NCBI GenBank assembly: GCA_023255955.1 | Contig: JAGDWD010000007.1 | Span: 197,929-261,928 of the forward strand | DNA length: 64,000 nt | Source: Desulfurococcales archaeon | GTDB taxonomy: Archaea > Thermoproteota > Thermoprotei_A > Sulfolobales > NBVN01 | Reading direction: 5' to 3' | Shown: positions 1 to 64,000 of the stretch, one piece after another | Layout: each line of letters starts with the position of its first letter | How positions within the stretch are numbered: position 1 is the first letter of the stretch | Notes under the pieces: generated by a model | Databases searched by the model: none | What the model was told of the DNA's origin: nothing | What the model saw: only the letters and a program-made list of their open reading frames with translations | Translations under genes and position numbers: made by a program

Positions 1-228
1 CTTTACCTGCTCTAGGTAGCTCCAGTTAGAGACGTAGACCACTCTCATTCCGTAACTCCTGAGGAGCTCCACGAACCTGGATAATCCGAACCGTCCGGGG
101 TTTATTGGTGAAGACCCTGGTGAGTAAGGAGAAGGTAAGTCGACGTATTCAAGGATAGCTGTAGAGAACACTATAAACACTAGGAGGGCCAGAAGAGCAA
201 TACTCAGTACTCTCAGTGCTACTGACAT
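1..228 (-). CDS. DUF4350-like membrane-anchored protein, partial at window edge
   Basis: This is the N-terminal 76 codons of a gene that runs off the left edge. The ATG is at 228-226. An N-terminal membrane segment (about residues 5-25, VLSIALLALLVFIVFSTAIL) is followed by an extracytoplasmic stretch containing NPGRFGLSRFVELLRSYGMR. The pattern NPG-x(3,6)-L-x2-LLxxxG is what I know as the start of the DUF4350 domain, a GATase-like fold found in membrane operons with MoxR and DUF58 proteins. The start overlaps the stop of the 63-residue gene upstream, so both are read from one transcript. The family call is inference from a short fragment. Confidence 0.6.
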   Translation of the reverse strand, partial: MSVALRVLSIALLALLVFIVFSTAILEYVDLPSPYSPGSSPINPGRFGLSRFVELLRSYGMRVVYVSNWSYLEQVK

Positions 229-410
229 TTTTTCTCACTAGCTTGGAGGCTTATGAGCCGTAGACCTGCTGAGAGAATGGCAAGCCCTGAAACTAGAGAT
301 ACTATGGACGTCGCTACCATGGCGAGCATCATGAACACAACAGACATAGCTAGCATCACAAGCGATACTAACAGAAACATCAGAGCAATACTTCTAAGTG
401 AGATACTCAT
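219..410 (-). CDS. small two-helix membrane protein
   Basis: This 63-residue protein is almost entirely hydrophobic. Two predicted membrane helices (about residues 5-27 and 29-50) precede a short basic cytoplasmic tail ending SEKKCQ. Its ATG overlaps the stop of the 186-residue gene upstream by four bases (ATGA) and its end overlaps the DUF4350-like gene, so it is the middle cistron of a minus-strand operon. I do not recognise a family. The tight coupling and membrane character suggest it works with its two neighbours, but that is inference. Confidence 0.55.
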   Translation of the reverse strand: MSISLRSIALMFLLVSLVMLAMSVVFMMLAMVATSIVSLVSGLAILSAGLRLISLQASEKKCQ

Positions 411-967
411 ATTAGCCCCAACCCCCTAAAAAGATCTCCTAGATGACATATGGACTCAACTACCTTCATGAAGAATTCGGAAGTAGGTTCGGGGAAAGCT
501 AAGGCAATGACCACTATAACCGCTGACGTGGTTAGACCTGCGTAGTAGACAGCCCTGTGGATTTTCTCGGTCAAAATAGGTAACGCGGTAAGTACAGATA
601 GAAATACCGTTGCTAGGAGGGTGAGGAGTCTGCCACTCGTAGTCGCATTTCCGATGAAGAACATAACCACAGGATAGATAACCAACGTTAAGGAGAAGAT
701 GAGAAGCACTGAATACAGAATCTCAAGTACTTCAGCATTGTACTCTGCTACTGTTAAAGCCTTCAATGTGTGGTGTGCGTACAAAGCTATAAACGCTAGT
801 AGAGCCATATTACCGAAAACTGTTTCGATAGCAAAAACGAAGAGGGGGTGTCCCTTCAATGCCCCGAGGTATGAGTATCCCAATAAGAACAGTGACAGTG
901 AGAGCACTATAAACACCACTACCAGACCCTTATTAACAGCTGATCTAACCTGACCCAAGCTACTCAC
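407..967 (-). CDS. multi-pass membrane protein, function unknown
   Basis: This 186-residue protein has about five hydrophobic segments (roughly residues 14-32, 48-65, 82-106, 113-131 and 140-158) and no visible catalytic motif. It is the first gene of the operon that continues into the 63-residue protein and the DUF4350-like protein. Operons of this make-up (several membrane proteins plus DUF4350) often belong to MoxR/DUF58 assemblies, but MoxR and DUF58 genes would lie outside this window. A plus-strand reading frame on the opposite strand is judged a shadow. Confidence 0.55.
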   Translation of the reverse strand: MSSLGQVRSAVNKGLVVVFIVLSLSLFLLGYSYLGALKGHPLFVFAIETVFGNMALLAFIALYAHHTLKALTVAEYNAEVLEILYSVLLIFSLTLVIYPVVMFFIGNATTSGRLLTLLATVFLSVLTALPILTEKIHRAVYYAGLTTSAVIVVIALAFPEPTSEFFMKVVESICHLGDLFRGLGLI

Positions 968-1081
968 TCCCAGGAAGCTCTTCTTTCAAACGTTAAAAGA
1001 ATATGAGGCATGCTACATAGTGTTCTACTGAGAGTCAGTGAGAATATCGGTAAGATATAGTTCTTTAAGGATGAGGAAATG

Positions 1082-3196
1082 TTATTCAGCTACCATGTAG
1101 CAACCAGGTCTTTTTTCATATATGTCTCCTGATCTTTTTAGGTTACCTACTATTCTCTCAAGGGTTCCATGATCGATCCCTACTGCCTGCGCAAACCTCT
1201 CTAGCTCCGCATACTTAACGCATTCGTCTCTTCTGCCGTGCTCTCTTATATACTCCAAGACCGCTATCTCCTTGTCTCTGAGGCTCTTGGCTTTCCCTGT
1301 CATGAATATATCTACGTCTATCAATCCGGTCTCAACATCCATCCCAACTTTCTCCAGGACGGAATTCATTAATCTCACAGCCTCTAAGGCGTCTTCAGCG
1401 TCAACCTCATTCTTCAATGCCATCTTAGCGTGTGCCTCAGCAAGTCTTATGAGTGCTTCAAGCTGTCTCGTAGTGATAGCTAGGGGGGCGTTTGGATCAG
1501 CAGCACTTCTCTTTCTTAGCTCTATATAGTAGTTCTCAATAATTTTTGAAGCCTCATCGCTGAGTCTCGGCTTAACGTACTTCCTAGCATATGCTATATA
1601 CTTCCTCATGATTTCTGGGGGAATCTCAGCTCTAGCTCCCTCCGTACTATGAACATCTAGAACGTGTCTCACTATCTGCCTATCTCGGTCTATCTCGGCT
1701 ACATCCTTGATTATGAATATTAGGTCGAATCTTGATAGGATCGTAACAGGTAGGTTGATATTACCTGGAAGCCCGAGGCTATCCACATACCTCCCACGCT
1801 TCGGGTTCCCAGCAGCAAGTACTGAGGCCCTCGCACTGAGCCTAGCATGTATCCCTGCCTTAGATATCGTGACAGTACCTTGCTCCATAGCCTCATGGAT
1901 AGCAACCCTATCCTCATCCCTCATCTTATCGATTTCATCTACCGATACTATGCCCCCATCTGCTAGGACCATAGCACCAGCCTCAAGGAAGAACTCACCA
2001 GTCTGTTTATCTCTAACTACAGCTGCTGTGAGACCTGCCGCGGAAGATCCCTTACCGGTAGTGTAGAGCCCTCTAGGAGCTATCCTAGAGGCGTATTGAA
2101 GTAGCTGGCTCTTAGCTGTACCCGGATCACCGATTATTAATACATGGATCTCTCCTCTAATTCGAGTACCGTCACTGAGAACCTTAGGAACACCACCAAA
2201 CAGTAGAAGAGCTATGGCCTCCTTAAGATCCCAATATCCGTAAATAGCTGGAGCAATGCTCGCCACTATCTTTCTCCGTATCATGGGGTCCCGCGCTAGC
2301 TCCCTTATTTTAACCTCATCCTCGGGGCTTATGTTAACTTCCTCCAGAAGCCTCTGTGCCGGTATAACGTTGTTTGCGTCGACATAGAAATCATACACTG
2401 ATAACCCCTTCCTACCACCTTTAAACAGCTTAATTATACCTATCAGTGAGACTCTGTCACCAGGTCTAACAACATCCACTAAATCCTCAGTAAGTACCAC
2501 ATCTATGGATCTCGGGAGCTGCCCAGGAGGTATGTCCTCAGGTCTTTCCTGCAGGGTCAGGAGCTGCCAATCAATAAAGGTAGATTTCTCTAAGACCAAT
2601 CTATACGATCCTCTACGTGAGAAACCTCCCTCATCGGAAAACTCAGCCACGCATCTCGGACAGTATGAGGGTCTCTCCACCTCCTCCAACTCCCTATCAT
2701 CCGGAGGCCAGGTGAACTCGTGTTGTGTACCGTCAGGTAGCACGTGTACATATGCTGCCTTTACTATTTTCTCTTTAGGTGGTGTTGCCCTAACGACTAT
2801 GCCCTCCAACATTACTAGCTTATTTAGTAGGTCGCTCCGAATCTCTCTGAGTGGGGTGGTCCGAACCCAGCCACTGAGGCGTCCGTAGAATTTTCTTATC
2901 TTCTCAGCATATTTCTCATCAATGTCCCTCACTATGTTCTTTATAGCCCCGGAGATAGCTTCTAAAGCTAGTTGGGGTTCTCTCTCTAAGATGATTAGTA
3001 GATTATCATCGTACTTAGCTAGATCTTCATAGTCTATAGCTATAGATTTCCTCTCGTAAAACACCATCTCCTTTATTCTCTTTATATATTTCCTCTCCCC
3101 ATGTTCATCCACGTAGTTCTGAATAAAGTCCTGATACGCGGTTAGATAGTCTATGCCCGCTACCTCGTTTTCCGGTGATATAGAGTTACTTAACAT
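1082..3196 (-). CDS. mcm: MCM replicative DNA helicase
   Basis: At 704 residues this is a complete archaeal minichromosome maintenance protein, the hexameric 3'-5' helicase that unwinds DNA at replication forks. The N-terminal half carries the OB and zinc-binding region; the second half of the zinc site is CPRC (about residue 180), while the first half is unusual, with histidines where relatives often have H..C. The AAA+ core has Walker A GDPGTAKSQ (about residue 357), the MCM-type Walker B region DGGIVSVDEIDKM and the arginine-finger motif LSRFDLIF. A C-terminal winged-helix tail follows. Its ATG overlaps the end of the gins23 gene by 11 bases, the usual crenarchaeal order, which couples synthesis of two parts of the CMG helicase. 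Confidence 0.97.
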   Translation of the reverse strand: MLSNSISPENEVAGIDYLTAYQDFIQNYVDEHGERKYIKRIKEMVFYERKSIAIDYEDLAKYDDNLLIILEREPQLALEAISGAIKNIVRDIDEKYAEKIRKFYGRLSGWVRTTPLREIRSDLLNKLVMLEGIVVRATPPKEKIVKAAYVHVLPDGTQHEFTWPPDDRELEEVERPSYCPRCVAEFSDEGGFSRRGSYRLVLEKSTFIDWQLLTLQERPEDIPPGQLPRSIDVVLTEDLVDVVRPGDRVSLIGIIKLFKGGRKGLSVYDFYVDANNVIPAQRLLEEVNISPEDEVKIRELARDPMIRRKIVASIAPAIYGYWDLKEAIALLLFGGVPKVLSDGTRIRGEIHVLIIGDPGTAKSQLLQYASRIAPRGLYTTGKGSSAAGLTAAVVRDKQTGEFFLEAGAMVLADGGIVSVDEIDKMRDEDRVAIHEAMEQGTVTISKAGIHARLSARASVLAAGNPKRGRYVDSLGLPGNINLPVTILSRFDLIFIIKDVAEIDRDRQIVRHVLDVHSTEGARAEIPPEIMRKYIAYARKYVKPRLSDEASKIIENYYIELRKRSAADPNAPLAITTRQLEALIRLAEAHAKMALKNEVDAEDALEAVRLMNSVLEKVGMDVETGLIDVDIFMTGKAKSLRDKEIAVLEYIREHGRRDECVKYAELERFAQAVGIDHGTLERIVGNLKRSGDIYEKRPGCYMVAE

Positions 3197-3770
3197 ACCT
3201 CAACACCGAGTTTTTCCAGGAATTCAGGACTTCTTTTAATGACTTGAACAGAACTATTTCCTCCAGGATCTTACTAATATCGCTGGGTTGCCTCACATCA
3301 AGGTTTAAGGCAGCATTCACTATCTTTATTGTCCTTAGGTCGAGTAGGTTAACTAGGGCTCCTCTCAGTTTTTCTACCCTAGCTAGCTCAGCTACATCTG
3401 CTTCTTTACTTAGCCTCGATAGCATGAGTCCTGCCGAGAAGTATATGTCTTCTCTCACATCAGCCAAGATGTTACCCCTAGTACTTCTCTCCATATGATA
3501 GTACTTTAAAAGATCGACGTCCCTAATAGTGGAATCACGTATCTCAGCATACCCACGACCACTGAGTTCCAGCGCGAGCCATAGGGGGAGGCTAACTTCG
3601 TCACCTTTCCTTATCTCGAATCTTTCTCTATCTATCGTTAGAACGCCAAGATCGCTTAAAGCAAGTACACGAACGTTACTCAGCAGTCTGTGAACCCTAA
3701 CTAAAGCTATGTAGGTTTCTGGGGCTACTAACACGCTCACACCTGATTTTAGTTGAGTTTCGAAAAACAT
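3186..3770 (-). CDS. gins23: GINS complex subunit Gins23
   Basis: This 194-residue protein matches archaeal Gins23, the homologue of eukaryotic Psf2/Psf3. It combines with Gins15 and binds MCM and the Cdc45/RecJ-like protein in the replicative helicase. The small B domain comes first (KGDEVSLPLWLALEL, about residue 56) and the helical A domain follows (YFSAGLMLSRLSKEADVAEL), the order typical of Gins23. It lies directly upstream of mcm with overlapping reading frames. GINS sequences are weakly conserved, so the call rests on domain order plus gene context. Confidence 0.85.
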   Translation of the reverse strand: MFFETQLKSGVSVLVAPETYIALVRVHRLLSNVRVLALSDLGVLTIDRERFEIRKGDEVSLPLWLALELSGRGYAEIRDSTIRDVDLLKYYHMERSTRGNILADVREDIYFSAGLMLSRLSKEADVAELARVEKLRGALVNLLDLRTIKIVNAALNLDVRQPSDISKILEEIVLFKSLKEVLNSWKNSVLRYVK

Positions 3771-3839
3771 ATTAACTCTGGTCTTAGTGAGACCCTAGCT
3801 GTGCTGGGTAGTATAGTAGTTTAAATATCTTATATCCTC

Positions 3840-4541
3840 CTAGTCTTTATATACCGCAAATACCATAGCATGATCCTTGTCGTAAGGGTCTAAGTGAACC
3901 ACGTCAAGAACTTCAAATCCTCCCCTCTCAAGGGTTCCTATCTCTCTTAGATATATCTCATCCGGCTCCTTCGTAACATCTATGCTTCTAGCCTTAATTG
4001 CTAGGTATAGATAGCCACCCTTCTTTAGGAAGAGCTTCGCGTTAGCTACTACGATACTGGCCTGTTCAGGTTGAGCTACGTCAGCGTAGAGCACATCGGT
4101 TGTGGGAACTATGTGTGAGTACCTACCGGGAAACCTAGCATCAGCGAGTATCGGTATGATGTTCTTTCTGTAGTCTGCTACTGATACAAGTTCTCTCATA
4201 ACCCTAGGCGCGAACTCAACCGCATATATGTATCCCTCGTTTCCTACTATATCGGATATGTGGCTAGCAGTTGTCCCGCTACCAGCTCCTAGATAGAGAA
4301 CTTTACTACCTTTCGTTATGACCAGCTCTTTAATCCCCTTATATAGGGAGGCCGCTAACTTACTTCTTATGTGATTCCACTCTCTGTATTCGGTATCTCC
4401 ATAGTTAAATAACCACTCACCGTAAACCCTACGACCCGGTGTTAGATTTCGAGTAGCTAGTCTGACAGATCCATCTTCTAACTCAACTATGTAGACGTTC
4501 CTATAGCTTGGGTGTTCCTTTACGGAGATTACTTCAACCAT
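3840..4541 (-). CDS. flpA: fibrillarin, rRNA/tRNA 2'-O-methyltransferase
   Basis: This 233-residue protein is archaeal fibrillarin, the catalytic subunit of C/D box sRNPs. It transfers a methyl group from S-adenosylmethionine to the ribose 2'-OH of rRNA and tRNA under guide-RNA direction. The SAM motif I is LYLGAGSGTTASHISDI (about residue 82), followed by YAVEFAPRVMRELV and the ADVAQPEQ segment, all family hallmarks. It lies 41 bp downstream of nop5, its direct binding partner, as in most archaea, so the pair is probably cotranscribed. Confidence 0.97.
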   Translation of the reverse strand: MVEVISVKEHPSYRNVYIVELEDGSVRLATRNLTPGRRVYGEWLFNYGDTEYREWNHIRSKLAASLYKGIKELVITKGSKVLYLGAGSGTTASHISDIVGNEGYIYAVEFAPRVMRELVSVADYRKNIIPILADARFPGRYSHIVPTTDVLYADVAQPEQASIVVANAKLFLKKGGYLYLAIKARSIDVTKEPDEIYLREIGTLERGGFEVLDVVHLDPYDKDHAMVFAVYKD

Positions 4542-4582
4542 AGCTCTACCTCCTCTCCTAATGAGCTTAGGAAGTTTATAAC

Positions 4583-5785
4583 CTACTTCTTCCCACGTCT
4601 TGCTGGTTTAGAGGGTTTAGCAGCTGGCGGTGCTCTGGGCGGCGGCTTTGCGTAGAGGGTCTTAACTTCCTGGATTCTATCCTCGAGAAGCTTCTTAAGT
4701 CTCGGAGCTATGAAGCGCCCTGTGTAGTAGTCTGCCCTAGCAGCTATAGCGAGCTTCGTAGCTAGAGCTCTCGCTATCTTACCCCTCTGCCACCTCGGTG
4801 ATTTATGTATCTCAGCGTACTGGAATATTACTCCGTGTTTTGGAGGTTTACCACCTGTTCTCAGTGCCCTGAATAGTGCCTTCTCAGCTCCTAGTACCTG
4901 TATTGTGCTAGCTGGTAGTTTAGCTAAGTCCTCTAAGCTTCCAGCGAGGCTCAGTAACCTAGCCCCGAGTAGGGGTCCTACCAGTTCCGTTATGTTAGGT
5001 GCTACCTCCTTCATTACCTGCTCTATGTAGTCTGTGAGGTCGCTCCTCATCTCGTACAGGGTTAGTAGTAGACTACTGAAGCTCTGTATCTTACTTAAAT
5101 CTAGCTCCGAAATTTCAGCGCCGATGCTGTCCTTAGCTACCTTAGCTAATTTCTCCGCTCTACTACCCTTAATACCGAGCTTAGATAAGTTCTCTATAGT
5201 GAAGTTGGATCTGGACCCTATGTTTGTCACGAGCTTAGCGTACTCTTCATGCTCTTTCACTAGATCGTCAAGCTCCGGAAAATGAACACTGTACCACTCT
5301 CTCAGTCTTGAAGCGAAGAGATTTATTGTCTTATCTAAGTCGTCGATAGCCCTAATAGCCTGTATAGCCATTAAATCCCTCTTGAGAGCTTCCCGCCTGA
5401 GCTTCGATCTAGTAACACCCATAGCTACCTCGTAGATTAGCTTGTTGAATTCCTCGAAGTCCTTAGCTAAACCCTCCTTCACAGCTATACCTGGAGTAGA
5501 ATCTCTTAACTTCATCAGTAATTCGTCTCTGGGGTTAACAACGTATTTAAGATTCCTATGCGCAAGAAAAGAGGCTTCAGCGTCTGTCGCAACAATAAAG
5601 AGAACGTCAGGACCTGCTAGCCTGTCCACTAAGCTTGCGAATTCCTGGCTTACCTCTCCAGCCTCTAGTTTCAGCGCTCTCTCAATGATATACCCAATAT
5701 CTTTTTCAACAAGGTTGTATTCTACATTACCGTCTTCACGCATAGCAAGAGCTCCTATTATTGTTTCCAGTAGTGCCACCTTCAT
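4583..5785 (-). CDS. nop5: C/D box sRNP scaffold protein Nop5 (Nop56/58)
   Basis: This 400-residue Nop5 bridges fibrillarin and the L7Ae-bound kink-turn of C/D guide RNAs. The N-terminal domain that contacts fibrillarin is followed by a coiled coil (about residues 115-245) and the Nop domain, which contains GPLLGARLLSLAGSL and the signature GKPPKHGVIFQ. The C-terminus is a basic, proline/alanine-rich tail (PPPRAPPAAKPSKPARRGKK) of the kind that contacts RNA. Fibrillarin follows directly. Confidence 0.97.
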   Translation of the reverse strand: MKVALLETIIGALAMREDGNVEYNLVEKDIGYIIERALKLEAGEVSQEFASLVDRLAGPDVLFIVATDAEASFLAHRNLKYVVNPRDELLMKLRDSTPGIAVKEGLAKDFEEFNKLIYEVAMGVTRSKLRREALKRDLMAIQAIRAIDDLDKTINLFASRLREWYSVHFPELDDLVKEHEEYAKLVTNIGSRSNFTIENLSKLGIKGSRAEKLAKVAKDSIGAEISELDLSKIQSFSSLLLTLYEMRSDLTDYIEQVMKEVAPNITELVGPLLGARLLSLAGSLEDLAKLPASTIQVLGAEKALFRALRTGGKPPKHGVIFQYAEIHKSPRWQRGKIARALATKLAIAARADYYTGRFIAPRLKKLLEDRIQEVKTLYAKPPPRAPPAAKPSKPARRGKK

Positions 5786-5962
5786 TTAATGCCCTTCTAA
5801 TAACTGCTTTCTAAGTAATATATAAGAATTACCTTAGCTGAACTCTTTGGTGTGGTTCCTGGTAGGTACTCACCATGAAGCCTGCCTAAACAATCTACGA
5901 CGTGTGGTGGTATGCTACTAATTCCTTAGGAGTTACTGCAGTATTGGTTGGAGGTGGCGTAG

Positions 5963-6418
5963 TTGGTTGGATCTAGAAGGTCTAGGGGCTTCAGGGCCGA
6001 GAGAGATCTTGTTACGAAGTTATGGGCCAGGGGCTTCGCTGTTATGAGGGCACCAGCTAGCGGATCTAAAGTTAAGAGAGCAGCGTATCCCGACGTTGTA
6101 GCTATTAGGAAGGGTCATGTAGCTGTATTTGAGGTTAAATCAAGGTCTAAAGAGGAGAATATATATATCGAGAAAGAGCAGGTGGATAAACTAGTAGAGT
6201 TCGCTACTAGGGCCAGTGGGAAAGCTTACATAGCGGTCAAAGTAGCTGGGAGCGATTGGGTCTTTATACCCGTAGAGCTACTAGAGCCTACAGCCTCGGG
6301 TTATAAAGTAAGCCGTGAGATCCTAGCGAGAGGACTTAACATCGAGCAATTAGAGGTCGATTTAGGCATCAGGGAAACCTTAGATAAATATATTAAACCA
6401 CAACATAGCCAAGCCTAA
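5963..6418 (+). CDS. hjc: Holliday junction resolvase Hjc
   Basis: This 151-residue protein is the archaeal Holliday junction resolvase, a homodimeric nuclease of the PD-(D/E)xK fold. Visible motifs are SRRSRGFRAERDLV near the N-terminus, AYPDVVAIRKG (catalytic Asp) and VFEVKSR (E-x-K), in the expected order. It starts with TTG at 5963, with a strong ribosome binding site GGAGGTG about six bases upstream. It is transcribed away from nop5 and followed by the SRP RNA gene on the other strand. Confidence 0.93.
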   Translation: MVGSRRSRGFRAERDLVTKLWARGFAVMRAPASGSKVKRAAYPDVVAIRKGHVAVFEVKSRSKEENIYIEKEQVDKLVEFATRASGKAYIAVKVAGSDWVFIPVELLEPTASGYKVSREILARGLNIEQLEVDLGIRETLDKYIKPQHSQA

Positions 6419-6487
6419 GTTGGGCTACCGAGTAAGGTAGTGAAAGAGAATACGAATATGTTTCGAAAGCATATTGAGCTCTTAAAC

Positions 6488-6802
6488 GGGGGTGTGCGGC
6501 CCCCGCCTACCTGAGGACCACCTACCCCAGGGATCAGCGAGCCGTCCTCCGCCCGGTGACCCATGAACGCTGGTGTCGGAGGTTAGGTTGCTCCCTTCCG
6601 GGCCTGGCCAGGTTCCCTCCGCAAAGGCGGTAGACCCCTCCCTCCAGAGGGACCTCCGCCACCACCAGCCCCATGGGGCGGACTTCATCGCTGACTCGCT
6701 GACCTTAGGGTAGGGGCCCCTCAGGCAGGCTAGGTTACTGGCCCCGCTTTACGCCTTCGGTAGAGGGAGGCGGCGAACTCCCAGCCCTACCCGCACACCC
6801 CC
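6488..6802 (-). ncRNA. ffs: signal recognition particle RNA (7S RNA)
   Basis: Read on the minus strand this 315-nt segment opens with GGGGGTGTGCGG and closes with the complementary CCGCACACCCCC, the 5'/3' helix that closes archaeal SRP RNAs. Inside are the S-domain helix 8 signature GGCCAGGCCCGGAAGGGAGC (6586-6610 region) with the adjacent CAACC loop, and the Alu-end GGGAGTTCGCCGCC segment. Length, GC content and motif order all fit archaeal 7S RNA. A 68-codon reading frame inside it is an artefact. The ends are set by the closing helix and may shift by a few bases. Confidence 0.95.
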
Positions 6803-6825
6803 ATGCAACTACAGATGTTAAGCTA

Positions 6826-6837
6826 GTTTTTATCTTT
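6826..6837 (-). promoter_or_regulatory. TATA box for SRP RNA
   Basis: On the minus strand AAAGATAAAAAC lies 24-35 bp upstream of the first base of the SRP RNA, the normal archaeal TATA-to-start distance, with an A-rich BRE-like flank. The surrounding DNA is much more AT-rich than the RNA gene. Confidence 0.55.
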
Positions 6838-6937
6838 CATGTCTTCCCCGCTAGAATACTTTAACATATTGCTGTCACAGCGCGGTTAAGTAAAGGAGCG
6901 TAAGTTAATTGTTCGGCAACAGCTAGGTGAAGACTGT

Positions 6938-8131
6938 TCAACTACTAAGTCCGGGAGCGCTATAGACTTTCATGTACTCTCCCTGAGGTACTGACGTAAC
7001 TCCAGGCGGGAGCATCACGAACCCATGGGAACGTAATACTGTGGCTTGGTTCGATGACGGGGTCTCCATTATCTTTACCTCTAAGGTCTCCTCGTTTACT
7101 AGCTCGACGAACCTTATTCTAGTGAAGCTTGCGAACCTCCCTAGGTATCTATACTCAGACACATTCTTGTAGTAACCAAGTAAGTTATGTGCTCTCGGTG
7201 CGGATCCCTGCATCACCTTTAACAAAGGTTGTAGTATGAACACTGTCCCAACGATAGTAGATTGGAAAAGCCCTGGCAGGAGAACTATCGGTTTCCCTCT
7301 AACAGATGCTAAGGTAGTAACGCGCCCAGGTTGTATAGCCACACCCCTAAATAGGATACTGCTGTCGTGAAGCTCCGTGATGGTCCTTAACACGACATCT
7401 CTATCTCCAAGAGATGCCCCACCTACTGTGGCTATTAAGTCGTAGGAGGATAGCCAGCTCTCCATGTAGGCTTTTAAGGTCTCCACGGAGTCCTCTACCG
7501 GATCCGAGACATAAGCCTCCGCTCCCACAGCCTCACACATATGCTTGATCAAAATGCTACTGGATTCTCTTTTCAATCCAGTAACGAACTCCGTTCCTGT
7601 GGGGACTATGAGGATCTTCGGTTTTCTATAAACCCTAACTACGTTAATCCCGAGCTCTACGAGAACTCTAGCAGTTAACGGTGTAACAACATCCCCCCTC
7701 CTGCATAAGACCTCACCCTCACGTATATCGGTTCCTCTTCTAATCACCTCATGAAATCTCTCATATCTTCTGGGGATAGCAATGTGATCTTCATCCACGA
7801 ACCTCACAGATTCTACTGGGACTACTGCTACAGCCCCGTCGGCAATAAACTCACCTGTTCTTACGTAAGTAGCCTCACAGTGGTTTAGGGTATCTTTGCT
7901 CACAATCTTTAAAATATTCTTGTCACACTCGGCTATGGCGTAACCATCTACATGTGATATATCACGTTCAGGTATGTCTTTAGGGGCCACAATATCCTCA
8001 GCTAAAAATCTCCCTATGGCGTCCTTAGGCTTAACCATCTCAATTCCTAGGGGTCTAACCACGTTAGAAATTGTTGAGGTAACATCGTCTAGGTTAATGT
8101 ACTTAAACATGTAGGATGTTGACGTCCTCAA
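6938..8131 (-). CDS. moeA: MoeA-like molybdopterin molybdenumtransferase
   Basis: This 397-residue protein has the MoeA architecture. The enzyme inserts molybdate or tungstate into adenylated molybdopterin, and tungsten cofactors are common in hyperthermophiles. Visible features are the N-terminal domain with ISHVDGYAIAE (usually xMDGYA), the MogA-like domain with VPTGTEFVTG and TVGGASLGDRDVV, and RGVAIQPG. The usual PGNP/PGYP motif near the end of the MogA-like domain reads LPGLFQST here, a departure from typical MoeA. Length is normal. The start could be the ATG at 8131 or Met8. It stands alone between the SRP RNA and trkH. Confidence 0.85.
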   Translation of the reverse strand: MRTSTSYMFKYINLDDVTSTISNVVRPLGIEMVKPKDAIGRFLAEDIVAPKDIPERDISHVDGYAIAECDKNILKIVSKDTLNHCEATYVRTGEFIADGAVAVVPVESVRFVDEDHIAIPRRYERFHEVIRRGTDIREGEVLCRRGDVVTPLTARVLVELGINVVRVYRKPKILIVPTGTEFVTGLKRESSSILIKHMCEAVGAEAYVSDPVEDSVETLKAYMESWLSSYDLIATVGGASLGDRDVVLRTITELHDSSILFRGVAIQPGRVTTLASVRGKPIVLLPGLFQSTIVGTVFILQPLLKVMQGSAPRAHNLLGYYKNVSEYRYLGRFASFTRIRFVELVNEETLEVKIMETPSSNQATVLRSHGFVMLPPGVTSVPQGEYMKVYSAPGLSS

Positions 8132-8255
8132 GGTACATCACACCTAAATACGTTTGCTAAGTAGCAAAATAACCTATCCAGCTCCCAACGTGGTTTTGTC
8201 TAGAGGTTATAGCTGGAAACATCGTTTTAGAGGGTTAAAGATAGAGTAGCTAAGG

Positions 8256-9725
8256 TCAGAGGGTCATTTTCTTAGTGTAGTATGTCCCCACAACAATGTA
8301 GAGCGGTAGGAACTCTATCCTGCCTAGATACATAGCCGTCATCAGTAATGTCTTTGTAAGTATCGGGGTCGACGAAGTTGTAATACCTGTTGAAAGTCCC
8401 ACACAAGAAAGTGCTGACGCTGTCTCAAAAAGGGCGTCGATGTAGCTATAGTGTCCTATTCCTGACGCTAAGAGAGATATGTATATACCTATGGACAGTA
8501 GTATTAGTGTGGTCATATAGAGAAATATGTATGAACACACAGAAATTACTTCATCTTCTTTAATTACCTCATCACCTAGCCTTCTAACTATTACTACTGA
8601 TCTCGGTACAAAAACTCTACCTATCCCCCAGAAAATAACTTTGACCGCTATCACAACTCTCTTTATCTTTATTCCCCCTGCTGTGGAGAAGGTAGCTCCT
8701 CCAATAATCATAGATAAAGTTATGACTAGCTTAACAGCTTCTGGATGTTCATAGATCGAAGTCAGGGAAAATCCTGTAGTTGTGTGCCCAGAGATCATGT
8801 GGAAAACCCATATCCAGAACAAACTGAAGGAATTCGTCACGAGTGCTATGATCCAGAGCGCTCCGGTGAAAACCACGAAACTGAAAACCATTCCTCTAAC
8901 CTCTACGGATTTCAGGAAGTCACGTAGACGTCCCAGGCTCATGTTGTAGAGATCTACAAAGTTTAGTGCTCCGAGAACCATGATAACTGACGCAACCACC
9001 GCTACAAAACTATTATTTCTAAACCAGAAACCTAGGTTCTCAGAACTCGTTGACATACCTCCCGTAGCTATGCCAGTCATGGAGTGAGCTAGGGAGTTGA
9101 AGAGATCCATACCTGCTACTGCGAATAGTAGCGTCCCCAGTAGGGTGTATAGGGCGTATATCGAGAATAGTCTCCTAGCAGTAGATATTACTGTGGGTGC
9201 TATTCTAGCACCTCTCTCAGCTACATATATACTTCTTATTGATCTATGGAGAAACGGAAGTAACACACCAGAAAAAACCACAACTCCAAGTTCACCTACC
9301 CACTGAGTTAGAGCTCTCCACGCGAGAACCACCCTAGGTAGTTCTTCAGGTCTATCTATGACCGTGAAACCGGTCCCAGTAAACCCGCTCAAAGATTCGA
9401 AATATGAGTCGATTAGTGGGAGTCCTGTCGAGTAGCTGTAGATTAAAGCGGAAAGTAACGGAGCTAATAACCAGAAGACTGAAACAACTATGAAAGCGTC
9501 TAAGAGTTCTGTAACTACTTCTTTTTTAAAGAGAAAGAATGTTGAAACCGAAGCAACTAGAGAAAGTAGTGCTATTTCCGATATCTTCAGCCCAGCTACT
9601 CTCTCAGTAGGTCCTTCAGAAAACGCCATACCGGCTAAACCGACTATAAGAGCGAGAACACTGAGCGTTATGAATAATATACCTACACTAGATATCACAG
9701 CTTTCAGTCTCCTGACTGTCGCCAT
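8256..9725 (-). CDS. TrkH/KtrB-type potassium transporter
   Basis: This 489-residue polytopic membrane protein carries the four pore-loop repeats of the SKT superfamily: SGFTGTGFTV, TGIATGGMST, SGHTTTGFSL and SCVGLSTGIT. Each contributes to the potassium selectivity filter, and each is followed by a membrane helix. Length and repeat spacing match complete TrkH/KtrB subunits. These channels usually need a cytoplasmic TrkA/KtrA regulator; no such gene adjoins this one, so the partner must be encoded elsewhere. Confidence 0.92.
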   Translation of the reverse strand: MATVRRLKAVISSVGILFITLSVLALIVGLAGMAFSEGPTERVAGLKISEIALLSLVASVSTFFLFKKEVVTELLDAFIVVSVFWLLAPLLSALIYSYSTGLPLIDSYFESLSGFTGTGFTVIDRPEELPRVVLAWRALTQWVGELGVVVFSGVLLPFLHRSIRSIYVAERGARIAPTVISTARRLFSIYALYTLLGTLLFAVAGMDLFNSLAHSMTGIATGGMSTSSENLGFWFRNNSFVAVVASVIMVLGALNFVDLYNMSLGRLRDFLKSVEVRGMVFSFVVFTGALWIIALVTNSFSLFWIWVFHMISGHTTTGFSLTSIYEHPEAVKLVITLSMIIGGATFSTAGGIKIKRVVIAVKVIFWGIGRVFVPRSVVIVRRLGDEVIKEDEVISVCSYIFLYMTTLILLSIGIYISLLASGIGHYSYIDALFETASALSCVGLSTGITTSSTPILTKTLLMTAMYLGRIEFLPLYIVVGTYYTKKMTL

Positions 9726-9858
9726 CTTAACCCTGCATAAGATTACTATGATAAAAATCCTTTAATCTTTCTAGTCTCTAGTTAATGCACTGCTCAAGTA
9801 AATCTCCCCAGTCTACTAGCTTAACACCTCTGGAAGTAAACAAATTATTAGATCACGT

Positions 9859-10007
9859 CCTCCCCACTCTGAAAGACTAATTCTAGCGGGGGAGTTTTAG
9901 GCCTATCTCTTCACGCGAGGTTCTAGCCCAGAATAAATTCCCAGTTATTGTCCAAACCCGTGGGAAATACAGTACAGCAGTCACTATCTCCGCCCACTCT
10001 AAAGACT
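9859..10007 (-). mobile_element. probable IS200/IS605-type transposon scar
   Basis: The gap between trkH and the radical SAM gene (9726-10073) contains no gene. Two nearly identical 20-mers lie 129 bp apart in the same orientation: CCTCCCCACTCTGAAAGACT (9859-9878) and CTCCGCCCACTCTAAAGACT (9988-10007). On the minus strand they read like the AGTCTTT-AGAGTGGGGAGGA right ends I associate with crenarchaeal tnpB elements. Between them a minus-strand frame ending at 9883 reads GNLFWARTSREEIGLKLPR then stop, resembling a TnpB tail. I read this as the remains of one element, or two nested ones. This is inference from memory of the family. Confidence 0.35.
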
Positions 10008-10073
10008 GGTATTTTCGGTTGTGATATATAAAGAGGTAGAAACATTTTCTGCTAGCTAGATCATACTTAAACC

Positions 10074-11474
10074 CTAAGTGGTTTGTAGTTTAATAATTAC
10101 GTTCCTGAGGTTCCTCATAAAGTAGTTAAACCTTTCCCGAAGCAGAGGCCTCTCCTCTGATATCACCTTAATAGCTCTTGAGTAATTTATGAGGATTATA
10201 TGAGAATCACGGAAAAGCGCTATCTTGCTAGCGAGTTCTTCCTGCTTTAGCCACTGGCCCCAAAGAACACCCCTACCTATAGCTTTAGAGATAAACTTCC
10301 TGGCACTGTCCGGGACTTTCCCTGGAGGTGCGAATGAGAATGGTGTGCCGGGGATAGGCATGAATACGTGACAATGTATCCTACCACCTAACTTAATTAC
10401 CCTCTCGATGTGGTTTAACGTTTCAGTAACATCTTCGTCGCTTTCACCGGGTAGTCCAAAGATATAATCAATATCTACTTCAAAACCATACTTCCTAGCA
10501 ATTGAGATAGCGTTCAGTACGTCCTCAGCTGAGTGTCCCCTATGAAGTAGCTTAAGGAGCCTATCAGAGCCTGTCTGGGCGCCTATGTTTATTCTCCTGT
10601 TATCGACTAAGCTCCTTATTGACTTGAGTAGATCGTCAGTAACGTATTCAGGCCTCACCTCACTAGGAAATGTACCGAGATACACCCTCCCGCCTAACGA
10701 CCTGATCTCACGGTTCATTACCTCTAGTAGCTCGATTATTGAGGAACTTGAGGCCTTAATACGTTTATATTCATAGTGGAATCCGTTAGGTGATATGAAT
10801 CTAATGTCTCTAATACCTCTCCTTAGAAGTATCTTAGCATACACAACAGTATTCTCAATACTCCTAAACCTAGGTACTGCTCCAAACATAAAACTTACTT
10901 GGCAGTAGCGGCAGGCGTGGGGACAGCCACGCATGATTTCTATTGGGTTGAGCAGACCGAGCTCCTCACAGAAAGGAGGTACTTGATCTAAGTCCTTAAC
11001 TCTAGGGTGGTCAAACCTAGCTTCTACACCAACCTCATCTATCGCTACCACACCATTAACTGATGGGTGGTCACTTACTGAGATGAGCTTATCGATGAAC
11101 TCAGTAAGCGATTGCTCTGCTTCCCCTATGAACGCTAAGTCAAACCCCAGCTTCAGAACAGTACCGTATGGATCACCAGACGGGTGAGGGCCTCCAGCAA
11201 CAGTGATCCCGCCAAGCCTCCTCGATATCTCAGTAGTCTCAACGATCCTACGTAAATTCTGAATCACCTGAGTCGTAAGTAAGGATACCAACAGAATATG
11301 GGGACCTCCGAGTGAGGTGATTACTTGAGTAGCTCTATCCCACTTAGTCAACACAAACCTGAACTTATCGTAGATCCTCTCACGCTTAAGGTAGTCGATT
11401 AAGTAACCTAGAAGTACACTTATACTGTACTTATTTGCTTCATCAGCTACCACCACTACCGGAACTCTAAACAA
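10074..11474 (-). CDS. B12-binding radical SAM protein
   Basis: This 466-residue protein combines an N-terminal cobalamin-binding (Rossmann-like) domain, including GGITVAGGPHPSGDP, with a radical SAM core whose cluster-binding motif is MRGCPHACRYC (CxxxCxxC, about residue 185). Downstream IDYIFGLPGESDEDV is typical of the barrel. The layout matches the archaeal B12-radical SAM family typified by MJ1487 (TIGR04013). Substrate and product are unknown. It is a single gene; tRNA-Ile lies immediately upstream. Confidence 0.85.
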   Translation of the reverse strand: MFRVPVVVVADEANKYSISVLLGYLIDYLKRERIYDKFRFVLTKWDRATQVITSLGGPHILLVSLLTTQVIQNLRRIVETTEISRRLGGITVAGGPHPSGDPYGTVLKLGFDLAFIGEAEQSLTEFIDKLISVSDHPSVNGVVAIDEVGVEARFDHPRVKDLDQVPPFCEELGLLNPIEIMRGCPHACRYCQVSFMFGAVPRFRSIENTVVYAKILLRRGIRDIRFISPNGFHYEYKRIKASSSSIIELLEVMNREIRSLGGRVYLGTFPSEVRPEYVTDDLLKSIRSLVDNRRINIGAQTGSDRLLKLLHRGHSAEDVLNAISIARKYGFEVDIDYIFGLPGESDEDVTETLNHIERVIKLGGRIHCHVFMPIPGTPFSFAPPGKVPDSARKFISKAIGRGVLWGQWLKQEELASKIALFRDSHIILINYSRAIKVISEERPLLRERFNYFMRNLRNVIIKLQTT

Positions 11475-11493
11475 TCCGAGGCACCCAACGTAG

Positions 11494-11568
11494 TGGGCCC
11501 GCGGGGATTCGAACCCCGGACCTCCCGGTTATCAGCCGGGCGCTCTAACCAGGCTAAGCTACGGGCCC
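11494..11568 (-). tRNA. tRNA-Ile (GAU)
   Basis: The minus strand folds as a standard cloverleaf. The acceptor GGGCCCG pairs with CGGGCCC, the D-arm contains GCTTAGCCTGGTTAGAGC, and the anticodon arm CCCGG-CTGATAA-CCGGG gives anticodon GAU. The T-arm is CGGGG-TTCGAAT-CCCCG and the discriminator base is A. There is no intron and no encoded CCA. A TATA-like TTTTAAGG lies about 25 bp upstream on the minus strand. Confidence 0.97.
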
Positions 11569-11655
11569 CCGGATTTTTTAGTAAACTGTGCCTTAAAACC
11601 TTTAACTTTCTTCGGGCTCTCTAAAAGCTTTTATTGTAAGCATATCTACGTTTAC

Positions 11656-12966
11656 GTGGTAGTTACCGGCATGGACGCCTCAATGCTACTTCCAGGGCTG
11701 GCTGTTGGAGATCCAGTAGAGCTAGCTATTCGATTGATTTTCATAATCTGGGGAGCCCTTCTAACGTTTCTAGCTGTGAAGAAGGGTGTGGAACCACTTC
11801 TACTGATCCCGATAGGGTTAGGCATGATACTAGCCAACGTACCTGGACTTCATCTAGCAAGATATGTTTGCCAGGATGTGTACGGTCAGGTACCTGAGGC
11901 TTTAAAGGGTGTTGAGGGGTTAGTAAACGTTATAGACTTCGGGAACTTTACGAGGATATGCTCTCCAGAGTCTACATCTCTCCTCGGGTGGGTCTACCAC
12001 CTAGTAGTCAGGAGTGAGATTGGGCCAATATTAATATTTGTCGGTATAGGTGCTCTCGCAGATTTCCGGCCACTACTGTCATTCCCCATAGGAGCCCTCA
12101 TAGGATCCGCCGCACAGCTCGGAATTACCGTTGTAACCTTCATAGCACTAGCCCTCGGCTTCGGGCTGAATGAGGCTATGGCTATAGGTGTTGTTGGAGG
12201 TGCTGACGGGCCTACAACTATATACACAGCAGTCAACATAGCTCCCCACCTTGTGGGTCCACTCACCATAGCTGTCTACAGCTACATCGCTTTAGTCCCT
12301 GTAATTCAGCCACAGATAATCAGAGCTTTAGTCCCCAGAAAGTATAGGGCTGTCGAGATGCCGAGTCCTAGTAAGGAGGTTGGCTTAGGACGTGTATTGA
12401 TGTTCTGGTTCGCATGCCTCGTAGTTGTTGGGGCATTAGTACCAGCAGCATTTCCACTTGTAGTAGCTGTAGCCCTGGGGAACATAGTTAAAGAGCTTTC
12501 AACTAAGGTAAGTGAACTTGAGAGGTACTTCAAGACCATGGCGGATCCCTTACTTGACATATCGACGATGCTCACAATGATCGGTGTAGGAGCTACCCTG
12601 TCCTACGACTTCCTTGGACAGTATGTAGTTGGGGCCGATCCTGCTGCTTACTTAGGTTTCATAGCTAAAGCATTCGCGATCCTAGGCCTGGGACTCATAG
12701 CATTCGCCGTGTCTACAGTAGGGGGAATAGCTTTTGCTTGGGTATTGTACTTCGTAACTAAGGGTAAGGTTAATCCGACAATCGGCTGTGCTGGTGTGTC
12801 AGCAGTACCTATATCTGCGCGTGTTGCTCAAAGAGAGGTGCAGAGGGTTAGGCCAGGTCTCTACGTTTTGTTCCACGCGTTAGGACCTAACGTAGCGGGC
12901 GTTATAGGTACGGCAATCGTAGCAGGATACTACATATCCTACATAAAGCATTTCTGGCTCCCCTAA
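11656..12966 (+). CDS. sodium-pumping decarboxylase beta subunit (OadB/MmdB family)
   Basis: This 436-residue membrane protein matches the beta subunit of Na+-translocating decarboxylases (oxaloacetate, methylmalonyl-CoA or glutaconyl-CoA). This subunit decarboxylates carboxybiotin and exports sodium. Diagnostic motifs are VVGGADGPTTIYTA (about residue 180) and GPNVAGVIGTAIVAGYY near the C-terminus, with about ten membrane helices. Start candidates are GTG 11656 or ATG 11671; a TATA-like CTTTTATT at 11629-11636 would place the transcript start close to both. No alpha (carboxyltransferase), gamma or biotin-carrier gene is adjacent, so the substrate cannot be named. Confidence 0.88.
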   Translation: MVVTGMDASMLLPGLAVGDPVELAIRLIFIIWGALLTFLAVKKGVEPLLLIPIGLGMILANVPGLHLARYVCQDVYGQVPEALKGVEGLVNVIDFGNFTRICSPESTSLLGWVYHLVVRSEIGPILIFVGIGALADFRPLLSFPIGALIGSAAQLGITVVTFIALALGFGLNEAMAIGVVGGADGPTTIYTAVNIAPHLVGPLTIAVYSYIALVPVIQPQIIRALVPRKYRAVEMPSPSKEVGLGRVLMFWFACLVVVGALVPAAFPLVVAVALGNIVKELSTKVSELERYFKTMADPLLDISTMLTMIGVGATLSYDFLGQYVVGADPAAYLGFIAKAFAILGLGLIAFAVSTVGGIAFAWVLYFVTKGKVNPTIGCAGVSAVPISARVAQREVQRVRPGLYVLFHALGPNVAGVIGTAIVAGYYISYIKHFWLP

Positions 12967-13061
12967 GATCTGCGTAGTGAGTGCTACGAGTTTTTAGTTG
13001 TATTACGTATTACTACCCAGCTTTTTAACCTCTTTAGCATAAATTTCTGGGTGGAACAACG

Positions 13062-13850
13062 ATTGACACAACGTTAATAGCTTTGCTCGCTGTAGTGTTC
13101 TTCATAGTGATTCCGATACTAGTTTCCAGCATCAAGGTCTTAAAAGAGTATGAGAGAGGAGTACTCTTCAGACTCGGAAGGCTTGTTGGAGCTCGAGGAC
13201 CTGGACTTTTCTTTATAATACCGTTCGTAGATTCCTTAGCTAAGGTAGATCTGAGAATAATGACCATAGATGTCCCCAAGCAGGAGATTATAACGAGAGA
13301 CAACGTGAGCGTTAAAGTCGATGCCGTAGTATACTTCAGAGTTGAAGATCCTGTAAAGGCTATTACGAAAGTCGCCAACTACATGTACGCAGTATCCCTA
13401 CTAGCACAGACCGTTCTGAGGGACGTAGTTGGTCAAGTAGAGCTAGATGATTTACTCACTAAAAGAGACGAAATAAACAAGAAGATCCAGAGCATCATAG
13501 ATGAGCTCACCACACCGTGGGGAATGAAGGTAGTATCTGTTACCTTGAAATCCGTAGAGCTACCTGAGAGCATGGTCAGGGCTATGGCTACGCAAGCCGA
13601 GGCGGAGAGATTGAGGAGGGCCAGACTAATACAGGCTGAAGCAGAGAGGCAGGCTGCTAAGGTATTAGCTGATGCTGCTCAGACATATGAGGAGAATCCG
13701 AAGGCCCTGAGACTGAGGGAGCTCCAGACATTGGTTGAGATTGCCAGGGAGAAGAACTTGATAATCGTAACGGAGACGGCGTCTGTAGTGGGGACAACAA
13801 TAGCTACGGCATCAGCTATAGCTCGACAACCTTCGCAGGCTGGTAAGTAA
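13062..13850 (+). CDS. stomatin/prohibitin-family (SPFH) slipin
   Basis: This is an SPFH-domain membrane protein (slipin), which usually pairs with an NfeD protease. After one N-terminal membrane helix come the family marks LKEYERGVLFRLGRLVGARG, DVPKQEIITRDNVSV, LPESMVRAMATQAEAER and a coiled coil. The first standard start is TTG 13083, which cuts into the helix. The family N-terminus is matched only from ATT 13062 (reads [M]DTTLIALLAVVFF), and GGTGGA (13050-13055) lies six bases before that ATT. The in-frame stop upstream is at 13035, with no ATG, GTG or TTG between. I therefore place the start at the non-standard ATT. nfeD follows with a one-base overlap. Confidence 0.92.
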   Translation: MDTTLIALLAVVFFIVIPILVSSIKVLKEYERGVLFRLGRLVGARGPGLFFIIPFVDSLAKVDLRIMTIDVPKQEIITRDNVSVKVDAVVYFRVEDPVKAITKVANYMYAVSLLAQTVLRDVVGQVELDDLLTKRDEINKKIQSIIDELTTPWGMKVVSVTLKSVELPESMVRAMATQAEAERLRRARLIQAEAERQAAKVLADAAQTYEENPKALRLRELQTLVEIAREKNLIIVTETASVVGTTIATASAIARQPSQAGK

Positions 13851-15175
13851 TGCGTCTCTACCTGGTTTTTCTCTTTTTTGTCCTATTGATTCCGTTAACT
13901 GCTGCCTACACCGATCCTAGCGAGGTGAATATCAGTAATCTGTTACTAGTTAGGGTAGTACCCCCTTGGGATGTGATAGACTCCGGGGTAGCTGAGTGTA
14001 TAGTTGACGCCGTTAACTATGCTGAGTCGAGGAACCAGGCACTGATTATCGAGCTGGAAACATATGGGGGGTACCTAGACGCAGCTTTTACTATAGGGGA
14101 TAGGTTAGCTATATCAAAGATCCCGGTGATAGTCTTCGTATCTGGTGGGAAGGCATTCAGTGCTGGTACTCTGATAATGCTTCCCTCACACTTCATCATC
14201 CTCTCCCCGATAGCTACTATAGGAGCGATGCAGCCAGTAGCTGTTAATCCTGTGACAGGAGAGTATCAGCCAGTAAATGAATCAAAGATTTTGAATCCCA
14301 TAATCGAGAAGGCAGTATACTACGCCAAGATAAGAAACAGGAATGTCACTGCTGTGCGGCTCTTTATTACGAGGAACCTAGTCTTAACAGCCGACGAAGC
14401 TGTTAGTAACGGGATAGCTGACGCAGTAGCTGAGAACCTCTATGAAGCCCTTAGACAGCTATCTGGGAAGGTACTTCATGTCGATAGTAGGAACTTCACT
14501 TTTCTGGAGCGTCTAAGTGTGGAGGAGTATTCATGTAGTATTAGATCAAGGTTTCTATCTCTTCTATCTAATACCTTACTCTCAAGTGTCTTAACTACTA
14601 TCGGGATAATGGCCACAATATTCTCGATAGCCTCCGGGAAGCTAGAGGCATTGCCTCTAGCTCTAGTATTTCTAGTTCTAGGGCTGGTGGGCTCAGGTTT
14701 TAGTCCTAACCTAGTGTCCCTCTTCTTAATTATGATTGGCGGTGCTCTTCTATCAATAGAGCTATTCCTAACCCCAGGCTTCGGAATAGTGGGAATTACA
14801 GGCATAATAATGCTAGCTACAGGATTCGCCTTACTACCAACTGGAGGACCCACCTACATAGCACCTAACGCCACCCTCGTATCTGTATCGAGGTACATAG
14901 CTATCGGAATTGGTGTTGGCTTAGGTGCTTTCACAGCACTCGTTCTGTATAAGGTGTTGAAGGTCAAAAGACTTAGATCCACACTCTTCGAGCTTGTAGG
15001 GAAGATAGGTAGATCATTGGATCGCATACCTGCTGGTGGTGAGGGGTTCGTCATCGTCGAAGGGGAGTACTGGAAGGCCTACTCCGACGAGGAGATACCA
15101 CCCAATAGTCTCATAGTAGTCGTAGGCAGGAAGGACAGTGTCTTGATAGTGAAAAAACATGGCGGGGGTAGCTGA
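13850..15175 (+). CDS. NfeD-family membrane-bound ClpP-class serine protease
   Basis: This 441-residue full-length NfeD has a signal peptide (about residues 1-19), then a ClpP-like serine protease domain. The domain holds the nucleophile segment GGKAFSAGTLIMLPS and a catalytic-lysine region near the REL..TADEAVSNGIAD segment. Four or five membrane helices follow (about residues 235-375), then a C-terminal OB-fold NfeD domain ending IVVVGRKDSVLIVKK. Such proteases cleave the hydrophobic C-terminus of their slipin partner, which is the overlapping upstream gene. The pair is one of the most conserved two-gene units in archaea and acts in membrane quality control. Confidence 0.93.
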   Translation: MRLYLVFLFFVLLIPLTAAYTDPSEVNISNLLLVRVVPPWDVIDSGVAECIVDAVNYAESRNQALIIELETYGGYLDAAFTIGDRLAISKIPVIVFVSGGKAFSAGTLIMLPSHFIILSPIATIGAMQPVAVNPVTGEYQPVNESKILNPIIEKAVYYAKIRNRNVTAVRLFITRNLVLTADEAVSNGIADAVAENLYEALRQLSGKVLHVDSRNFTFLERLSVEEYSCSIRSRFLSLLSNTLLSSVLTTIGIMATIFSIASGKLEALPLALVFLVLGLVGSGFSPNLVSLFLIMIGGALLSIELFLTPGFGIVGITGIIMLATGFALLPTGGPTYIAPNATLVSVSRYIAIGIGVGLGAFTALVLYKVLKVKRLRSTLFELVGKIGRSLDRIPAGGEGFVIVEGEYWKAYSDEEIPPNSLIVVVGRKDSVLIVKKHGGGS

Positions 15176-16310
15176 TCTCCCCCTTCACAGCGGACACGTA
15201 CCTCCATGGCTTTTCAGCATCATGAAGAGGATGGCTAGGGCCATAGTAAAACTCGTTGTTCTGGAGCTTGGTGAGGTACACTTACTGAGAAGGTTATCGA
15301 ACCCTCTATGGTTCCAGGCATTTAATAATGCTATAGGTATGGACTGGGATAGTAGTGGCTCAACTACTGTCACAGCAGCTATACTGAGGGAGGTACTAGC
15401 TGAAGAAAATCTAGGTGTCTGGGCTGTTGGTGGTAAGGGCTCCCGATCCCTTGACGTCCCTAAAGATCTCGAAAAGCTCTCTGAGGTAGGTGCTATAAGC
15501 TATAACCTATACGAGGAGCTCGTTAAGGTGTCGAAATTAGCAGCTAAAGCAGATACAGCACTACTCCAGGACGGTTTCAGCCTTTACCACCACATGTTAC
15601 TATTCAACGAGAAAAGTAACTGGGTAGTAATTCAACAAGGAATGAACCCATCCGAGAAAATGGCACGTAGGTACCATCTTTCATGGGAAAAAGCAGACCC
15701 AGCAGACATCACGATAGAACCCCATACCGGGGCCGTATGCGAAAAAGTAGTGGAGCCTCTCAATCTAACCGATAGAAGGTCCCAAAGAAGCCGTAAGGTA
15801 GTTCTGGACTTAGCTCAGGAAAACCCATCACACATCTCTAAGCATATCCGAGTTGTGAACGCAATCATTAAGGGTTATAAACCTCTGTTCGGGGATCTTC
15901 CACGTCCTATAAAGCCGAATATAGCTTACTACAGACCGGTAAATCTTACTAGTAGGATGCTCAAGATATTAAATGAGGTGTACGAGTCTAGACCTGCTAA
16001 TTTCATAGAACTTCTCCTGCGGACGAAGGTAGGGCCTGAAACCATTCGCGCACTCTCCCTGATTTCAGAGTTAATATATAGAGAGCCCCCTCCTCTAAAT
16101 GATGTTGTAGTAGTTTACAGTCCATTCAAGTACGCGTACGTTATTGGTGGTAAGGACGGCATACCGTACCCAGTTAAAAGAGAACTTGCTGAGGAGGTAA
16201 TAAGAGAGCTATACGATATTATTAAAGCTTCGGAGCTAAAGCACGAGGAGAAGGTTAGGGCGTTCAGGTCTCTCGCGAAGTTTGCTCCACCTGATATCTT
16301 ACCTATCTAG
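15159..16310 (+). CDS. DUF763 domain protein
   Basis: This 383-residue protein matches the DUF763 family (COG1415) over its whole length: ADLPLHSGHVPPWLF at the start, QDGFSLYHHMLLF in the middle, LLLRTKVGPETIRALSLISELIY and VVVYSPFKYAYVIGGKDGIPYPV near the end. The GPETIRALSLIAEL-type segment resembles a helix-hairpin-helix DNA-binding motif, so a nucleic-acid role is often assumed, but no function is established as far as I know. Its start overlaps nfeD by 17 bases, and its stop overlaps the convergent alba gene by four. Confidence 0.9.
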   Translation: MAGVADLPLHSGHVPPWLFSIMKRMARAIVKLVVLELGEVHLLRRLSNPLWFQAFNNAIGMDWDSSGSTTVTAAILREVLAEENLGVWAVGGKGSRSLDVPKDLEKLSEVGAISYNLYEELVKVSKLAAKADTALLQDGFSLYHHMLLFNEKSNWVVIQQGMNPSEKMARRYHLSWEKADPADITIEPHTGAVCEKVVEPLNLTDRRSQRSRKVVLDLAQENPSHISKHIRVVNAIIKGYKPLFGDLPRPIKPNIAYYRPVNLTSRMLKILNEVYESRPANFIELLLRTKVGPETIRALSLISELIYREPPPLNDVVVVYSPFKYAYVIGGKDGIPYPVKRELAEEVIRELYDIIKASELKHEEKVRAFRSLAKFAPPDILPI

Positions 16311-16573
16311 ACTCTCTCGACCTCTATCTCGATAAATGGAACATGTTTATACCCTCTCCTCTCGCTCCCTATCCTTACATCAGCTAACCTGATGCTCTCC
16401 CCCAACCTAGACTTAAGAACATTGTATAGCGTTACTGCTCGATGAATATTGTCTCCGCAACCCCTTATAACGACAGACCTAACCCCCTGATTAAAAATTA
16501 TTGCTATAGATGCTAGGTACTCACTAATAGCTCTTTTACCAACACTAACCTTGTATGATCTTTCCTCACTCAT
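16307..16573 (-). CDS. Alba-family chromatin protein
   Basis: This 88-residue protein fits Alba, the abundant archaeal DNA/RNA-binding chromatin protein. It has KVSVGKRAISEYLASIAIIFNQGVR followed by VVIRGCGDNIHRAVTLYNVLKSRL and IRLADVRIGSERR, the standard beta-alpha-beta-alpha layout. The usual N-terminal lysine pair (KK at 16-17 of Alba1) is replaced by GKR, so it may be an Alba2-like paralogue that heterodimerises. It converges on the DUF763 gene. Confidence 0.85.
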   Translation of the reverse strand: MSEERSYKVSVGKRAISEYLASIAIIFNQGVRSVVIRGCGDNIHRAVTLYNVLKSRLGESIRLADVRIGSERRGYKHVPFIEIEVERV

Positions 16574-16717
16574 TAAGTCCTCCTAAATAAAGTTAGCTCA
16601 GCTTAAATAAGCTTATCAACTTCAGATACACTTCCCCTCGCTTAATGTCCGGGTCACGATGCGTCCTAGCAGAGTGCTGAGTTTAAATTAGCTCACATTC
16701 TAAGCTAGACATTAGGG

Positions 16718-18841
16718 TTGGAGGTGCCAGAAATAAATCTTGGTGCGGATATAGAGAGCCGTAACTATGTTTTAGCCGTTCTAGAGGCTCTCGGAATTGA
16801 GAAGCTGATGCCGACGCAGGTTAAAGCTCTGCAGCGCGGTCTCATCGACTCTGATAAGAACATGGTCATTATAGCTCCGACAGGTAGTGGTAAGACCCTG
16901 ATAGGGTACATAGCATTAGTTAAATCGGTATCTAGTGGTGGAATCGGGGTCTACCTAACCCCGCTAAAAAGCGTAGCTACCGAGAAACTGGAAGATCTCG
17001 AGATAATCTGCAGTAAAATAGGGTGTAAGGCATGTATAACCACCGGGGACTACGACCAGCCCTCTGAGTGGCTATCTGAGTGCGATCTAATTGTCGCGAC
17101 ATATGAGAGATTCGATTCTTTACTAAGGCTCAGACCCTCGTGGATTAGAAGGGTTGACACTGTTGTGATAGATGAGGTACACACTGTTGGGGATCCTGAT
17201 AGAGGGCATGTCGTTGAGTTAATAGGTGTTAGATCCCTAATGGAGAAGCTTAGGATAGTTGGTCTAGGTGCTACGGTGGGTAACCCCGAAGAACTTGCTG
17301 AGTGGCTCAATGCTGAGCTAGTATATGATGACTGGAGACCGACGATGCTCGTGGAGGGCTTCTACGATAGGAGAGAGCAAGCTGTGTTCTTTGAAGACGG
17401 CCGTGTAGAACGGGTTGGTAGTAACCTCGAGATCCACTTACTTAAAGAGGCACGCTTAGGGAACTACCAACTACTTATTTTCAGACATTCAAGGCAGTTA
17501 GCTGAAAGCCTAGCCAGGCTTCTTTCCAGTCATTCAAGCGAGTCATGCCCGGATCTCCTAGACGAATACATCGCACTTGACCCGCTGAAGGTGGAGCTGG
17601 ATAACTTGAGGTACATTCTAAGTAAGTGCATAGCTTATCACCATGCTGGACTCTCTTCCACCACAAGGAAATTTATTGAGAAAGCTTTCAGGAAGAGGCA
17701 GATCAGGGCAGTGGTAGCTACACCTACTCTTGCTGCCGGTGTTAACCTCCCAGCGAGGAGGGTCTTAGTGAGCATAAGAAGGTTTGAGGAAGGTTACTTG
17801 AAGAGGATATCTATATCGGAATACAAGCAAATGGCTGGGAGAGCTGGAAGACCTGGGTTAGACCCATACGGGGAGGTTATAATATCTGATGCTGTAAGCA
17901 GAGAGGAAGCGTACAGATACATAAGAGGCCTGCCGGAGCCAGCAACATCTGTCTTAGCATCTGAAAGAGCCCTCAGATTTCACATACTGTCTCTCATATC
18001 CTCCGGCGATGCGGACAGCGTTGACCAGCTTTTCAAGATATTGAAGCTGACCTTAGCCTTTAAAAACATCGGGGATTCCTTGATTGAAAAAGCTAGAGAC
18101 TCTTTGGAGGACCTCATCAAGTGGGCCATGATAGTCCGGGAAGAAGATAATCTGAGGCCGACAAAGCTGGGGAGAACAGTTTCAGCTCTTTATATAGACC
18201 CGGAGACAGCAGTGATAGCTATAGAGAACCTATCGAAGGTTAAGAAAGTTTATGACATATACTACCTCACACTCATAGCTATGACCCCCGAGTTCTCGAA
18301 GGTTAGGGTTGGTAGTGTTAAGTCAGAGGAGCTATATTCAGCTATGGAGGTATTAATTGAGAGCGGTAATATTCCTCTACCTAGATGGGCTGACACCTAC
18401 GAACTTCTTAGAGCTGTGAAGCTCGGGCTAATACTGAGAGACTGGGTCGAGGAAGTGAGGGAGGACACCATAGTGGAGAGATATGGGATAGGCATCGGAG
18501 ACCTGAGCGTCATAACAGACTTAGCTCAGTGGTTGCTCTACTCTCTCGGAGTAGTAAGTAGTAGTGTAGGTCTCAAAGAGCACTCATCTAGGTTACAGGT
18601 ACTTAGTAAACGTGTTGAGTACGGGGTTCGGGAGGACGCTCTAGAACTCGTTCAGCTGAAGTGGATTGGTAGGGTAAGAGCTAGAAAACTCATAGCTAGT
18701 GGAATAAAGACCGTGGAGGACGTAAGCAACCAAAGCCCGGCTAGGATAGCTGATATTCTTGGCATCGGTGTAAGGCAGGCTGAGGAAATAGTCAACGAGG
18801 CTAGGGCCATATGCTCCAGGAGAGCAAACGTGTTTAAATAA
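16718..18841 (+). CDS. hel308: Hel308/Hjm DNA repair helicase
   Basis: This 707-residue superfamily 2 helicase has the Hel308 layout: Q-motif region MPTQVKALQRG, Walker A APTGSGKTL (about residue 49), DEVH box, GLGATVGNPEELAEWL, YHHAGL, TPTLAAGVNLPARRV and QMAGRAGRPG. Behind these lie the winged helix and ratchet domain and a C-terminal helix-hairpin-helix (KLIASGIKTVEDV). Hel308 unwinds lagging strands at stalled forks. The start may be TTG 16718 or GTG 16724, six bases apart, behind a GGTTGGAGG-like ribosome binding site. It heads a plus-strand run of five genes. Confidence 0.94.
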   Translation: MEVPEINLGADIESRNYVLAVLEALGIEKLMPTQVKALQRGLIDSDKNMVIIAPTGSGKTLIGYIALVKSVSSGGIGVYLTPLKSVATEKLEDLEIICSKIGCKACITTGDYDQPSEWLSECDLIVATYERFDSLLRLRPSWIRRVDTVVIDEVHTVGDPDRGHVVELIGVRSLMEKLRIVGLGATVGNPEELAEWLNAELVYDDWRPTMLVEGFYDRREQAVFFEDGRVERVGSNLEIHLLKEARLGNYQLLIFRHSRQLAESLARLLSSHSSESCPDLLDEYIALDPLKVELDNLRYILSKCIAYHHAGLSSTTRKFIEKAFRKRQIRAVVATPTLAAGVNLPARRVLVSIRRFEEGYLKRISISEYKQMAGRAGRPGLDPYGEVIISDAVSREEAYRYIRGLPEPATSVLASERALRFHILSLISSGDADSVDQLFKILKLTLAFKNIGDSLIEKARDSLEDLIKWAMIVREEDNLRPTKLGRTVSALYIDPETAVIAIENLSKVKKVYDIYYLTLIAMTPEFSKVRVGSVKSEELYSAMEVLIESGNIPLPRWADTYELLRAVKLGLILRDWVEEVREDTIVERYGIGIGDLSVITDLAQWLLYSLGVVSSSVGLKEHSSRLQVLSKRVEYGVREDALELVQLKWIGRVRARKLIASGIKTVEDVSNQSPARIADILGIGVRQAEEIVNEARAICSRRANVFK

Positions 18842-18896
18842 GTTTTATTCTAAGTATGTTAAATGGGAGAGAGATATAAGGGAGGAAACACCTGAG

Positions 18897-19598
18897 ATAC
18901 CGAGAAAAGACCTGAGAATACATTCCGTTGAGTTACTCAGACTTTACAAGGAGCTCATGAAGTACAGAGAGCTCTCAGAACTAGTTAAGATCCCTCCACC
19001 AGCTATTTGGAGATACATAACTCTCAAGATTGTCCCAAGCTACGAGAGAGCTGAGAGCTTAATAAGAATTCTAACATCTAGGGAGATTGTTGCTGATATA
19101 TTAAAGAGGCATATCAGGTTCAGAGATGATGCTGTGGATGTCAGCGGTGTCCTCAGTAATATACCTCTACTAAAGATACTAGCTTACGTAGCATACTTCA
19201 GCTTTGATGAGGTGGATACGGTACTCACAGTAGAGCTAGACGGGGTCCCTATAGCTACACTAGTTGCCGACCTCTTCAAGTCTAAACTAGCAGTAGCAAG
19301 AAAGGGCATACCGTTCACTTCAGATGAGGTTTACGAAGTAGAATACGTGTCGAGAGACCCGCCATCTATAGTGCGCCTTTATGTGACTTCCTCTGGGCTC
19401 AAGAAAAGAGAGAGGGTATTGATAGTGGACGACATAATTAGAAGCGGTAGAACTACCGCAGCTATGCTGAAGCTGATAAAGAGCGTTGGTGCTTCCCTTG
19501 TTGGTGTATTTTCACCGATAGCTATAGGTGTGAGTTGGCATAAGACGCTTGAGGGGTATCTCGATAAGGTTGTCACAATACTGAACTTTGAAGGATGA
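18897..19598 (+). CDS. GfcR-type HTH phosphoribosyltransferase
   Basis: An N-terminal helix-turn-helix is fused to a PRTase domain with the PRPP-loop motif VLIVDDIIRSGRTT. This is the layout of archaeal GfcR-like regulators related to orotate PRTase. The first ATG (18957) would remove the first helix of the HTH. Upstream, in the same frame, codons for IHSVELLRLYKELM fit the family N-terminus, and no ATG, GTG or TTG precedes them. ATA 18897 lies 11 bases after GGGAGG (18880-18885) and would start MPRKDLRIHSVELL; CTG 18912 is another candidate. It sits 55 bp after hel308 and overlaps the CitG-like gene. Whether it is an enzyme, a regulator or both is unclear. Confidence 0.82.
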   Translation: MPRKDLRIHSVELLRLYKELMKYRELSELVKIPPPAIWRYITLKIVPSYERAESLIRILTSREIVADILKRHIRFRDDAVDVSGVLSNIPLLKILAYVAYFSFDEVDTVLTVELDGVPIATLVADLFKSKLAVARKGIPFTSDEVYEVEYVSRDPPSIVRLYVTSSGLKKRERVLIVDDIIRSGRTTAAMLKLIKSVGASLVGVFSPIAIGVSWHKTLEGYLDKVVTILNFEG

Positions 19599-20467
19599 GG
19601 GGGTTGAAAGTCCGAGGACCTCTAAATTACGTATGGGAGGTGGTATCTAGAGCCTTTGCCGCAGCTTTTGTTCTTGAAGCTATATCACCCAAGGTCAGTG
19701 GGGTCACCTCACTAGAAGGATTCAAGGAGATGACGATACTAGAATTCATACAATCTTCATACCATATACGCGACAGGGTTTGGGAGCTCCTAAGGTATGA
19801 TAGCTGTATTCCTTTGGGTAAGCCCCTGCTTGACCTTATGAGGTCTGTAATGGGGGACCCGTTAGTTAGAACCAATACCTGTCTAGGGTACGGATTAATG
19901 TCTATTTCCTTAGCTTCAACAATTCTTTACTCGCTGAGAGAAGGCTATTTTAGCGGAAGAATAGAGGATATTGTTTTAGCTGGCTACAACAAGTTCGAGG
20001 AATGTTCCAGGAAGGAGTCTCCGGGAGACCTACTCGAGTCAATAGCCATAGCGAGTCCTAGCTATCATGGGAGATACTCTAGAGACACCTTCGACAGTGT
20101 TTACGAGCTCCTTAGGGAGTCAGCTATGTGGGATATACTTGCTTTTAACATAATTAACAAGTTTGCTATAACAATGGAGATATTAAGCTACATCAGGACG
20201 GCTCGTGATGATAGACTTATAAATAGGATCGGAAAGGCTTACAGAGAGTTTTCTGGTAAATATCGTGACAGCATCGCATTCAAATCTGGAGGCTTGATGT
20301 TCTCCGAGTTCGTGATGGTGCTCACTTCCAGGGTAGAGCTGAGCGACTTGGAGCTTCGTAGAATCTTCACCAAGATTCTCAACGCTAACTTAGGGTCTAT
20401 ATCAGACCTGGTAGCATCCTCTGTTGCTTTAGCATTGATTGAGCAGGCTCTAGGTGGAGGCATGTGA
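19595..20467 (+). CDS. CitG-like triphosphoribosyl-dephospho-CoA synthase homologue
   Basis: This 290-residue all-helical protein resembles CitG/MdcB. FAAAFVLEAISPKVSGVTSL matches the LLLEVSATPKPGNVHR region, EMTILEFIQSS matches DTTFEHFL, and RTNTCLGYGLMSISLA matches GTNTNLGIVLL. Bacterial CitG makes the prosthetic group of citrate lyase from dephospho-CoA and ATP. No citrate or malonate lyase gene is near, so the archaeal substrate is unknown. Its ATG overlaps the upstream phosphoribosyltransferase gene (ATGA) and its end overlaps the next gene, so the three are translationally coupled. Confidence 0.75.
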   Translation: MRGLKVRGPLNYVWEVVSRAFAAAFVLEAISPKVSGVTSLEGFKEMTILEFIQSSYHIRDRVWELLRYDSCIPLGKPLLDLMRSVMGDPLVRTNTCLGYGLMSISLASTILYSLREGYFSGRIEDIVLAGYNKFEECSRKESPGDLLESIAIASPSYHGRYSRDTFDSVYELLRESAMWDILAFNIINKFAITMEILSYIRTARDDRLINRIGKAYREFSGKYRDSIAFKSGGLMFSEFVMVLTSRVELSDLELRRIFTKILNANLGSISDLVASSVALALIEQALGGGM

Positions 20468-21045
20468 TGATAGCTGTCTCCAGGATTAGCCACCCTAAAG
20501 ATATAGGGACCCTAATCGAAGCAGTCAAAATTAGTGAAGCTGAGATTACCCTGCTATGTGGTGATGTGAATATAAACGAGAGCTTCTTTAATGATTTACC
20601 GAACAGTAAGGTCATCATGATTTCGGGAGACGACGATGATGTACACGTAATTAAAGTCGCGAGAAGGCGTAACGCGTTAATTGACGGGAAGATAGTTGAA
20701 GTCTTCGGAATAAAGATTGGTGGTATAGGCGCTGTGAGCACATCACTTGACAGCACATCCTTGACTCTAGCGGGAGGTAATGTGGATATTTTAATGACTC
20801 ACTACCCTCCATATGGTTGTTTAGATAGGATACCGCCTCTACTCATACCCTCAGGATTAAAGACTGTGCGGAGCGTGGTAGATTCATTAAAGCCGAGTCT
20901 CGTTCTTATAGGACACGGAACTAAACCAGCAATAGGTTTTTGTGGTAATGCTGTAGCTGTTAGTATGCCACATACTATAGCAATAATTGATTCCTTTAAA
21001 CCTCGTAGAATAAGGTTTATACCATTAACTGGAGAGCATAGTTAG
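20464..21045 (+). CDS. metallophosphoesterase-like protein
   Basis: This 193-residue protein keeps the skeleton of calcineurin-like phosphoesterases: LLCGDVN (GD motif), MISGDDDD (GNxD-like), MTHYPPYG (HxPP) and LIGHGTKPA (GHTH-like). Several metal ligands look altered: the N-terminal DxH is replaced by AVSRISHPKD, and the final motif is GHG rather than GHTH. It may be a divergent or weak enzyme. GTG 20464 or ATG 20467 start it. It lies inside the overlapping run with the CitG-like and NAD-kinase-like genes. Confidence 0.75.
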   Translation: MMIAVSRISHPKDIGTLIEAVKISEAEITLLCGDVNINESFFNDLPNSKVIMISGDDDDVHVIKVARRRNALIDGKIVEVFGIKIGGIGAVSTSLDSTSLTLAGGNVDILMTHYPPYGCLDRIPPLLIPSGLKTVRSVVDSLKPSLVLIGHGTKPAIGFCGNAVAVSMPHTIAIIDSFKPRRIRFIPLTGEHS

Positions 21046-21056
21046 GTAGGGTTAGT

Positions 21057-22199
21057 GTGTGCTCAGATTGCCGCATAGGATTCCTAGTAAACCCCATAGC
21101 GGGTATGGGTGGATCAGTCGGCTTGAAAGGGACTGACGGTGATCTACTCGACGAAGCCATAAAAAGAGGAGCGAAACCTGTAGCTCCATCTAGAGCTATG
21201 AGGTTTCTATCCAAGCTTAAAGAGAATAAACCGGACGACATGACCTTAATTTCCGCTGGGGGGATTATGGGGTGCGACTATGTTGCACAAGCCGGTCTGA
21301 GAGGGTATATCTGTCTTGAAGAGCCTAAACACAGAAAAACTACCAGGAACGATACAATCAGCATAGTAAGGGAGCTTCTCAAACTCGGCGTACACGCCAT
21401 AGTCTTCGTTGGAGGGGACGGAACAGCGCGAGACATTCTAGAAGCTTGCGGTCCTTCAATACCGATAATAGGAATACCTTCAGGTGTCAAAGTATACTCA
21501 TCAGTTTTTGCGGTATCACCAGAAGCAGCATCCAAGATCGTCACCGACTTCTGTCGGGGCGAGGCTAGAATAGAAATAGGGGATGTTGTTGACGTAAATG
21601 AAGAGATGTTACGTCAGGACATCTTACTACTTAAGCCTTACGGGAAAGCTCTCACAATCTCATCAGAGAGTCTTAGAGTAAGCACCAAGGAGTTAGGTGG
21701 TTCAGATGATGTTGACGCCATAGCTGAGTACTTTATTACGGAGATATATAAACCGGGAGCCCTGTACATACTAGGGCCCGGATCAACAACTAAGACTATA
21801 GCTACAAAACTCGGGATAAATAAAACCCTCCTAGGTTTTGACGCCATCTACGACGGAAAACTTGTCGGGAAGGACCTCACAGCAGAAGATATTCGAAGAC
21901 TTATCAACACATATAGAGAGGTCTACGTAGTTCTATCAATAATTGGCGGGCAGGGATATCTCATAGGGCGAGGTAACCAACAACTAACTCCTGAAATACT
22001 TAAAGCTATAGGACGTGAGAGAATCGTAGTCGTCAGTACTAAAAGCAAGCTTACTAGGCTTAAGCGCTTGTTAATAGATAGTGGGGACGTTGAAGTAGAC
22101 AAGGAGCTGTCCGGCTACTACAGAGTTATAACAGGTTACGGGGAGGTCTCCATCATCAAGGCCGTACCCGCCTCAGACCTGGAAGCTCTCAATTCATGA
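21057..22199 (+). CDS. ATP-NAD kinase family protein (COG3199)
   Basis: This 380-residue protein matches the archaeal ATP-NAD kinase-like family. The N-terminus is GFLVNPIAGMGGSVGLKGTDG, the diacylglycerol-kinase/NAD-kinase motif is VFVGGDGTARDI (GGDGT, about residue 120), then IPIIGIPSGVKVYSSVFA and LYILGPGSTTKTIA. The family is predicted to phosphorylate NAD or a small molecule; the exact substrate is not established for COG3199. It begins at GTG 21057, 11 bases after the phosphoesterase stop, and ends just before a TnpB relic. Confidence 0.87.
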   Translation: MCSDCRIGFLVNPIAGMGGSVGLKGTDGDLLDEAIKRGAKPVAPSRAMRFLSKLKENKPDDMTLISAGGIMGCDYVAQAGLRGYICLEEPKHRKTTRNDTISIVRELLKLGVHAIVFVGGDGTARDILEACGPSIPIIGIPSGVKVYSSVFAVSPEAASKIVTDFCRGEARIEIGDVVDVNEEMLRQDILLLKPYGKALTISSESLRVSTKELGGSDDVDAIAEYFITEIYKPGALYILGPGSTTKTIATKLGINKTLLGFDAIYDGKLVGKDLTAEDIRRLINTYREVYVVLSIIGGQGYLIGRGNQQLTPEILKAIGRERIVVVSTKSKLTRLKRLLIDSGDVEVDKELSGYYRVITGYGEVSIIKAVPASDLEALNS

Positions 22200-22208
22200 A
22201 CGTAACCG

Positions 22209-22345
22209 TTTGTCCCTAGATGCTTGTTGATGTGGGTTTATGTTTGTTTATTGCGTCTAGGGACTTCCACCTTACTCGCAGGGGTTTTCCCTACCCCTGC
22301 GGGTCGTGGGCGGCCTTCGTCCCGAACGGAACGCAGGACACATCT
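22209..22345 (-). ncRNA. candidate omega-RNA-like structured segment, copy A
   Basis: On the minus strand the 3' end of the tnpB remnant and the following ~85 bases are nearly identical to the copy at 58861-58990. One hairpin pairs 22277-22284 with 22294-22301 (CGCAGGGG/CCCCTGCG). A second pairs 22212-22220 with 22256-22264 (GTCCCTAGA/TCTAGGGAC). In the other copy one closing pair of the first hairpin changes from G-C to A-T on both sides, a compensatory change. TnpB omega-RNAs arise from exactly this part of IS605 elements. Transcription is not shown by sequence. Confidence 0.5.
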
Positions 22346-22390
22346 ACGCTTAACCCCGCAGAGCTCGGAGCACTACTCCCATCACTCAGC
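22291..22390 (-). pseudogene. tnpB C-terminal fragment, copy A
   Basis: The minus-strand frame ending at 22291 reads DGSSAPSSAGLSVDV-SCVPFGTKAAHDPQG and stops. It aligns with DGSNAPSLSGLDLDV-SRMPFGTNTTHDPQG at the end of the 58943-59248 fragment. All upstream TnpB domains (WED, RuvC, zinc finger) are missing. No function as a nuclease is possible. Confidence 0.7.
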
Positions 22391-22559
22391 AGGGTATCCA
22401 AGCTACCTACAGGAATGAAGTTAGTGAGCTCAACGCATAACCCCAGAACACAGCAAACCATAAACACAGAGACCACCAATCAAAAACAGAACAGCCCAAA
22501 CTACTTACTAGTTAAATAATGATGCTAGTGTTAAATGCGGATCTCACTAAGTAATTTCC

Positions 22560-23006
22560 TCAGTTAGATGGGAAGTTTAAGACGAGTCTCTTCCTACTTC
22601 TCCACCAGGTAATGTGTTTTACACCAGCTCTCTTCAGCTCGATGGCTAGTTTTCTGTCTGTTGTGATTACTATGGCTTCAGCTCCTATGGTCTTGGAGTA
22701 ATCTAGTATGCACTCATCTGCGGTGGAACATCCTCCAATATCTACCCATGTTAGAACCTCTGAGTAGTTATCTAGCTTAGCTAGAGCTAGCCTAGCAGCA
22801 ACAGCCTTACTGCCTTTACCTGAAGCTAGCTTCCTAAGCTCTCCTACCACAGGTGTGAGTAATCTTATATCAATACTTGAGCAGTAATCTGTGAGAACCT
22901 CCTTCGATTCAAGTAGGGGATCTATCCCTTCATACACTAGAAGAAGAGCACTTGTATCCGGGATAATAACACAGCGACGCTCGGGCTGGTTAGTCCCTAA
23001 TGACAC
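22560..23006 (-). CDS. PIN-domain protein, Fcf1/UTP24-like
   Basis: This 148-residue single PIN domain shows the acidic active-site residues: IIPDTSALL (first Asp), a mid-protein glutamate near VVGELRKLASG, GGCSTADECILDY and AIVITTDRKLA (third and fourth Asp). PIN proteins directly downstream of aIF2-gamma in archaea are related to Fcf1/UTP24, the nuclease of 18S rRNA processing, so a role in rRNA maturation is likely. It overlaps the aIF2-gamma gene by 17 bases. No antitoxin gene is adjacent, which argues against a VapC toxin. Confidence 0.82.
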   Translation of the reverse strand: MSLGTNQPERRCVIIPDTSALLLVYEGIDPLLESKEVLTDYCSSIDIRLLTPVVGELRKLASGKGSKAVAARLALAKLDNYSEVLTWVDIGGCSTADECILDYSKTIGAEAIVITTDRKLAIELKRAGVKHITWWRSRKRLVLNFPSN

Positions 23007-24222
23007 CCCATCCTACCAGTCTCCACCTATTCATAACGTTCCTACTTATGGCTATCTTCATCCCCTTCCACGCTACAACAGGCTTGTCTACTAACTCAAG
23101 CTCGAACCAGTCACTCGAGAGTCTCTTAATAGTGGCCATAGCTATTGCTGTACCCACGGTCACTACAAGTCTCTCACCAACTCTTAGCGGGGAGACCTTC
23201 TGAAGCTCCTTGGTACCGATCACCCTCTCAAATAAGGAGAAGTCAGCAGCGATGTGAGTACGAGGCTCGGGGAGCTGGCCAGCTAAACCTACAACTGAGC
23301 CTACCAGCTTGTCGGCTTTAGTGAGGGACGGATCCAAAGATGTTCCGATAGCTACCAGTCCACCAGGTCTTGCTTCCTTAAAGCTTCGTTCACCAAACTT
23401 TATGCTCTCAATCCTGGTGACAAGCTTTCTATAAACTGTTTTCCCACCTTCCACGACCTTTATTCCAGGGCTTATCTCTATCTCGTCACCTACCTTAAAC
23501 ACTCCCTTGATGATGGATCCACCAACTACCCCACCAACAAGTCTGTCAGGTGGTGTCCCGGGTTTATTCACATCGAAAGACCTGGCAACAAACATGACTG
23601 GTTTTGCTGATAGGTCACGTTCAGGAGTCTTGAAGTGGTGTTCCATAGCCGATAGGAGGACATCTATATTTACTCCATGTAGCGCACTAACTGGAATTAT
23701 GGGGGCGTCTTCCGCGAACGACCCTCTCAAAAAGTTCCGTATCTCATCGTAGTTCTTTTTAGCTTGCTCCCTATCAACTACATCTACCTTATTCTGAACC
23801 ACGATAATGTTTCTAACCCCTATGACCTCCAATGCTTTGAAGTGTTCCCGTGTTTGTGGCTGTGGACACGGTTCGTTAGCTGCTACGACTAAGAGAGCAC
23901 TATCCATTAAGGCCGCTCCAGAGAGCATGTTCGCCATTAAGACCTCATGTCCTGGTGAATCTACGAAAGATATACTCCTTCTGTAGACAGGGTTTGAACA
24001 TTCTATCGGATCTGTAACAAATCTCTCATATTCGGATCTATCCGGGCACTCGTAAACATCTGCGTCGGCGTAGCCCAGCTTTATGGTCATAGATCTCAGT
24101 AACTCCTCTGAGTGCTTAGAGGTCCATATACCTGTTATAGCCTCTACTAACGTAGTTTTCCCGTGGTCAACGTGACCCACTACACCTATGTTTATCTCAG
24201 GCTGCCTCACACTCTGATCCAT
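22990..24222 (-). CDS. eif2g: translation initiation factor aIF2 gamma subunit
   Basis: This 410-residue GTPase delivers initiator Met-tRNA to the small ribosomal subunit as the core of aIF2. Motifs: G1 GVVGHVDHGKTTLVEA, G3 VDSPGHEVLMANML, G4 VQNKVDVVD and G5 IPVSALHGVN, followed by two beta-barrel domains (KPGTPPDRLVGGVVGGSI, VGRRL-type end). The length is complete. It is cotranscribed with the FKBP upstream and the PIN protein downstream. Confidence 0.97.
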   Translation of the reverse strand: MDQSVRQPEINIGVVGHVDHGKTTLVEAITGIWTSKHSEELLRSMTIKLGYADADVYECPDRSEYERFVTDPIECSNPVYRRSISFVDSPGHEVLMANMLSGAALMDSALLVVAANEPCPQPQTREHFKALEVIGVRNIIVVQNKVDVVDREQAKKNYDEIRNFLRGSFAEDAPIIPVSALHGVNIDVLLSAMEHHFKTPERDLSAKPVMFVARSFDVNKPGTPPDRLVGGVVGGSIIKGVFKVGDEIEISPGIKVVEGGKTVYRKLVTRIESIKFGERSFKEARPGGLVAIGTSLDPSLTKADKLVGSVVGLAGQLPEPRTHIAADFSLFERVIGTKELQKVSPLRVGERLVVTVGTAIAMATIKRLSSDWFELELVDKPVVAWKGMKIAISRNVMNRWRLVGWGVIRD

Positions 24223-24225
24223 AGA

Positions 24226-24936
24226 CTACCCTCGAAGCTCGTCCGAAGTAAACCTATCGATATACAGTACCTCCTTAACTCCTTCGACGTGCCTTAATAT
24301 GTCGTATGCCGCAAGTGCTTTAGCGTACTGAACATCTCTCCCGACACGAATCTCCTTAGGGAGTTCCACAGTAACTTTCCCGGATTCGCGATCAACGTTA
24401 ACAGATATATTATCAATCTTAACACCTCTAAACCTCCTCTTAACTAGGTACTTAACAGCCTCGACTGGGTCGGTTACGACCTTAAGCACCTTTATTTTCA
24501 GCTTTAATGTCTTACCAGCGAGAGGGTGGTTAAAGTCTACTACTACTCTCCCACCTTCAACAGCAAGTATCCTCCCAGACTCGTCATTTATTCTAACCTC
24601 CCTACCAATCTCAGGCCTAACATTCTGCTTCTCGAAAAGCCTCCTCGGATATATTTTAACCTTACTCGGATCTCGAGGACCGTATGCTTTCTCAGGCGGT
24701 ATCTCAAATTCTGCTTCCTTACCCTCCTCACAGCTAGCTAGGGACTCTTCAAACCCCTGAAAAAATCTACCTTCACCTACAACGACTACCTCCGGCTCGT
24801 AGACAGCACCCTCAACATACTTCTTGTAAAGTTTTGCATCTACCTCTGACGTAGTATCGACGAGTTCTCCCGTGTCTTTCACGAACAGCGAGTACTCGAC
24901 TATAGCTACTCGACCCTTTTCTACCACATACCTCAC
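24226..24936 (-). CDS. FKBP-type (SlyD-like) peptidyl-prolyl isomerase
   Basis: This 236-residue protein has the archaeal long-FKBP layout: FKBP fold (VAIVEYSLFVKDTGELVDTT, VGEGRFFQGFEESLASCEEG), the inserted IF chaperone domain with EKAYGPRDPSKVK and VVVDFNHPLAGKTLKLK, then a C-terminal extension of about 90 residues typical of archaeal SlyD relatives. It catalyses proline cis-trans isomerisation and acts as a folding chaperone in the cytosol. It lies three bases upstream of aIF2-gamma. Two histidines of the SlyD metal tail are absent. Confidence 0.93.
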   Translation of the reverse strand: MRYVVEKGRVAIVEYSLFVKDTGELVDTTSEVDAKLYKKYVEGAVYEPEVVVVGEGRFFQGFEESLASCEEGKEAEFEIPPEKAYGPRDPSKVKIYPRRLFEKQNVRPEIGREVRINDESGRILAVEGGRVVVDFNHPLAGKTLKLKIKVLKVVTDPVEAVKYLVKRRFRGVKIDNISVNVDRESGKVTVELPKEIRVGRDVQYAKALAAYDILRHVEGVKEVLYIDRFTSDELRG

Positions 24937-25030
24937 CTTAGTCTAAATACCTCACCTCAACTTAAAAGCGATAACAGCGGTCTATACACATAAATTAAGT
25001 TGTACTGTATCCTCATTGTTATATGAAAGG

Positions 25031-25134
25031 CGCCGGGGGCGGGATTCGAACCCGCGTGGGGGAGGCCCCCAGTGGGTCTCACGTTCAATGCTGGAACTCG
25101 AGCCCACCGCCTTAGACCGCTCGGCCACCCCGGC
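25031..25134 (-). tRNA. tRNA-Ser (CGA) with 19-nt intron
   Basis: The minus strand gives acceptor GCCGGGG/CCCCGGC with discriminator G, a D-arm with GCCGAGCGGTC, anticodon stem GTGGG/CCCAC, a long class II variable arm (GGGGG-CCT-CCCCC) and T-arm GCGGG-TTCGAAT-CCCGC. The anticodon loop reads CT-CGA-G then a 19-nt insert then A, so the anticodon is CGA. The intron is at 25078-25096, at the usual 37/38 position; because GAG is repeated at both edges its exact ends can slide. No CCA is encoded. Confidence 0.95.
25078..25096 (-). other. tRNA-Ser archaeal intron (bulge-helix-bulge site)
   Basis: This 19-nt intron after position 37 must be cut by the archaeal splicing endonuclease. Removing it restores the seven-base loop CTCGAGA between GTGGG and CCCAC. 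Confidence 0.88.
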
Positions 25135-25263
25135 TCGCTATATATTTGCTATACTCAGGTATATAATTTATCACTTGCTGACTTAAAGTTTCATGTTCAG
25201 ACTATCCTTTATAATACAAAACAATACTCTCTAAGCTTCTCGATTCTTAGTGAGTTAGCTTGC

Positions 25264-26100
25264 TTAATTTTGTTTCAATGTTTTAGAGGTTATGAGGTTT
25301 ATGAGGTCGTTCCCAACCTTAATAGCTATGTCTATGGCTGCTAGTATCTCTGACTCGGTGAGGCCACCGCTCCCAGATTTCTGGAGTCCGGCTATTCTTC
25401 CATCATCAGATACAGCTACTATAAGCTTAGTCTCTGCCATATTCTCCTCCTCTAGATCTGGGTCAACAAACAACACATTCTCGACTTTCGAGACGGTTAC
25501 GGTCACTACCTTATGATTTAATGGGAGTGGAGATACCTTACTACTCCTGTCTACTCTGATATTACCTGCTTCATCAACCTCCACCTTAGGTAGGTAGGTA
25601 CTCATTAATGCCGCTAGAGAAGCTATTGAGGACGCGTCCACTAAGTTTCCATCATGATCTAGTACGTAGATATCTACGTAGACTACCCAAGCCTTTCTAC
25701 CAGGAATTATCGCCAGCTTACTTAAGTCTATTGCCTTCAACTCCCTCAATGCCCTATCAACAACTCTAGCAAGCTCTATAGCGTTCTCGTCGGGGGGTCC
25801 TGGCTCAAAAGTTGGTGAAGCAGTCGGCATGAACTCCGCACTGACTACAAGTGCTCCCTCATTCGGCGTATCCGGGTATGGACTTCCAATCTCAAGCTTT
25901 ACACCAGCTACAACAACAGTGTTACCCAGCCTAACGAGGGCCGATCCATCAGCATTAGGTACATAACCGAGAACTACCTCAATTGGTCTAAAATCTAGTA
26001 AGCCCCTACCAGTGCTTCTCATACCCTTCTTAAGCATGTTAATTATGGTCAACATCTTCAGCTTTGGGGTTATCATATCCGTAGACGGTGTATGAGACAT
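25264..26100 (-). CDS. rrp42: exosome subunit Rrp42
   Basis: This 278-residue RNase PH-fold protein is the non-catalytic partner of Rrp41 in the hexameric ring of the archaeal exosome, which degrades and tails RNA. Visible features are GRGLLDFRPIEVVLGYV, GSALVRLGNTVVVAGVKLEIG, the segment SPTFEPGPPDENAIELARVVDR and GNLVDASSIASLAALM. It overlaps rrp41 by one base as the last gene of the minus-strand exosome-proteasome operon. Confidence 0.96.
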   Translation of the reverse strand: MSHTPSTDMITPKLKMLTIINMLKKGMRSTGRGLLDFRPIEVVLGYVPNADGSALVRLGNTVVVAGVKLEIGSPYPDTPNEGALVVSAEFMPTASPTFEPGPPDENAIELARVVDRALRELKAIDLSKLAIIPGRKAWVVYVDIYVLDHDGNLVDASSIASLAALMSTYLPKVEVDEAGNIRVDRSSKVSPLPLNHKVVTVTVSKVENVLFVDPDLEEENMAETKLIVAVSDDGRIAGLQKSGSGGLTESEILAAIDIAIKVGNDLINLITSKTLKQN

Positions 26101-26825
26101 TACTCTTCAACCCTCACCTTCAGATAACTATTTCTGAGAGCCTCTCGAGCCAGCCTATATATCTGGTTAGCACCCTCTAAAGCTAGCTTAAGAGCCTCGA
26201 CGAACTCATCCCGGGTGAGGACTCCGTTAAGCTGTAGTAGTGTTATCATGCCTAGGGATGGAGCTACAGCTACAGGCATGTCAGCCTCACCGAACATATC
26301 CTCCACCTCGTCGATGTCCAGTACCAGGACGTTATTGACCTTACCCACCGCAACACCTACTACTATATCCCGCATCGGTATTCCGGCATCGGCTAACGCT
26401 AGAGAGGCTGCTGTGACTGAGGCAGTTCTAGTTCCACCATCAGCATTTATTACCTCTATGAAAATATCGATGGCGGTTCTCGGGAACATCTCAGTCATAA
26501 CCACAGGCTCCAGCGACTCCCTTATTACCTTTGACAGCTCTATTTCCCTACGAGAAGGAGCAGGAGACTTCCTCTCATGTGTTGAGAAGGTGAGCATGTG
26601 GTATCTACACCTTATTATAGCCCTATCTGGGAGGAGTAAATGTCTCAGCGGTATCTCTCTAGGACCGTGAACCGCTGCTAAGATCTTAGTTGCTCCGTAC
26701 TCGACTAGGGCTGAACCCGAGGCTTTGTTTAAGACTCCTACGGATATCTTTATAGGTCTCAGCTCGTTCGGTCTCCGACCGTCATGTCTTAACCCGTCCT
26801 CTCTAATCAGTCTTGGTTTCTCCAC
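26100..26825 (-). CDS. rrp41: exosome catalytic subunit Rrp41
   Basis: This 241-residue RNase PH-like subunit carries the phosphorolytic site of the exosome. It has [39 protein letters not shown], the RNA-binding stretch [16 protein letters not shown] and the phosphate-binding region [19 protein letters not shown]. It lies between Rrp42 and Rrp4 genes, with a 23-bp overlap with rrp4 upstream, the standard archaeal order. Confidence 0.97.
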
Positions 26826-27537
26826 CTATCAGACCCCTCTTAACTTTCTCTCGGATAATAAACTCTTTAACCCTATCTGTCAGGCCCGGTATGTGAGCTT
26901 CACGCTCTATTTTGAGTATGGCCATTATAACTATCTCCTCGAGCTCCTTGTTTGGGCACCTCACAAGTATCCTACCATTTCTAGCTACTATCACCTCACA
27001 ACCTGTCTCACCTTCTAGGAGCTGATGCATAGAGCCCTTACGACCTATTACTCTCGCAACCTTCACCGGACTTATCTCTACTACCGTTCCATGAACAATC
27101 TTACCTAGACCCTTACCCTTAGTAGTTAGTATAGGTCCTCTATTACGTTCGAAGACCTCGACCTTAGCAAGTATGGTGTCCCCCACAGCTAAATAATCAC
27201 CTAGATCCTCTCTAGCAGGGTTGACGGGCCTGCCCAGAAAGTCAACAGCATATAGAGTAGCAGTAAACGGTGCTCGGATATCTACCTCCCAAGACGTCAC
27301 ACCTACATCCATCACATACCCTATAACTAAATCATCAACCTGCGGTACGTAGCATCCCTCTAGAGGTATTAGACTCAGCTCCTTACTTTCCTCGTTAACC
27401 TGGGCTAAACCGACGACCGTTGCTATGTACTTACTACCCACTTTAATTATGAAGTTAGGTGTGGAGATCTTGTAGTCTCCTTCAACTATCGCCTCACCCG
27501 GAACTACTAGAACCCTGCGAGGTTCCTGGGTCTCCAA
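26803..27537 (-). CDS. rrp4: exosome RNA-binding cap subunit Rrp4
   Basis: This 244-residue protein has the Rrp4 cap layout: N-terminal domain ([13 protein letters not shown]), an S1 domain ([20 protein letters not shown]) and a KH domain whose GxxG-like loop is [13 protein letters not shown]. It sits on top of the Rrp41/42 ring and feeds RNA into the channel. It is directly downstream of the SBDS gene. Csl4 and DnaG, the other cap partners, are not in this window. Confidence 0.96.
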
Positions 27538-28236
27538 CTAAACCACCTCGACCTTGACTTCTGCCTGACCCTTTGTGATCCTATTGATCTTATCTATAAC
27601 CTCACCTTGGAGACCTGCTGGAACCTCAAAATCTAGCTTAAAACTACCGTCCTTACCCCACTCCTCTCCTTTAACCTCACCCAGTTTCTTCAAGTCTTGA
27701 GCTACCCTAGGAGCTATCTCCGGAGGCACCTTCACCGTGAACTTAGCTCTCGCTATCCTAATTGGGAGGACCCTAGCAATAGCTTTGACTATCATGGCGG
27801 CCTGCTCCTCCACACCCTTATAAAGATCTATAGAGACCTTAGCCTCCTCCATAGCTTTCTCAATCCTCTGTGGAGGGATCGGAGTCTTTGTTCTAGGGTC
27901 CACAGCTGACCTAGCTATGTAATTAATGATCTGCCTTCTCTTATTCTCTAACATCCTCCTTCTCTGCTCTGTTGTGAGTTGGAGCTCACCTTTCTTGATG
28001 ATTATGTCAGCTATTTTTCTTATGTCTTCTGTCCCGAATACCCTGACTAGTTCCTCGGGGGAGGCTTTATCACCCTTACGAGCATCCTTATATATGTAGT
28101 CCCCCTTAAGAACATCCTCCAGGTCTACCTGCCTACCTTCCCTATACTCAAAAGCTTTATCTGGGTCAACTAATATCTCGAATCTATGTCCCTTAAACTC
28201 ATACCTAGCAACAACATACTCCCTGCTTTTACTCAT
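27538..28236 (-). CDS. SBDS/Sdo1 ribosome maturation protein
   Basis: This 232-residue protein is the archaeal SBDS homologue, which with EFL1-type factors releases the anti-association factor aIF6 from 50S subunits. The three-domain pattern is visible: [44 protein letters not shown] and the C-terminal ferredoxin-like domain with PLRIARAKF-type residues ([16 protein letters not shown]). It overlaps psmA by four bases and precedes rrp4 by one base, as in most archaea. Confidence 0.97.
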
Positions 28237-28964
28237 TTATCTACACCGGCCTCTTGAATCGCAGCCTTGATTTGGTCGACAGACATCTTCCTGAATATAG
28301 CCTCCTTAACGTCGATATACCCTATCTCGACATAGTTCGGATCGAGAGGACCTTCACTACTAGCTCTTAAAGCCTGAAGAGCTAGCATTATCTGCTCCTT
28401 AACGTCGAGCCTCTCATCATAGTGTTTCTCAAGGTATTGCGCAGCTGTCTGCTCACCCATACCAACAGCCAGTGCCAGATATCCGAAGTAGTAGCCATTT
28501 ATTTCTGTCCTAAAAAGCCTAACCCCCCTCCTATCAATACCCAGAAATATCAGTGAAACACCGAACGGTCTCACACCAGCATGCTGTGTGTAAAGCTGTT
28601 TAATGTCGCACACACTCCTAGTTAGTAACTCCACATCTATCTGCTCATCATACACGAATCTGTAGTTCATGGCTACCTGCCTAGCATAATCTATGAGAAC
28701 CCTTCCATCAGCTGCCAGCCCAGCGAATGAGGCTCCAATATGTGTATCAATAATGTAAACCTTCTCAATAGACCTCATATCAATTAGCGGAGCTATTTTT
28801 CTTTTCTCAGCAACTAGAACACCACCTTTATCGGTCTTTATCGCTATAGTAGTCCAACCTTTCCTTATATTCTCAGAAGCATATTCTACCTGGTATAACT
28901 TTCCATCAGGGGAAAACACCGTTATTGCTCTATCATATCCCAGAGCAGGAGGACCGAACGCCAT
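28233..28964 (-). CDS. psmA: 20S proteasome alpha subunit
   Basis: This 243-residue alpha subunit forms the outer rings and gate of the 20S proteasome. It begins [20 protein letters not shown] with the gate residues, then [20 protein letters not shown] and [14 protein letters not shown]; the last residues are not the HbYX type. The start codon follows GGTGAG by three bases. It is the promoter-proximal gene of the PsmA-SBDS-Rrp4-Rrp41-Rrp42 unit; beta subunits lie elsewhere. Confidence 0.97.
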
Positions 28965-28998
28965 TACCTCACCCTACCAATCTAGTCTATACAAGTGC

Positions 28999-29010
28999 GA
29001 CATAAAAATA
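28999..29010 (-). promoter_or_regulatory. probable TATA box of the proteasome-exosome operon
   Basis: The minus strand reads TATTTTTATGTC here, about 35-45 bp upstream of the psmA start codon. This would put the transcript start about 10-20 bases before the ribosome binding site GGTGAG. The rest of the 333-bp gap up to 29297 holds no gene I can see; a TATA-like CTTATTTTTATC at 29259-29270 serves the MATE gene on the other strand. Confidence 0.45.
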
Positions 29011-29297
29011 GATATCACACAGAGATTAATTAGAACCTATCTCACGCTAGAAAGTGGTATCCGACTTAACCCACTACTTTAATTTACTGGGATTCACGTT
29101 CCCCACGTTTCAAAACTAGTAGTTTTGGATAATTCAAAGCAGGAAATTAGTTCAGTAATGTCGTTTCAGTATTTTACAGTAAATGAGTATCTCAAGGCCA
29201 GCCCAAATTCTTCTCTATGGTTAGCAAAGAAAGTAAATTCCAATCACATAATTCATTCTTATTTTTATCGGTTCTACATGACTTCTAGAGAAGTCTG

Positions 29298-30623
29298 ATG
29301 GAAAGCTCAAAGAACATTAGGAAGCTAGCATTTAAAATCTCCTGGCCCATGATAGTAAGCGAGCTGACAGAGAGCCTATACTCTCTAACCGATACGTACT
29401 TCGTATCAAAACTCGGCACACACTCCCTAGCTGGTATCGGGGTCGCTTCATACGTAACTTGGCTGATCTTCGGGCTAACCTCAATATTCTCAGTCGGTGC
29501 TCTCGTATTCATAGCTCAAGCTTATGGCGCTAAGGAACTTAAAAGAGCTAGAGTAGCTCTAGGTACCACAATACCAGTTACGATCCTGCTAACCCTCCCA
29601 GTAGCTCTCGCAGTGTCTGCTAGATCTGATGCTTTTATCGCTTTAATTGCCGGGTCAGAAGAGCATGGTGTCATAACTGAGGGAGCTTCCTACCTCAGCA
29701 TTAGAGCTCTCGGATTCCCGATAATGGCCGTAGCAATGTGTCTCGACGCCTCACTCAGAGCTGTAGGAGCCACGAAGTACTCAATGATATCCATAGTCTT
29801 TAGCGCCCTTCTTAACGTGATCCTCGACCCGATCATGATTTTCGGGTTACTAGGATTCCCCAAGCTAGGCGTAGCAGGTGCTGCTCTAGCCACAGTAATA
29901 TCGTCAGCCTGTTTAATACCTCTCTCATTGACCTTTCTTAAAAGGCTCGACATTCTCCCAATAATAAGGCTTGATACCGAGATACTGCTAAAGATGCTCA
30001 GAGTAGGTGTCCCCGCAACTGCTGAGAGATTTATATTCTCTTTAGGAAACGGTGTCTATATAGCCATCATAGCTAGGTGCGGTCCATCAGCTATGGCAGC
30101 TCACCAAATCGGTGTTAGGATTGAGAGCGTCATATTCATGCCCGGCTTCGCGTTCTCAATTGCGGCGTCCACCTTAGTAGGTCAGTACATAGGTGCCGGC
30201 AACTTACCCGAAGGTAAGAAGGCCGGTTACGAAGTCGCGAAGCTTGCTTTAATCTATATGAGCTTACTAGGTGTTTTAGTAGCACTAGCATCGAGGTACA
30301 TCGCGATGCCCTTCTCAACCAGTGAAGAGGTTCTAACTCTCGCGTCCATTTACCTAGTACTAGCAGGTCTTAGTGAACCTGGGCTAGCTCTAGCTATGAC
30401 CATAGGAGGAGCTGTTAGAGGTGCTGGAAACACCGTAGTTCCACTAATAATTAACTCCAGCTGCCTCTATTTAGTCAGGATAGTCCCATCGCTTGCTCTA
30501 GTTCGCTACATGAATGTCTTCGGTGCTTGGCTAGCGATGGCCATAGATGTGTATGTCAGGGGAGCTATAATGCTGTGGATCTATCAGACACATTACAGCG
30601 CCTTAGTCAGAAGACTAGTCTAA
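29298..30623 (+). CDS. MATE-family drug/cation efflux transporter
   Basis: This 441-residue protein has twelve predicted membrane helices in two similar halves, typical of MATE (NorM/DinF) exporters that use Na+ or H+ gradients. Characteristic segments are ISWPMIVSELTESLYSLTDTYFVSKLGT, GASYLSIRALGFPIMAVAM and GIAVPATAERF-like GVPATAERFIFSLGNGVY, with QYIGAGNLPEGKKAGY. The ATG lies about 28-38 bp after a TATA-like element, so the mRNA is probably nearly leaderless. The substrate is unknown. Confidence 0.92.
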   Translation: MESSKNIRKLAFKISWPMIVSELTESLYSLTDTYFVSKLGTHSLAGIGVASYVTWLIFGLTSIFSVGALVFIAQAYGAKELKRARVALGTTIPVTILLTLPVALAVSARSDAFIALIAGSEEHGVITEGASYLSIRALGFPIMAVAMCLDASLRAVGATKYSMISIVFSALLNVILDPIMIFGLLGFPKLGVAGAALATVISSACLIPLSLTFLKRLDILPIIRLDTEILLKMLRVGVPATAERFIFSLGNGVYIAIIARCGPSAMAAHQIGVRIESVIFMPGFAFSIAASTLVGQYIGAGNLPEGKKAGYEVAKLALIYMSLLGVLVALASRYIAMPFSTSEEVLTLASIYLVLAGLSEPGLALAMTIGGAVRGAGNTVVPLIINSSCLYLVRIVPSLALVRYMNVFGAWLAMAIDVYVRGAIMLWIYQTHYSALVRRLV

Positions 30624-30750
30624 CGATAGCTTGATGACTTATTTTCCCAGAACTGAGGAGGTTAAGACTCAATAATAGTGTAGCTGTTAAGAGTAGCCTC
30701 TGAAAGCAGTCTTTGCCTGTAATATTAGCAACCAGCTAGAGTTAGTAGAG

Positions 30751-32586
30751 GTGAGGAGTATGTCAGAGAAGGCTCGGCTTAGGTCACCTATAGTAACGGT
30801 GTTGGGGCACGTAGATCACGGGAAAACAACGCTGTTAGATAAGATCAGGGGAACAGCTATAGTCAAAAAAGAACCTGGTGAGATGACTCAGCATGTTGGG
30901 GCCTCCTTCGTACCGCTCTCAGTCATTGAGGAGATGGTGAAACCCCTCAGAAAGATGTTCCCTATAAAGCTCACTATACCGGGCTTACTCTTCATCGATA
31001 CCCCGGGGCATGAGATATTCGCGAATTTGAGGAAGAGAGGAGGTGCTGTAGCAGACTTCGCTATAGTTGTGGTAGACGTAGTCGAGGGGGTGATGCCGCA
31101 GACTGTGGAAAGCATTGAGATATTAATGAGTAGGAAGGTTCCTTTCCTGATTGCCGCTAATAAGATAGATAGGGTAGCTGGCTGGAAACCCGCTAACACT
31201 CTCTCATTTACCGAATCAGCACGGTCGCAGAGTCCTAAAGTCCTCGAAGAGCTGGATAGACTTATCTACAGGCTCGCTGGGCAGCTCATGTCCATGAACA
31301 TACCGTCCGAGCGCTTCGATAGGATAAAGGACTTCACGAAAGCCATAGCGATAGTGCCCGTATCTGCAAAGACAGGTGAGGGGATGGCAGAGCTACTCGC
31401 AGTACTTGCTGGGCTAGTGCAGAGGTATTTGGTGAAGAAAATAATGTATGTAGAAGGACCCGCAAAGGGCGTGGTACTCGAGGTCAAGGAGATCTCCGGC
31501 CTAGGCACCTGCATAGATGTGATCATATATGACGGCATCATAATGAAGGGGGACACCATCGTAGTTGGCGGCATACCCGAGCCTATAGTGACCCACGTTA
31601 GATCCCTTCTGATGCCTAGACCTCTCGAGGAGATAAGAGTCAGTGGTGCTGAGCTAGTACCAGTAGACGAGGTAGCAGCCGCAGCGGGGGTCAGGGTAGT
31701 CGCCCCAAACCTCGAGAACGTTGTTGCTGGCGCACCCCTCTACGTAGCTAAGAGTAAGGAGGAGATAGAGCAGCTAGTAGCTAAGGTTAGGGAGGAGGTA
31801 GGTTCCGTAAGGTTCTCCAAGAACATCAACGGCGTCATCGTTAAGGCAGACACCCTCGGAACTTTAGAGGCTCTAGTATCAACCCTCGAGCGTAGAGGTA
31901 TTCCAGTACGTCTAGCTGATGTAGGGCCCCTAACTAAGAGGGAGGTTCTGGAGGCCTCACTTGTTAGTAGGGAGGATAGGTACCTTGGTGTGGTGCTTCT
32001 CTTTAACGTAGGTATGCTCCCCGACGCTGAGGAGGTAGTAAGAGAAGAGAACGTGATGATATTTAGGGATAGGATAATGTATAGGTTGATTGAGGCATAC
32101 GAGAAGTGGGTAAAGGAGGAAAAATCTAAGGAGGCTGAAAGAGAGTTCTCCAAGCTGGTTCTCCCAGCTAAGGTGAAGGTCCTCCCAGGCTACGTCTTCA
32201 GAAGGAGTGACCCGGCCATAGTCGGTATCGAGGTTCTAGCCGGGATTCTGAGACCGGGAAACAAGATCATGAGAGGTGACGGTAGGACCCTCGGCGAGAT
32301 AATGCAGATACAGAGCATGGGTAAATCCGTAAGTGAAGCTAGAAAAGGAGATAGAGTAGCCATCTCAATACGTGGGAACGTTATGGTGGGTAGGCACTTC
32401 GATGAGGGAGACGTGCTCTACACGGAACCTAGCGAAAACGATTTAATAACCCTCATCGAGAAATTCCCGAACATGGTGACAGAGGACATAGCTGAGGCAG
32501 CGAAGGAGATAGCTGAGATACTTCTGAAGAAAGGGAGGATATCCGTCCATAAGGTCCTAACCCAGCTCTCGAGGTTGAAGAAATGA
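30751..32586 (+). CDS. infB: translation initiation factor aIF5B (IF2-like)
   Basis: This 611-residue GTPase is the archaeal IF5B/IF2 homologue, which joins ribosomal subunits at initiation. Motifs: G1 VLGHVDHGKTTLLDKIRG, switch region MTQHVGASFVP, G3 IDTPGHEIFANLRKRGG, G4 ANKIDRVAGW, then VSAKTGEGM and the C-terminal barrels. GTG 30751 or ATG 30760 may start it; GGTGAG at 30749-30754 lies just before the ATG and favours 30760. No intein interrupts it. The MBL-fold gene follows with a four-base overlap. Confidence 0.97.
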   Translation: MRSMSEKARLRSPIVTVLGHVDHGKTTLLDKIRGTAIVKKEPGEMTQHVGASFVPLSVIEEMVKPLRKMFPIKLTIPGLLFIDTPGHEIFANLRKRGGAVADFAIVVVDVVEGVMPQTVESIEILMSRKVPFLIAANKIDRVAGWKPANTLSFTESARSQSPKVLEELDRLIYRLAGQLMSMNIPSERFDRIKDFTKAIAIVPVSAKTGEGMAELLAVLAGLVQRYLVKKIMYVEGPAKGVVLEVKEISGLGTCIDVIIYDGIIMKGDTIVVGGIPEPIVTHVRSLLMPRPLEEIRVSGAELVPVDEVAAAAGVRVVAPNLENVVAGAPLYVAKSKEEIEQLVAKVREEVGSVRFSKNINGVIVKADTLGTLEALVSTLERRGIPVRLADVGPLTKREVLEASLVSREDRYLGVVLLFNVGMLPDAEEVVREENVMIFRDRIMYRLIEAYEKWVKEEKSKEAEREFSKLVLPAKVKVLPGYVFRRSDPAIVGIEVLAGILRPGNKIMRGDGRTLGEIMQIQSMGKSVSEARKGDRVAISIRGNVMVGRHFDEGDVLYTEPSENDLITLIEKFPNMVTEDIAEAAKEIAEILLKKGRISVHKVLTQLSRLKK

Positions 32587-33335
32587 GGGCCGTCCTACTA
32601 GGCTTCGGAGGATGGATCTCGAACCCCACCTTCGGACACACATCCGTTTTAATAACAGATACGGATGACTCGGAGTATCTTCTACTGGATGCCGGTGAGG
32701 GCGTTTACAGAGACATGTGTGAGTGCGGGTACTGCTCCATCAGCAAGTTGAAAGCAGTAATTCTAACCCACCACCACGGGGATCATATGCTAGGATTACC
32801 TACCTTAGTTCAGCACGCTAAGATAGCTAGAACGAAAATACGTGTACTGGGACTTGAGGTTACGTTAAGACACGCACTGGAGATACTGATAACTACAGGA
32901 ATATCCAGCTACGACACACACGTTGAGCTCATCCCGGTGGAGCCAGGCAGTAGAATCAACTTGGGTCAGTTCTCGGTAGTTTTCGGGGAGTCGAGTCATG
33001 TAGTACCTAGCGTAGCTGTTCGTGTTGAGGATGCGGATAGCGGAAAATGCTTAACGTACAGCGGTGACACAAGCTTCTCTGAGAACGTCGTCGAGTTAGC
33101 TAGGGGATGTGAGGTCTTGATCCATGAAGCCTCCTTCAATGACTCAGAAGACCTTGCTAGATCTCTCGGTCACTCGACCATATCTGACTGCCTAAAAGTC
33201 GCTAATCTAGCCGGTAACAGATTCGTGCTCCCAGTACATTTCGGTCTTGAAGTACCTAGATTGGATCCAACCTATAAATTAACTAGTGACTTAGCCGTCA
33301 TATTCCCAAGTAAGTGCCTGCAGCTAGAAATCTAG
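32583..33335 (+). CDS. RNase Z-like MBL-fold hydrolase
   Basis: This 250-residue metallo-beta-lactamase-fold protein resembles RNase Z/ElaC. It has the metal motif ILTHHHGDHMLGLP, then GESSHVVPSVAVRV, YSGDTSFSENV, IHEASFND and GHSTISDCLKVA, which line the two-zinc site. RNase Z trims the 3' end of tRNA precursors; this protein is shorter than most (about 300 residues) and lacks an obvious flexible arm, so it could be a phosphodiesterase of the same clan. The ATG overlaps the aIF5B stop. Confidence 0.82.
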   Translation: MRAVLLGFGGWISNPTFGHTSVLITDTDDSEYLLLDAGEGVYRDMCECGYCSISKLKAVILTHHHGDHMLGLPTLVQHAKIARTKIRVLGLEVTLRHALEILITTGISSYDTHVELIPVEPGSRINLGQFSVVFGESSHVVPSVAVRVEDADSGKCLTYSGDTSFSENVVELARGCEVLIHEASFNDSEDLARSLGHSTISDCLKVANLAGNRFVLPVHFGLEVPRLDPTYKLTSDLAVIFPSKCLQLEI

Positions 33336-33495
33336 GAGACCTTTAAATTTGTCTTTACATCGAACTCTAAGTCGGTGTAAATACTCTTAGTCGGGTAGGA
33401 GCTTACTTAATAGTTGGTTTTTGCGAGCCGTACCTTTACCTTGTAATAAAAGTTTATAATCTTACGATTTATATGTACTTTCGTGGGGTCGACCG

Positions 33496-34932
33496 CTGAG
33501 GAGGGCTGGCTCGGTAGTATTTCTAGTAGTTCTGATGGTTGTGGCTGCTGTTGTTGCTGAAGTTGTTGTACCTAACCTCATACGTAGGGGTGTTGTTGTG
33601 GAGTTCTCTACGGTTTCGGGTTTCTTTGTTGATTGGGGTGGGATCTATGTTCAGGTAGCAGCTATTAACGCTGATACAGGTAGCTTAGTGAACCTCTTTG
33701 CTGGGTATTTGAAGGGGCCTGAGCTCTTCCTAGATTCGCAGGAACCTATCTTTAGGGGGGTTCTGGAGTCCTATAGCTACCTAGATAGGGGTACTCTCTC
33801 GACATGCTTACTTATCGATATATGGGTTCACCTAAGGAATGGTAGTATCCTCAGGGCAGAGCCCCCACGTTGTGTGGAGGTAAGACCATCAAAGGCGCTA
33901 AAGGAGCTAGTTAGAGCTAGGGTAACTCTAAACCCTGAGAGCATGGTTGAAGTACGTGTACCTCAGAGGGAAATACTAAAGAAACAAGAAACCTTAGCAC
34001 CTATCATGCCGCTTGAATACTTCTGCTATAGGTGGGAAAATGTTAGTGGGTATACCTATGTAACGGGCTGGGTAGACCTACCTATACTGATAGTCCATAA
34101 CGACGCATACTACTCTGGAGTAGTTTACTGGGGCATTTCACTAGGTATGTATAACGAGAGGGTTACCTTCAGAATATCTGTATCCTACGGGTTCGATATA
34201 TTAGGGCGATTAGCGGAGGGGGAGAGTGTAGACCTTAAGATATACAGTACGGGCTGGTCTATAAGTGAGCAGTACTGGTTTAGTGCACTTGGCGACGTAC
34301 TTCCTCTGAGATATCAGTGGGCTTATATAAGAGCTAGGATAGCCCATATCCACCAAGTGGAGATGCTGTACCTTTTTTGTTCCGGGGATGGGATTTCAAC
34401 AGGTAATGAGAGGATCCTACAGTACGTATATGCTGTTAGTGTTTATGGGAACACCATCGTTGGTGGTGTAAGAGATGGGCCCCCACCGAGTGATCTCATG
34501 GGGTGGCTCTTCGCTGGGACGAGGGAGGAGAAGCTAACCATTCCCGGAACCTCCCTAGAGGATGGGAAGCTCGATGTAGGTGAGAACATACCCTTCCCAC
34601 TAATATTTAGCTACTACGATACGTGTACTGCTGACTTCGAGGTAGGGATACCCGTCGGAGCTATAATAGCTACCCTACTCGGCATTACGGGACCTTACGC
34701 AGCGTTAATAGCCCCTCTATCCATATCTTTAGGGGCTGGGCAGTCCTCCTCGGTATTTGTAGTTGGCGGTCTACAGAACTATGGTGTAAGGCATGGTCAA
34801 GGTTTTAACGTCTATGAGGAGGTATATATGAGGGTAAGTAACTATAAGTACACTAAGGAGCAGTGCTTCCTATTCTTCTGCTCCAGATGTGAGTATAACG
34901 TCCCGGTAGGAATATACTTCAGAACCTACTAA
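33496..34932 (+). CDS. exported/surface protein, function unknown
   Basis: I do not recognise a family. The first ATG (33535) falls inside a hydrophobic segment. In-frame codons upstream give RRAGSVVFLVVLMVVAAVV, a proper signal-anchor with a basic N-terminus, but no ATG, GTG or TTG precedes it; CTG 33496, six bases after GGGGT, is the best candidate. The mature part (about 440 residues) is rich in Tyr, Val and Gly, has many aromatic strands (WENVSGYTYVTGWVDLPI) and five or more cysteines, including the C-terminal cluster CFLFFCSRC. This suggests an extracellular beta-rich, disulphide-stabilised protein. TATA-like TTTATAAT is at 33453-33460. Confidence 0.7.
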   Translation: MRRAGSVVFLVVLMVVAAVVAEVVVPNLIRRGVVVEFSTVSGFFVDWGGIYVQVAAINADTGSLVNLFAGYLKGPELFLDSQEPIFRGVLESYSYLDRGTLSTCLLIDIWVHLRNGSILRAEPPRCVEVRPSKALKELVRARVTLNPESMVEVRVPQREILKKQETLAPIMPLEYFCYRWENVSGYTYVTGWVDLPILIVHNDAYYSGVVYWGISLGMYNERVTFRISVSYGFDILGRLAEGESVDLKIYSTGWSISEQYWFSALGDVLPLRYQWAYIRARIAHIHQVEMLYLFCSGDGISTGNERILQYVYAVSVYGNTIVGGVRDGPPPSDLMGWLFAGTREEKLTIPGTSLEDGKLDVGENIPFPLIFSYYDTCTADFEVGIPVGAIIATLLGITGPYAALIAPLSISLGAGQSSSVFVVGGLQNYGVRHGQGFNVYEEVYMRVSNYKYTKEQCFLFFCSRCEYNVPVGIYFRTY

Positions 34933-34937
34933 ACGCT

Positions 34938-35057
34938 ATGATATCTCTTCCATGTCAGATTTCTCGAACCTTAAAGGCATGGAAAGTAGTTAGCTTTGTA
35001 GTGTTCGGTGTCTTAGTATTCTTACTAGCCAAAGGATGTCTAGAAGGAACTTTGTGA
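34938..35057 (+). CDS. small single-helix membrane protein (39 residues)
   Basis: An ATG five bases after the stop of the exported-protein gene opens a 39-codon frame: a basic N-terminus (about residues 1-17, with RTLKAWK), one membrane helix (VVSFVVFGVLVFLLA) and a short tail KGCLEGTL. Position and composition suggest a small membrane partner of the upstream protein. It has no family I know and could be chance, but the helix with a positive-inside flank is convincing. Confidence 0.4.
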   Translation: MISLPCQISRTLKAWKVVSFVVFGVLVFLLAKGCLEGTL

Positions 35058-35110
35058 GGTAACATTGTGGACGATGTCTCTAGACCTTAGGGTAATCTAA
35101 AGTAACTTAT

Positions 35111-35692
35111 CTAGCTACGTAGTGCTCGGTACGTATATACCCATCTCTGGAGGGCTGTTACTCCGAGTATGAGTAAGAGTAGTGTGAGGACGTAGTTGGT
35201 GATGTGGGCACCTAGGAAGTGGTGGACTAGGAAGACCACTATGAAGCTGATGCTCCTGAACTCCCTAGTCATGAACCCGATCTCCTTAATACCTGTAACA
35301 CCTAGGGACTCAGCTCTAGCTCTTATGTAGCTTACTGTGAGCGATAATACCGTGATCACGTAAACAAGTAGGAAGTCGCAGCCTAAGAAGTAGAATGCTG
35401 AAACGATGGCGGCATCACTTACCCTATCCACTACGGAGTCGAGGAAAGCCCCGCTCTTACTTGCTTCACCACGTAGCCTAGCTACCGACCCGTCTAGGGC
35501 ATCCATAAGAAAAGAAATGGAGGCCAATACCCCAGCCAACAAGGAGTTCCTGGACGTCCAAGCTACTACTGGGGTAAGTATTGAGAAGATTAGCCCAGAT
35601 AACGTCAAGGTGTTCGGATTTACTGGGGCTACGTATCTAGCCACTCTCAGAGCTACGTCCCTCAACCTCTCTCTAAGGTAGGTTAACCCCAT
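35111..35692 (-). CDS. CDP-alcohol phosphatidyltransferase (archaetidyl-inositol phosphate synthase type)
   Basis: This 193-residue polytopic membrane enzyme has the CDP-alcohol phosphotransferase signature D-G-x2-A-R-x8-G-x3-D-x3-D, seen as LDGSVARLRGEASKSGAFLD followed by SVVDRVSD (about residue 70). Such enzymes move a polar head group onto CDP-archaeol; the size and sequence resemble archaeal archaetidylinositol-phosphate synthase. It is transcribed alone toward the left; the 35111 end faces the small membrane protein. Confidence 0.88.
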   Translation of the reverse strand: MGLTYLRERLRDVALRVARYVAPVNPNTLTLSGLIFSILTPVVAWTSRNSLLAGVLASISFLMDALDGSVARLRGEASKSGAFLDSVVDRVSDAAIVSAFYFLGCDFLLVYVITVLSLTVSYIRARAESLGVTGIKEIGFMTREFRSISFIVVFLVHHFLGAHITNYVLTLLLLILGVTALQRWVYTYRALRS

Positions 35693-35876
35693 AGGTTATC
35701 CAAACTCATATCCTGAGATAAAAGAAATCTAAACTACCTACCTGAGACACCGGAGGATTATTCAGCAAAGTTAAACTACATCACCTACTAAAGCATCAGA
35801 TCCCGGATTCCTCAACATCTAAGCTAGATGTGGTATCAGCATTTTTAAGCTAGATCCTTTATGGGTCGGTTCTTAT

Positions 35877-35957
35877 CGTTTGTTATGTGGTGACTTGGTT
35901 GTTGAGTCTATACTCTGAGGACCCACTCAACATCCACTGATCAAAAACAGAACAGCC
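35877..35957 (-). mobile_element. short end scar of the TnpB element, copy C
   Basis: The 17-mer TCAAAAACAGAACAGCC (35941-35957) is identical to the outer end of copy A, and CGTTTGT (35877-35883) matches the other end. Between them is an 8-bp inverted repeat, TGTTGAGT at 35900-35907 and ACTCAACA at 35925-35932. No coding remnant is left. The element lies in a 411-bp gap (35693-36103) that otherwise shows no gene. Confidence 0.45.
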
Positions 35958-36103
35958 ACTCAATGACTGTGACATTGCTGGGTAAATTGAGTGGGAATAC
36001 CTAGATGTGATAGATTGTACATATAAAGACCAGCAAGAATGAGCATCTAAACATTATACTTAATAGCTCTCTACACCCACAACTAAGGAGTGGACGAGCT
36101 GTA

Positions 36104-38116
36104 TTGAAAGCTATGAGAGCACCGCTTTGGTGGTGTCACACCTGCAACGTACCGCTGAGAGAGCCTCAATGCTCTAAATGCGGTGGTAGGGGGTCCGAAG
36201 TTATCTTAACAGACCCTGGCGATGTTAGGCCCGCTTTTGAGGGTGATCTCAGGTTCATATATGAGGCATTAGACTACGAGTTCAGTGATGCAGGTATCGG
36301 TAACTTACTGGGGATCGGGAGTATCGGTGTTTACCTCAACAAAGTCCCGTTCATCGATGACATGAAGGAGGTCATAGTCGGAGGTGTTGTCGTAGGGAGG
36401 CTGTACTTTGATATAGCCTCTATGAGGTGGCGCTGGCGACTCTCTGAAGCTTCGACGAGGATCCTAGTTGACTACGGTAGGATCAGCTACGTCGTCAGGG
36501 ACGGGGTGAAACCATTGGAGATAGTGGGGCAGTGTGAAGTTGAGGGGGAGCAGATACCGGTGGTCGATCCGGGAGGGAGGTTAGTAGCCCTTGCTGTGTG
36601 CCGTAAAGGTGTCTATAGGGTTCAGAAGCTTTTTAGGAGGGAACTGAGGTACCCGACCTTAAGTCCTAGACCCACCCTAAAGGATCTCGCTAAGGCTAAC
36701 GAGTACCACATCAGGAGACTCACCTCAGTAGCTTCATCCAAGATCTACAGTATCTGGGAGAAGGTACGAAAACCGTTAGTTGCTTCATACTCAGGAGGTA
36801 AGGACTCACTCGTTTCACTGGACATCTGCCTAAGAGCCGGGTTTGAGCCGAGGTTACTGTTTAACGATACCGGTCTCGAGCTTCCGGAGACCTTAAGAAA
36901 CGTGGAGGAGGTCTCGAAAAGATACTCTCTAGTACTTGACTACGTAAGCTCCGGTGAGAGGTTCTGGGAGTCTCTGGGGACCTTCGGCCCACCAGCCAGG
37001 GACTATAGATGGTGTTGTAAGGTCGTGAAGCTAGCCGCTATCGCCAGGTACTACAGGGAAAACTACCGCGACGGTGCCCTAGTAATAATTGGGCAGAGAG
37101 CCTACGAATCCCTGAGTAGATTCCGCTCAGGTTACCTATGGAGGAATAAGTGGCTTCCCTCAGTCCTCAACCTCTCCCCGATCCAGCAATGGGATCAGCT
37201 TACTGAGTGGTTATACATCTTAGAGAACAAGCTCCCCTATAACTACCTCTACGAAGAAGGGTTTGACAGGCTTGGTTGCTACCTCTGCCCAGCAGCTAAC
37301 ATAGCTGAATACTGCTTAATAGAGAAGCTCCACCCTGATTTATGGAGTAGGTGGTACTCTAAGCTCACTGAGTGGCAGAGAGTTGTAGGCCAGCCCTATG
37401 AGTGGGTAAGATACCACTTGTGGAGATGGTTAAGAAAGGACTCACCAGGAAGGAGAAGAATCTACAGCTACCTAGGAATACCTGAAGTAATGGAGGGCAC
37501 CCCATCAGATAGAGAGTCACCACTTAGGGGTTCCCGCCTAGGCCTAACAGTTAAGTTCACTGATGGGTCGTACATCGTGGAGTCAGAGGGTTTAGACCTC
37601 GTTGAGCCGGTAATATCGCAGAGAACTACTATCGGACTAGTTAGGACGGTAAACAAGGAAGAAGGCGTAGTAGTACTTGAAGGTCCTGGTAAAGCAGGTG
37701 CTGGCAGGGTCTTACTAAGCAAGAATAAAGCTGTAGTGAGCGGTAAGGACTCGGAGGACCTAGCGTATGGCATCGTTAAGTTAGTTACTAGATGGTATAA
37801 GTGCACAGCATGCGGGAACTGTTCTTACTGGTGCCCTAACGGAGCGATAACCATATCTCAAGGCAGGCCCCTCACAGATCAGAGGAGGTGTAGCTCGTGT
37901 CGGGTTTGTTTAGAGGTCTGTCCACTAACCTCTGTATATGTTGATAGAGTGGAGAGATACAAGCTAGGCCATCTCTTTAGACCCAAAAAGAGATCTGAGA
38001 CACGGTTCGTCCTCGAGCTATACCGGGCTCTAGCAGCTAGGACTATGAGCTCACGTAAAGAAACATCAACGCAATACGAACTAGATGGACTTAAATTCTT
38101 TCTCGAACTCATCTAG
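36104..38116 (+). CDS. PAPS-reductase-family protein with zinc ribbon, PUA-like and 2[4Fe-4S] ferredoxin domains
   Basis: This 670-residue multidomain protein begins with a zinc ribbon (WCHTCNVPLREPQCSKCGG). The PAPS-reductase/ATP-pyrophosphatase core has the PP-loop VASYSGGKDSLVSLD (about residue 229), then DYRWCCKVVKLA and an iron- or zinc-binding Cys set (GCYLCPAANIAEYC). A PUA-like segment follows (about residues 515-560, GPGKAGAGRVLLSKNKAVVSG). The C-terminus is a two-cluster ferredoxin (CTACGNCSYWCPNG and CSSCRVCLEVCPL). The chemistry is probably sulfur transfer to an RNA or small molecule. TTG 36104 and ATG 36113 are both possible starts. Confidence 0.85.
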   Translation: MKAMRAPLWWCHTCNVPLREPQCSKCGGRGSEVILTDPGDVRPAFEGDLRFIYEALDYEFSDAGIGNLLGIGSIGVYLNKVPFIDDMKEVIVGGVVVGRLYFDIASMRWRWRLSEASTRILVDYGRISYVVRDGVKPLEIVGQCEVEGEQIPVVDPGGRLVALAVCRKGVYRVQKLFRRELRYPTLSPRPTLKDLAKANEYHIRRLTSVASSKIYSIWEKVRKPLVASYSGGKDSLVSLDICLRAGFEPRLLFNDTGLELPETLRNVEEVSKRYSLVLDYVSSGERFWESLGTFGPPARDYRWCCKVVKLAAIARYYRENYRDGALVIIGQRAYESLSRFRSGYLWRNKWLPSVLNLSPIQQWDQLTEWLYILENKLPYNYLYEEGFDRLGCYLCPAANIAEYCLIEKLHPDLWSRWYSKLTEWQRVVGQPYEWVRYHLWRWLRKDSPGRRRIYSYLGIPEVMEGTPSDRESPLRGSRLGLTVKFTDGSYIVESEGLDLVEPVISQRTTIGLVRTVNKEEGVVVLEGPGKAGAGRVLLSKNKAVVSGKDSEDLAYGIVKLVTRWYKCTACGNCSYWCPNGAITISQGRPLTDQRRCSSCRVCLEVCPLTSVYVDRVERYKLGHLFRPKKRSETRFVLELYRALAARTMSSRKETSTQYELDGLKFFLELI

Positions 38117-38458
38117 AGACATCCTAGATAGAGCAGCGAGCTCCTCTATGATCTCAGACGATACCTCCCCCAAATCCTTCATGACCACAAAGAACCTTCT
38201 ATCGACTACGTTGCTATCTATCCACTCTATATCGTAGCTAACAATATACACATCGAGGTCTCCATAGTCAGAAAGCTCGGGCTTTATATCCGCAAGCTTC
38301 TCTCTAGTAACCACGAGATCGGACTTTTTAGGGTCCCACAACTCCAGAGCCCGCACCATCAAGCTTCTAACTACATCCTCAACACTACCCTCAACTACCT
38401 CCCTACCCTTCACCTCCCCGAGCTCTATCCGAGCAATGAGCACCCCCATAATCAACAC
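38081..38458 (-). CDS. small conserved archaeal protein, possibly DUF2286
   Basis: This 125-residue soluble protein reads as a mixed alpha/beta fold: IARIELGEVKGREVVEGSVED, then LDVYIVSYDIEWIDSNVVDRRFFVV and an acidic C-terminal helix (LAALSRMSLDEFEKEFKSI). The pattern reminds me of the crenarchaeal DUF2286 family, but I cannot confirm this. The start is ATG 38458 or Met4. It overlaps the upstream CinA-like gene by seven bases and its 3' end overlaps the convergent PAPS-reductase gene by 36. Confidence 0.65.
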   Translation of the reverse strand: MLIMGVLIARIELGEVKGREVVEGSVEDVVRSLMVRALELWDPKKSDLVVTREKLADIKPELSDYGDLDVYIVSYDIEWIDSNVVDRRFFVVMKDLGEVSSEIIEELAALSRMSLDEFEKEFKSI

Positions 38459-39255
38459 CTGAACTCCTTGATAGAACCACCAAGCTTAACAATCTCACTA
38501 CCTATCTTTTCACATATCTCCCTAACTAATCTACGAGCATCTCCAGGCGTTTGCGACGTTGTCGACACATATATCTCCAGTATCGGGCCAGCCACCTCAT
38601 GACCCTTAGGGTGGGATTTTATATATGTAGAACCATACTCCTCTGAGAATCTCCTCAGTATGGGAGCTGCTGCGGCCTCCGGAACGCCAACAATGACGAG
38701 AGAACCTTCAGCGAATTCGAGGTTTACGTGTCCTGCTACGATTTTCTCGACATAGTTCAACCACATCTCCTCCATCTCTCTGGGAACACCGGGAAGGCAG
38801 ACCAGTACGGTTTTACCGTGAGTGATTAAAGCCCCGGGTGCTGTTCCAACAGGGTTGTATATGGCTTCAGCGCCCTCTGGGAGATAGGCCATTTTAAGTC
38901 TCTCTTTAGTTAGCTCTAATCTCCTCCCTGAGAGCCTCTCCTTCAGGATTTCGAGTGCTCTATCATTAAGTACGAGCGGTCTACCCAGAGCCTCTGCCAC
39001 AGCCTCTAACGTGATGTCATCGTATGTAGGACCTAGACCCCCCGAAGTTACTATTAGGTCTGGGCCGTACCTATCTATGACGTAACGAAGTACATCCGCT
39101 ATCAGCTTCTTATCGTCAACTAGAGAGACTACTCCCTCCACCTTAAAGCCGATCTGGCTAAGCCTCCTACCTAAGAACGCTGCGTTAGTGTTTACTACTA
39201 GACCGCGAACTACTTCCGTACCGAGGGTAAATATCCACGCACGTCGCTCCTCCAT
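38452..39255 (-). CDS. CinA N-domain (MoaB/MogA-like) NMN deamidase-related protein
   Basis: This 267-residue protein has the molybdopterin-binding fold of CinA's N-terminal half: LGTEVVRGLVVNTNAAFLGRRL, VTSGGLGPTYDDITLEAVA and PGAPGA-like VGTAPGALI, LVCLPGVPREMEEMW. It lacks the C-terminal amidohydrolase domain of bacterial CinA, as is normal for archaeal members annotated as NMN deamidase-related. The activity is probably nucleotide pyrophosphatase or unknown. It lies between pepQ and the DUF2286-like gene on the same strand. Confidence 0.87.
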   Translation of the reverse strand: MEERRAWIFTLGTEVVRGLVVNTNAAFLGRRLSQIGFKVEGVVSLVDDKKLIADVLRYVIDRYGPDLIVTSGGLGPTYDDITLEAVAEALGRPLVLNDRALEILKERLSGRRLELTKERLKMAYLPEGAEAIYNPVGTAPGALITHGKTVLVCLPGVPREMEEMWLNYVEKIVAGHVNLEFAEGSLVIVGVPEAAAAPILRRFSEEYGSTYIKSHPKGHEVAGPILEIYVSTTSQTPGDARRLVREICEKIGSEIVKLGGSIKEFRC

Positions 39256-39327
39256 GAACTCACCAGTTACTACCTGCTTAACAACTTTAACTACTTGCTA
39301 CTTGCTCCTCCAGGAGGTGTCAGGTTC

Positions 39328-40428
39328 CTATACCTCTATGATTGTTCTGAGACTATTGAGGACCTCAGCCCCATACTTCCTAACTAACACCATGTTCTCT
39401 ATCCTAACACCGAACTTACCTGGGATGTACACACCCGGTTCTATAGTTACGACCATGCCTTCCCTGAGGACATCCTTAGATCCCTGAGCTATCCTAGGCT
39501 TCTCATGTACCTCTATACCTACCCCATGCCCGAGAGAGTGAATGAAGTACTTTCCGTAGCCAGACTTCCTAATGATGTCCCTTGCCTTCCCATCAACTTC
39601 CTCAGCAGATACACCATCCTTCACAAAGTCTATAGAGACAGCTACAGCCTCGGACACCACCTCTACAACCTTCTTCACCTCCCCTACGTTACCGACTAAA
39701 ATGGTCCTAGTTAGGTCAGAGGAGTAGCTACTAACCTGAGCCCCCAAATCCATAACCGCAATATCATCCTTTCCTAGTGTTCTATCAGTTACAGTCGCGT
39801 GAGGGTACGCCGCGTTCGGCCCGAAAGCTACGATCGTCTCGAAAGCCAGTCCATCAGCTCCTTCAGACCTCATATGATACTCAACCAAGGCAGCTACAGC
39901 CTTCTCAGAGACCCCTGGCTTGAGCTCGTTCAACACCTTCTCAACGGATTCCTCAGTAATACGTAGTGCTTTCCTCATTAGCTCTACCTCCTCCTCGTGT
40001 TTTATTGCCCTAGCATCAGCTATTCTTTCCGAGAGGTCTAGGACGTTGGGACCCATTGTCTTCCTAATCTCATCAACTAACTTGTTGTAGGGATTGTCCA
40101 CGCCTACCTTCCTAGCACTGAGCTTCTTAAGGACCTCGGGGACGTATTCATGTGGAGGTTGGACTACGTTAAGCTCCATATCCGGTAGCTTATACGTAGC
40201 GTACGGAACAACAGTGAACTTCTCCAGTTTAATGTAGTCTAAAGCTCTCCAATAGTCTAGAGCCGGTACGAAAGCAGTCACAAACCCGTCTCTATCCACA
40301 ACGAGCACCGTTCCGGAGGATCTCGGGAACCCGGAGAGGTATACAACGTTAGAGGGCTGTGTTATTAGCAGTAGATCGACATCCGCTTCCTTAATAATTT
40401 TAAGTACCTTCTCTAGTCTCCAGCTCGT
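39328..40428 (-). CDS. pepQ: Xaa-Pro dipeptidase (M24 family)
   Basis: This M24 metallopeptidase cleaves X-Pro dipeptides. The metal ligands are visible in AVMDLGAQ (Asp), SSDLTRTILVG (Asp), HSLGHGVGIEVHE (His), VTIEPGVYI (Glu) and VRIENMVLV (Glu). The first standard start (GTG 40308) would give 326 residues and remove the first strand of the creatinase-like N-domain. In-frame codons upstream read SWRLEKVLKIIKEADVDLLLI then VVYLSGFPRSSGTV, a standard PepQ N-terminus. That stretch opens at ACG 40428, five bases after GGTGAC (40439-40434), with a stop just before it. The full length would be 366 residues. A TATA-like TATATATG is at 40461-40468. Confidence 0.9.
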   Translation of the reverse strand, partial: TSWRLEKVLKIIKEADVDLLLITQPSNVVYLSGFPRSSGTVLVVDRDGFVTAFVPALDYWRALDYIKLEKFTVVPYATYKLPDMELNVVQPPHEYVPEVLKKLSARKVGVDNPYNKLVDEIRKTMGPNVLDLSERIADARAIKHEEEVELMRKALRITEESVEKVLNELKPGVSEKAVAALVEYHMRSEGADGLAFETIVAFGPNAAYPHATVTDRTLGKDDIAVMDLGAQVSSYSSDLTRTILVGNVGEVKKVVEVVSEAVAVSIDFVKDGVSAEEVDGKARDIIRKSGYGKYFIHSLGHGVGIEVHEKPRIAQGSKDVLREGMVVTIEPGVYIPGKFGVRIENMVLVRKYGAEVLNSLRTIIEV

Positions 40429-40587
40429 AACATGTCACCATAGATTTCATAGCCTATAGCTATATATGCCTGTGAGACCTACATTAACCTTCCAGTCCTA
40501 AGAAATAAAATTCTCAATAGCGAGTCTGTACATCCTCGGATACTTACCCACATTAGTTTACGTTCACAATATTTAGAGGTTTCCGCA

Positions 40588-40752
40588 TTACTCTACAGAG
40601 CTTTCGAGGTTCTGCGGGACGTGGGTAGTAGGTAAGTCTAATTGCATGAGATCCGCATCTACTGCCAACTTACCTAGGTCCGCAGCTTTACCCCCACAGC
40701 TCAGCGAGACAGGTAGAATGGGAGTTATAGACCCGTCCATAGCAAATAGCAA
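40588..40752 (-). CDS. small hypothetical reading frame (54 residues)
   Basis: A frame from TTG 40752 (or ATG 40740) reads MDGSITPILPVSLSCGGKAA and continues with DLGKLAVDADLM to a stop at 40588. It begins 16 bases beyond the 3' end of tRNA-Pro. Composition is protein-like but I recognise nothing, and no ribosome binding site is evident. The DNA around it (40440-40767) holds no other candidate. It could be a gene remnant. Confidence 0.22.
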   Translation of the reverse strand: MLFAMDGSITPILPVSLSCGGKAADLGKLAVDADLMQLDLPTTHVPQNLESSVE

Positions 40753-40767
40753 AGAAGCGGTCCGAGG

Positions 40768-40862
40768 TGGGCCCGCGGGGATTTGAACCCCGGACCACGG
40801 GGACTTCCGCCGTATGAGGTGGGACCCGAACCCCGCATTCTGCCAAGCTAAACTACGGGCCC
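40768..40862 (-). tRNA. tRNA-Pro (CGG) with 21-nt intron
   Basis: The minus strand has acceptor GGGCCCG/CGGGCCC with discriminator A, a D-arm with GTTTAGCTTGGCAGAATGC, anticodon stem CGGGG/CCCCG and T-arm CGGGG-TTCAAAT-CCCCG. The anticodon loop reads TT-CGG-G, then a 21-nt insert, then T, giving anticodon CGG. The intron occupies 40804-40824. The first ten bases of the tRNA gene coincide with the last two sense codons and stop codon of the upstream meaB-like gene. Confidence 0.94.
40804..40824 (-). other. tRNA-Pro archaeal intron (bulge-helix-bulge site)
   Basis: This 21-nt insertion after anticodon-loop position 37 contains CCACC and GGCGG halves able to pair, as expected for a splicing-endonuclease bulge-helix-bulge substrate. 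Removing it leaves the normal 7-base loop. Confidence 0.87.
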
Positions 40863-41764
40863 TCCAGTAACTTCTTAGCTAGCCTGGTTTTTAAGCCTCT
40901 AATGGCTTCAGGTAGGATCTCCGGTTTCGAAAGTAAGTAGGTCCGGTCAAACTCCTCGAGTTCCTCTCTTATTCTATGCTGTAGTTCCTCTAGTAATGCT
41001 TCCTCCATTAGGTACTTCCTCCTATCAAGACGTTTTCTTATTCTCTCATTTTCTCTATCCTTCCTAGATACCACAGTTTTTATCGTTTCTATCAACTCCT
41101 GCAGGTTCTTCCTGTACAGTGCTGAGACCTTAACTACCGGTTTGTCCTTAACTAAAGATTTTACGTATCCATACATTAGTTCAGCCTCCGGGACATCTGC
41201 CTTATTCACTACGTAGATATCGCCCACCTCCATCATACCTGCTTTTATTACTTGAACCTCGTCTCCCAGGAAAGGCATTAACACTACCAGCACCAAGTCA
41301 CTCACCTTCAAGACACTAGTGTTAACCTGGCCAGCACCAGGTGTCTCAACTAGTATGTAGTCGTAGCCGGCAGCTTCCAAGACCTCTAGAGAGGTAATAG
41401 CTCTCAGAGGTAACGCGCGCTCGTCCTCAGCCCACACACTCCTAGCAAAAGCACTGTCAGGAATTTCAGGCATCCTAAGTCTATTACCTAGGACAGCCCC
41501 ACCTGTGAGAGGTGAGAGCGGGTCAACTAGTAGAGCGGCAACTCTATGTCCTCCACTATTAAGTTCCCTGATCAGGCTCGAGATAATTGTTGATTTACCG
41601 ACACCTTGAGGTCCTGTCACACCCACAACTACAGCCCTAGGCTCTCTAGGTAGACAATGAGATAGTTCTACGAGGACTTCTGAAGGGTTAGACTCAGCTA
41701 GAGAAAGAACTTTGGAAAGTGTAACCTTATTTCCAAGTTCCTCACAGGATCTCAGCGATATCAC
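40853..41764 (-). CDS. MeaB/ArgK-type G3E GTPase
   Basis: This 303-residue P-loop GTPase resembles MeaB/ArgK, the chaperone that protects and reloads B12-dependent acyl-CoA mutases. Motifs are GVTGPQGVGKSTIISSLI, VDPLSPLTGGAVLGNRLRM, VETPGAGQVNTSVL and VYVVNKADV-like YVVNKADVPEAE. The stretch FARSVWAEDERALPLRAI departs from the usual FIRSMATRGSLGGLA, so the mutase-contacting region is altered. Its stop codon TAG is bases 8-10 of the downstream tRNA-Pro. No mutase gene is nearby. Confidence 0.85.
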   Translation of the reverse strand: MISLRSCEELGNKVTLSKVLSLAESNPSEVLVELSHCLPREPRAVVVGVTGPQGVGKSTIISSLIRELNSGGHRVAALLVDPLSPLTGGAVLGNRLRMPEIPDSAFARSVWAEDERALPLRAITSLEVLEAAGYDYILVETPGAGQVNTSVLKVSDLVLVVLMPFLGDEVQVIKAGMMEVGDIYVVNKADVPEAELMYGYVKSLVKDKPVVKVSALYRKNLQELIETIKTVVSRKDRENERIRKRLDRRKYLMEEALLEELQHRIREELEEFDRTYLLSKPEILPEAIRGLKTRLAKKLLEGP

Positions 41765-41938
41765 CTAACCCCCAAGACCAGATAGCTCTTAGAACCTAAA
41801 AACACTGCCTTGTGGTTAATGTCTAAGCCCTAGTTATGAAGGAATGTATCTAGATGGGATGGTAAGATGGTCTACTACTACGAACCACCATCTAATCAGC
41901 AGAATATGAACACTGCTACTACCTAGGAAAATCCTAGC

Positions 41939-42769
41939 TCAGTACGTTACCTCTACTAGTAGAGCTATGAGGCTTACAGTAAGTATCCACGTCAGGGCTA
42001 CCACTAGGGATGTTGGTGGAGCTAGTACAGCCACTAGGGCTGAGGTTATAGCTGATCCTATGGCTAGAGCTAGGGCAACTCTTTTAAGAACTATCCTCGG
42101 GTGGCCGCTACGTGTTAACGACCTCAGCACCATAGCTACTAGGCTACCCCTATACTTAACATAGTCAGGTAGCTTATGGTAGACCTTAAGACCCTCATCG
42201 GTCAATCTATAGAAGACCCTCCTACCAGTTAATCTACCACCCCTTACAACCCTCTTTAAGAGCCTTAACTCATCCTCTACGTACGGCTTTAGGTAGTCTT
42301 CTAGTGTTGTAGGGCTTAACCTAGTTACGGAGGCTAGGGTACTTAACGGTAGTTCATAGCCTTTTGAAGTACCTAAAGCAACTAGGACATCGTAAAGGTA
42401 TGAGAACCTAAGTACATCCCTAGGTATATCCTGAGCAGCAGCCCTAGAGAGTGTAGTACCTGCTGAAGCCCTCCTAGAGCTACCTAGAACTGATAGTAGT
42501 GTTCCGTAAACCCTCCGGCCTTCCTCAGTAAGGCTCAGCTCACCCTCACCCTCGATTAGACCCTTCGCCCTCATCTTACGTAGCGAGTCTAGGATAGCCT
42601 TCCTCCTCTCACCAAGCACCTCCACAAGTCTATCAACAGAACACCTACCGAGGTAGCCTACCGAGAGTAAGATCCTGAGCTGAAGCCACCCCCTAGCAAA
42701 GTCTACAGCAGCGTCAACCTCCCTAAGCATAGACACAGAGTTCAGTAGCTCCACTAAATCCCCACTCAT
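41939..42769 (-). CDS. ArnR-like membrane-bound winged-helix regulator of the archaellum
   Basis: The real start is ATG 42769 (MSGDLVELLNSVSMLREVDA); the longer frame running upstream is antisense to the archaellin gene and is not coding. The 276 residues contain two winged-helix segments (LGERRKAILDSLRKMRAKGL with ELSLTEEGRRVY, and LSPTTLEDYLKPYVEDELRLLK with RRVFYRLTDEGLKVY). Two C-terminal membrane helices end the protein (VALALAIGSAITSALVAVLA and VVALTWILTVSLIALLVEV). This is the layout of ArnR/ArnR1, the one-component activators beside the Sulfolobus archaellum operon, and it is divergently placed upstream of arlB as a regulator would be. The role is inferred. Confidence 0.75.
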   Translation of the reverse strand: MSGDLVELLNSVSMLREVDAAVDFARGWLQLRILLSVGYLGRCSVDRLVEVLGERRKAILDSLRKMRAKGLIEGEGELSLTEEGRRVYGTLLSVLGSSRRASAGTTLSRAAAQDIPRDVLRFSYLYDVLVALGTSKGYELPLSTLASVTRLSPTTLEDYLKPYVEDELRLLKRVVRGGRLTGRRVFYRLTDEGLKVYHKLPDYVKYRGSLVAMVLRSLTRSGHPRIVLKRVALALAIGSAITSALVAVLAPPTSLVVALTWILTVSLIALLVEVTY

Positions 42770-42917
42770 ACTCAGCAAGATAACTACAGCACCACAGCAA
42801 ATAAGATTGAAGACCGCCAGCCCACAACCCCCGGGAACCCACACGTCGACCAGCGGTCGAAAACAACCCCAAAGGTTAAGAGGGGGGTGAGCGGTGTGAT
42901 CCGTGAGGTGCGTGCGT

Positions 42918-43568
42918 GTGAAGCCCAAGGTCAGGAGGACTAAGAGGGGTATAGTAGGTATAGAGGCGGCGATAGTCCTAATAGCCTTCGTACTAGTAGC
43001 AAGTGCTCTAGCATTCGTAGTACTAAACATGGGTATGTTCACAACACAGAAAACTAAGGAGGTAATAGCTAGGGCGTATGAAGAGTCGACGAGAGCCATA
43101 GATATAGCTGGTAACGTAATAGCGAGTACTACCGGAACTAATAGTAATAGGCAGGTAGACCTCGTAGCCATACCAATAAAGCTAACAGCAGGCTCTAGAG
43201 CTATAGACCTAAATAAGACAGCAGTAGCAATAACCGTAATATTGCCTGATGGTACAGCCAAACACACCGATAACGGATACCTATATTCAAGTGGTACAAC
43301 CTTCACAAAAACCACCGACTTTGGTCAAATTACCGGTCTCAACGAGTTGCAGGCTACGTTCGTCTACGCGAGAACCGATGAGGAAACCCCCGATAACCTA
43401 CTAGAGTCTGGTGAGATAGTACTACTAGTCTTCAAGGCACCTACTGGGACAGGGCCCTACAGTAGGATCATAGTGGAGATTAAGCCACCTCAGGGTGCTA
43501 CTATAACTATTGAGAGGATTGTACCACCTAAGATTGATAGCGACTACGTAGACCTAGATATAGGGTAG
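42918..43568 (+). CDS. arlB: archaellin, archaellum filament subunit
   Basis: This type IV pilin-like archaellin has a short basic leader ending TKRG, the cleavage site for the prepilin peptidase, followed by the hydrophobic polymerisation helix IVGIEAAIVLIAFVLVASAL, then AFVVLNMGMFTTQKTKEVI, nearly textbook for crenarchaeal archaellins. The rest is a beta-rich domain with the N-x-T sequon NKT. GAGGTG (42905-42910) lies seven bases before GTG 42918; a more upstream GTG at 42903 would add five residues. Only one archaellin gene is present. It lies 148 bp from the divergent ArnR-like gene. Confidence 0.93.
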   Translation: MKPKVRRTKRGIVGIEAAIVLIAFVLVASALAFVVLNMGMFTTQKTKEVIARAYEESTRAIDIAGNVIASTTGTNSNRQVDLVAIPIKLTAGSRAIDLNKTAVAITVILPDGTAKHTDNGYLYSSGTTFTKTTDFGQITGLNELQATFVYARTDEETPDNLLESGEIVLLVFKAPTGTGPYSRIIVEIKPPQGATITIERIVPPKIDSDYVDLDIG

Positions 43569-43606
43569 GCCTTATAAGGGTTTACCCAACCTCAGTAGGG
43601 GGTAAG

Positions 43607-44506
43607 ATGAGCCGGGTTTTTTACTTCAGGTCCTTCTCCCTGGGTGTGAGTAAGGAGGTCGCGGTAGTTATTCTAGCTTTCGTAGCTACTGCTGTAACCT
43701 ACGGGTTCGTCCTCTACTCCTACACCTTTTTCTTCCGTACTCAGCCCTCTACCCAGTTCTCTGCTTACTCAGCCCACCTCCTCTACTACGGTAGCTGTGT
43801 GTGGAGGGTTGATATACCTATCTCAGTAAGTGGTGGCTCCATCAACCCAGCTCAGGTAGTTATTCAGTTTTCGGTGGGTGGATCCACGCTAACTCTAAAT
43901 GCTTCCACTACTAAGGTCTCCGCAGGTGGTAGGGTCTTCTATGGCTCTGTAGCTAGGTGGTTGAGCTCTAGTAGGGTCCTAGCTGAGGTTTATGGGAGTG
44001 GTGAGGGTATTGTCCTAGATCTCTTCGTATACATAGATCCTTCAGGTAGGTTAAACGTGGTTCTAGATGATGATTCTGACGGTGTCTTAGATGACCTTTT
44101 CCTACTGAAGTTCGTAGAGGGGGTGGGTAGTCAAGTATCTATAGATCTAGGTTCCAACATAGTTCTATCCACTAGTGGAGGTACTGTACTACCCCTAGAC
44201 TACCTAACGGTACTAGCATCAGCATCCAAGCCCGGAGCTGCTATTGAGGTAGTTAGTGTGGGCAGGTCCTACCTAATCCCGGTTCCAGAGATTCTAGCTA
44301 GTGTGAGGGTACCTACTCTAGTAGTGAGCACTGCGGAGGGGGTTGCGGGGGTCATCGCATCGGTAGTCCTTCCGAGGTGTGTGGTCCCGGAAGGCTCTCA
44401 GCTGCTGGTTAAGATCGTCGTGGACTCTAAGGTGGTTACTGAGTCAAGGATATCTGTACCCAGCACCGGAGGTAGGGTGGGGGCTGTAGTAGTACCACTA
44501 AGCTAG
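43607..44506 (+). CDS. membrane-anchored beta-rich protein in the archaellum cluster
   Basis: This 299-residue protein is unknown to me. One N-terminal membrane helix (about residues 17-39, KEVAVVILAFVATAVTYGFV) is followed by an all-beta extracytoplasmic domain with a calcium-binding-like acidic loop VVLDDDSDGVLDDLF (about residue 147). It lies 38 bp after arlB and before the ArlX-like gene, a position with no counterpart in the Sulfolobus arl operon as I know it. It could be a minor filament, cap or stator component. Confidence 0.75.
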   Translation: MSRVFYFRSFSLGVSKEVAVVILAFVATAVTYGFVLYSYTFFFRTQPSTQFSAYSAHLLYYGSCVWRVDIPISVSGGSINPAQVVIQFSVGGSTLTLNASTTKVSAGGRVFYGSVARWLSSSRVLAEVYGSGEGIVLDLFVYIDPSGRLNVVLDDDSDGVLDDLFLLKFVEGVGSQVSIDLGSNIVLSTSGGTVLPLDYLTVLASASKPGAAIEVVSVGRSYLIPVPEILASVRVPTLVVSTAEGVAGVIASVVLPRCVVPEGSQLLVKIVVDSKVVTESRISVPSTGGRVGAVVVPLS

Positions 44507-44517
44507 GGTGGGGGGCT

Positions 44518-44751
44518 ACGTCTAGGAGGATTAAGGCTGCGATAGCCCTATACATAGTACTCGGACTAGTACTCTCAGCTATTGGAGCCCTAGTTGCGTG
44601 GGTTTCAAATGCTGGTGCCATTCCTCAGTTTACTAGCCCCGCGCTTAGAGTTATACTACTAGCTCTAGGCCTAATACTACTGGTAGTAGGTTCACACATA
44701 GCAGTAGCTGGGCTAGCTAGTCTAAGAGGTAGCCACTCATCAGGACATTAG
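44518..44751 (+). CDS. small two-helix membrane protein in the archaellum cluster
   Basis: An open frame of 77 residues begins SRRIKAAIALYIVLGLVLSA and continues through a second helix, VILLALGLILLVVGSHIAVA, to a stop at 44749. It has no ATG, GTG or TTG at its start. ACG 44518 lies six bases after GGTGG (44507-44511), directly behind the preceding gene's stop; ATT 44530 or ATA 44542 are alternatives. Two clean membrane helices with a basic N-terminus and protein-like codon use argue that it is real. Function unknown. Confidence 0.55.
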   Translation, partial: TSRRIKAAIALYIVLGLVLSAIGALVAWVSNAGAIPQFTSPALRVILLALGLILLVVGSHIAVAGLASLRGSHSSGH

Positions 44752-44860
44752 GTCCTGAGAACTCAAGCTCAGCCGAGATACGTAACTATTGAGGTGATAT
44801 AACATTAGTGAAGCGTAAATATTAGTTCCACGCTCTATAATTAGTATGGCGGCGGAGTGA

Positions 44861-45634
44861 ATGAGGTGGTCCTGCAATTGTCTCCTATGCCGAGTGCTGG
44901 TCCACCCGGTATTACATAGACTTGGAACTACATCAGAGGGTCCTGCCCCACCCTCATCGGTAGTGGAAGAACCTCCTAGTGGAGGGATATCCCCAGTAGA
45001 CCAAGGAACTTTAGGTCCTATCTTAGGTCCTGCCCCACCTCAGCAGGCCCCACCCCCTGAAGAGGATATAGCTCGGAGAACTCCCGTAGAGGTTAAGATA
45101 CCTCAGGAGTTCTTAGATAGATTTGAGAGCTTGGAGAGGGAAGTTAGTACCTTACATAAGGAGTTGCACACCCTCCGCGACAGCCTCACATCCTTAGCAG
45201 TAGAGCTTAAGGAGGTTGTAACAGAGCTAGGTAATCCATTCAATGTTATGCGGGAACCTTCAGGTAGTAATGGAGGTGATAAGAACGGTAACGGTGGTAG
45301 AGGTAGTAACGGAGGTCGGGGTAGCTCTAGGAGGACCCAGCCAAGCACCTTCCTAAATATCCTCAAGGTTCTCTACGAAATGCTTGAGGATGTAGGTAAG
45401 GAGCAGGCTCTGCTACTAGTTAGAGGTTACGTAGACGCTGGGGTAGTAGATGAGGAGGTTGGGGAGGTCCTAGCTAAGATGGTTGAGTTAGCTGATAATA
45501 TGAGAAGGAGCGGGCTATCCTTAGAGAAGCAGCTACCCTATACCTACGCCTTATTTAAGGCCCTTAACCTAGGGAACAAGGACCTAGATGAGTACGTACT
45601 AAGGGAGATGCTTAGGCGTGGGAAGCTTGGGTAG
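44861..45634 (+). CDS. arlX: ArlX-like archaellum protein with ArlD/E-like C-terminal domain
   Basis: This 257-residue protein has a proline-rich linker (about residues 28-70), a coiled coil (FLDRFESLEREVSTLHKELH and onward to about residue 122), a Gly/Asn-rich linker, and a helical C-terminal domain. That domain, LNILKVLYEMLEDVGKEQAL then VRGYVDAGVVDEEVGEVLAK, resembles the ArlD/E domain of euryarchaeal archaella. In crenarchaea ArlX forms a ring around the motor and ArlCDE is reported absent, so the mixture is notable. No membrane helix is visible in the N-terminus as read from ATG 44861, where ArlX usually has one. The position between arlB and arlG supports the call. Confidence 0.65.
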   Translation: MRWSCNCLLCRVLVHPVLHRLGTTSEGPAPPSSVVEEPPSGGISPVDQGTLGPILGPAPPQQAPPPEEDIARRTPVEVKIPQEFLDRFESLEREVSTLHKELHTLRDSLTSLAVELKEVVTELGNPFNVMREPSGSNGGDKNGNGGRGSNGGRGSSRRTQPSTFLNILKVLYEMLEDVGKEQALLLVRGYVDAGVVDEEVGEVLAKMVELADNMRRSGLSLEKQLPYTYALFKALNLGNKDLDEYVLREMLRRGKLG

Positions 45635-46118
45635 GGGAGCTTCAAACGTAATAGCTGAAGCACTACTACTACTCGTTGGCATATCCTTAGCAGCATCCTT
45701 ATCCTCAGTAGTACTATCTAGGGTATCTACTATTCAGAGTAGGTTCTCGGTAGCTGTATCAGAGCTCTCGCAGGCGATAGGTGAGAGACTTACTTACATC
45801 TACGCTACCTACAGCCCCTCCGCAGGAGCTTTCGTAGTCTACCTGAAGAACGTAGGTAGTAACCCCATCTACCAGATAGATAGGTCAACACTTCTTTTCG
45901 GCAGCGGGGAGAGCCTGCAGTACCTACCTTACTGTAGCGACCAGAAAGTTAACTGCTGGAAGCTCGTAGAGTTCGGGGTAGCTAACGGTGTGGTAGAGCT
46001 TACTGAGACTGTAGCTATCTACATCTACAACTCAACTAGCATATCCCCACCCTACCGCTTTAAGCTAGTAACACCTAGAGGGTCATCAGTCGAAGCTATC
46101 TTCACGATCTACGGGTAG
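45618..46118 (+). CDS. arlG: archaellum stator-like protein ArlG
   Basis: This 166-residue pilin-like protein has an N-terminal membrane helix (ASNVIAEALLLLVGISLAAS) and a beta-rich extracytoplasmic domain, the ArlG layout. ArlG and ArlF are proposed to form the complex that ties the archaellum motor to the S-layer. The gene overlaps arlX by 17 bases (GTG 45618; TTG 45627 is possible) and precedes the arlF-like gene, which is the conserved X-G-F-H-I-J order. Two cysteines (CSDQKVNC) could form a disulphide. Confidence 0.78.
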   Translation: MGSLGRGASNVIAEALLLLVGISLAASLSSVVLSRVSTIQSRFSVAVSELSQAIGERLTYIYATYSPSAGAFVVYLKNVGSNPIYQIDRSTLLFGSGESLQYLPYCSDQKVNCWKLVEFGVANGVVELTETVAIYIYNSTSISPPYRFKLVTPRGSSVEAIFTIYG

Positions 46119-46126
46119 GTGATAGC

Positions 46127-46633
46127 TTGTCCACCGCGGCAGTTGCTACGGTAGCTACTATAGCTATAGCTATGATAGTAGTGCTAGCTACGGTAGCTAA
46201 CTTCGTGGTAACCTACGTAACTACGGTCAGTAAGATACTGGAGCTATCCAGGGAGTATAGGAGGTCCCTACCGATAATTACCGGAGCTAGCATAGAGGGC
46301 GGGCAGAGGGTACTATTCAACGTAACTAGCCTAGGTCCCGAGCCAGTGGTTATAGACTCTACGGCAACCCTACTAGTAGATTACCAGCCTGTAGAGGGCT
46401 CTGAACGTGTAGTGGAGGTACTTTCATACGGTGTGTCCTGGTATGTGAATGGCCTCTCCATTGGTAGTATAGTCTACCCCGTAGCTCCGGGGACGATTAT
46501 AGAGGTTAAACCGGGAGCTACTGCTAGGGCTGTAGCTGTTGTGAGTAGAGGTATAGCACCGAGCTCGGTAGTAGTTTTAGTCCTAGTAGATAGGTGGGGG
46601 GCGAGAGCGGAGTATGTCATTACATATACATAG
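46127..46633 (+). CDS. arlF: archaellum stator protein ArlF
   Basis: This 168-residue protein starts at TTG 46127 behind GGTGAT. The N-terminal helix AAVATVATIAIAMIVVLATV is followed by a beta-sandwich domain, as in ArlF, which binds S-layer protein outside the membrane. It follows arlG and overlaps arlH by 20 bases. The ArlF versus ArlG assignment rests mainly on gene order, since both families are short and variable. Confidence 0.75.
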   Translation: MSTAAVATVATIAIAMIVVLATVANFVVTYVTTVSKILELSREYRRSLPIITGASIEGGQRVLFNVTSLGPEPVVIDSTATLLVDYQPVEGSERVVEVLSYGVSWYVNGLSIGSIVYPVAPGTIIEVKPGATARAVAVVSRGIAPSSVVVLVLVDRWGARAEYVITYT

Positions 46634-47336
46634 GCTAACAACTATAACTACAGGTAATGAGGAGCTGGACCTGAGGCTGGGAGGCGGTATACCGCACCCA
46701 TCTCTAATGCTTATCGAGGGAGAGAACGGTACTGGGAAGACAGCTCTATGTACCCAGTTCACTAAGGGCTACCTATTGGATGGGCTTAAAGTAATTTACA
46801 TAACTACCGAGAATACCGTAAAGCACTTCCTAGAGCAGTCACGCAATATAAACCTAGATCTAACTGATTACTTCCTAAAGGGTCAGCTCACGGTACTCTC
46901 ATCCAATATAAGGGGTGTTAAGTGGAGTAGTAGGAAAGCTAGGGAAGCTACTAGAGCCTTAGTAAGATTCATTGAAGCAAGGATCGGTAAGTACGATACC
47001 TTCATCATAGACTCAATAAGCCAGATACTCCACTACATTGAAGATAAGGAGGTCCACACACTACTAACTAGCTTAAGGGGGGTCGTTAGGAGAGGAGCTA
47101 CTGTGATAGTGACTCTCCACCCGGAAATAGTCGAGGGAAGGATCGTTAAGGAGTTCGCAGCAGCTTCAGACGTCTACCTAAAGCTAGCCCTCGGAGAGAT
47201 CGGGGGTAGGTTAGTGAAGGTAGCTAACATCGTTAAGATCCGAGGGGCCCCTACCCTAGCTGAAACCAGCATAGCGTTCGACGTAGACCCAGCGTTCGGT
47301 ATTAAGGTGGTGCCGCTGGCCTTAGCTAAGGTCTAG
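46614..47336 (+). CDS. arlH: archaellum motor regulator ArlH (RecA-like ATPase)
   Basis: This 240-residue RecA/KaiC-like ATPase is part of the cytoplasmic archaellum motor, where it binds ArlI. Walker A is EGENGTGKTALCTQF (about residue 34), Walker B is YDTFIIDSISQIL, and ARIGKYD and VTLHPEIVEG fit the family. ATG 46614 lies inside the end of arlF. The next gene, arlI, starts ten bases after its stop. Confidence 0.92.
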   Translation: MSLHIHRLTTITTGNEELDLRLGGGIPHPSLMLIEGENGTGKTALCTQFTKGYLLDGLKVIYITTENTVKHFLEQSRNINLDLTDYFLKGQLTVLSSNIRGVKWSSRKAREATRALVRFIEARIGKYDTFIIDSISQILHYIEDKEVHTLLTSLRGVVRRGATVIVTLHPEIVEGRIVKEFAAASDVYLKLALGEIGGRLVKVANIVKIRGAPTLAETSIAFDVDPAFGIKVVPLALAKV

Positions 47337-47346
47337 GGGGTGGGTT

Positions 47347-49107
47347 ATGGCTTTACCGAGGCAGTACCAAGCTACTCAAAGCACTACCGATTTAACTACC
47401 TACCTCAGGGGGTACCCCTACCTAGCTAAGTATATTCAGCAGGTAGTTCCTGAAGTAGGGATGCCCCAGTTCCTCGGGCAGGAGGTTCCAGGTAGTTTAA
47501 GGAAGGTTGTTAAGGTTAACGTTATCTACACCGTTGATGATGGGATATTCATACACGTCTACACCCCTCCCCGCGGTACTGAATCTGGCTATAGGAAGTA
47601 CGCTATAGTAGAACCTCCAAGACCACCATCGGAGCTACTGAGAGCTATAGAAGAGAAGATAGCGGCAGTTCTCTCGGAGAGGGACGCGTCAACTAGCCTC
47701 TCAGATAGAAGGGAGATCCTGCTTAAGGCTTTGGGGAAGGTTGTTGAGGTAGTGGAAGCACCGGTAAATTATAGGGAGGTCCTAAGTAGAGGCTTAAATA
47801 AGCTTAAAACAATCCCGATCTACTCTGCGGACTACAGGTACGTAGTCTACCACTTAGTGAGGGATAAGGCCGGTTTAGGGATGTTAGAGCCTCTACTTAA
47901 GGATAGGTATATAGAGGATATATACTGTAACGGAGTCGGCTACGTCTTCATAGTTCACAAGGTGTTCGGTCCTCTTGAGACGAGCTTGAGGTTCAGTACG
48001 CAGGAAGAGCTCGATAAGTTCATCATAGAGTTAAGTGAGAGGATAGGTAAGCCTGTTAGTCACGCAAGACCCATAGTCGACGCTACCCTACCAGACGGTA
48101 GTAGAATAAACATAGTCTTCGGTGGTGACGTTAGCTTAAGGGGGAGTAGCTTTACTATCAGGAAGTTCAGTAAGATCCCTATGAGCGTAACCGAGATAGT
48201 GAACCTCGGAACTATGGATGAGTTCGTAGCTGCCTACCTGTGGATGCTCCTTCTAGAGGGTATGAGCGGGTTTGTAAGTGGTGAGACAGCCTCCGGTAAG
48301 ACCACGACACTGAACGCTATAACAGTCTTCATAAGGCCCACAGCTAAGATAGTCTCAATAGAGGATACAGCCGAGATCCAGTTACCACACGAGAACTGGT
48401 TACGTGAGCTTACTAGGGATACTGGGAGTGTGGAGACCAGCGTCACTATGTTTGACCTACTCAAGGCGGCTCTTAGGCAGAGGCCTAACTACATAATAGT
48501 TGGTGAGATAAGGGGGGCTGAGGGTAACGTAGCTTTCCAGGCCATGCAGACAGGCCACCCAGTTCTTTCCACTTTCCACGCAGCTAGCGTTGAGAGGCTC
48601 GTCCAGAGGTTAACCTCACCACCGATTAATGTACCTATTACACACATCGATAACCTGAACTTCGTAGTAATCCAAAGTGCTGTATATAGGGAAGGAGTGC
48701 TTATGAGGAGGGTGATAAGTGTTAACGAGATAGTAGGCTACGACCCTAAGGCTAAGTCAGTTATCTACGTACCCATATACACCTGGGACCCCTCTAAGGA
48801 TAGGTTTACCTTTAGAGGTAGGGGTACGAGCTACCTACTCGAAGAAAAGATAGCTGTAGCTAGGGGTATATCCAGGAGAGATATGGGGTTAGTATATGAT
48901 GAGCTCAACCTTAGGGCTAAGATAATTAGGAGCCTAGTTGAGAAGAAGGTCTTCAACTACTACGATGTGTTCAGGGTTATTGTAAGGATCTACCACCTAG
49001 TTGACGCGAAGGCTAAGGCCTCCTCTAAGGAGGAAACCCCCTACGCTGTGATAGAGGCTCTCGAAGAGGCTCTTAACAGGATAGGACGGGGCGATCTCCT
49101 TAAGTAG
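47347..49107 (+). CDS. arlI: archaellum motor ATPase ArlI
   Basis: This 586-residue secretion-type ATPase powers both assembly and rotation of the archaellum. The N-terminal domain contains IEDIYCNGVG; the core has Walker A SGETASGKTTTLNA (about residue 318), the Asp box SIEDTAEIQLPH, Walker B NYIIVGEIRGAEGN and the His box TGHPVLSTFHAAS. It is slightly longer than many ArlI proteins because of an extended N-terminus. ArlJ, its membrane partner, follows directly. Confidence 0.95.
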   Translation: MALPRQYQATQSTTDLTTYLRGYPYLAKYIQQVVPEVGMPQFLGQEVPGSLRKVVKVNVIYTVDDGIFIHVYTPPRGTESGYRKYAIVEPPRPPSELLRAIEEKIAAVLSERDASTSLSDRREILLKALGKVVEVVEAPVNYREVLSRGLNKLKTIPIYSADYRYVVYHLVRDKAGLGMLEPLLKDRYIEDIYCNGVGYVFIVHKVFGPLETSLRFSTQEELDKFIIELSERIGKPVSHARPIVDATLPDGSRINIVFGGDVSLRGSSFTIRKFSKIPMSVTEIVNLGTMDEFVAAYLWMLLLEGMSGFVSGETASGKTTTLNAITVFIRPTAKIVSIEDTAEIQLPHENWLRELTRDTGSVETSVTMFDLLKAALRQRPNYIIVGEIRGAEGNVAFQAMQTGHPVLSTFHAASVERLVQRLTSPPINVPITHIDNLNFVVIQSAVYREGVLMRRVISVNEIVGYDPKAKSVIYVPIYTWDPSKDRFTFRGRGTSYLLEEKIAVARGISRRDMGLVYDELNLRAKIIRSLVEKKVFNYYDVFRVIVRIYHLVDAKAKASSKEETPYAVIEALEEALNRIGRGDLLK

Positions 49108-49118
49108 CTAGTACCTGG

Positions 49119-50753
49119 ATGATCATGTTGCCGAGGAGGTTAGCTGACCCCTACTTCCTGGTTTCACTAGCTCTAGCGGTAGCTGTGGTAGCTTACTTCA
49201 GGGAGATTACCTACGCACCCCTACTTCTTGTGCCGGTAGCCGTAGGCTTAATACGTATAGTACTACCCTTCTTAAGGAGTAGGTTAAGGGTAGCTATAGT
49301 TGATCTAGACCTACTCTTTCTACTTCTCCACATGTTTGCGGTCTCCACAGGTAAGCCCCCACGTAAGAGGTTATTTCAGCTGAACTGCGTTGTAGGTGAC
49401 TACAGAGACTACAGCAGGGCTTTAAGCAGGATAGCTAACCTAGCAGTTGACTGGGGCTACGGGTTCGTTACAGCTATTAGGTACGTAGCTAGGGAGGTTA
49501 AGAATAGAGCATTCGGAGATTTCCTACTGAGGTTTAGTGAGGTTCTTAGAACCGGGGAGGACCCAACACTATTCCTTGAGACAGAGTTCGCAGCATTTAG
49601 GAGGAACTATCAGTCCCAGTACTACAGGGCTATAGACATTATGAGGATAGTGCTAGGGCTACATACGACCGTCATAAGTGCCGCAGCATTCATACTGACA
49701 GTTATGAGCGTCCTCTTAATGTTCACCGGAGGTGACATAAACATATACTTCGTAACTTTAGTAAGCTCAGTTACTCTTGTAGCTATGTTTACCATAGTAA
49801 TATACTTAGCAGTACCCAAGGAGTGGATAGTACCTAAAGCTAAGCCGAGGCCAGGGCATATATATGGAAGATATAACAGGGCTCTAGCTGTAAGCATACC
49901 ACTAGCTATGATACTTGGCTACCTAGCATATAGAGAGCTAGGAGGTTTCGAATGGTCTTTAATGGTAGTTGGCGGGGTTCTACTACTACCTGGACTAGCT
50001 GCTAGGAGTATAGAAGGTAGGGTAAGGAAGCTTGAGTCCTTCTACACTATATTCGTACGTAGCCTCGGCATGACGTACGCTGTAATCCAGAACTACCCCA
50101 AGACATTTAACTCCTTACTTATGAGTGATTTCGGGCCGCTGACAAAGCCTCTAGCACGTGTGTACTCTAGGGTAAGTAACGGGATAGACCCTAGGATAGC
50201 TTGGAGGTTCTTCATCTACGATACGTGGAGCGACCTAGTAGCTAGGTCTACGAATATATTCTCAGATACTGTTGACGTAGGGGGCAATACTAGGGTTGTT
50301 GGTGCTACACTAAGTGACTTAATTACTAGGATAAACGACCTCAGAAACCTTAGGGAGAGAACTGCGAGGACGTTTGAGGCTACTACATACATAATGCAGG
50401 CCTTAGTCTCAGCTATAGCCATAGCTATTATAGAGATAGTAAGACTCTTCTCAGACTATGTTAAGGTTCTCGCGTCAGGCTTAGAGGTAGCAGAGCTATA
50501 CGGGCTACCGATGCTGTACATACCACCTGAATCCATAGCACTAATGACTAACCTTACAATAGTCTTCCTAGCTATCCTAACGATAGCTAATGCTGTAACC
50601 ATTAAGGTAGCCTATGGAGGTATCCCAGAGACCCTTTGGCAGCAGATTTCCCTCCTACTTGTAATTACTAGTGGAGCTGTAGTTGGGATTAAGATGATGA
50701 TTAACATCATCTTTAGTGGACTGCTTATACCTCCTATACCAGTCCCAGCATAG
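49119..50753 (+). CDS. arlJ: archaellum membrane platform protein ArlJ
   Basis: This 544-residue polytopic membrane protein is the ArlJ platform, a GspF/TadC-family relative. It has two N-terminal helices (about residues 10-50), a cytoplasmic domain with VSTGKPPRKRLFQL and FSEVLRTGEDPTLFLE, then several central and C-terminal helices with the repeat-domain motif VSNGIDPRIAWRFFIYDTW. ATG 49119 (or Met3) starts it 11 bases after arlI. It is the last recognised arl gene. Confidence 0.92.
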   Translation: MIMLPRRLADPYFLVSLALAVAVVAYFREITYAPLLLVPVAVGLIRIVLPFLRSRLRVAIVDLDLLFLLLHMFAVSTGKPPRKRLFQLNCVVGDYRDYSRALSRIANLAVDWGYGFVTAIRYVAREVKNRAFGDFLLRFSEVLRTGEDPTLFLETEFAAFRRNYQSQYYRAIDIMRIVLGLHTTVISAAAFILTVMSVLLMFTGGDINIYFVTLVSSVTLVAMFTIVIYLAVPKEWIVPKAKPRPGHIYGRYNRALAVSIPLAMILGYLAYRELGGFEWSLMVVGGVLLLPGLAARSIEGRVRKLESFYTIFVRSLGMTYAVIQNYPKTFNSLLMSDFGPLTKPLARVYSRVSNGIDPRIAWRFFIYDTWSDLVARSTNIFSDTVDVGGNTRVVGATLSDLITRINDLRNLRERTARTFEATTYIMQALVSAIAIAIIEIVRLFSDYVKVLASGLEVAELYGLPMLYIPPESIALMTNLTIVFLAILTIANAVTIKVAYGGIPETLWQQISLLLVITSGAVVGIKMMINIIFSGLLIPPIPVPA

Positions 50754-50875
50754 GTACCTACAGCATCGCATATCTAAGCTACGTATATATCCGCATAGTA
50801 CTAGGTGAAGTACTGAAAATTATATCTACCCGCTCTTATTAGGTGAGAGCACGTAGATTACCTGGGTGATGGGCT

Positions 50876-53254
50876 ATTCGGAGATGCTGCCCTAAGCTAT
50901 CTATCTACATAGTAGTAGCTCTATTAATTCTATATAACACCTCCCTAGCCTACACCCAAAGCCCCTCCGAGTTCCCACCACAAGTAGTTAAGAGATCTAT
51001 AACGTGGACGGATCAAGGGCAGTTGTGGATACTTGACGTCACTCTAAGCTCTTCCATGCCTTGGTACATCGGTAGTATAGCAAGTATCTCAGTTGCCGTA
51101 ACTTCTAAGGTAGTACCTTCAGGAAAGCAGCTAAATCTAGTCCTCCGGGTGGTAAGTGCTGAAGGTACTGAACTAGCTTCTAAGTTCTTGGGGGTTATCT
51201 CGGAGGTTTCACAGGAAATTCGTGGGGACCTCCAGCTAGTTATTTCTCCACTTAACTACAATGCTAGTACGGGCACAACCTCTAGGCATAACTTAAGGGT
51301 GGTCCTGGAGGGTTATATAGGTAGTAGAGTATTCAACACTGTTATGGACTTCCCGGTGCTGATAACCTCACCGAGTTCTAGGATAAGCCTCAGCTTAAGC
51401 ATCAACGGGAGGCCTGACTACAACTACGTTGTCGAGTCAATAGCTAGGGTCAATATAAGCATACTACTGAGGAATACCGGTATGTCTTACATAGATAGCG
51501 TGCTTCTCACACTCTACATGAATGGCACGCTAGTAGATAGAGTATACATCGGTAAGGTAGGGCCTCTAGAGCTTAGGGAGCTCCCCATATCTCTACTCAA
51601 CTACTTTAGGGCAGGGATTTACTACATACGTGTTGTAGCAACATACTACCTACAGGAGGGGGTAGTAGAGGAAGTCACAGCTCTCGGATTGCTAGAGGTG
51701 GTTAAACCCTCGAGTGTGGTTCTAACAGTAGATAGGTCAGTAGTTGTGGAGGGTACTCAAGTAACGTTCTCAGGCACCATCACACCTCCACCTAAAGCTG
51801 GGCAGATAGTCCTTGAGAAGCTCGTGGAGGGTCTATGGGTTAGTGTAGGGGTAGCCTCGATAGACCCTCAGGGATCCTTCAGCTTCAGGTGGGTGGCTGA
51901 GGACGTACCTATAGACCGAGACTATGTTGTTCATACCTTCAGGGTCAGGGTTCCCCTATCACTAGTAGGTGGTGTTGCCAGTCTCTACAGCTCTAACGTG
52001 GTTGTACAGGTCTTTTCTTTGAAGACCGCGGCTAAGTTCATTACGGATATTTCCCTAGATGTAGTACCGGATACCGTGATTAGCGGGTCGGGAGCATCCT
52101 TCTACGTAAGGTTACGCCCTCAGATACCTCTATGCGTCCCCGTTAAGTTAGCCTATAGAGACCCAGTGCTCTATGAGTGGGCTGAGTTAGGTGAGGTAGT
52201 AGTATGTGGAGGTGAGGGAGTTGGTGAGCTGACCATTAGATTGCCTCCTGGGAAGTACCCAGTAAAGGCAGGAATCTACTCGAAGCTCGATAGGGTTGAG
52301 AGCTTACCTAAGGTTCTTACAGTAGTAGCTGCACCTAAATTACTAGTAGAAGCTAGGAAAACACTCTTCTACGGGGAGAATCTAGAGGTTAAGGTAGTAG
52401 TTGAACCAGCACCTGATACTGTTATTCAAGGACAGCTAACCGCGCTAATTAATGGTTCTCAACTTCTCTCTAGGGAGTTCTCTATTAAGGATGGATACGC
52501 CACCGTTAGTCTTGGAAAGGTGACTACCGTAGGCGTGATAAACATCACAGTAAGCACCTCAGTTTACGGTACCGCTCTACGTAACTCAACCTTGGTAAGT
52601 GTAGTAAGGCCATCTATAGCCATATCCCCAACTACAGCTACAGTAGAGGTAGGTACACAGATCAGCTTTACTATAGCTATATCTCCTGGACGTGTCTACC
52701 CGGTTAAGGTTACGGTACTACAGAACTCCGCGGTTATTAGCTCACACAGTGTTGAGACGGATGAACTTGGGGTAGCTAAGCTTACGATCAGCTCCCCAGC
52801 TAAGCCCGGTAAGTACACTGTAGTAGCCGAACTTCAGGACACGCAGATATCCACTTCAGCAGTTCTTAACGTTATAGAGGTAGTCAGATCACTAAGTCTA
52901 GAACTGCTGAATAAAACTGTAGAGCCTTCAGCTACTGCCGTAGCTAGGATATCCGTACACCCACCACCGGTAACTCCAGTACAGGTAGTTCTGTTAATTC
53001 AGGTTAATGGTAGGTGGGAGCCTGTAGCCTACGGTATTATAGCTGGTAGTGAGAGTACGCTGAGGTTCCAAGCTCCCAGCACTGAAGGTAGGTACAATAT
53101 CAAAGCTAGTATTGAGGGAGCTCAGATCGAGAGTAATGTAGATACTCTGCAGGTCTCCACGCGGCTACTCATTGCTCAGGAGTACCTCTACACTCTAGTA
53201 GCTCTTGCGGTGGCAGTAGGTGGAATCATTCTACTAATCGGTAGGAGGAGATGA
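50876..53254 (+). CDS. large surface protein with Ig-like domains and C-terminal membrane anchor
   Basis: The first standard start, TTG 51023, would give 743 residues with no export signal. The same frame extends upstream to ATT 50876 and encodes RRCCPKLSIYIVVALLILYN then TSLAYTQS, a clear signal peptide; GGTGAT (50865-50870) lies five bases before ATT and the stop TGA precedes it. The full length is 792 residues. A CARDB-like segment (residues about 190-280) and several Ig-like repeats (for example VVEGTQVTFSGTITPPPKAG) lead to a final helix LVALAVAVGGIILLIG and RRR, a stop-transfer anchor. It follows arlJ by 122 bp. It may be an S-layer-associated or archaellum-linked adhesin or sensor. Confidence 0.75.
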   Translation: MRRCCPKLSIYIVVALLILYNTSLAYTQSPSEFPPQVVKRSITWTDQGQLWILDVTLSSSMPWYIGSIASISVAVTSKVVPSGKQLNLVLRVVSAEGTELASKFLGVISEVSQEIRGDLQLVISPLNYNASTGTTSRHNLRVVLEGYIGSRVFNTVMDFPVLITSPSSRISLSLSINGRPDYNYVVESIARVNISILLRNTGMSYIDSVLLTLYMNGTLVDRVYIGKVGPLELRELPISLLNYFRAGIYYIRVVATYYLQEGVVEEVTALGLLEVVKPSSVVLTVDRSVVVEGTQVTFSGTITPPPKAGQIVLEKLVEGLWVSVGVASIDPQGSFSFRWVAEDVPIDRDYVVHTFRVRVPLSLVGGVASLYSSNVVVQVFSLKTAAKFITDISLDVVPDTVISGSGASFYVRLRPQIPLCVPVKLAYRDPVLYEWAELGEVVVCGGEGVGELTIRLPPGKYPVKAGIYSKLDRVESLPKVLTVVAAPKLLVEARKTLFYGENLEVKVVVEPAPDTVIQGQLTALINGSQLLSREFSIKDGYATVSLGKVTTVGVINITVSTSVYGTALRNSTLVSVVRPSIAISPTTATVEVGTQISFTIAISPGRVYPVKVTVLQNSAVISSHSVETDELGVAKLTISSPAKPGKYTVVAELQDTQISTSAVLNVIEVVRSLSLELLNKTVEPSATAVARISVHPPPVTPVQVVLLIQVNGRWEPVAYGIIAGSESTLRFQAPSTEGRYNIKASIEGAQIESNVDTLQVSTRLLIAQEYLYTLVALAVAVGGIILLIGRRR

Positions 53255-53715
53255 TAGCTCTCCAAGCTGTAGAACCGGCTGAAGCAACTCAGCTAATTAA
53301 CCTACTACAAGTCCTTATAGCAATAGCGATACTTCTCGCAGTGGCCATAGTAGCTATCTCCCTACTTACAACACCGAGAGCTACTAGAAGCGTTGAGCCT
53401 ACCGAATTACCAGGAGTTCAGGCCTCCGAGGAAGAGACCGGGGCTAGACCTACCTCCACACTTGTAGATAAATATGAAGTTGAGGTACTGAGGTATCTAA
53501 GTAGGTTCGAAGCCGCGGACCTTCAAGACCTACTAAGTCAGCTACCGGATAGTAGGGAGTATATAGCGGCAGCTATTTCAAGGTTAGCTGAGTCCGGAAT
53601 GGTAGAGGTATCGAGCGGGGTTGCAGTACTTACGGAGCACGGTAAGAGGATCCTCGAGCTACTAAGGGAGAAGCAGTGGTTAAAAGATCTTGAGCGGTCA
53701 AAGGAGCAGCCTTAG
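53251..53715 (+). CDS. membrane-tethered winged-helix protein
   Basis: This 154-residue protein has one N-terminal membrane helix (LLQVLIAIAILLAVAIVAIS), an acidic linker and a cytoplasmic winged helix (YEVEVLRYLSRFEAADLQDL with AAAISRLAESGMVEVSSGVA and LTEHGKRILELL). Its ATG overlaps the surface-protein stop (ATGA), so the two are translationally coupled. The pairing of an extracellular Ig-like protein with a membrane-bound DNA-binding protein suggests outside-to-DNA signalling. It resembles the ArnR class in principle but has inverted topology. Confidence 0.72.
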   Translation: MIALQAVEPAEATQLINLLQVLIAIAILLAVAIVAISLLTTPRATRSVEPTELPGVQASEEETGARPTSTLVDKYEVEVLRYLSRFEAADLQDLLSQLPDSREYIAAAISRLAESGMVEVSSGVAVLTEHGKRILELLREKQWLKDLERSKEQP

Positions 53716-53962
53716 GAAGATGCCTAAGAGTAGGGGTAGACCTATATCGAGGGTTTACAAATTACTATATTAAGCTGAGCTACTCTAGTTTATTAGCTGC
53801 TGTAGCAGTTACAGAGTACTGAGGATCTGGCTTTTCATCATTCCTCAAGCGCTGAGCTCTAGTACTTAAACCTGAACTTTATTCTATATGTCTAGAATGT
53901 ATCACAGTCTCAATCACCTAGATGTAGCTTCAAATAACCATCTAGTAATGAGGAGATAGGAA

Positions 53963-55030
53963 CTAAAAAAGATATTTGTCGAGTACCTCGTTTGATACCG
54001 GAACGTACTTGAGGCCTGACCCTGTGAGGGGGACTATAATCCTACCGCTCATTTCCTTAGAGACGTACTTTGCTGCCGCATAGACTGCCGCACTACTTGG
54101 CTCAACCGGTACTCCAATAGAGTAGAGCTCTTTGAGGGACTCACCGATTGCTTCATCACCTACAACCACAACGTAGGGTGATACCTTAGATGCTCTTTCA
54201 ACTATTTGTTTAATTCTGGGCACTATTGTCAGCCTCAGTGCGTCAGCTAATAAGCTTCTATCGGTGTCACCACAACCTATGTTAACCGTCTTCAAGTATT
54301 TGCTGAGCTTCGAGTACCCGCACGCCTCTACCGGGATTATGGTGGGGATGGAATCGATGAGCCCTATCTTAACGAGCTCCTCAAAGCCCTTATAGAGCCC
54401 CAGGAATAACGTGCCGGCAGCTACTGGAGCAACTAGAGCATCGAACTTCACGCCTGAAGTAACGAGTTCTAGGGCTATGTCCTTAATTCCCTCGATAAAT
54501 AGTGGCTCCACTACATGACCTACGTAAACACCCTCTTTATCTTCCAAGGCCTTTCTATGTGCTTCATCCCTACTTCTAGCTGTCTCTAGAGTAGCTCCAA
54601 ACGCCTTTATCAGCCTAAGCTTCCCTTGAGGGGCGTCCGCGGGAGCGTAGATCTTTACCTTCAGGCCAGCTCTAGCCGCATAAGCTGCTGTAGCTATACC
54701 GGCATTTCCTGATGAGTCCTCTATGATCGTAGTCCATCCAGCCATGAGAGCTCTCGAGACGGTCATAGCAGCACCTCTATCTTTAAAGGACCCCGTAGGG
54801 TTCAGGAACTCGAGTTTGAGGAGGAAGTTTCTGTACTCGATTAGCGGTGTCCTCCCCTCACCGAGGGTCACCTTCTTGAGGTTCCCCGGGATCAGGCTCT
54901 TAACGCCGGCCTTAACTATAGATTCGAGGTCTGTGGAGAGGAATAGGGGTTCCCCGCATTTAGGGCATACGTGGTGGTTACTTTTAACATCAACTGTGAC
55001 TCCACACTTAGGGCATTCAAGCATGTTCAT
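53963..55030 (-). CDS. thrC: threonine synthase
   Basis: This 355-residue PLP enzyme converts O-phosphohomoserine to threonine. An N-terminal zinc ribbon (CPKCGVTVDVKSNHHVCPKC) is followed by the PLP-lysine motif NPTGSFKDRGAAMT, SSGNAGIATAAYAARAG and the C-terminal PLTGSGLKY. The ribbon distinguishes it from threonine dehydratase. It stands alone; the 247-bp gap to its left shows no gene. Confidence 0.92.
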   Translation of the reverse strand: MNMLECPKCGVTVDVKSNHHVCPKCGEPLFLSTDLESIVKAGVKSLIPGNLKKVTLGEGRTPLIEYRNFLLKLEFLNPTGSFKDRGAAMTVSRALMAGWTTIIEDSSGNAGIATAAYAARAGLKVKIYAPADAPQGKLRLIKAFGATLETARSRDEAHRKALEDKEGVYVGHVVEPLFIEGIKDIALELVTSGVKFDALVAPVAAGTLFLGLYKGFEELVKIGLIDSIPTIIPVEACGYSKLSKYLKTVNIGCGDTDRSLLADALRLTIVPRIKQIVERASKVSPYVVVVGDEAIGESLKELYSIGVPVEPSSAAVYAAAKYVSKEMSGRIIVPLTGSGLKYVPVSNEVLDKYLF

Positions 55031-55102
55031 ACGCTACCCAACTGCGTGGTTTCTGTAAAAGCTTTTAAAGTAGTAACCTAAGACTCTGGGGGTAAGAGCA
55101 AC

Positions 55103-55435
55103 ATGGAGTACATATACGCCTCACTACTCCTTCACTCAGCTGGGAAGGAAATAAGTGAGGAGTCCTTAAAGAAGGTACTCGAAGCCGCGGGAATAGCTGT
55201 CGATGAGGTGAGGGTTAAGATGGTTGTTGCCGCACTGAAGGAGGTTAACATAGGTGACATAATACGTCAAGCAACAACTCTAGCACCAGCAGTCCCTGCT
55301 CAACCAGCAGCAGCCACATCCCTAGCACCAACACAAGCAGGAGCTAAACCTTCTGAAGAGAAGAAAGAGGAGGAGGAAAAGAAGGAGGTCTCAGAAGAGG
55401 AGATCGCGGAGGGTATCTCAGCCCTCTTTGGCTGA
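55103..55435 (+). CDS. rpl12: 50S ribosomal protein P1 (L12)
   Basis: This 110-residue protein is the archaeal acidic stalk protein P1: N-terminal dimerisation helices ([20 protein letters not shown]), an alanine/proline hinge and a highly charged tail ([17 protein letters not shown]) ending GISALFG, which recruits elongation factors. Length and ending are standard. The Lrp-type gene follows 11 bases after its stop. Confidence 0.97.
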
Positions 55436-55446
55436 GCTGGCGGTAG

Positions 55447-55944
55447 GTGTTGCTGGACAGTAAAGATAAAGCTATACTGGCTTTACTTTCTGAAAACGCT
55501 AGAGCTACTATTACCTCAATAGCTAGCATCATAAAGATCTCAGACGTAGCAACAAAAAAGAGACTCCAGAAACTAGAAAAGGAGAAGGTAATACTCGGCT
55601 ATAGAGTTATTGTAGACCCTAGTCAGGTAGGCTACGAAGCTATAGCTATCATCGGAATTAACACAGAGCCAGGAAAGGTAGTGGAGATAGCTGAGATAGT
55701 AGCTAATAGACCCGACACAACGTTCGTAGCTATAACTACCGGAGACCATGAAGTTCTAGCAGAGGTGTGGGCTAAAGACACTAAAGACCTGCTACGTAAG
55801 ATTAAGGAGATTGAGGGGCTTAGCGGGGTTAAGGAGGTTTTCCCGGCCATACTAGTTAAAGTAGTGAAACACCGTACCTCACTACCCGAAGAGTTTATAA
55901 GAGAGAACCTAAGAGAATACGAATCCGACACTAAGAAGGAATAA
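55447..55944 (+). CDS. Lrp/AsnC-family transcriptional regulator
   Basis: This 165-residue protein has the Lrp layout: an N-terminal helix-turn-helix (DSKDKAILALLSENARATIT then KKRLQKLEKEKVILGYRVIV) and a C-terminal RAM effector domain (GINTEPGKVVEIAEIVANRP, ITTGDHEVLAEVW). Start GTG 55447 or TTG 55450. It probably binds an amino acid or related metabolite and controls metabolism; its targets are unknown. Close spacing suggests cotranscription with the P1 gene. Confidence 0.93.
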   Translation: MLLDSKDKAILALLSENARATITSIASIIKISDVATKKRLQKLEKEKVILGYRVIVDPSQVGYEAIAIIGINTEPGKVVEIAEIVANRPDTTFVAITTGDHEVLAEVWAKDTKDLLRKIKEIEGLSGVKEVFPAILVKVVKHRTSLPEEFIRENLREYESDTKKE

Positions 55945-56203
55945 ATAGGATCGTTTCGACTCAAGCATTACTAATGTTTAGCTCCACCTCATCAAGATCG
56001 TTACGAGCTCTTCTAGCCTAAAATAGAAAACTTCTGGCTATCTATATATAACCCAAGTTACGGATGTTAAAGAATTCGTAAACTCTCATGAAATAAGTTT
56101 TCGACAAGTTCTTCAACGTCATAGTTAATTTTCTTTTATTGTCTGTCGTGTTAATAGTTTAAAGATGTTGGTCTAGCGCTATTATTGGCTCTGACTAGAG
56201 GCT

Positions 56204-57007
56204 TTGGGTAGTAGCTTGAAGATCAGACCACTGAAAATAATTAAGTTAGGTGGTTCAGTAATTACTGTTAAGGAAATTCGTTGGTCTATCAGAAGAGAGG
56301 TCTTGTTAAGGCTCCTCAGGGAGCTAGGTACCTACCGGGAGGAGTTCCCAGAGAACCAGGTTGTTTTAATACATGGTGGTGGGAGCTTCGGCCACCCTCT
56401 AGTTAAGGACTGTGTCTCCAGGTACGGTAAGATCACTGAGAGTTGCTATATATCAACAGCAGACTCTATGGACACTCTGAATGCTATAGTTAGGAAGTAC
56501 TCTATTAATGTAGCTAGAATACCAGCTATTTCCATACCCCCGAGAACTATATGCTCTATATCCTCGGGTAGCCCGCGTTGTAGACTAGATCCTGTAGTTG
56601 CGGCTTTAGAGAGGGGGTTCACACCAATACTGTATGGAGATGTAGTAACATCCGATAGGGGTTTCGAGGTTCTCTCAGGTGATACTCTAGCTTGGTACAT
56701 AGCTAGAGATTTAGGGGCCCTCGAGATACTCTTCGTTACTGATGTTGACGGCTTGTACGAAAGGGACCCTAAGTTAGATCCTAACGCACAGAAAATTACG
56801 GAGGCATTAGTGGATGAGGTAATCAACTATGTCGCAGCTAGTTCTTCTACCGTCGATGTTACCGGTGGAATGATGAAGAAATTGATTGAGGGAAAGCTCC
56901 TAGGAGTTCGCGGAATCAAGGTGAAAATCGTTGGCGGGTTCATAGAGGGCAATCTTTATAGTGCCCTTAAATCAGATAACTTCGTGGGTTCGATAGTATG
57001 GTACTAG
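56204..57007 (+). CDS. ipk: isopentenyl phosphate kinase
   Basis: This 267-residue amino-acid-kinase-fold enzyme phosphorylates isopentenyl phosphate to isopentenyl diphosphate in the archaeal mevalonate pathway. Key features are KLGGSVIT near the N-terminus, HGGGSFGHPLVKD with the catalytic histidine, PILYGDVVTSDRGFEVLSGD and VTDVDGLYERDP. TTG 56204 or TTG 56216 starts it; a TATA-like AGTTTAAAG lies about 50 bp upstream. It overlaps the isomerase gene by ten bases. Confidence 0.94.
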   Translation: MGSSLKIRPLKIIKLGGSVITVKEIRWSIRREVLLRLLRELGTYREEFPENQVVLIHGGGSFGHPLVKDCVSRYGKITESCYISTADSMDTLNAIVRKYSINVARIPAISIPPRTICSISSGSPRCRLDPVVAALERGFTPILYGDVVTSDRGFEVLSGDTLAWYIARDLGALEILFVTDVDGLYERDPKLDPNAQKITEALVDEVINYVAASSSTVDVTGGMMKKLIEGKLLGVRGIKVKIVGGFIEGNLYSALKSDNFVGSIVWY

Positions 57008-58080
57008 GAGAAGCTGAAAGAACCTCCAGGAGAAAAATAGAGCATATCGAGATAGTACTTAACAAGCCTGTTGAAGGTCCTCAAACAACCTGGTTCGAGT
57101 ATGTCTTCCTACCAACACGTGCTCTACCTAAGGTGGACCCCGAGAAGATATCCACAGCTGTCAACTTCCTAGGGAAAACCATGGGGGCACCACTGATAAT
57201 AGAGGCTATGACTGGGGGTGCCCCAGGTACTGAACTCATTAATAGGTCCCTAGCTGAAGTAGCTTGCCAGCTCGATATAGGGATGGGACTAGGTAGTCAG
57301 AGAGCAGCTCTCGAGTCTAGAGAGTTAGCACACACTTATAGAGTCGCTAGGGATGTCTGTCCTGATCTGGTACTACTGGGGAACATAGGCATAGCTGAGC
57401 TAATAAAATACGGTGTCAGCGTGTTGGAGTCCTTAACCTCTATTGTTGAAGTAGATGGCATTGCCGTCCACCTCAACTACTTCCAGGAGGTGGTCCAGCC
57501 TGAGGGAGCTCTAGGCTTCTCTAGAGGGCTCGAAGCGATTTCTAAGGCTGTAGATGTCAGTCCCGTACCTATAATAGTAAAGGAGGTGGGATTCGGGATC
57601 AGTAAGGAGTTCGCTGAGGAACTTTACAGCATCGGTGTTAAGTACGTAGATATTGCTGGTGCTGGTGGAACTAACTGGGCTCTCGTAGAGCTCTACAGAG
57701 CTGCCTCTGCTGGTAACATCATCAAGCAAAACATTGCTGACGGAATTAAGGAGGTAGGTATACCCACAGCAGCATCTATAGCAGAGGTCCGCAACGTCTC
57801 AGATGAGCTATTCATAATTGGAAGCGGGGGGATAAGAACGCCGTATGATGCGGTAAAAGCATTGAGATTAGGGGCTAATATAGTAGGGATGGCTAGACCT
57901 GTACTGTTAGCTTACTCAAGGAACACGCTCAGGGAGTTCTTGGAGGCCTTCATCCTCGGATTCAAAGCTATACTAGCATCTCTGGGAGTTATTACTGTAA
58001 GTGACATCGTAAAAAGCCCGGTAGTGGTTGTTGGTTTACTAAAGGAGTGGCTTGACCTAAGAGGGATAAAAATACACTAA
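56998..58080 (+). CDS. fni: type 2 isopentenyl-diphosphate isomerase
   Basis: This 360-residue FMN-dependent enzyme interconverts IPP and DMAPP for isoprenoid lipids. Motifs: RKIEHIEIVLNKPVEG, MTGGAPGTELINRSLAEVA, MGLGSQRAALES, VHLNYFQEVVQPEG, VKEVGFGIS, DIAGAGGTNW and IGSGGIRTPYDAVKALRLGA. It directly follows and overlaps ipk, so two consecutive steps are coupled. Confidence 0.96.
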   Translation: MVLGEAERTSRRKIEHIEIVLNKPVEGPQTTWFEYVFLPTRALPKVDPEKISTAVNFLGKTMGAPLIIEAMTGGAPGTELINRSLAEVACQLDIGMGLGSQRAALESRELAHTYRVARDVCPDLVLLGNIGIAELIKYGVSVLESLTSIVEVDGIAVHLNYFQEVVQPEGALGFSRGLEAISKAVDVSPVPIIVKEVGFGISKEFAEELYSIGVKYVDIAGAGGTNWALVELYRAASAGNIIKQNIADGIKEVGIPTAASIAEVRNVSDELFIIGSGGIRTPYDAVKALRLGANIVGMARPVLLAYSRNTLREFLEAFILGFKAILASLGVITVSDIVKSPVVVVGLLKEWLDLRGIKIH

Positions 58081-58175
58081 CCTCTACGGAGAGAGGGAGG
58101 GCCCTGTAGAATGATTGGGTGATATAAGGTAAAGGATTTCTTAAGAGGCTGATATTAACTGCGGAAGTATAAGCT

Positions 58176-58853
58176 GTGCTGGTGGTGGAGTTGAGTGAGG
58201 TTTACAGTACTCTCCCACCTAAATATGTCGAGTCTCTGGTCTACATAGATCTAGTCGACATATTGACTGCCTACCGGAGAGTATCTAGGCTCTCCACTAT
58301 CGGTAACATTATAGGTGTCCGCGATACATCTCTAAGTAAGTACATCAATGGCAAGCTCAGACCTAGATCCGCCAGGAGCTTGGCCATGATAAAGACTCTG
58401 ATCGATATGAACTTAGTAAAGAACGCTGTCTCGGAGTACCTACGTGATAGGAGCTTAATCGAGCTACTGACAGACATTCCGTTCACAAAGCTCATAGCCT
58501 TATCTATCATGGAGAGGTTGGTAAAGCTATTTCACGGTAGCCGTGTAGAGACAGTAATAGCCTCTAGCGAAGCCCTCTTAATAGCTTCGCACATATCGCA
58601 CAGATTGAGGTCCTCTCTAATTAATTTACACACAGTCCGTGGTAGCTCAAAAGTTAGGAATCTAGGTAATACAGCAGTAATCTTAGTGATAGCGGATGAC
58701 GAGATAATTAAGCAGCTGGTTAAGGTTAAGACTGAAGGTAGGAGAACTACTGTGAAATATATATTCCTAGTTATTTATTCAAAGGAGGTGGACATATTGG
58801 CATCCATCTTCCCCAACACTACCGTAGAATACCTTGTCGGTACCCTACCCTAG
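58176..58853 (+). CDS. GfcR-like HTH protein with degenerate PRTase domain
   Basis: This 225-residue protein begins with an HTH very like that of GfcR regulators (TIGNIIGVRDTSLSKYINGK with LRPRSARSLAMI). It continues into a region with the length of a PRTase domain, but the VDDxxxTG loop is lost, replaced by LVIADDEIIKQL. PRPP binding is therefore unlikely. It is a paralogue of the intact gene at 18897. GTG 58176 starts it. It is followed five bases later by a TnpB relic on the opposite strand. Confidence 0.68.
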   Translation: MLVVELSEVYSTLPPKYVESLVYIDLVDILTAYRRVSRLSTIGNIIGVRDTSLSKYINGKLRPRSARSLAMIKTLIDMNLVKNAVSEYLRDRSLIELLTDIPFTKLIALSIMERLVKLFHGSRVETVIASSEALLIASHISHRLRSSLINLHTVRGSSKVRNLGNTAVILVIADDEIIKQLVKVKTEGRRTTVKYIFLVIYSKEVDILASIFPNTTVEYLVGTLP

Positions 58854-58860
58854 ATTTCCC

Positions 58861-58990
58861 GTTTGTCCCTAGATGCTTGTTGATGCGGGTTTATGTTTGT
58901 TTATTGTGTCTAGGGACTTCCACCTCGTCCACAGGGTTTTCCCTATCCCTGTGGGTCGTGGGTGGTGTTCGTCCCGAACGGCATGCGGGA
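58861..58990 (-). ncRNA. candidate omega-RNA-like structured segment, copy B
   Basis: This is the counterpart of 22209-22345. The hairpins are 58929-58936 with 58947-58954 (CCACAGGG/CCCTGTGG) and 58865-58873 with 58909-58917 (GTCCCTAGA/TCTAGGGAC). The long loop between the second pair is conserved except for a few bases. Structure is better conserved than coding. Transcription is not shown by sequence. Confidence 0.5.
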
Positions 58991-59248
58991 CACATCTAGG
59001 TCTAGTCCTGAGAGGCTTGGAGCGTTGCTCCCATCACCTCCCAGGGCTCTGAAGAGTAGGTTCCAGCAAGCAACTACATCTCTATGCCATAGCTCACCAC
59101 CAACACTACACCTACCAATACGGGAGCTGTTACTGTAAACGATGTGTGTCTTGTGTACTGGGCATACCTTAGATGTGTTCTTAGGGTCTACGTAGATTAC
59201 GGGTACACCAAACTCCCTAGCTTTCTCCTCAATAGCTAGCTGAATACC
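58943..59248 (-). pseudogene. tnpB C-terminal fragment, copy B
   Basis: The minus-strand frame reads AIEEKAREFGVPVIYVDPKN then TSKVCPVHKTHIVYS, RIGRC, WHRDVVACWNLLFRALGGDG and ends HDPQG. These are the end of the RuvC domain and the target-nucleic-acid (zinc-ribbon-like) region of TnpB, including the last RuvC aspartate in HRDVVA. The zinc ribbon is degenerate (CPVH...C). Frame is lost upstream of 59248. It cannot encode a working nuclease. Confidence 0.82.
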
Positions 59249-59522
59249 TCTAAAACACGCTTAGTAGCTAATACCAAAGCCCCACACAAACCTCCCCAAA
59301 AACACCAACTACAAAACATAAAACAAAACCCTATAAATCCAACAAACACCAACCAAAAAAAATAAAACAGCCCCGAGCTATTTCACATGAAAATTCTCTC
59401 GCTATCTTCGACAACAAGAAGTTGATTAGTTACCCTAGGAGAATTCAAAGCAGGCTTACGTCTTCCTCAGCAACTCCTGATGTAGTCTAGTCCTTTTAAA
59501 GAATACTACATCACATAGCATT

Positions 59523-59852
59523 TTGGATGGCTCCATGGCCGTAAATGTAGTTATCGGTGTTAGTAATGACGAGGTCTCGGAGGATCTTGTGAGACTAGCA
59601 TGGGAAGCAGCTCAGAGGATTTTCAGGAAGTACAGTCTGGAGGTCTACGTCATCCCGGTGACTGTAACCACTAGGTTCCCGTATATCTCGATAAACGGTA
59701 TTAGAGTTGTAGTTAGGAGTCCGCCAAGCGTTGAAGAGCTTGAGGATCTGATACTATCTATAGCTATTTACGTCGACAACAATGAGGAGGAAGCTGAGTT
59801 ATTAGGATTGTTGGAGGATCCGACGATGGCTGACGCCGTCTTCTCATACTAG
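59523..59852 (+). CDS. small conserved-looking protein, function unknown
   Basis: This 109-residue protein (105 if it starts at ATG 59535) has an alternating alpha/beta pattern: AVNVVIGVSNDEVSEDLVRL, then YSLEVYVIPVTVTTRFPYIS and ELEDLILSIAIYVDNNEEEA. This suggests a thioredoxin- or ACT-like fold without catalytic cysteines. A TATA-like CTTTTAAAG at 59492-59500 predicts a nearly leaderless mRNA. It converges on the 297-residue gene with three bases between stops. I do not recognise it. Confidence 0.6.
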   Translation: MDGSMAVNVVIGVSNDEVSEDLVRLAWEAAQRIFRKYSLEVYVIPVTVTTRFPYISINGIRVVVRSPPSVEELEDLILSIAIYVDNNEEEAELLGLLEDPTMADAVFSY

Positions 59853-59855
59853 TGT

Positions 59856-60749
59856 TCAGCAGATATCACATACAGATATATCTGTCCACGTACCGTATCT
59901 TCCAGCTAGAGTCACAGCATGTTCACTCAGTACCTTAGATACCTCTTCCGTGCTTCCCGAAAATGTAAAGTACTTAATTAGATATGATCTCAGCATTTTT
60001 ATGCCGCCCTCAATTACTTTAAGTCTCTTAAGCTCCGATATGGTCCTGTCAATTAGTTCAGCTCTTAGAGTATCTCTTGTAAGTGGGATAAACGCATATA
60101 TCTGATTACCTAGCGATGACCTACCGTAGCTGACTACATAACTGGTTAGGTACCCTCTGTGACCTACGAATATCTTGGCGTATTCTTTAAGCCTTGACTC
60201 AGCTACTACTAAAACAGCGTGTGCTGATCTATAACTCAGATAGCTCCTCAGCTCATGTAGCCCGGCTTTACCTAGGAAGTAGTCTAGCGGTAGGGTATTG
60301 ACGAGCTCTCCATACTCTACGTCGCAATGATATGTTCTCAAAATCTTGGAGTCTAGGTCGATCCTTGAAATTGGTGAGAATATCTTAGAAGTCTTAACTC
60401 TCCTCAGAAGCTCTCTGAAGTATTCACAGAACGGTCTCTTCGGTATCAAAACCTTCCCGTTAAACCACAGTACTGACTTTGTAATAGTCTCACCGAACTT
60501 CTTCTCCAGCTCCTTCTCGGGACCTTCCACAATAAAGTCAACGTCGACATCCACCAAGGAGTCATTGAGGAGTTGCTGGCAGCACGTCCTTGGGAGAAAC
60601 ATAGGTATCCTGTCGACACAGAGGGAGCCTAAGCTCCACCCATAGAGGTCGCTCCCACCTTCCCAGATATCTACTACTAGATCCTCACTTCCTGCGAGCA
60701 GGTTTGTCGTTAGTGAATTGCCTAAGAAGACTCTCCTCACTTTCTTCAC
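59856..60749 (-). CDS. hypothetical protein (297 residues)
   Basis: I do not recognise this 297-residue soluble protein. It starts KKVRRVFLGNSLTTNLLAGS, and contains CDVEYGELVNTLPLDYFL, which resembles the second Rossmann strand region of FAD-dependent mutases and oxidases ('VNTLPL'). No GxGxxG dinucleotide loop is visible, so a cofactor cannot be claimed. Cysteines include CCQQ and a C-terminal CDIC. It is the third gene of a minus-strand operon after the RHH and zinc-finger proteins, with a 65-base overlap with the latter. Confidence 0.6.
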   Translation of the reverse strand: MKKVRRVFLGNSLTTNLLAGSEDLVVDIWEGGSDLYGWSLGSLCVDRIPMFLPRTCCQQLLNDSLVDVDVDFIVEGPEKELEKKFGETITKSVLWFNGKVLIPKRPFCEYFRELLRRVKTSKIFSPISRIDLDSKILRTYHCDVEYGELVNTLPLDYFLGKAGLHELRSYLSYRSAHAVLVVAESRLKEYAKIFVGHRGYLTSYVVSYGRSSLGNQIYAFIPLTRDTLRAELIDRTISELKRLKVIEGGIKMLRSYLIKYFTFSGSTEEVSKVLSEHAVTLAGRYGTWTDISVCDIC

Positions 60750-61023
60750 TTGCCTCCCTAGCTACAGGCACTTTCATCTTCTTATACTTTTTCGTGTGCC
60801 AGTGGGTTCTCATATGGTTTATTAGGTCTTCAATAGATACGAAGAGAGCTGAGTCTGTTACCGGCATATTACCTTCACGCCCCTCTGGACAGAGATCTTC
60901 GATACTTATCGAGCTGCAGAGGGGGCAGAGTATGAGTGAGGTACTTAGATCAACACAGGTTACGACAGCAATACCGTGAGACTTAAACTCCTTCCTAACC
61001 CAGCGAGGTTCCCAGTAGCTCAC
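60685..61023 (-). CDS. small zinc-finger-like protein
   Basis: This 112-residue protein has ILCPLCSS (CxxC) followed about 45 residues later by LINHMRTHWHTKKYKKMK, a C2H2-like pattern with three spaced histidines and a basic helix, so nucleic-acid binding is plausible. The C-terminus is acidic then basic (EESEESLL...KPARRK). Its ATG overlaps the RHH gene's stop (ATGA). I know no named family. Confidence 0.6.
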   Translation of the reverse strand: MSYWEPRWVRKEFKSHGIAVVTCVDLSTSLILCPLCSSISIEDLCPEGREGNMPVTDSALFVSIEDLINHMRTHWHTKKYKKMKVPVAREASEESEESLLRQFTNDKPARRK

Positions 61024-61232
61024 TGACCAGAACCTCGAGAACTCTTGAGCTTACTGATTATGACCTCCAGTTCTCCCGCATCGACATTGAAGCCCATACT
61101 CTTCAGTTTGAATATAACAGCTAGTCGCAGTATATCGCTACGGCATTCCCCTATACCTAACCTCACTAAGCTATCTATGAACTCTATGATATCCTCAGGT
61201 AACCTAACGGAGATTAAAGAGCTGCTGGTCAT
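61020..61232 (-). CDS. ribbon-helix-helix DNA-binding protein
   Basis: This 70-residue protein has the CopG/Arc pattern: SLISVRLPEDIIEFIDSLVR followed by RSDILRLAVIFKLKSMGF. RHH dimers bind DNA through the first strand. It is the first gene of the three-gene minus-strand operon and may repress its own promoter; the AT-rich upstream DNA (61245-61285) contains TATA-like ATTTATAGTTTATAG. No toxin of the VapC/RelE type is adjacent. Confidence 0.75.
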   Translation of the reverse strand: MTSSSLISVRLPEDIIEFIDSLVRLGIGECRSDILRLAVIFKLKSMGFNVDAGELEVIISKLKSSRGSGQ

Positions 61233-61388
61233 AGTCCCCGAAATATTTTAAGTCGGTAAATTTATAGTTTATAGTCACACCTCAATGAAATCAGCTGTCT
61301 ACTGGAGTATATAGGGCTCACTATAAGTTCACAGTTAAGGTTAAGTAAGCACATAACTCCCAGCAAATTTACTTCAGCATATTAGAGC

Positions 61389-61398
61389 ACATTTATGT
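61389..61398 (+). promoter_or_regulatory. TATA box for the GAPDH gene
   Basis: ACATTTATGT-like sequence at 61389-61398 lies about 25 bp before a predicted transcript start near 61416. That start is downstream of ATG 61395, which argues that this ATG is not the translation start. Confidence 0.4.
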
Positions 61399-61430
61399 CT
61401 TACTGGCAACCAGTAGTTGGTGCTTTAGCT

Positions 61431-62480
61431 GTGTCTAGATCTAAAGTACAGGTTCTAGTCAACGGGTACGGAGTTATAGGTAAGAGAGTCGCTGATGCCG
61501 TGCTACGGCAGCCCGATATGAAGCTAGTTGGGATAGCTGACGTAGTAGCAGATTGGAGGATCAAGTTAGCAGCAGCTAAGGGGTTCCCAATATATGCCTC
61601 AATCCCTGAAAAGGAGGATGAGATGAGGAAGAAAGGCCTCAAAGTAGAGGGAACTATGGTGGATCTCCTGAAGAACGGTCTAGTTGATGTCGTCGTGGAC
61701 TGCGCCCCCGCTAAGATAGGGGCTAGAAATAAGGAGGTTTACGAGAAGTACGGTGTTAAAGCTATTTTCCAGGGAGGTGAGAAGCACGAGGTTGCTGGGG
61801 TTTCCTTCGTCGCCCAGAGAAACTATCATGAAGCACTTGGAAAGCAGTATGTTAGGGTCGTTAGTTGCAATACCACCGCTATATGTAGAGTTGTCGGGGC
61901 TCTACATGAGAAGATAGGCGTAAAGAAAGCTCGCGTAGTCGTATTTAGAAGGGCTGTCGACGTCTGGGAGTCTAGTAGAACCGGGATCATGAACACAGCC
62001 GTCCCCGAGCTTCAAGTACCTTCCCATCATGGACCGGATGCTCGTACGGTGATAAAGGATCTCGACATAGTGACTATGGCAGCTAAAGGAAGTCATAACC
62101 TCTATCATCTGCATATGGCTATGGTAGAGGTAAAGGAGAAAGTCACTCGGGAGGACATATTGGAGATACTAGATAAGGAGCCGAGAGTGATCTTTGTAAG
62201 TGGGGAGGACGGTATTGACGGGTTAAACACTATATTTGAACTCTCCAGAGACCTCGGTAGACCTCGAGGAGATCTCTATGAGATCCCCGTCTGGAGGGAT
62301 GGTGTTTCCGTGTCTCCGGATGGTACGGAAATATATATGATTTGGGCTACACCTAACGAATCCAACGTGATCCCGGAGAACATAGATGCTATAAGGGCTA
62401 TAACTGAGCTAGAGAAAGATGCGAAGGCCTCCATATCTAAAACAGATGAGTATCTAGGCGTTATCAAAAGAGTGTATTGA
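61431..62480 (+). CDS. gap: type II glyceraldehyde-3-phosphate dehydrogenase
   Basis: This archaeal GAPDH converts glyceraldehyde 3-phosphate to 1,3-bisphosphoglycerate with NAD(P)+. It has the Rossmann start VQVLVNGYGVIGKRVADAVL, the catalytic cysteine in VVSCNTTAICRVVGAL, HHGPDARTVI and EIPVWRDGVSVSPDGTEIYM near the end. A start at ATG 61395 would add 12 residues not usual for the family, and a TATA-like box overlaps that ATG. GTG 61431 gives the standard N-terminus SRSKVQVLVNG, behind a GGTG at 61419-61422. I prefer 61431 (349 residues). Confidence 0.93.
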   Translation: MSRSKVQVLVNGYGVIGKRVADAVLRQPDMKLVGIADVVADWRIKLAAAKGFPIYASIPEKEDEMRKKGLKVEGTMVDLLKNGLVDVVVDCAPAKIGARNKEVYEKYGVKAIFQGGEKHEVAGVSFVAQRNYHEALGKQYVRVVSCNTTAICRVVGALHEKIGVKKARVVVFRRAVDVWESSRTGIMNTAVPELQVPSHHGPDARTVIKDLDIVTMAAKGSHNLYHLHMAMVEVKEKVTREDILEILDKEPRVIFVSGEDGIDGLNTIFELSRDLGRPRGDLYEIPVWRDGVSVSPDGTEIYMIWATPNESNVIPENIDAIRAITELEKDAKASISKTDEYLGVIKRVY

Positions 62481-62531
62481 AAATTAATCTTAGGTACTAC
62501 TTTATAAAGAGAAACAGAGAAGCTTTGTTTC

Positions 62532-63089
62532 CTATTGTTTTTCTATCTGGGCAGCAGCAAGTAAGTTACCTGTCTCCAGATCTACTATCGACAATGTAAG
62601 ATCCCGGCAGTCGATTCTCGCATACGTAGAAGTACTAGCAAGATAGCCTGCTAGGGATCCAGGGTTCACTATATAACTGGAGCAGACCTTATTTAACCGG
62701 TACACATGTGTATGTCCGTAGAGGATAACATCGTAACTTCCTCCGCAGGCTAAGCCCTCAACGATTTTCTCGGTAAGTTCCCGGTTTTTAAAACCGTGTA
62801 GCATTAATACCTTCAGCCCGCAGAGCTCTGCTTCTTCGGGTTGCTCACTCAACTCCGCAGATACCTTACTGAGAAGTAGTACATCTCCGTCGTTGTTCCC
62901 TAGTATGAGCTTAAATTTAAAAGTAGAGGGCATGTTCTCGACGAGAGCTCTTAAAGTGAATGGAGACACCACATCACCTAGATGGATCACATACCCGGTT
63001 CTGGACTCAGACTTTAGGATATCAACGAACTTCATGACTTTATCTAATCTATCATGGGTATCCGACACTACAAATACTAACATCACCAA
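62532..63089 (-). CDS. YfcE/MJ0936-type phosphodiesterase
   Basis: This 185-residue calcineurin-like phosphoesterase keeps all metal motifs: VVSDTHDRLDKV (DxH), VIHLGDVVSP (GD), LILGNNDGD (GNxD), LMLHGF (H) and ILYGHTHVYRL (GHTH), then VNPGSLAGYLA. The family hydrolyses phosphodiester bonds in small molecules with manganese. It is intact, unlike the divergent relative at 20464. It converges on the GAPDH gene. Confidence 0.92.
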   Translation of the reverse strand: MVMLVFVVSDTHDRLDKVMKFVDILKSESRTGYVIHLGDVVSPFTLRALVENMPSTFKFKLILGNNDGDVLLLSKVSAELSEQPEEAELCGLKVLMLHGFKNRELTEKIVEGLACGGSYDVILYGHTHVYRLNKVCSSYIVNPGSLAGYLASTSTYARIDCRDLTLSIVDLETGNLLAAAQIEKQ

Positions 63090-63395
63090 TCACCGGTAAC
63101 ATAGATGTATCATAGCTAATTAACGATAAACACATTTATGCCGTGTTTCCGGTACAGACATGAATAACAACTTCATCACGTAAATAGTTCTTTAAATAGT
63201 CAAACCTAAGAACCTCAACACGACGTCTAATAACCGACTTTTTCCCTAGCCTTAAAGGATGAAATACCCGATTGCGAACTCAACGACTAAAACATTCCTT
63301 AGAAGCACATACAGTCAGTTAAGTACATGATTTTAGTGTGCGAGTAGAGCTCAAGGTTATATCCTCGACCTACTTACTAGTAATGGGTAATAAAG

Positions 63396-64000
63396 TTGAG
63401 AGTTGATGAAATAGCTAGCTTAATCAAGAGGTTAGTTTCAGTACCTAGGTACTCTCTAGTTGGTCTAACTAGGAGCGGGTACCTAGTTTTCGGATCCACC
63501 CAGGAGGGAACCTACAAACTATACGTCCTAGATCCCAGGACGGGCTCCATCAGTAGTCTTGTAGATGAGCCTGTTTACACTATCTCACGAACTTCTAGAG
63601 AATCTGACGTAGTTGTATACACCGTCGATGTTAGTAGAGGGTATGAGAAAGTCTCGGTATTCGGTAAGGATCTGAGGTCAGGCAACAACTTCTGCCTTTC
63701 AGAGGACGTGGAGCCTCACAGAATCGTAGGCTTTAGTTATGATGGTGTGAGAATTGCTTGGTCTGCTTCTATTGGTACGAGAGCCTTCATATTGATGTCT
63801 GATGTTCTGAGTCGTAAGGTAGAGACAGTAGCTGAGATTAAGGGTAGGGAACACGTATCAGACGTTAATGAGAGGTACATAGCTGGCTCAGGACATTTGA
63901 AGGGGGATCCTTTCACGGAGGAGCTCTTCATCGTGGATATTAGAACTCGGGAGATGAAGGTCTTTACGCCTAGAGAGGGTAGTGTGAATAGGCATCCCAG
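63396..64000 (+). CDS. S9-family (acylaminoacyl-peptidase-like) peptidase, partial
   Basis: The frame starts at TTG 63396 and runs off the right edge after 201 codons. It encodes beta-propeller blades (LVFGSTQEGTYKLYVLDPRT, IVGFSYDGVRIAWSASIGTR, EELFIVDIRTREMKVFTPRE) typical of the N-terminal domain of acylaminoacyl peptidases and prolyl oligopeptidase relatives. The catalytic alpha/beta-hydrolase domain would lie beyond the window, so the peptidase call is inference. The 306-bp gap before it (63090-63395) shows no gene. Confidence 0.65.
   Translation, partial: MRVDEIASLIKRLVSVPRYSLVGLTRSGYLVFGSTQEGTYKLYVLDPRTGSISSLVDEPVYTISRTSRESDVVVYTVDVSRGYEKVSVFGKDLRSGNNFCLSEDVEPHRIVGFSYDGVRIAWSASIGTRAFILMSDVLSRKVETVAEIKGREHVSDVNERYIAGSGHLKGDPFTEELFIVDIRTREMKVFTPREGSVNRHP

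Follow-up and report, generated by a model that had tools for sequence, protein, structure and literature searches.

The locus raises the question of why a short transposon copy that has lost nearly all of tnpB should still keep the 3' end of that gene together with the segment downstream of it. The window analysed here is a stretch of 64,000 nucleotides from a Desulfurococcales archaeon, in which a sequence-only reading had placed such a copy (copy A) at 22206-22496 and had described its kept part as matching a second copy (copy B) almost base-for-base. Both copies lie where they were expected, with 153 of 181 positions identical between 22206-22385 and 58859-59037 (85%, E 3e-50); near-complete identity holds for the terminal ~60 bp only. 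The location given for copy A was right and its end was one base short. When the ends were taken from an alignment of 30 copies and from the loss of similarity in the flanks, copy A proved to be a complete TnpB-less IS607-derived mini-element of 292 bp on the minus strand (22206-22497), reading in the tnpB sense from GGGCTG at the left end (22497) to AAACGG at the right end (22206). It has an NAD kinase gene on one side and a PIN-domain gene on the other, and lies ~60 bp downstream of the latter on the same strand. Elsewhere in the window two matches to tRNAs, 104 and 95 nt long, were seen on the minus strand (25031-25134 and 40768-40862), and their length suggests introns or long variable arms.

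Copy B is itself a truncated IS607 element (58859-59373, minus strand) that consists of a left end, a broken remnant of the tnpB 3' end and a module at 58859-59061 that scores 208.7 bits with our covariance model. Contrary to what had been supposed, HDPQG is not the C-terminus of the intact TnpB: the intact protein ends in HDPTGIPRSLWARWKSLEETLRNPEVMEMTL, and in most copies HDPTGIP... becomes HDPQG-stop or similar through a one-base length difference. A search for an intact tnpB with the C-terminus HDPQG found none.

The segment kept in copy A is, as proposed, an omega-RNA-like module (22206-22409, minus strand; positions 1-203 of model R1), matched by the covariance model with 227.8 bits at G000:C1:220134-220337. 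The predicted hairpins hold up, since the RNA of copy A folds at -85.7 kcal/mol (z -4.66) and none of 200 shuffled sequences did as well. The module fold has six helices and ends at the right end of the element, after which a different flank (the would-be guide) follows in every copy. On the minus strand of copy A, helix P1 with its inner hairpin P1b (22367-22379) occupies 22353-22395, and 11 of the 12 P1 pairs covary in TnpB-less copies. Hairpin P2 (GUCC...GGAC; 22319-22339, minus) occurs in two compensating stem versions among the copies. Helix P3 (22267-22313, minus), with an outer stem CCGCC/GGUGG and an inner stem CGCAGGGG/CCCCUGCG, bears the compensatory pair that had been noticed between the two copies; this pair is real, being G-C in A and A-U in B, in the GCAGGGG/CCCCUGC stem at columns 120 and 143 of the own-genome alignment (A1). 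The terminal hairpin P4 (GUCCCUAGA.../...UCUAGGGAC; 22212-22264, minus) is, with the right-end tip AAACGG (22206-22211, minus), the most conserved part of the module, and the terminal GG of the tip is as expected for IS607. By analogy with TnpB omega-RNAs, the first 20 nt of the 3' flank (22186-22205, minus) would act as the guide; they overlap the 3' end of the NAD kinase gene. The left end of copy A (GGGCTGTTCTGTTTTTGATT...) spans 22435-22497 on the same strand, and its first 15 bases are almost invariant among copies. No Rfam model, including that of the RAGATH-18 reRNA, matched at gathering score or at E values up to 10.

That copy A has no tnpB is correct, and it is no lone survivor. A search with a 180-bp segment of copy A found ~36 copies in the 1.64-Mb genome, and the covariance-model search that had been suggested returned 37 strong matches (150-245 bits), most of them members of the model's own alignment, which was built from 33 own-genome copies. 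Of these 37 copies of the ~203-nt module, 32 (A among them) are TnpB-less and three, namely copy B, L060 and L064, retain part of tnpB; L060 is interrupted by a contig end, as is a further copy (L063), and the last one adjoins an intact parent (L066). The parent is an IS607-family element that encodes a serine recombinase TnpA with an N-terminal HTH (NCBIfam transpos_IS607, NF033518, 239.7 bits against a cut-off of 110; Pfam Resolvase and HTH_17) and a 435-aa TnpB with a Cas12f1-like TNB domain, which scores 79.8 with the NCBIfam TnpB model, under its cut-off of 100, and has no sequence match among solved structures. Its tnpB runs from 1116 to 2423 and its module from 2227 to 2433, so that the module begins within the 3' part of tnpB and extends to the right end of the element. 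Because the assembly consists of 13 contigs, it may lack further intact copies. To reach copies that keep less than the module, right ends in the own genome were also listed by pattern: 39 are real, 36 of which have the module (one contig-cut), the rest being two relics and a singleton without most of it. This last one (L260, G000:C4:110379-110488) is ~110 bp long, joins a left end of subfamily 2 to the right end, and is the sole such minimal copy seen. Viral contigs searched with the right-end pattern gave no match.

The TnpB-less copies, mostly 229-320 bp long, have the properties of MITEs: they are short, non-coding, present in 32 copies and share their ends with an autonomous element. The right end is that of the intact parent, and the left end resembles that of the parent in subfamily 2 and that of L240 in subfamily 1. 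Alignment of the copies shows no terminal inverted repeats (left end GGGCTGTTCTG, right end ACAAACGG), and IS607 elements also lack them. An IS200/IS605 (PATE-like) origin was considered and rejected, because the intact parent, whose right end matches, encodes a serine recombinase. The genome does hold two complete Y1 tnpA-tnpB pairs of IS605 type (L047, G000:C9:6679-8357; L068, G000:C12:353088-354796), which encode a TnpB of a different lineage; a solo copy of the IS607-derived family lies directly downstream of the first of these.

The copies begin with GGG, end with ACGG and sit in unrelated flanks with no target duplication, as in GG insertion of the IS607 type. The flanks differ in all copies and are essentially random. 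Of 32 copies in the own genome, 25 have T or G before the GG of the left end, and 19 have T after the GG of the right end; this bias may possibly reflect target preference or a TAM, and we read it as a weak preference and claim no TAM. The modules of L041 and L042 differ by 0.5% and lie in unrelated flanks, which is consistent with movement in trans by an IS607 TnpA. L042 interrupts a membrane-protein gene; the homologue in genome G005 is continuous and is 33% identical on one side of the element and 56% on the other. At this empty site, seen at the protein level, the two sides lie one codon apart, with TGG TGG CCC in G005 standing against TGG-element-GG TCCC, which is 2 nt from a perfect exchange. 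Trans-mobilization, one of the explanations first offered, thus fits TnpB-less copies spread over the genome beside one intact IS607 tnpA-tnpB pair.

Mobility by itself would be compatible with passive MITEs, in which the right ~200 bp were kept for a long TnpA end or through chance founding deletions, the fold was inherited from tnpB-bearing parents and the RNA is idle. The outermost left and right ends are indeed the most conserved parts of the element, the copies are young with founders in common, and Staphylothermus marinus has IS607-related MITEs (14 copies of ~260 nt) for which no RNA role is described (PMC2678158). The IS607 TnpA is sufficient for transposition; on IS1535 it touches only bp 10-28 of the right end, and other IS607 ends have more motifs, some >60 bp in (PMC6188088). 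Helices P1-P3 lie ~60-190 bp inside the right end, past the known contact. Judged from these data on other IS607 elements, known TnpA contacts alone do not appear to account for the kept right end, and the present TnpA may need a longer one than that of IS1535.

The places where the deletions stop weigh further against passive carriage. The model matches in 39 of 60 genomes, with at least 35-39 copies in each of G002, G003, G037 and G053. We examined 69 copies from relatives with up to ~1.7 kb of upstream sequence, these being the best-scoring ones and no random sample: tnpB of at least 240 aa is present in 12, a shorter remnant in 43 and no remnant in 14. The short remnants start at residue 359-399 in 42 of the 43 (one starts at 281), and the module starts at about residue 371 of the parental TnpB. 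Deletion endpoints thus lie near the 5' edge of the module in genome after genome, and the model would not have missed copies that keep more of tnpB. That separate derivatives in several genomes halt at the same edge, and that the 110-bp copy without most of the module is a singleton, both speak against passive MITEs.

In the own-genome alignment 94.7% of the cells are paired, and covariation scores 0.197, compared with 0.106 for shuffled and 0.016-0.076 for slid controls. When TnpB-less copies alone are taken from eight genomes, in an alignment (A3) that was fitted to the model and so favours structure, the paired share of cells is 94.0%, two-sided changes occur in 36 of 46 pairs and the score reaches 0.468 (shuffled 0.184, slid at most 0.106). 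Between nearest pairs of existing TnpB-less copies in the own genome, broken pairs result from 28 changes where 41.9 are expected, and 9 pair-keeping double changes are found where 2.6 are expected, the expectation being the same changes dealt to random stem positions. Random stem substitutions in further copies, which the sequence-only reading had named as evidence against it, are not what was seen. In raw sequence, P2-P3 are conserved no better than the spacer. Protein-coding constraint on the tnpB remnant was not seen in codon-position diversity among copies, which is 0.170, 0.131 and 0.168 at positions 1-3 and shows no bias, and reading frames are shifted. The constraint seen is on pairing. 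Sister TnpB-less copies keep pairing and not sequence, which also counts against passive carriage; we regard that reading as unlikely, though it is the main rival.

The same counts bear on the idea that the copies are decaying debris, recent remnants that have not yet lost the fold. Some copies do have broken stems, are truncated or, as in copy A, have a degenerate TATA-like box. However, the copies are 10-20% apart and still show fewer broken pairs than expected and an excess of double changes, and the same anatomy recurs in other genera at ~70% identity, so that we consider this idea improbable. Among the copies with broken P2 stems are mosaics: L043, L054 and L055 join the 5' arm of one stem version to the 3' arm of the other, which points to exchange between copies. 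Two copies, L034 (G000:C3:89836-90015) and L037 (C12:247518-247697), have an inverted loop in the inner P3 hairpin, with GGGGTTTTCCCTACCCC in place of GGGGTAGGGAAAACCCC and the stem intact, as if recombination between the stem arms had flipped the loop.

Upstream of the module many TnpB-less copies have a TATA-like hexamer, which starts 40-75 nt before the P1b anchor, or ~28-63 nt before P1. It is present in 46 of 51 TnpB-less copies from relatives (shuffled mean 8.3, maximum 15) and, with a strict motif, in 16 of 30 own copies (shuffled mean 5.0, maximum 11). The hexamers were picked after the sequences had been viewed, so the firmer control is the contrast with copies that have tnpB sequence, in which the position falls inside tnpB and the box occurs in none of 15. 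The parent L066 and L240 have a similar box within the left end, so the deletions appear to have fused a left-end promoter to the RNA; such a promoter may have been kept because TnpA needs the left end. In copy A the corresponding position, found from the alignment of copies and position statistics (22420-22434, minus), reads GTTGAGCTCACTAAC and is degenerate and weaker than the GTTAAGCTTATTAAC of its sisters. That the host has co-opted copy A as a small RNA regulator, perhaps of the neighbouring NAD kinase, could be argued from its place behind the PIN-domain gene and from the overlap of its would-be guide with the NAD kinase end, but the flanks vary at random across copies, A resembles its sisters and its promoter-like box is weak, and we find this suggestion very hard to credit.

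The copies, then, are TnpB-less IS607 mini-elements, each with a flank of its own and with an omega-RNA-type module that is complete and covaries. We put a probability of roughly 60% on the reading that they are moved in trans and contain stand-alone omega-RNA genes used in trans by TnpB. An internal deletion took tnpA and most of tnpB, and left behind the left end, a putative promoter within or beside it and, at the right end, the whole omega-RNA module. An IS607 TnpA encoded elsewhere in the genome would then move the copies to GG sites. The solo RNA would start at its own promoter or arise by read-through, and would probably be bound by TnpB from an intact IS607 copy. With the 3' flank as guide, TnpB could cut the element-free version of the copy's own site, and the TnpB-less copy would thereby gain part of the retention benefit; guide-directed cutting of the empty site has been proposed or shown for other IS605/IS607 TnpBs (PMC11061315, PMC11870625). 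Use of the RNA in trans would explain why deletions halt at the module edge and why the stems covary in spite of an unconstrained reading frame. Counting against it, a single founding deletion underlies many of the copies in a genome, and paired changes could have come in through exchange with copies that bear tnpB. Both an omega-RNA donor and a small regulatory RNA had been proposed; since the flank is different at each copy, a role as donor for TnpB is the more plausible of the two.

More tentatively, and with somewhat less than even confidence, we suggest that the ~32 solo omega-RNA genes, many with a promoter and each with a guide of its own, have their RNAs loaded by TnpB that is encoded by one intact gene or a very few. 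Such guide-only transposons would share or parasitise one nuclease, somewhat like a scattered CRISPR array directed against element-free sites, and the arrangement would recur in several Desulfurococcales genomes. If solo copies are transcribed and loaded, TnpB serves many guides at once in trans. This would change how the selfish benefit of TnpB is divided, would represent a step from one-nuclease-one-guide transposons toward many-guide CRISPR-like systems, and would provide natural minimal guide scaffolds from archaea.

Nuclease-less copies that are moved in trans, or guides that are used in trans, are familiar from PATEs, other IS200/IS605-derived mini-elements and stand-alone IscB omega-RNAs, which belong to other transposase or nuclease families. 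The S. marinus MITEs resemble the present copies in being short, gene-less and multi-copy, in a Desulfurococcales genome, and similar to a stretch beside IS607-family genes. Compared by description, they differ in that their description predates knowledge of omega-RNA, compares them to sequence upstream of the transposase ORFs and reports no RNA module, covariation or promoter. The RAGATH-18-derived reRNAs of IS607 TnpB are structured guide RNAs on the right side of the element that use the flank as guide, and 36% of the bacterial RAGATH-18 RNAs have no IS607 TnpB next to them (PMC11061315). They are bacterial and independent of coding sequence, whereas the present module overlaps the tnpB 3' end. 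In that overlap, in ending at the right end and in the proposed use of the flank as guide, it resembles the omega-RNAs of IS200/IS605 TnpBs such as that of ISDra2 (PMC8612924, PMC10278001); those elements depend on a Y1 HUH transposase that needs end hairpins, whereas here the enzyme is a serine recombinase and most copies have no tnpB. We found no paper on TnpB-less omega-RNAs in archaea in the open literature, subscription papers being outside the search. The kind of element is already known, and what is new, as far as the open literature shows, is a form that bears a promoter and no tnpB and that, in several archaeal genomes, is more numerous than the form with the gene.
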